DNA from: a bacterium
Lineage (GTDB): Bacteria; B130-G9
Length of the DNA stretch: 18,553 nt
Reading direction: 5' to 3'
NCBI GenBank assembly: GCA_021160245.1
Contig: JAGHCW010000065.1
Coordinates: 1-18,553, forward strand
In this document: positions 1 through 18,553 of the stretch, piece by piece
Layout: the number at the start of each line of letters is the position of its first letter
Numbering within the stretch: the first letter of the stretch is position 1
The notes under the pieces: model-generated
Databases searched by the model: none
Told to the model about the DNA's origin: nothing
Seen by the model: only the letters and a program-made list of their open reading frames with translations
Position numbers and translations under genes: made by a program

Positions 1-1
1 A

Positions 2-3000
2 TCAGGCGCAAGAATCTACTGTCTGAGAAATGGTTTTTCGACGCCGATAGACGAAAGCGCGCGGATATATTTGGAATCTGGGGAATGCAAGGGAATCCCA
101 GGTGAAGGGCGCGAGAGGACGGAGGCGCTGTTGGGGCCTCAAGACGAGTTCTCGATTGAGATACTCCGTATGTTGGGAATTCTTCCAGCCGGGGCCCGTT
201 TAGACCTTTTGGCCGCGACGTTGGACGACGAGAGAGGTGACATTATATCTCACCTTGACTCACTCTGCCGCAGAGGGCTCTTGGTCTGGCGCCAGTGCTC
301 GGAGTCGATGACGATCGCCTTTCGTCACACATTACTGAGGGACTTGTCTCTCTCGTGGGCATCGACCGCAAAATCTCGCGAGACCAACGCCAGGGCGGCC
401 AATTATTGGCGGACATCCGATTGTCAGGACCGTATTCTCGTCAAGTCCAACCTCACTTATCATCTGGCGAAGTCCGGCAAGGGCGTAAAAGCTATAAGAG
501 GATTCGAGGTCCTGGCGGGAGCGTTTCGCCTGTCCGGCTGCTACTTCAGGGCACTTGAGCTGATTACCGAGGCTATTGGTCTTTTCAGGAAGAGCCCGGC
601 ATCTGAATTCAAGGCACTGGGACGCAAACACGGAGCAATGTTGCTCTGTAGGCGAGGAGACCTGCACGTTTTACTTTCCGACTATGACGAGGCGCTCTCA
701 GATTATGCGGATGCGTTGGAGGTCGCTCAAGGCATCAGTTCCGCCTCGCTGCAATGCTCAAGCATGTTGAGAATTGCTGAGGTTCACCGTCTGATGGGCG
801 AACTTCAAAAGGCTATAGAGTTTTTGGAAAATGCAAAATCCACGGCATCCGCAAACGGTGATGCTGATGGCGAGGCAAGAGCGTCACATGCAATGGGCAA
901 GGCGTTATGGCATCAGGGCAAGCTCGAGGATGCCATGAACTGCTTTCAGCTCGCCCTTAATTGCGCCGAGAGTATGCAGCGTGACGAGGCGGAGCATGCC
1001 GCCCTTCTGCATAACATGGGCTCGGCCTTCTGGGCTAAAGGCGATTACGACAAAGCAAGCGAGTACTTCATAAGCTCAAAGCAAATGTCCGAGAAAATCG
1101 GCGATGAGCACATGCGCGCCGTCACTTTGAATAGCATTGGTTCTATACACATGGACCAGTCTGAGATACAAAGCGCGATGCAATTTTATTCGGAGGCTCT
1201 TTCGGCGTTTCGGCTACTCGGCGACAGGCGCAACATATCAACGACTCTGCAGAACATGGCATGTTGCCGCTTCTGGCTGGGCGAGTTTGGATTAGCCATT
1301 CAGAATATCGAGGAAGCAGTCTCCACAAAGCGGCAGATAAGCGATCTTCCCGGCCTTGCTGTAACACTCCTAACCCAGGGCGAGATATTGAGAGAAGTGG
1401 GCGATGTTGACGGCGCCTTTCGCTCGCACTTAGAAGCGAGAAGCCTGCCTTCATCTGCGGCTAGCCCAAGTATCTCTTGCGCGATTGATCTACAGATCGG
1501 CCTGGACTATCTGAGCGCCAACAACTTAAGAACTGCTATTTACACTCTGGAGCGGCTCCAAAGTGAAGAGGACAAGCTTGGGCCCCCCACATTTACTGGA
1601 GTCTTGCAGGGGCTTGCTGAGGCTTATCTCCGACTCGGCAACACCAGCCGGTCAATTGATCTGACTAAACAGGTTCTTGCTAGCCCCAATAAAACTAAGA
1701 AGCATGTAGGTGAAGCTCAAAGCCTAATTTATCTGGCTCAAGCGGAGATGATGAATGGTGATTTTGATGAAGCCAACGACTCATTGAGAAAGGCGAGCCC
1801 CATCGTTAGTAGCATTCAGTCACCGTTGACCCAGTTTCTCTTTCATTGGGCACTTGGCGATCACCATCGGTTGACCGACCGTCCGAATGAGTGTTACGCA
1901 TCCTATGCAGTCGCGGTCTCGTTGTTTGAGGCCCTGCGCGCCTCACTACCGGAGAAGATGCACAGCAAGTTTAATCAGGCGGCGCTCTTCAGCAGGTTCT
2001 TACAGGAATGGCATATTCTGAGACACCAAGAGGAGCAGGATGGCGCTGACACGGAGCCCGATGAAAGCGGCGCCAGCGTCTGCGAGACCTTCGCGCTTCG
2101 TGAGCTATGGGATGAGAGCACTGAGCCCGAACTGCTGGAGGCCTGTGACGTTGTATTAACACATCTTTTCACCGGCACGCCATATCTTCGGGGCTGCATA
2201 TCGATGCGCACCCTCAGCGGAAGGCTGCAACCCGTCAGAGCAAAGGACAGAGAGGGCAATGTGTTGAAGCACAGCTCCCTCAAGAAAGCGCAGGCAATCA
2301 GCCAGAAAGTCAATGCATCGGGATCGCCAGTATTCATATACGAGGGCATTGAGAGACCCCAATGGTTGCGCGAACTTGAGCTTGAAGGCTCACTCGTGTG
2401 TGTTCCATTGTCGGGTAGAGAAGGTCAGATCGGGACACTTTATCTTGATTCGCCGGACACTATGAAACGCTCGGGCAATCACCTCTCGGGCGCCGTCCTG
2501 TCGATGGGCCGCCTAGCGGGCCGGATAATAGAGAACTCGGTTGCTAGAAGAACACAGAACGCCTATGTCAAAGACCTGACAGACCGTGTGAGGCTAATGG
2601 CCAGGGAACAGGACGCATTCCCAATACTGCTGCCGGTCGATAGTTCATCGCGAACGAAGCGCCCGTTCCCGGAGATTATTGGTGAAAGCCCGGAACTCTT
2701 GCGCGTCGCTCGCGAAGCGGAGAAGATAGCTAGCGCCGACGTAACAGTTCTGATTACTGGGGAAACCGGCGTCGGTAAGGAGCTTCTCGCTCAAGCAATT
2801 CACAGCAAAAGCAAAAGAAGGAAAGGACCACTTGCGGTCATAAACTGTGGGGCAATCCCAAGAGACCTAGTTGAAGCGGAGCTCTTCGGATTTGAACGAG
2901 GCGCATTTACCGGGGCGATTAACCAGAAGCAGGGACGGCTTGAATTCGGCGACAAAGGGACGGTCTTCCTGGACGAGATCGGAGAGCTGTCGCTGGATAT

Positions 3001-3613
3001 TCAGGTTAAGCTCTTAAGGTTCCTTGAGACCAAGACCGTCGAGAGAGTCGGTGGGTCGGACACGATTGCCATTGATTGCAGAATAATCGCTGCCACAAAC
3101 CGCGACCTTGAGGAACTGACGAGAAGCGGCGCTTTCAGAGAAGACCTCTTCTATAGGCTGTCGGTCATAAATCTACATGTCCCACCGATCAGGCAGCGAG
3201 GCGATGATGCTCTGCGCCTCGCGAACCACTTCCTAAGCGTGGCCAGGAAGAAGTATGGCAAGAAAAGGAAGGTGTTTTCCGTCGGTGCAATTGAGAAGAT
3301 TATGCGGTACGCCTGGCCGGGTAACGTTCGAGAGCTTCAAAATAGGATTGAAAAGGCCGTTCTTATGTCAATGGGGAACTCCATCGTCGCGTTAGACTTA
3401 GGTTTCTCGGAAAAGACCGAGACCAAGGTCTCTCGCCTCAGAGAGGTGAAGGACGAGATCGAGATATCACGCATAAGAACAGCTCTAAAGGCATCCGGGG
3501 GAAAGGTCGCATTGGCCGCCAGAATCGTAGGACTCTCCAGGCAGAATCTCTATCGCCTCATAAAGAAGCACGATCTTCAACTGGATGCGTTCCGTGAATC
3601 GGAAGATGAATGA
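2..3613 (+). CDS. Large TPR-GAF-AAA+ sigma-54-dependent transcriptional regulator (5' end outside window)
   Basis: Enhancer-binding activator of sigma-54 RNA polymerase. The frame has no stop from base 2, and the first possible start (TTG at 71) lacks a Shine-Dalgarno sequence, so the gene almost certainly begins upstream. Numbering from TTG 71: residues about 20-90 resemble the winged-helix segment that follows an AAA ATPase domain in MalT-like regulators. About 140-640 is a long run of TPR-type helical repeats. About 678-823 is GAF-like. The AAA+ sigma-54 domain has Walker A GETGVGKE (897-904), the sigma-54 contact loop GAFTGA (944-949) and Walker B GTVFLDEI (963-970). The C-terminal Fis-type helix-turn-helix contains GGKVALAARIVGLSRQNLYR. 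There is no receiver domain; TPR and GAF suggest control by protein or small-ligand contact (inference). An upstream kinase or ATPase domain is possible but outside the window. Target genes are unknown. Confidence 0.9.
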   Translation, partial: SGARIYCLRNGFSTPIDESARIYLESGECKGIPGEGRERTEALLGPQDEFSIEILRMLGILPAGARLDLLAATLDDERGDIISHLDSLCRRGLLVWRQCSESMTIAFRHTLLRDLSLSWASTAKSRETNARAANYWRTSDCQDRILVKSNLTYHLAKSGKGVKAIRGFEVLAGAFRLSGCYFRALELITEAIGLFRKSPASEFKALGRKHGAMLLCRRGDLHVLLSDYDEALSDYADALEVAQGISSASLQCSSMLRIAEVHRLMGELQKAIEFLENAKSTASANGDADGEARASHAMGKALWHQGKLEDAMNCFQLALNCAESMQRDEAEHAALLHNMGSAFWAKGDYDKASEYFISSKQMSEKIGDEHMRAVTLNSIGSIHMDQSEIQSAMQFYSEALSAFRLLGDRRNISTTLQNMACCRFWLGEFGLAIQNIEEAVSTKRQISDLPGLAVTLLTQGEILREVGDVDGAFRSHLEARSLPSSAASPSISCAIDLQIGLDYLSANNLRTAIYTLERLQSEEDKLGPPTFTGVLQGLAEAYLRLGNTSRSIDLTKQVLASPNKTKKHVGEAQSLIYLAQAEMMNGDFDEANDSLRKASPIVSSIQSPLTQFLFHWALGDHHRLTDRPNECYASYAVAVSLFEALRASLPEKMHSKFNQAALFSRFLQEWHILRHQEEQDGADTEPDESGASVCETFALRELWDESTEPELLEACDVVLTHLFTGTPYLRGCISMRTLSGRLQPVRAKDREGNVLKHSSLKKAQAISQKVNASGSPVFIYEGIERPQWLRELELEGSLVCVPLSGREGQIGTLYLDSPDTMKRSGNHLSGAVLSMGRLAGRIIENSVARRTQNAYVKDLTDRVRLMAREQDAFPILLPVDSSSRTKRPFPEIIGESPELLRVAREAEKIASADVTVLITGETGVGKELLAQAIHSKSKRRKGPLAVINCGAIPRDLVEAELFGFERGAFTGAINQKQGRLEFGDKGTVFLDEIGELSLDIQVKLLRFLETKTVERVGGSDTIAIDCRIIAATNRDLEELTRSGAFREDLFYRLSVINLHVPPIRQRGDDALRLANHFLSVARKKYGKKRKVFSVGAIEKIMRYAWPGNVRELQNRIEKAVLMSMGNSIVALDLGFSEKTETKVSRLREVKDEIEISRIRTALKASGGKVALAARIVGLSRQNLYRLIKKHDLQLDAFRESEDE

Positions 3614-3662
3614 TCTGACATTCTCGAGCGTGGGATTTGTAGCATCATAATTCTTGAAATAG

Positions 3663-4020
3663 CAGGAGTTTTCGTATTTTAAGTTTGTGATTGGTTGTGT
3701 TGTTGGCTCCGGGGCCTGGTTTCGGTGAACAAAGAAGTGGAGTTGAGGTGATGCGATGTCTCGGTTCCCTGAAAGGGGACTACAATAGTAGCCGTAGGCG
3801 GAAGCCTACGGACTTGGATTGCGCCGGTATCCTCACTGCCCCGATAGGGTTTAACAGCCCCATCTACAGGGCTATGTTCAGCCCCTGCACGGCTGAGGAG
3901 CTCTTTTGTTCGCCCCTGATTCCGTAGGCTTCCGCCTACGGCTACCATTGTTCATCCCTTTCAGGGATACAGGAAGAACGCCTTCAACAGAGCAGATCCG
4001 GGAACGAATACGAAAACTCC
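3663..4020. mobile_element. MITE-like non-autonomous element with 15-bp terminal inverted repeats
   Basis: Perfect 15-bp inverted repeats lie at the ends: AGGAGTTTTCGTATT (3664-3678) and its reverse complement (4007-4021). They are flanked by an identical 11-bp direct repeat TCTTGAAATAG at 3652-3662 and 4021-4031, as expected of a target-site duplication. The last repeat base and the TIR base at 4021 coincide, so the exact boundary is uncertain by 1 bp. The interior encodes no transposase or credible protein; short ORFs on both strands merely read through the palindromes. This looks like a small element mobilised in trans by a transposase elsewhere. The family cannot be named from the ends. 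The coexistence of TIRs, target duplication and an internal REP pair is unusual. Confidence 0.65.
3766..3967. repeat. REPIN-like inverted pair of REP palindromes
   Basis: Two 46-bp arms (3766-3811 and 3922-3967) are reverse complements at 41 of 46 positions, separated by 110 bp. Each arm contains a REP-type unit: the tetranucleotide GTAG (3788-3791; CTAC at 3942-3945 on the other arm) at the foot of a perfect hairpin, CCGTAGGC-loop-GCCTACGG. The loop is GGAA at 3800-3803 and TTCC at 3930-3933. The outer arm ends are the palindrome CCCTGAAAGGG and its mirror CCCTTTCAGGG. GTAG-headed hairpins in inverted pairs are the classical form of REPs spread by RAYT (Y1/IS200-like) transposases. No RAYT gene is in this window. 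The spacer holds two further short hairpins (AGCCC/GGGCT and CAGCC/GGCTG). Confidence 0.7.
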
Positions 4021-4034
4021 TCTTGAAATAGGGG

Positions 4035-4064
4035 TTGACGTCTGGACGATGATCGGATTATAGT
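4035..4064 (+). promoter_or_regulatory. Candidate sigma-70-type promoter
   Basis: TTGACG (4035-4040), an 18-bp spacer and TATAGT (4059-4064) each differ from consensus at one base. The -35 box begins 4 bp after the right-hand 11-bp repeat of the MITE-like element. The next supported gene starts about 500 bp downstream, so it may drive a long leader of the receiver-domain gene or an untranslated RNA. Seen by eye only. Confidence 0.4.
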
Positions 4065-4538
4065 ATAACTTAGTGTTTATTTATTTCAGGGCGGGTCAAC
4101 CGGACGTGCTTATTGAGGCGTCTCCGGCCGGCCTTCGTCAGGAATCTTTTGCCTGAGGAGAAAGGGCGATGTCGTGCGTTACCTGACTATTCCAGCCTCA
4201 AGCGCCGTATGCGTGGTGGTGCTGGTACCGTCTTCTCTCTCCAATGGCTCCTTCTGATTCCTGCTCGCTCAATATTCTGTATTGTTTTCTGCTAGTATGG
4301 GTTTTGCTTGGATCAATGCTTTGCCTCCGTCCTCGGTACGCCGAGCGCGAATGCAACGCATGCCAGAAGGACGCAAGCGGAGGCTCTTGCAAGCGGCAGT
4401 TTACGCTGAGTGGAATGGTTCCGTAATGTTGTATTCCGGGGCGGAACTTTTGGTTGGTTTGATCGCATTATGACGCATATTTCGCCATAGCGTTGCGATT
4501 GCCAGTCGCATTCAGGATCAAACCGGGATACATCGGAC
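4065..4538. other. Non-coding stretch with no recognisable gene
   Basis: Open frames on both strands here are short, lack convincing ribosome binding sites and resemble no family I know. A strong SD (GAGGAG at 4155-4160) precedes an ATG at 4169, but that frame encodes only MSCVT before a stop at 4184. The stretch also contains the foldable segment listed separately at 4323-4384. It may be a long 5' leader or decayed sequence. Confidence 0.4.
4323..4384 (+). other. Candidate branched RNA structure
   Basis: GCCTCCG (4323-4329) pairs with CGGAGGC (4378-4384), enclosing the hairpin CTCGG-TACG-CCGAG (4332-4345) and a small ATGC-AAC-GCAT hairpin (4351-4361). This gives a three-way-junction shape. 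It lies downstream of the candidate promoter at 4035-4064 in gene-free sequence. It does not match a riboswitch consensus I recognise; I compared it with the c-di-GMP GEMM motif and it lacks the required core. It could be chance pairing. Confidence 0.2.
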
Positions 4539-4562
4539 ATGAACCGGAGAAAGGCCAGTAAG

Positions 4563-5048
4563 ATGAACGTTGGGCATGAGATGCCGCAAAATTCTGAGCA
4601 AAAGGGAATCGATGCCGCATGCGCGAAGTCCTCAGACCATTGGAGAATTCTGATCGTAGATGACGAGCAGATTCTCCGTGAGATATGGCAAGATGCACTG
4701 CAGGACGAGGGATATGATGTTGCAACCGCCAAAGACCCAGAGGAAGCGCTTAAGATGCTCGACTCTAGGGAATTTGATCTAGTCCTTCTGGACCAGGTTT
4801 TCAAGGCAAGCGCATTGAATGGACTTGACGCGCTCCGCGAGATGAATACTCGCCGATATTCTGCAGCAGTCATAATGATGACGGGCTATACGGACGCAGA
4901 GCCCAACATCGTCAAGGCCGTCAGAGAGGGGGCCTATCGGCACACAATTAGAAAGCCGTCAACGCTTACGGAAATCATGGAGATCGTTCGCAATTGCCTC
5001 CTAGAGCGCAGTAGGGAAACAAGAGAATCCGTCGCTCCCGAGCTCTAA
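4563..5048 (+). CDS. Stand-alone response-regulator receiver-domain protein
   Basis: A single receiver domain of 161 residues with no output domain. The acidic pair is D33-D34 in ILIVDDEQ, the phospho-acceptor is D77 in LVLLDQVF, the switch Thr is T107 in MMTGYTD and the conserved Lys is K131 in IRKP. It should accept phosphate from a histidine kinase and act by protein contact, like CheY/Spo0F-type proteins (family knowledge; partner unknown). The segment after D77 is two residues longer than usual and lacks the typical Pro. The start at 4563 is preferred because AGAAAGG lies 8 bp upstream; an in-frame ATG at 4539 has poorer spacing. The first 25 or so residues look unstructured. No kinase gene is adjacent. 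Its 3' end overlaps the convergent membrane gene by 4 bp. Confidence 0.85.
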   Translation: MNVGHEMPQNSEQKGIDAACAKSSDHWRILIVDDEQILREIWQDALQDEGYDVATAKDPEEALKMLDSREFDLVLLDQVFKASALNGLDALREMNTRRYSAAVIMMTGYTDAEPNIVKAVREGAYRHTIRKPSTLTEIMEIVRNCLLERSRETRESVAPEL

Positions 5049-5662
5049 GATTCTAGGGGATTATTCGCCAGCTTATCTTCAGCATTTGGGATGTACTTCC
5101 CGGCAGTCTCACCCATCAATTGTGCCGCCGCGAGAAGCGCAAAGAAACCGGCAAAAGCCGTCCCGGTCGCAAAGAGGACGAGCAAGAAGCACCGAATGAA
5201 CACGCCCAAGTATTCTCCGAAGAAACCAAACACCCTAAAGAGCCTTCGAATCTGAAAAGCGCTCTTCATGAATCCCGTACTCAGCCAATTTGCGATGGCC
5301 CAGGGAAGGAAGACTGTGGCCAGAGAAGTCAGAACGATGGCGATTGTGAGAAAAATATGGAAGCCCCCCGTCTTGTAGGTCACATGCGCCCCCCAGATGG
5401 CAAGAGCAGGAAATACATAGTAGGCCAGAGCAATCACAAAGCCCTTTAGGCCAAGGATAAAGGACTGGCCGGCTTTCCAACTAGGCAAGCCCTTAGTCTT
5501 GTTGCCTCGGATGCAAGCCCTGAAAACGAGTAAGAGGTAGCCCTTAGCGAAGGCGGCAAGAATTGGCATACAGAGCATCAGCCCACCCAAAAACACCTTC
5601 CGCATCCAGTGCTTGTCTTCAAGAATCTTGACGAGCGCCTCGGTGATAGTCATCTTGCGCAT
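5045..5662 (-). CDS. DUF4013-like multi-pass membrane protein
   Basis: A 205-residue hydrophobic protein with no known catalytic role. Four or five membrane segments are visible, at about residues 23-47, 69-92, 100-125 and 140-180. The N-terminal pattern (a GG-rich first helix, then AKGYLLLVFRACIRG, a short LPSW motif and a GQSFILGLKG helix) matches my memory of the DUF4013 family. The start is well supported: ATG at 5662-5660 with GGGAGG (5671-5676) 9 bp upstream on the minus strand. It is convergent with the receiver-domain gene and the two overlap by 4 bp at their stops, so no intergenic terminator fits between them. A possible promoter lies at 5726-5755. Its function and any link to neighbours are unknown. 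Confidence 0.75.
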   Translation of the reverse strand: MRKMTITEALVKILEDKHWMRKVFLGGLMLCMPILAAFAKGYLLLVFRACIRGNKTKGLPSWKAGQSFILGLKGFVIALAYYVFPALAIWGAHVTYKTGGFHIFLTIAIVLTSLATVFLPWAIANWLSTGFMKSAFQIRRLFRVFGFFGEYLGVFIRCFLLVLFATGTAFAGFFALLAAAQLMGETAGKYIPNAEDKLANNPLES

Positions 5663-5725
5663 TATTCTAGCCTCCCAACTAGTTGCTTAGCATCGGTCTG
5701 CAATTGAGTCATCAAACATGTTGAA

Positions 5726-5755
5726 AGCATAACAATTGTCATCGCATAAGGGCAA
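5726..5755 (-). promoter_or_regulatory. Candidate promoter for the DUF4013-like gene
   Basis: On the minus strand TTGCCC (5755-5750), an 18-bp spacer and TATGCT (5731-5726) resemble a sigma-70 promoter located about 65 bp upstream of the start codon. The match to consensus is moderate. Confidence 0.3.
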
Positions 5756-5920
5756 TCGAATCTAAAACAGAAGCAATCAGAAAGGGCTCGTATTGAGCGC
5801 TATGTTCATCTCATCTCGTGATTCCCCTTTCACCCTCACATTCGTATTTAGGCCGCATTGCTGAGGGGAACAGTCTCATAAAAACCAAAGCTGAAAATGC
5901 TCGGGAGGCGGCTAAAAGGC

Positions 5921-5995
5921 TGGTGGGCGATACTGGATTTGAACCAGTGACCCCCGCCGTGTGAAGGCGGTGCTCTACCCCTGAGCCAATCGCCC
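5921..5995 (-). tRNA. tRNA-Val (anticodon CAC), CCA end encoded
   Basis: The minus strand folds as a full cloverleaf. The acceptor stem GGGCGAT (5995-5989) pairs with ATCGCCC (5931-5925). A D-arm with GCTCAGGGGTAGAGC follows. The anticodon stem CCGCC/GGCGG surrounds the loop TTCACAC, with anticodon CAC at 5963-5961 reading the Val codon GUG. The T-arm is ACTGG-TTCAAAT-CCAGT. The discriminator is A (5924), and CCA follows in the genome (5923-5921). The gene stands alone, with its own promoter. Confidence 0.95.
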
Positions 5996-6008
5996 TTTGA
6001 CCATTCTT

Positions 6009-6037
6009 AAAATAACAACCCGGTGCTGCAGCTTCAA
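6009..6037 (-). promoter_or_regulatory. Promoter of tRNA-Val
   Basis: On the minus strand TTGAAG (6037-6032), exactly 17 bp, then TATTTT (6014-6009). The -10 box ends 13 bp before the mature tRNA 5' end, a normal distance for a tRNA promoter. Confidence 0.55.
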
Positions 6038-6540
6038 GTCTATATTTCACATCTCGGGAATGATCTGAATCCGGCCGACATGGATGAGGCGATTGGCGAG
6101 CGCACATCTCCCAATAGTCCGCATCAAGAAAGCCGATAATTCCGACACGATTTGTGATGTTTGAGTCAAAAACAACAAGATGTAGTGTTGTAAGTACTGG
6201 CGCACAATATCTTGAAAACAGGGCATTATCCTCACCCTTCAGTGAATCATCAATCGGGAATCGTATGCAATTGGCCCTGCAAAGGGCGATTAAGTTGGAT
6301 GAAACAGAGAGGAGTGGTTGCTTTCAGGAAAGTCGCTGATATTTCGTTGCTATTCTCGGCCTGAGTTGTCATTTCGTGCTTTCCTTTGGTGCAGGTCGGC
6401 CTGCATGGAGCATTATTGGGCATAATCGGGCTGAAGGAGGGAATGATTTAAGAAAGTCTAACTTGGCTTATAAAAGCGGATAATAGTTGTTACTGTTCTG
6501 ATTATAGGTGGTTACCTGCCAGATTGTGCATAATATACAG
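6038..6540. other. Intergenic stretch between tRNA-Val and the dcw promoter
   Basis: No coding region is supported; the short frames on both strands lack ribosome binding sites and recognisable motifs. A small hairpin GCAGG-TCGG-CCTGC lies at 6391-6404. A loose GGG repetition (6418, 6428, 6439) is discussed under rejected items. Confidence 0.4.
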
Positions 6541-6569
6541 TTGACAAGGGGTAACTAGTAGGTTTTAAT
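6541..6569 (+). promoter_or_regulatory. Promoter of the dcw operon (mraZ promoter)
   Basis: TTGACA (6541-6546) is a perfect -35 box; after a 17-bp spacer comes TTTAAT (6564-6569), one mismatch from TATAAT. Transcription would start near 6576 and leave a leader of about 85 bases before mraZ. Imperfect inverted arms AAGGGGT (6546-6552) and ATCCCTT (6568-6574) flank the spacer and could be an operator (inference). Confidence 0.65.
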
Positions 6570-6660
6570 CCCTTATACAGACCGGGCAATGTATTAACTA
6601 CGTGATGTAACGCCCTGGAACCTGGGGTCATCTCAGTTCGATTAATCGGGGAGTAGGTCA

Positions 6661-7218
6661 GTGCCTAAGAAAGCCCAGCGAGGCGATGTGGACGAGTCCT
6701 TTACATTCAGCCAAGGAATGAAGCGTGTTCCGATCGACGCGAAGAGTCGGATAACGATTCCCAGGTTGTGGCGTTCTATTTTCGAGGACAAGGACCGTGG
6801 GGATCACATGCTTTGTCTGGTGGCGGATCGATGCAGAATCGATGTTCTCCCTCAGAAGTTATATCAGGAAAAACAGCTTCGCATTAGCAGAAACAATAGT
6901 ATGTATCTAGAAGACATTAAGGCGAAGCGAGCAATGCAGGCAAGGACCGAGAAGAAGGGCCTTGACGCCGAGGGGCGTCTGACGTTGTCGAAGCGGATGC
7001 AAACGATGACGCACATCAGCTCTCGCGCTGTGCTCATCTGGATGGAAGATTGGTTGGAGATTTGGTCCGAAGTGGAGTTCGACGCATGGGAGAAGACCGC
7101 TCCCACTATGGACGAACTCGAGGCGAGAGTCTCCGTGCCGATTAAGTCAGACGAAATACCCGAGAAAGCCACCGCTCTTGGTCAGAACCAGCAGGATGCT
7201 GGCGAGGCTGAACAGTAG
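6661..7218 (+). CDS. mraZ: MraZ, dcw operon transcriptional regulator
   Basis: DNA-binding repressor of the dcw operon, built from two AbrB-like swapped-hairpin halves. The paired signature is visible as IDAKSRITIP (residues 25-34) and LDAEGRLTLS (101-110). In the first the usual Gly is Ser; in the second the usual Pro is Ser. At 185 residues it is longer than the usual 145-155, with about 18 extra N-terminal residues and a charged C-terminal tail. GTG at 6661 is chosen because GGGGAG (6648-6653) sits 7 bp upstream; an internal ATG at 6718 would trim the extra N-terminus. It is the first gene of the operon. I could not find the typical array of TGGG boxes at 10-bp spacing between promoter and gene, so its operator here is unclear. 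Confidence 0.9.
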   Translation: MPKKAQRGDVDESFTFSQGMKRVPIDAKSRITIPRLWRSIFEDKDRGDHMLCLVADRCRIDVLPQKLYQEKQLRISRNNSMYLEDIKAKRAMQARTEKKGLDAEGRLTLSKRMQTMTHISSRAVLIWMEDWLEIWSEVEFDAWEKTAPTMDELEARVSVPIKSDEIPEKATALGQNQQDAGEAEQ

Positions 7219-7250
7219 CGGAGTCTTTTTATCAGTTCTCCAGGGGAAGT

Positions 7251-8207
7251 ATGATGAGGGAAGCCTTGGAGTTTTCGCACAGACCAGTCTTGGTCAGGGA
7301 AATCTTGGACAACGTCCGTGTAGGCGAAAAAGGTGGAGTATTCGTCGATGGGACGTTGGGGCTTGGTGGTCATTCCGAGGCGATAATTCAACGTTTTCCA
7401 TCAATATCGGTTCTCGGGATCGATTTGGACGCTGAGTCGCTTTCACTTTGTGGTGAGCGCTTTCGGGACTACGGCGATAGATTTATGCTACAAGAGAGTT
7501 CCTATGCGCGCCTCGACGACCTTCTTTTGGAGATGGGCATTGAGAGCCCGATCGGGATTTTGCTAGATACCGGCCTCTCCAGTTTCGACATTGAGTCCTC
7601 AAGAAGAGGATTCAGCTTTTCGCACGACGGGCCTCTGGACATGAGATATAGCCAGAGTGCTGACTATCCGACCGCAAGAGAAATCATCAACGAGTCGCTA
7701 CAAGAGCGGCTGCACACGATTCTTTGGACTTATGGTGAAGTCCCTTGGGCGAGGCGAATAGCCTCGTCGATTGTGCGAGCTCGCGGCACAAAGCCGATTG
7801 AGAGCACATTGGATTTGACTCGCATCGTCAAGCGGGCGTTTGGGAGCCGGATCAAGCCGGGCAAGATAAACGGCGTTCTTGCCCAGGTTTTTCAAGCATT
7901 TCGGTATGCGGTGAACGGGGAGCTTGAGGTTTTAGAGGCCGGTCTTCGGAAGTCTATTGATGTGCTTGCGAGCGGCGGGCGATTGTTTGTCATCTGCTAC
8001 GAGTCGCTTAGTCATCGATTGACTAAGAAGATTCTTCGGGAGGAGGAGAGGGGATGCGTATGCCCCATCGATTTCCCGGTCTGCGTATGCGGACGGAAGC
8101 CAAGGATTCGCATATTGACGAGGCGAGCCATACATCCCTCGGATGAGGAAAAGGCTGCGAACGTTCGGAGTCGTAGCGCCTTTTTGCGAATAGCGGAGAA
8201 ACTATAG
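7251..8207 (+). CDS. rsmH: 16S rRNA m4C1402 methyltransferase RsmH (MraW)
   Basis: SAM-dependent N4-methylation of C1402 in 16S rRNA. The order of motifs is typical: FSHRPVL at the N-terminus, SAM loop DGTLGLGGHS (33-42), GIDLD, LDTGLSS, RGFSFSHDGPLDMRY, a C.CP...C.CG cluster (CVCPIDFPVCVCG) and C-terminal VRSRSAFLRIAEK. At 318 residues it is of normal length. Two signatures are divergent: the usual HPATR before FQALR reads GVLAQ, and the usual SFHSLEDR reads CYESLSHR (249-256). The gene is in the standard position after mraZ. ATG codons occur at 7251 and 7254; AGGGGAAG (7242-7249) suits the second slightly better. Confidence 0.92.
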   Translation: MMREALEFSHRPVLVREILDNVRVGEKGGVFVDGTLGLGGHSEAIIQRFPSISVLGIDLDAESLSLCGERFRDYGDRFMLQESSYARLDDLLLEMGIESPIGILLDTGLSSFDIESSRRGFSFSHDGPLDMRYSQSADYPTAREIINESLQERLHTILWTYGEVPWARRIASSIVRARGTKPIESTLDLTRIVKRAFGSRIKPGKINGVLAQVFQAFRYAVNGELEVLEAGLRKSIDVLASGGRLFVICYESLSHRLTKKILREEERGCVCPIDFPVCVCGRKPRIRILTRRAIHPSDEEKAANVRSRSAFLRIAEKL

Positions 8208-8208
8208 C

Positions 8209-8517
8209 ATGGCGGCTTCACGGAAGTTCCGGGAGAGAGTGTTCTATTTCAGCACATTTGTGTTGCTGGTTTCCGGAGCGATATTTCATCTTTGGCAGGG
8301 CTACCGCGTCATGAAGCTCAAGTGGGGCATTGCGGCTCAGAAGGAGGAGTATGAGCGTTTGTCGAGGGAGAATGATGAACTGAAGTTGGAGCATCTCGGT
8401 CTGACTAATCTCTCGGTTGTCGAAGCTGCTGGCTTGGAGCATGGATTTATCAGAGCGGAGCCGGCGGACCTTGTTGTTATATCCAAGAATCAATTCGACG
8501 AAGGGACAGTGAACTGA
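8209..8517 (+). CDS. ftsL: FtsL-like divisome protein
   Basis: A bitopic inner-membrane protein of 102 residues: a short basic cytoplasmic tail (MAASRKFRER), one membrane helix at about 11-30, then a periplasmic heptad-like coiled coil at about 36-63 (QKEEYERLSRENDELKLEH). This is the FtsL/DivIC architecture. FtsL joins FtsB and FtsQ to activate FtsW-FtsI. Sequence similarity in this family is weak, so the call rests on size, topology and position between rsmH and ftsI. It starts 1 bp after the rsmH stop with GGAG 10 bp upstream. Its TGA overlaps the ftsI ATG (TGATG), suggesting coupled translation. Confidence 0.8.
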   Translation: MAASRKFRERVFYFSTFVLLVSGAIFHLWQGYRVMKLKWGIAAQKEEYERLSRENDELKLEHLGLTNLSVVEAAGLEHGFIRAEPADLVVISKNQFDEGTVN

Positions 8518-10340
8518 TGTCCACATACGGCGCTGACCGGAGAACGCGCTCCAGGGGGACCAAGGCTCGACATGCGCGAGTCGTCAGAAAGGTCGGCCCT
8601 CAGGGAATCAGGATGCTCATGATTCTGCTCGTTCTCGCCGGCATCGCGGCCGTTGCCCTGTGCAGATTGATCTCAATCCAGATATTCGGGCACGAGGCAT
8701 ATTTGAAGCGATCGAGGTCAATGCACATCAAGCGACTCACGCTTCCGGCGAGGCGCGGCCAGATACTGGATTGCCATCACAGGATTCTTGCGGGCTCCAA
8801 GGAGATGTTCTCGATATGCGCAAGCTCTCACGGGTTGACCGAGCGGCATCGCGGCATTGCGCTTGAGAGGTTGAAACAGATTTCTTGGATATCGGACAGC
8901 AAGGCAGAGGAGGCTTTTGGGGGCAAGCCGAAGTTCGTTTGGCTCAAACGGTTCTGCGATGACGATATGGTGCAAGAGTTAAGGGCGCTCTGCGTTCCTG
9001 GTGTTCGGGACGTTGTGAATTATCAACGTTATTACACTTCAGATTGGGTTAGTAACGTGGTTGGTTTCATCAACATCAATGGTCGTGCTCTTGAGGCGGC
9101 GGAATTGAGGTTTAATAGATATCTATCTGGCGTGTCTGGCTCGCATACGATCAACCCGTATGTGAAGCTGGACGGTGAGCCTTTTCCTCAGGATACGATC
9201 AAATCTCCTGTGGATGGCGCCAGTCTAGTCCTGACCATAGACAACACCGTCCAGTATATCCTCCACGAGCATTTGAAACAGGCCGTCGAGGAGTGGAACG
9301 CAAAGCTTGCGCTGGGTGTGATTATGGACCCCAAGACCGGGGCGATTCTGGGCATGGTTACATATCCATCCTATTCCTCTTCCAGCTTCAGCACATTCGA
9401 CGTATCTCGCTACAAGGCAAGGTGCATAACGGACATCTATGAGCCGGGTTCATTCTTCAAAGCCTTTGTGATGGCGGCAGCGTTGGACATGAACTTGGTG
9501 AGGCCGGAGGACGTACTCGATTGTGAGAATGGAGCGTTCAAGGTTGGGAAGTCAACCATACGTGATTGGAAGGCATTTGGGGAGCTGACGGTGACGGATG
9601 TGTTTGTACACTCAAGCAATATCGGGATGTCGAAGCTAAGCATGATGCTTCAGCCGCGCCTGTTGCACGAGTATCTTATGAGATTCGGACTGTTGGATAA
9701 GCCCGGACTAGGTCTATTCGCAGAGCCCAGAACGAAGATCAAAAGCCTCTCCACGTGGGATGATGAGTACATCAGTTTCGTCTCATTCGGCCAGGGAATT
9801 TCTCTTTCAGCGCTATCAACCACGTCGGCGCTTTGCGCTATCGCGAACGACGGGATACTGATGAAGCCATACATTCTCGCCGCAATTGAGGATGCAAACG
9901 GCAATGTTACTCAGTGCACAAGACCGAAGGTCGTAAGACGGGTTATTCAGCCCAAGACGGCTCAGGCCGTCAGCCGGATGATGCGCAAAGTTGTTACCGA
10001 TAGTTCCGGACGCAGAGCCGCCATAAAAGGCGTGGCAGTTTGCGGTAAGACAGGAACCGCCCAGATATTCGACAGCGCCACGATGCGCTATTCTCACGAG
10101 AACCTCATTACCTCCTTTATTGGTTTTGCCCCGGCCGAGGACCCGAGAATTGCCGTTCTTATAAGTGTCTTCAGCCCACGGCATGAACAGCGTGAGATAT
10201 GGGGGAGCACAGTGGCTGCCCCCATCTTCTCCGCTGTTACACGACATGTGCTGGCCTATTTTGGCGTTAGGAAGCCTCCCTTTCTGAATATGGCTAGAGA
10301 GCTTGATGATGAGTTGGGAGTGAATGCTGATGCTGGGTAA
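8517..10340 (+). CDS. ftsI: Septal peptidoglycan transpeptidase FtsI (PBP3, class B PBP)
   Basis: Cross-links septal peptidoglycan together with the polymerase FtsW. An N-terminal cytoplasmic stretch rich in Arg is followed by one membrane anchor at about residues 32-54, a dimerisation/pedestal domain starting at LPARRGQILD, and the penicillin-binding transpeptidase domain. All three active-site motifs are present: SFFK (S312-K315, nucleophile S312) in YEPGSFFKAF, SSN (366-368) and KTG (511-513) in CGKTGTAQ. No PASTA repeats are seen. Length 607 is normal for FtsI. The start overlaps the ftsL stop by one base, and its 3' end overlaps murE by 11 bp. The position directly before murE supports FtsI rather than the elongation enzyme PBP2. 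Confidence 0.95.
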   Translation: MSTYGADRRTRSRGTKARHARVVRKVGPQGIRMLMILLVLAGIAAVALCRLISIQIFGHEAYLKRSRSMHIKRLTLPARRGQILDCHHRILAGSKEMFSICASSHGLTERHRGIALERLKQISWISDSKAEEAFGGKPKFVWLKRFCDDDMVQELRALCVPGVRDVVNYQRYYTSDWVSNVVGFININGRALEAAELRFNRYLSGVSGSHTINPYVKLDGEPFPQDTIKSPVDGASLVLTIDNTVQYILHEHLKQAVEEWNAKLALGVIMDPKTGAILGMVTYPSYSSSSFSTFDVSRYKARCITDIYEPGSFFKAFVMAAALDMNLVRPEDVLDCENGAFKVGKSTIRDWKAFGELTVTDVFVHSSNIGMSKLSMMLQPRLLHEYLMRFGLLDKPGLGLFAEPRTKIKSLSTWDDEYISFVSFGQGISLSALSTTSALCAIANDGILMKPYILAAIEDANGNVTQCTRPKVVRRVIQPKTAQAVSRMMRKVVTDSSGRRAAIKGVAVCGKTGTAQIFDSATMRYSHENLITSFIGFAPAEDPRIAVLISVFSPRHEQREIWGSTVAAPIFSAVTRHVLAYFGVRKPPFLNMARELDDELGVNADAG

Positions 10341-11853
10341 TATCCTCGACGGAATTCATATTAAAGACTTCCTTGGCGATCCCAATCGAAAGGTGGGCGG
10401 GATTACATCGAACTCCGGTGAAGTCTCAACAAAAACGCTCTTCTTCGCTCTGCGCGGTTTCAATCGCGATGGCCACGATTTTATCCCTGACGCGATAAGA
10501 AAAGGAGCGGCCGGTATCGTCCTCGACCGGAGCGAATTGATGGCAAAAATAGCCCCCCTCGCGGAGGAATTCGGTGCCGCCGTGGCCCTCGTATCCGACG
10601 CAAGACATGCGCTGGGATTGGCCGCCTCGAATCTCTATGGAAATCCGACCGGGTCGCTTTCTTTAATAGGCGTTGTCGGCACAAACGGGAAGACAAGTAC
10701 TTCTTACATACTTGAGGCAATACTCTCTACGTGGTTGAGGGTGGGCGTTATTGGGACAATAAGCTACCGCAGCCCGGGCGTTGAGAGAAAGGCCTCATTA
10801 ACTACTCCAGCCCCGGTGGCGTTGCAGAGCATTCTGGCAGATATGGCGCATGATTCGGTACAGGTTGTGATTCTTGAGACTTCCTCTCATGGCATTGCAC
10901 AGGGAAGGATTGACGGTTGCAGCTTCAACATTGGGATATTTACGAACATAACGCCGGAGCATCTGGACTTTCACGGCACTTTTGAGAACTACTTGGCTGC
11001 AAAGCTCAAGTTCTTTGAAGAACATCTGGCGCCTCGGAGCTCGGATACAAAGCCCGTCGCGGTGATGAACCTCGATAGCGAGCGTTCGGCGACCTTTATC
11101 GGCGCATCCCGCGTCAGAACGGTAACGTTCTCATCCTCAAATGAGGGCGCAGATTTCTATGCGCATGACATCAAGCTTGGCCAGACCGCCACAAGATTCG
11201 TGGTCAGAACTCCGAGTGCAGAGTATGAGGTAACAACGAGCCTCATCGGGGCGCATTCAGTGCAGAACTGCCTTGGTGCGATTGCCGCCTCGACAGCAAT
11301 GGGAGCAACGCGGGAGCAGATAATAAACGGTATTGCCTCGCTTTCTCTAGTGCCAGGGCGCTTTGAGAGGGTTGATTGCGGCCAGCCATTCCAGGTGATT
11401 GTGGATTTTGCCCATACGCCGGACGCTATCACAAAAGCTATCGACGCCGCAAGGTCAGTCTGCGACGGAAGGATAATATCCATCATCGGGGCTGGCGGCG
11501 ACCGCGACAAGAGCAAGCGAGCGCCAATGGGTCAGACCACGGCTGAGGCAAGCGACATCTGCATCATAACGTCCGACAATCCCAGGACCGAGGCCCCAAT
11601 GTCGATCATCGAAGAGATCGAGAAGGGCGCCCGCCGCTCAAGTTGCGCCTCATTATATATAGAGCCTGACAGGCAGACGGCTATTGGTCTCGGCATAGAG
11701 AAGGCCTCCTCCGGCGACATCGTCATGATATTGGGCAAAGGACACGAGACCTATCAGATAATCGGCGAGCATCGCATGCCGTTCGACGACAGAGATGTCG
11801 CTCGAGAGTTTCTGCGAGAGATGGGCTATTGCCTTCGAGGAGAGAGCAATTGA
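10330..11853 (+). CDS. murE: UDP-MurNAc-tripeptide synthetase MurE, meso-DAP type
   Basis: ATP-dependent ligase adding the third amino acid to UDP-MurNAc-L-Ala-D-Glu in the cytoplasm. The Mur ligase order is clear: an N-terminal UMP-binding domain, P-loop GTNGKTST (117-124), ETSSHG, NITPEHLDFHG with the carbamylated-Lys segment YLAAKLKFF, and the C-terminal domain with GAGGDRDKSKR. The substrate signature DNPR (416-419) is the form found in meso-diaminopimelate-adding enzymes, implying DAP-type peptidoglycan. The start at 10330 is favoured because GGGAG (10316-10320) is then 9 bp upstream; ATG 10324 would be only 3 bp away. It overlaps ftsI by 11 bp and murF by 4 bp. Confidence 0.95.
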   Translation: MLGNILDGIHIKDFLGDPNRKVGGITSNSGEVSTKTLFFALRGFNRDGHDFIPDAIRKGAAGIVLDRSELMAKIAPLAEEFGAAVALVSDARHALGLAASNLYGNPTGSLSLIGVVGTNGKTSTSYILEAILSTWLRVGVIGTISYRSPGVERKASLTTPAPVALQSILADMAHDSVQVVILETSSHGIAQGRIDGCSFNIGIFTNITPEHLDFHGTFENYLAAKLKFFEEHLAPRSSDTKPVAVMNLDSERSATFIGASRVRTVTFSSSNEGADFYAHDIKLGQTATRFVVRTPSAEYEVTTSLIGAHSVQNCLGAIAASTAMGATREQIINGIASLSLVPGRFERVDCGQPFQVIVDFAHTPDAITKAIDAARSVCDGRIISIIGAGGDRDKSKRAPMGQTTAEASDICIITSDNPRTEAPMSIIEEIEKGARRSSCASLYIEPDRQTAIGLGIEKASSGDIVMILGKGHETYQIIGEHRMPFDDRDVAREFLREMGYCLRGESN

Positions 11854-13304
11854 CCGGGTTGCTCTCGCTGAAGGAGATTGTCAGAGCGGTAGAAGGACAG
11901 CTGATGTTCGCGCCCCTTCACCCAATATACGCGAAAAATGTCTCTATAGACACGAGAACACTGAAGCCAAATGACATCTTCATCGCCATCAAGGGGAATC
12001 ACTTGAATGGCAATGACTATGTCGAGAGGGCTTTTACTAAGGGCGCATGTTGCGCGATTGTATCAAGAATTAGATGGCAGCATAATCCGCGCCGAAGTGA
12101 TTATGAACTTGGCCCAGGCCCGCTAGTTGCAGTTTCCGACACCAAAGTGGCCTTGAGGAAGCTAGCATCCTACTGGAGGCGCCGGCTTAGAGCTACGGTT
12201 CTCGCCGTAACCGGCAGCGTGGGCAAGAGCACTACCCGGGAGATGATTCGTGGAGTGCTTAGCCAGGCCGGCAAGACCCAGGCGTCAATCCGCAATTACA
12301 ACAATATATATGGTGTGCCCCTTTCTATCTTGCAGATAGCCCTTTCTTGCGAATATGTCGTGCTGGAGCTTGGAATGAGCGCTCCCGGAGAGATAGCCGA
12401 ACTCGCGGATATCTGCCAGCCATCAATGGGCGTCGTGACAAATGTCATCACTTGTCATTCCGAGTTCTTTGGATCGCTCAATGAGATTGCCGACGCCAAG
12501 GCGGAGCTCTTTGGGAAGCTGCCGGCGAATGGAGCTCTTTTCCTGAATGCCGAAGACCAGAGACTGATGGCTCGGGCACGAATCGCGAAGTGTTCGGTTG
12601 AGACATTCGGCTCATCGGCCGGCGATTATCGGGCAGAGAACATCAAAGTCTTGGGAGAGGACGGGATTGCGTTCGATTCAGTTCACAATGGCGAGTCGTT
12701 CCCCATTCGGTGTCGCTTGCTCGGAATCCACAACGTTTACAGCGCTCAGGCCGCGGTCGCGGTAGGAAGGTACCTCGGGCTGTCGTGGGAGGCTATTGCT
12801 CAGGGCATCCTCAGCGTCAAACCTCTTCCGCATCGCCTAAACCTCCTGGTCTCTCCAAAGCGTAGATTCCGCGTCCTGGATGATTGCTATAACGCCTCGC
12901 CGGGGGCAACGCGCGCCGCTATCGATACTCTCCTTGCTATTCGAGAGAGCGTGGGTTCAGCCGAGCCTGTCGCTCTCGTTCTCGCCGACATGTTGGAGCT
13001 CGGTGATCATGGCGAGCAAGAGCACTACGCGCTCGGAGAATATATTGCTAGCCGCAATGTTGACGCTATTTATCTTCTGGGGCCGCTTTCAGCCCACACT
13101 GCAAGAGGCGCGAAAGAGGCGGGCATGAAGAGTGAGAATGTTCACCATTATGAGGCCATCGATCAGCTTCGAACAGGGCTACGTGATGCGTCAAAGATGC
13201 TTTGGGTGCTGGTCAAGGGGTCGAGGCGCTTTTTGCTGGAGCGAGTTGTAAAAAAGCTCTGCCTGCAGGGCCGCATAGATGTCCCAAGGTGGTTCGATGC
13301 TTAG
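11850..13304 (+). CDS. murF: UDP-MurNAc-tripeptide-D-Ala-D-Ala ligase MurF
   Basis: Adds D-Ala-D-Ala to UDP-MurNAc-tripeptide, completing the pentapeptide precursor. Visible features: N-terminal SIDTRTLKPNDIFIAIKG, P-loop GSVGKST (122-128), the NYNNIYGVPL segment, ELGMSAPGEI, central-domain HNVYSAQAAVAVG, and C-terminal DDCYNASPGATRAAID followed by VLADMLELG. At 484 residues it is of usual length. The chosen start is TTG at 11850, overlapping the murE stop (TTGA) with GAGGAG (11837-11842) 7 bp upstream; a TTG at 11829 in the same frame has no ribosome binding site. The overlap suggests coupled translation. Confidence 0.93.
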   Translation: MTGLLSLKEIVRAVEGQLMFAPLHPIYAKNVSIDTRTLKPNDIFIAIKGNHLNGNDYVERAFTKGACCAIVSRIRWQHNPRRSDYELGPGPLVAVSDTKVALRKLASYWRRRLRATVLAVTGSVGKSTTREMIRGVLSQAGKTQASIRNYNNIYGVPLSILQIALSCEYVVLELGMSAPGEIAELADICQPSMGVVTNVITCHSEFFGSLNEIADAKAELFGKLPANGALFLNAEDQRLMARARIAKCSVETFGSSAGDYRAENIKVLGEDGIAFDSVHNGESFPIRCRLLGIHNVYSAQAAVAVGRYLGLSWEAIAQGILSVKPLPHRLNLLVSPKRRFRVLDDCYNASPGATRAAIDTLLAIRESVGSAEPVALVLADMLELGDHGEQEHYALGEYIASRNVDAIYLLGPLSAHTARGAKEAGMKSENVHHYEAIDQLRTGLRDASKMLWVLVKGSRRFLLERVVKKLCLQGRIDVPRWFDA

Positions 13305-13333
13305 AAACCGCGTGAAATCATGAGGACAATAAG

Positions 13334-14416
13334 GTGTTTTATCATCTAGTGCTGCCGTTGCAGGAGCACATTTCCTGGCTGAACATATTTCGCTACATAA
13401 CTCTCCGGGGCGCGGGAGCGCTCGCGACTTCGTTGTGTATTTCCCTCTTGCTAGGCCCATATATCATTCGGCGTTTGAATAAATGGGGACTCACTCAGTT
13501 TATTCGGGATGATGGTCCCAAGCGTCATCTAATGAAGGAAGGGACACCGACAGCCGGGGGGTTGATGATCGTCTTGGCAGTTATCATCTCGACCCTTCTG
13601 TGGGGCAATCTGGGAAACGCCTTCGTTTGGATAACGTTATTTGCGCTTGTAGCTTACGGGGCGCTGGGCTTTTGGGACGACATGCTAAAGACAACCAGCA
13701 AGAGCTCAAAGGGCCTTTCTGGGCGGGCCAAGATAATTTGGCAGATTCTGATTGCTCTTTTGATCGGCGTTGCAATGCTCAAGCTATCGGATGATCCTTC
13801 GGTTGCATCGCTTCAGATCCCCTTGATCAAGTACTTCGTGCCGAATCTTGGCTATTGGTATTTGCCTGTCGTTGCGCTGGTTCTAGTGGCGACTACGAAT
13901 GCGGTTAATTTAACAGATGGCCTCGATGGGCTAGCTATCGGGGTTTCCAGTATGACAATACTTTCACTCGCAGCGCTTACATACGTAGCCGGGCACAAGA
14001 TAATAGCCGATTACTTGCACACGATATTTATCAAGCAGAGCGGAGAAGTCTCCGTTGTGTGCCTCAGCCTTTTTGGCGCTGGGCTGGGCTTCCTTTGGTG
14101 GAATACATTCCCTGCTCGCATTTTCATGGGAGACACTGGCTCGATGGCGCTAGGTGGCGTTATCGGGACGGTTGCCCTGGTCTGCAAGCAAGAGCTTTTG
14201 CTACCGGTTTTGGGTGGCGTTTTCGTAATCGAGGCGGTCTCCGTAATCGTTCAGGTAGTGGGCTTCAAGACAACTGGCAAAAGGCCTCTATTGATGGCTC
14301 CATTTCACCATCATCTAGAGCTGATGGGATGGCACGAGGCAAGCGTCGTTTCAAGGATGCTAATCATCTCATTCATCTTCAGTCTTCTTGCAATTGTTAT
14401 AGTGAAAATCAAGTGA
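13334..14416 (+). CDS. mraY: Phospho-MurNAc-pentapeptide transferase MraY
   Basis: Inner-membrane enzyme transferring phospho-MurNAc-pentapeptide to undecaprenyl phosphate to form lipid I. It has about ten membrane helices in 360 residues, the same length as E. coli MraY. The catalytic acids fall at the same numbers: D115-D116 in GFWDDMLK and D267 in FMGDTGS. Other signatures are DDGPKRHLMKEGTPTAGG (59-76), NLTDGLDGLA (192-201) and HHHLELMGW near the end. The start is GTG 13334 with GAGG (13322-13325) 8 bp upstream. A 29-bp gap separates it from murF, the second-largest spacing inside the cluster. Confidence 0.95.
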   Translation: MFYHLVLPLQEHISWLNIFRYITLRGAGALATSLCISLLLGPYIIRRLNKWGLTQFIRDDGPKRHLMKEGTPTAGGLMIVLAVIISTLLWGNLGNAFVWITLFALVAYGALGFWDDMLKTTSKSSKGLSGRAKIIWQILIALLIGVAMLKLSDDPSVASLQIPLIKYFVPNLGYWYLPVVALVLVATTNAVNLTDGLDGLAIGVSSMTILSLAALTYVAGHKIIADYLHTIFIKQSGEVSVVCLSLFGAGLGFLWWNTFPARIFMGDTGSMALGGVIGTVALVCKQELLLPVLGGVFVIEAVSVIVQVVGFKTTGKRPLLMAPFHHHLELMGWHEASVVSRMLIISFIFSLLAIVIVKIK

Positions 14417-14421
14417 GAAAA

Positions 14422-15828
14422 ATGATGAGATTGCTGGGCGATTTAAGCGGCAAGAAAGTCGTGGTTGTGGGCCTCGGAGCTTCCGGAAAGGCTGCCGCCC
14501 GCGCCTTGGCCGGACTATCAGCCTCAGTTACGGTCGTTGACCATGCGAAATCCGATTCGCTTTTGGAGATTGCGAGGTTGCTTGAGCCGCTGGGCATAAA
14601 ATGTCACCTCGGCGGAATACCGGCTGACGTCATGCGAGGCGCTGAGATGATCGTTATGAGCCCGGGGGTTCCGACAGACCTCCCTGAGGTGGTGGCCGTG
14701 CGCGGCTCTTCTGTGAGCGTCATTGGTGAAATGGAGCTATCCTACCTGCTTTGCGATTGTGAGTTTCTTGCGGTAACGGGCACGAAAGGCAAATCGACCA
14801 CGACAAGGCTTCTGTACGCTATGCTATCTGAGGCCAAAGAGGAGGTCATAATCGGCGGCAACCTCCCAGGCATGCCGCTATGCGATAGAGTTCTCGATCT
14901 TTCACCGGATGCGAAGGTCGTTGCGGAGGTCAGCAGCTTCCAGCTTGAGACTATTGAGCATTTCAAACCGCACATTGCCTGTATAACGAATCTGGACGTT
15001 GACCACCTCGACCGGTACGACGACCTCTCCGAGTACCATGAGGCAAAGCTGCGCATCTTCGAGAACCAGACGGAGGAGGATTTTCTGGTCATAAATGGGG
15101 ATGATCGGAGGCTGCGCGAGCTCGCGCGAGGCGCACGATCAAAGCAGATGATCTTCAGCGCCAATCGGGTCAGCAACTTGGATGGCGCCTTCCTTGAATC
15201 TGGGATTATCGTTCTGCGTCGGAATGGGGAGGTTAAGCCGCTCATTTCGAGAGTTGATGTTCGTATTCCGGGGCTTCACAACATTGAGAACGTGATGGCT
15301 GCCGGAGTAATGGCGGCCGCGGCCGGTGTGTCATGCTCTGCAATCGGGAAGGCGCTAAGGAATTTCCGGCTGGCGCCTCACACACTTGAGGTCTTTACCG
15401 AGATAGACGGCATAACGTTCGTCGATGATTCACATGCGACCAATTCTCTCTCCGTCCGGCGGGCGCTCGAGGCCTTTCACAAGCCGATAATCATAATCAT
15501 GGGTGGCAAGGACAAGGGCTGCGATTTCAGGGAACTCCTGCCGGTGGCCAAGAAGAGGGTGAAGGCGGTCATAGCGATGGGCGAGGCTGGTCCTAGGGTC
15601 CGCACGGAGCTCGGAGATGATCTGCTGGTTGTTCTGAACAAAGGTGAGATTACGGATGTAGTCGCGGAGGCCAAATCCCTTGCCGAGGCTGGCGACGTCA
15701 TCCTGCTTTCACCCGGATGCAGTAGTTTCGACATGTTTGCGGACTTTCGCGATCGGGGCAAGAGCTTCAAGCGCGCCGTGTTTAATATCTTCAGTGGAGA
15801 GGATGGGAGACATGATAAGAGTCAATAA
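14422..15828 (+). CDS. murD: UDP-MurNAc-L-Ala:D-Glu ligase MurD
   Basis: Adds D-glutamate to UDP-MurNAc-L-Ala. The N-terminal Rossmann-like domain has VVVVGLGASGKA and MSPGVP; the central domain has P-loop GTKGKSTT (120-127), EVSSFQLE, NLDVDHLDRY and the carbamylated Lys K209 in YHEAKLRIF; the C-terminal domain has MGGKDKG and LLSPGCSSFDMFADFRDRG. The usual DSKATN motif reads DSHATN, with H338 replacing Lys. The open frame continues far upstream inside mraY; the real start is near 14422, where the MurD N-terminus begins. Alternatives are GTG 14413 (overlapping the mraY stop as GTGA) and ATG 14425; none has a strong SD, so coupling to mraY is likely. Length is 468 residues. Confidence 0.93.
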   Translation: MMRLLGDLSGKKVVVVGLGASGKAAARALAGLSASVTVVDHAKSDSLLEIARLLEPLGIKCHLGGIPADVMRGAEMIVMSPGVPTDLPEVVAVRGSSVSVIGEMELSYLLCDCEFLAVTGTKGKSTTTRLLYAMLSEAKEEVIIGGNLPGMPLCDRVLDLSPDAKVVAEVSSFQLETIEHFKPHIACITNLDVDHLDRYDDLSEYHEAKLRIFENQTEEDFLVINGDDRRLRELARGARSKQMIFSANRVSNLDGAFLESGIIVLRRNGEVKPLISRVDVRIPGLHNIENVMAAGVMAAAAGVSCSAIGKALRNFRLAPHTLEVFTEIDGITFVDDSHATNSLSVRRALEAFHKPIIIIMGGKDKGCDFRELLPVAKKRVKAVIAMGEAGPRVRTELGDDLLVVLNKGEITDVVAEAKSLAEAGDVILLSPGCSSFDMFADFRDRGKSFKRAVFNIFSGEDGRHDKSQ

Positions 15829-16945
15829 GATATACGAGCGAGGGGCAGGACTGGATGGGCCCTTGCTCACGATCATCGCCGTGTTGCTCTCCATCGGCAT
15901 AATTATGGTCTTCAGCGCCACGATGCTCCGCTCAGAGAACGATCATGGGACTCCATGGTATCATCTGATAAGGCACGTTTTATTTATTTGCATCGGCATA
16001 GTCGCCGGTTTTGGGGCCTCGTTGATACCGCCAAAAGTTCTTCCGAGATTAAGCCTCATCACAATCGCTGCGGTCGGGGTTCTGCTTATGCTGGTGTTTG
16101 TCCCGGGCATCGGCGAGAAGTCCAGAGGCGCCTGTCGCTGGATATCGCTCTTTGGGATTCGCTTTCAACCTAGCGAGCTGGCGAAAGTCGCGCTGCCTCT
16201 TTTCATGGCCTCGGTCATTTCGTTTTATCAAGACAAACCGTACAGGTCCTTGAAAGTCTTCGGGCTGACCTTGCCGGTCGTCGCGGCCACAATAGGTCTA
16301 GTCGCGCTGGAACCTGACTACGGGACGGCCGGAATGCTGATGCTGGTATGTGGCTCAATCTATTTCGTGGCTGAGTTCAGGCCGGCTCACATTTTGGCGC
16401 TTTCAGTCCTGATACTGCCCGGTTCGGTCATGGCCTATAAGGTCTCGCCGCACTTCCGGGAGAGGATATTGGCATTTATTAAGCTCTGGATTGATCCATC
16501 TGCTCCTCATTGGCAAATCGATCAGGCATTCACCGCGATAGGTTCAGGTGGCTTCTGGGGCCTGGGACTCGGCAATGGAATGCACAAGCATCTTATACTA
16601 GCGGAGAGTTTCAACGACTTTGCGCTCGCTTCAATCGCGGAGGAAGGGGGCTTCGTTGCAGCATCTCTTATTATTGGTCTTCTCCTCTATGCGGTGATGC
16701 GGAGCGTGATAATGAGCCTCCTACTTAAGAGTAATTTTGCCCGGCTTCTTGCCTTTGGCCTCTGCATGAGCATTGGCATACAGGGCTTCATGAATATCTG
16801 CGTTGTGCTTGGCCTAATGCCCATCACAGGAATCAACCTCCCGTTCATCAGCTACGGCGGAAGTGGGATGTTGGTGAACCTGGTAACCGCCGGGCTTCTA
16901 CTCTCCATGCTCGGAACTCAGAAAGTGGAAGGAGTTAAGAAGTGA
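15812..16945 (+). CDS. ftsW: Septal peptidoglycan polymerase FtsW (SEDS family)
   Basis: SEDS glycosyltransferase that polymerises lipid II at the septum with FtsI. About ten membrane helices in 377 residues. Signatures: FQPSELAKVA, AIGSGGFWGLGLGNG, ESFNDFALASIAEEGGF containing the likely catalytic D269 (aligned with D297 of E. coli FtsW), and PFISYGGSGML. The loop before D269 reads LILAES where LPEAHT is common. The start at 15812 is chosen for GGAGAGG (15796-15802) 9 bp upstream; ATG 15803 is too close to that site, and the open frame upstream of it is only overlap with murD. It overlaps murD by 17 bp and murC by 4 bp (GTGA). RodA is the alternative, but the dcw position favours FtsW. Confidence 0.93.
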   Translation: MIRVNKIYERGAGLDGPLLTIIAVLLSIGIIMVFSATMLRSENDHGTPWYHLIRHVLFICIGIVAGFGASLIPPKVLPRLSLITIAAVGVLLMLVFVPGIGEKSRGACRWISLFGIRFQPSELAKVALPLFMASVISFYQDKPYRSLKVFGLTLPVVAATIGLVALEPDYGTAGMLMLVCGSIYFVAEFRPAHILALSVLILPGSVMAYKVSPHFRERILAFIKLWIDPSAPHWQIDQAFTAIGSGGFWGLGLGNGMHKHLILAESFNDFALASIAEEGGFVAASLIIGLLLYAVMRSVIMSLLLKSNFARLLAFGLCMSIGIQGFMNICVVLGLMPITGINLPFISYGGSGMLVNLVTAGLLLSMLGTQKVEGVKK

Positions 16946-18339
16946 TAACTGGTATGCGCAGGGTTCATCTCGTCGGCATCGGCGGAAGCGGAATGAGCGG
17001 CATTGCGGTCGTCCTGCTGAATCTGAAGTGCGAGGTGTCCGGCTCAGATATTCAGGATAGCCCTCTATTGGAGCGGCTTAGGTCGGACGGCGCGAGCATT
17101 TTCCTCGGTCATGCCGCGGAGAATGTGAAGGGGGCGGATGTAGTCGTCTTCTCAAACGCTATCGCACGGGACAATCCGGAGCTGCTTGCGGCCAGCGATC
17201 TCGGCATTCCTGTCATACCCAGGGCGGAGATGCTGGCCGGCCTCATGCGGATGACAAAATGCGGCGTTGCGGTCGCCGGAACTCATGGGAAGACCTCGAC
17301 GAGCTCCATGATTGCCGAGATTCTTAGGACGGCGGGTTTGGACCCGACTGTCATCGTGGGAGGCGCTGTGGACGACCGAGGCAGCGGCGGACGACTTGGT
17401 TCAGGGAACATACTCGTGGCGGAAGCTTGTGAGTCGGACGGCACGTTTTTGAAGCTCGACCCGACCATAGCCGTCATTACGAGTCTTGAACGCGAACACA
17501 TGGATTATTATAGGAGCGAGGCTCAGCTATTTGAGGCATTCGTCACATTCGCCAACAACGTGCCCTTCTATGGTTGCGTGGTTATGTGTCTTGACCAGCC
17601 AAACCTCCAGATGCTTATTCCAAAAATTAAGCGCCGGCTGATGACCTATGGAATGACCACCCAGTCAGACCTAACGGCCGCGGAGGTGCGCCTCGACTGC
17701 TTCACTTCCCGATTCCAAGTTCACAGGCGGGAGAAGGCCGGGCGCCGACTGCTTGGGGAAGTATCCCTGAACTCGCCGGGCATGTTCAGCGTTCAAAACG
17801 CCCTGGCGGCAATCGCGGTCGCACTGGAGCTCGGGGTCGATTTCGAGAAAATCCAGGCCGGGTTGGCGAGGTTCAAACGGGCGGGAAGGCGATTTGAGCT
17901 GAAGGGGACCCCAGGCGACGTGATGATCGTCATTGACTACGGTCACCACCCGACGGAGATCAGGGAGACGTTGAAAGCTGCCAAGGCGGGCTGGAAACGC
18001 AGAATTCTTGTGGCATTCCAACCGCACCGCTTTTCGCGGACCCAAGACCTTCTCAGGGACTTTTTCACGATTTTCAACGATGCGGATTTCTTGGTTATCA
18101 CGCCCATCTATCCGGCGGGAGAATCGCCGATAGAGGGGATTGACAGCAAACTCATCTTCGAGGGTGTGAAGAGAATGGGACACAAAGCTGTGCATCTTGT
18201 TGAGGGAAAACTTGAGGCGACGGAGCTCTTAGCAAAAGAGTCTCGCGCCGGCGACATGATACTCATTTTGGGGGCGGGCGACATCCACACGATTGGGGAC
18301 GCCCTTTTGGAAAAACTGAACCACAATATAAGGAGATAA
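16942..18339 (+). CDS. murC: UDP-N-acetylmuramate:L-alanine ligase MurC
   Basis: First Mur ligase, adding L-Ala to UDP-MurNAc. Visible features: N-terminal HLVGIGGSGMSGIA, P-loop GTHGKTST (113-120), EACESDGTFLKLDP, the segment ITSLEREHMDYY, then DYGHHPTEI and FQPHRFSRTQDL in the C-terminal domain, and GAGDI near the end. Length 465 is normal. The start is GTG 16942 overlapping the ftsW stop, with GGAG (16931-16934) 7 bp upstream. It follows ftsW directly; the murG gene that usually separates them is not here. murB follows after 4 bp. Confidence 0.95.
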   Translation: MITGMRRVHLVGIGGSGMSGIAVVLLNLKCEVSGSDIQDSPLLERLRSDGASIFLGHAAENVKGADVVVFSNAIARDNPELLAASDLGIPVIPRAEMLAGLMRMTKCGVAVAGTHGKTSTSSMIAEILRTAGLDPTVIVGGAVDDRGSGGRLGSGNILVAEACESDGTFLKLDPTIAVITSLEREHMDYYRSEAQLFEAFVTFANNVPFYGCVVMCLDQPNLQMLIPKIKRRLMTYGMTTQSDLTAAEVRLDCFTSRFQVHRREKAGRRLLGEVSLNSPGMFSVQNALAAIAVALELGVDFEKIQAGLARFKRAGRRFELKGTPGDVMIVIDYGHHPTEIRETLKAAKAGWKRRILVAFQPHRFSRTQDLLRDFFTIFNDADFLVITPIYPAGESPIEGIDSKLIFEGVKRMGHKAVHLVEGKLEATELLAKESRAGDMILILGAGDIHTIGDALLEKLNHNIRR

Positions 18340-18343
18340 GACT

Positions 18344-18553
18344 ATGCTTACAAGCAGTGTGACAGCGGAATCTTGGGGTTCTGAGTTCTGGAATTACTGT
18401 GATGATGTCGGCTGTAAGACCTTCTGCGATGAGCCGCTCGGGAGCCACACTTCGATGGGTGTCGGTGGTCCGGCGGATGTCTTTGTAAGTCCGGAGACGA
18501 TTGAGCAGCTGGCCGGCATCAGGAGCTTCTGTGCGGATGCTTCTGTGCCATTC
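18344..18553 (+). CDS. murB: UDP-N-acetylenolpyruvoylglucosamine reductase MurB, N-terminal fragment (runs off window)
   Basis: FAD-dependent enzyme that reduces UDP-GlcNAc-enolpyruvate to UDP-MurNAc, the substrate of MurC. Only the first 70 codons are present, open to the right edge. The diagnostic part is EPLGSHTSMGVGGPADVFVS followed by TIEQL, the typical start of the MurB FAD-binding domain (usually EPLARHTTFRIGGPA). About 29 residues precede it, including several Cys and Trp. The start ATG 18344 has AGGAG (18331-18335) 8 bp upstream and lies 4 bp after the murC stop. A murC-murB order is common in dcw clusters. Confidence 0.88.
   Translation, partial: MLTSSVTAESWGSEFWNYCDDVGCKTFCDEPLGSHTSMGVGGPADVFVSPETIEQLAGIRSFCADASVPF

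Follow-up and report, generated by a model that had tools for sequence, protein, structure and literature searches.

A short transposon of Candidatus Coatesbacteria probably inserted just upstream of sigma70-type promoters

At one locus of the stretch of DNA analysed here (the window; 18,553 nucleotides of contig JAGHCW010000065.1), two perfect inverted repeats are bordered by direct repeats, which raises the questions of whether a mobile element lies between them, what would move it and why it sits where it does. We read the feature as a MITE cross-mobilised by the IS4-like DDE transposase of a related 1.44-kb IS and inserted immediately upstream of sigma70 -35 boxes, a reading to which, jointly with the oriented insertion of the element family described below, we assign a probability of about 0.88. 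The locus does contain a short transposon; the observation made in the preliminary description was confirmed and its MITE interpretation supported. That description overlooked where the insertion lies, namely at a promoter's upstream edge. The element and its borders are as follows.

Positions 3663 to 4022, plus strand: non-autonomous 360-bp MITE whose right end faces the promoter (from the inverted repeats, a 96% identical second copy and full-length copies ~75% identical in two sister-genus genomes)
Positions 3654 to 3662, no strand: left copy of the probable target duplication, TTGAAATAG (boundary set from other copies)
Positions 4023 to 4031, no strand: right copy of the probable target duplication, TTGAAATAG (boundary set from other copies)
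Positions 3664 to 3678, plus strand: left terminal inverted repeat, AGGAGTTTTCGTATT
Positions 4007 to 4021, minus strand: right terminal inverted repeat
Positions 3766 to 3967, plus strand: internal inverted repeat forming a central hairpin, with 47-bp arms at 3766-3812 and 3921-3967

The 15-bp inverted repeats are perfect, as originally described, and are the only two exact matches to the terminal repeat in the window, for which 0.38 matches with up to three mismatches are expected by chance. Both copies of the reported 11-bp direct repeat TCTTGAAATAG are likewise present (3652-3662 and 4021-4031), but base 4021 belongs both to this repeat and to the right inverted repeat, so that the 11 bp cannot be wholly target duplication. 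Since the left AGGAG has a C before it in 27 of 30 two-ended copies and CTCCT has one after it at 90% of the right junctions, the limits that fit best are C-AGGAG...CTCCT-C (3663-4022); the position of the element had been given correctly, whereas its borders required this adjustment. The target duplication in the window is thus probably the 9-bp TTGAAATAG, the extra TC being a coincidence at this site. A clean duplication, mostly of 8-11 bp (mode 9), was found around 13 of the 30 two-ended copies and was absent from the other 17, perhaps because of their age. No transposase was found inside the window element among its ORFs or with Pfam, in agreement with the preliminary description, and an Rfam search of the element returned no family.

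Folded as RNA, the whole element reached -173 kcal/mol (z -9.4 against shuffles), and the central palindrome is retained in the ~75% identical copies of another genus, with seven pairs altered on both sides; these two-sided changes mostly represent one split between the genera. In genome G002, of a third genus, a CCGTAGGC-type hairpin module occurs alone (L058, L061 and L069), the element ends not being numerous there, and the palindrome may therefore lead an independent existence. A 2-kb segment of the window genome (C94:3762-5793; L003/L007) was considered as an autonomous element and rejected, as it is a MITE with an unrelated nested IS. This IS has the ends GAGGCTGTCTAATAAGT and sits in the central hairpin of a window-type MITE, and a type-B MITE on contig C163 of the same genome carries, in a similar place, a remnant with ends resembling those of the GAGGCTGTCTAATAAGT IS; the hairpin may thus be a target of GAGGCTGTCTAATAAGT-ended IS.

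Judged by sequence similarity, the element has dozens of relatives in the window genome and in two further genomes of its family. The window genome (3.43 Mb in 244 contigs) gave 48 BLAST matches, a figure that counts pieces and hairpin self-matches, including a second full-length copy (C47:10384-10741; 96% identity) bordered by a perfect 11-bp duplication of its own, CTGCTTGGGAT. Among 40 further genomes searched, matches were obtained in three, all of the same family (Candidatus Coatesbacteria): two genomes of the sister genus contain full-length copies ~75% identical, and a third, of another genus, contains the hairpin part only. Matches to the ends with up to two mismatches numbered 66 and 46 in the two sister-genus genomes, compared with 4 and 3 for the reversed pattern, i.e. 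an excess of ~15-fold. This excess and the different 11-bp duplication of the 96% copy bear out the original judgement that the repeats are not due to chance. Other MITE types in the window genome have only their ends in common with the window element. A second type of ~220-230 bp (L033, L049, L054, L084 and L085; on contigs C29, C25, C82, C125 and C157) shares only the terminal repeats, has CATCTCGTGG and ATATCTTGCTGGG as inner ends and, in its complete copies, is also followed by promoter-like boxes downstream.

Unoccupied counterparts of two copies in genome G001 (on C93 and C81) were found in the congeneric genome G003. The C93 copy has the 9-bp GCTCATTCA on either side; the G003 counterpart GCACATTCA is single. 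A TTGACT-17-GATATT promoter is present in both the filled G001 allele and the empty G003 allele, and so preceded the insertion at this site. The empty sites suggested earlier as a check therefore exist for two sister copies; for the window copy itself, none was found among the genomes searched. Another MITE copy in G003 (L056, C1:6278-6634) lies ~110 nt from the G003 empty site (L131/L202; G001:C93, G003:C1), indicating separate insertions into one intergenic region in the two species.

A full IS with the same ends, also proposed as a check, is present in G003 (L079:746-2187; ~1,440 bp) and as half copies in the window genome, where left and right halves lie at contig ends and no intact IS was found in the assembly. 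The G003 element has a single ORF (898-2172; 424 amino acids) that stops at the inner boundary of the right inverted repeat. Its relation to the MITE is seen in one further feature.

Positions 3663 to 3750, plus strand: left subterminal region common to the IS leader (from aligning the DNA to the G003 IS and to two IS left ends of the window genome)

Because these ~90 bp of the MITE left end match the IS leader, the IS is likely to be both source and mobiliser of the MITE. With a transposase-bearing element sharing its ends, many copies, differing duplications and two empty sites, the MITE-like transposition first proposed is supported. The transposase matches Pfam PF01609 (DDE_Tnp_1), with D103, D192 and E312 (spacings 88 and 119) and a complete YREK signature, Y305-(2)-R308-(3)-E312-(6)-K319. 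It scored far below all cut-offs of the curated NCBIfam IS4 and IS701 models (best 49 bits vs 150; also 45.9 vs 115 and 44.8 vs 160), as did the relatives tested, and is therefore called IS4-like, with no membership of a named IS4 group; the transposase group as a whole seems unnamed. A single-sequence AlphaFold model of the transposase had a pLDDT of 33; sequence searches of the PDB and of PHROGs gave no match, viral contigs contained no relative and plasmids yielded one weak partial match. In the transposase leader (L079:820-906) a hairpin hides the ribosome-binding site, as if to guard against transcription entering from outside, and similar inverted repeats occur in the distant relatives L187 and L191. 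A ribosome-binding site hidden in the leader is known for IS10, IS50 and IS231.

What marks the insertion sites is the DNA beyond the right end, where the following features were found in the window.

Positions 4035 to 4040, plus strand: predicted -35 box of the promoter targeted here, TTGACG, lying 13 nt beyond the right inverted repeat
Positions 4059 to 4064, plus strand: predicted -10 box of the same promoter, TATAGT, after a spacer of 18 nt
Positions 4539 to 5048, plus strand: response-regulator gene (Pfam Response_reg), the first recognisable gene downstream of the promoter

Outward from the right end, TTGAC recurs ~12-13 nt away and is the strongest flank signal. We scored a -35 box as a match of at least five of six bases at 8-19 nt from the right end, using 82 unique right junctions, some right and left ends being typed by eye from inner sequence; the boxes are predicted, being scored against the E. 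coli consensus. By this measure, a -35 box was present at 57 of the 82 right junctions and at 2 of 62 left junctions (Fisher 1.5e-17), compared with 5.6% of 20,000 random positions, and the spacing was 12 or 13 nt at 51 of the 82; at the remaining 25 right junctions a good -35 box was absent. Both boxes were found together at 39/82 right junctions, 1/62 left junctions and 0.6% of random positions. At insertion sites, a -10 box followed the -35 box in 68% of cases; the corresponding figure for -35-like words elsewhere was 14% in intergenic and 8% in coding DNA (P = 2e-18), an enrichment which argues that real promoters, and not the word alone, are chosen. The nearest long ORF points away from the element in 28 of 34 cases on the right side and in 14 of 30 on the left. 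The family thus appears to insert in one orientation, its right end coming to lie ~13 bases upstream of a sigma70-type -35 box. The window promoter (4035-4064) would be linked to the response-regulator gene ~475 nt downstream. The intervening ~475 nt (4066-4538) contain no clear gene and had no match in Rfam, and could possibly be a non-coding RNA or a long leader.

A similar layout was found among distant relatives of the transposase, which are 27-46% identical, come from at least five other phylum-level groups and have different end sequences (GGGGAAACTCC and similar). A promoter-like box pair lies 14-16 nt from the right end, as we define that end, in seven of eight such relatives (combined P = 7e-7), and no promoter was seen at the eighth (L189). 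At several, a good -10 box accompanies a weak -35 box (TTGCCC, TTGCGC), and duplications were found at three of them (11-bp CGAAGATTGGA at L186, 8-bp ATCGCATG at L187 and 12-bp TGGTTCAAATCC at L188). DDE_Tnp_1 is the only domain in the L079 transposase and in five of six relatives, the sixth adding a sub-threshold DDE_5. Further searches around these relatives gained one partial homolog, owing to the few genomes available in those phyla. The same layout in relatives with other ends suggests that the habit belongs to the transposase clade and not to the host.

Could the transposase simply read the short word TTGAC, neither RNA polymerase nor the remaining promoter sequence playing a part? The -35 word is indeed the strongest flank signal, but -10 boxes at promoter spacing accompany it far more often than they accompany other intergenic -35-like words (the 68% and 14% above), the closest genes point away from the right end, and the weak -35 boxes beside several distant relatives come with good -10 boxes; we therefore hold this explanation to be unlikely. 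Insertion might instead be random, with survival only just upstream of promoters, either because insertions are harmless there or because the right end aids transcription. The right end is A-rich and could serve as an upstream promoter element, and MITEs are usually kept in intergenic DNA only. However, the tight spacing, the facing of the promoter by the right end only and the nearly identical spacing kept by elements of other phyla with different ends make such selection less likely, and much intergenic DNA that would tolerate insertion is unused; altogether we regard it as distinctly improbable. An intergenic repeat of regulatory or structural function, in the manner of REP or ERIC, which is not moved by a transposase and has its border repeats by chance, would fit the strong conserved internal palindrome, but is scarcely credible beside the duplications that differ from site to site, the empty sites and the transposase-bearing element with the same ends.

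In the reading that we prefer, the IS4-like transposase of the 1.44-kb IS would move the MITE in trans, cutting and pasting it into DNA immediately upstream of a -35 box. Insertion would create the 8-11 bp duplication and place the right end toward the promoter. The site would be chosen at integration and not by later selection, probably through RNA polymerase bound at the promoter or through the DNA of the promoter, and RNA polymerase may be what is recognised. We would give even odds to a broader proposal, namely that an IS4-like clade in several little-known phyla targets the sigma70 RNA polymerase-promoter complex, having evolved this independently of Mutator-like elements, and that its MITEs have carried one hairpin element to the upstream side of dozens of Candidatus Coatesbacteria promoters. 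Promoter targeting was previously described as special to two Mutator-like groups; the same habit in an unrelated DDE transposase group, if true, would have arisen at least twice and would offer a second, independent set of proteins in which the promoter-sensing part could be sought. For an uncultured phylum, the MITE insertions would moreover pick out a number of active promoters, whose upstream control regions they could alter.

Like bacterial MITEs generally, the element is short, has no notable ORF, shares its ends with a full IS and contains a strong palindrome; to our knowledge, most bacterial MITEs are not known for promoter targeting at a fixed spacing. The text of the IS4 family description (PMC2266710) gives as hallmarks Y-(2)-R-(3)-E-(6)-K and D-D-E spacings of 60-110 and 100-150, and the partner IS resembles this family in its YREK motif, its spacings of 88 and 119, its single ORF and a duplication of about one helical turn (mostly 8-11 bp), but differs in missing the curated model cut-offs (best 49 bits vs 150). 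Assigned to the IS4Sa subgroup are ends of the form CA------T, lengths of 1150-1750 bp and duplications of 8-10; in these features the present IS, with ends CAGGAGTTT (5'-CA, T at position 9), ~1,440 bp and a duplication mode of 9, is like IS4Sa. The text of the description also mentions conserved target arms for some IS4 elements and never promoters. No report of promoter targeting by IS4-like elements was found in the open literature searched. TnGBS/ISLre2 (p-MULT 3) and part of ISKra4 (p-MULT 4) insert with the right end facing the promoter, 15-17 bases upstream of the -35 box; these elements are all Mutator-like, and contact with RNA polymerase has been proposed for them (Guerillot and others, PMC3942029). 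The present element shares with them the oriented insertion by the right end, the fixed distance upstream of sigmaA-type promoters and the unequal use of its two ends. It differs in the absence of a Mutator-like domain, its transposase having only PF01609 DDE_Tnp_1 and the IS4 YREK motif, and in its distance, which is ~12-13 nt when counted from the inverted repeat and 11-12 when counted from the terminal C, as against 15-17 for the p-MULT elements. The present element thus functions like the p-MULT elements and is not a member of them.
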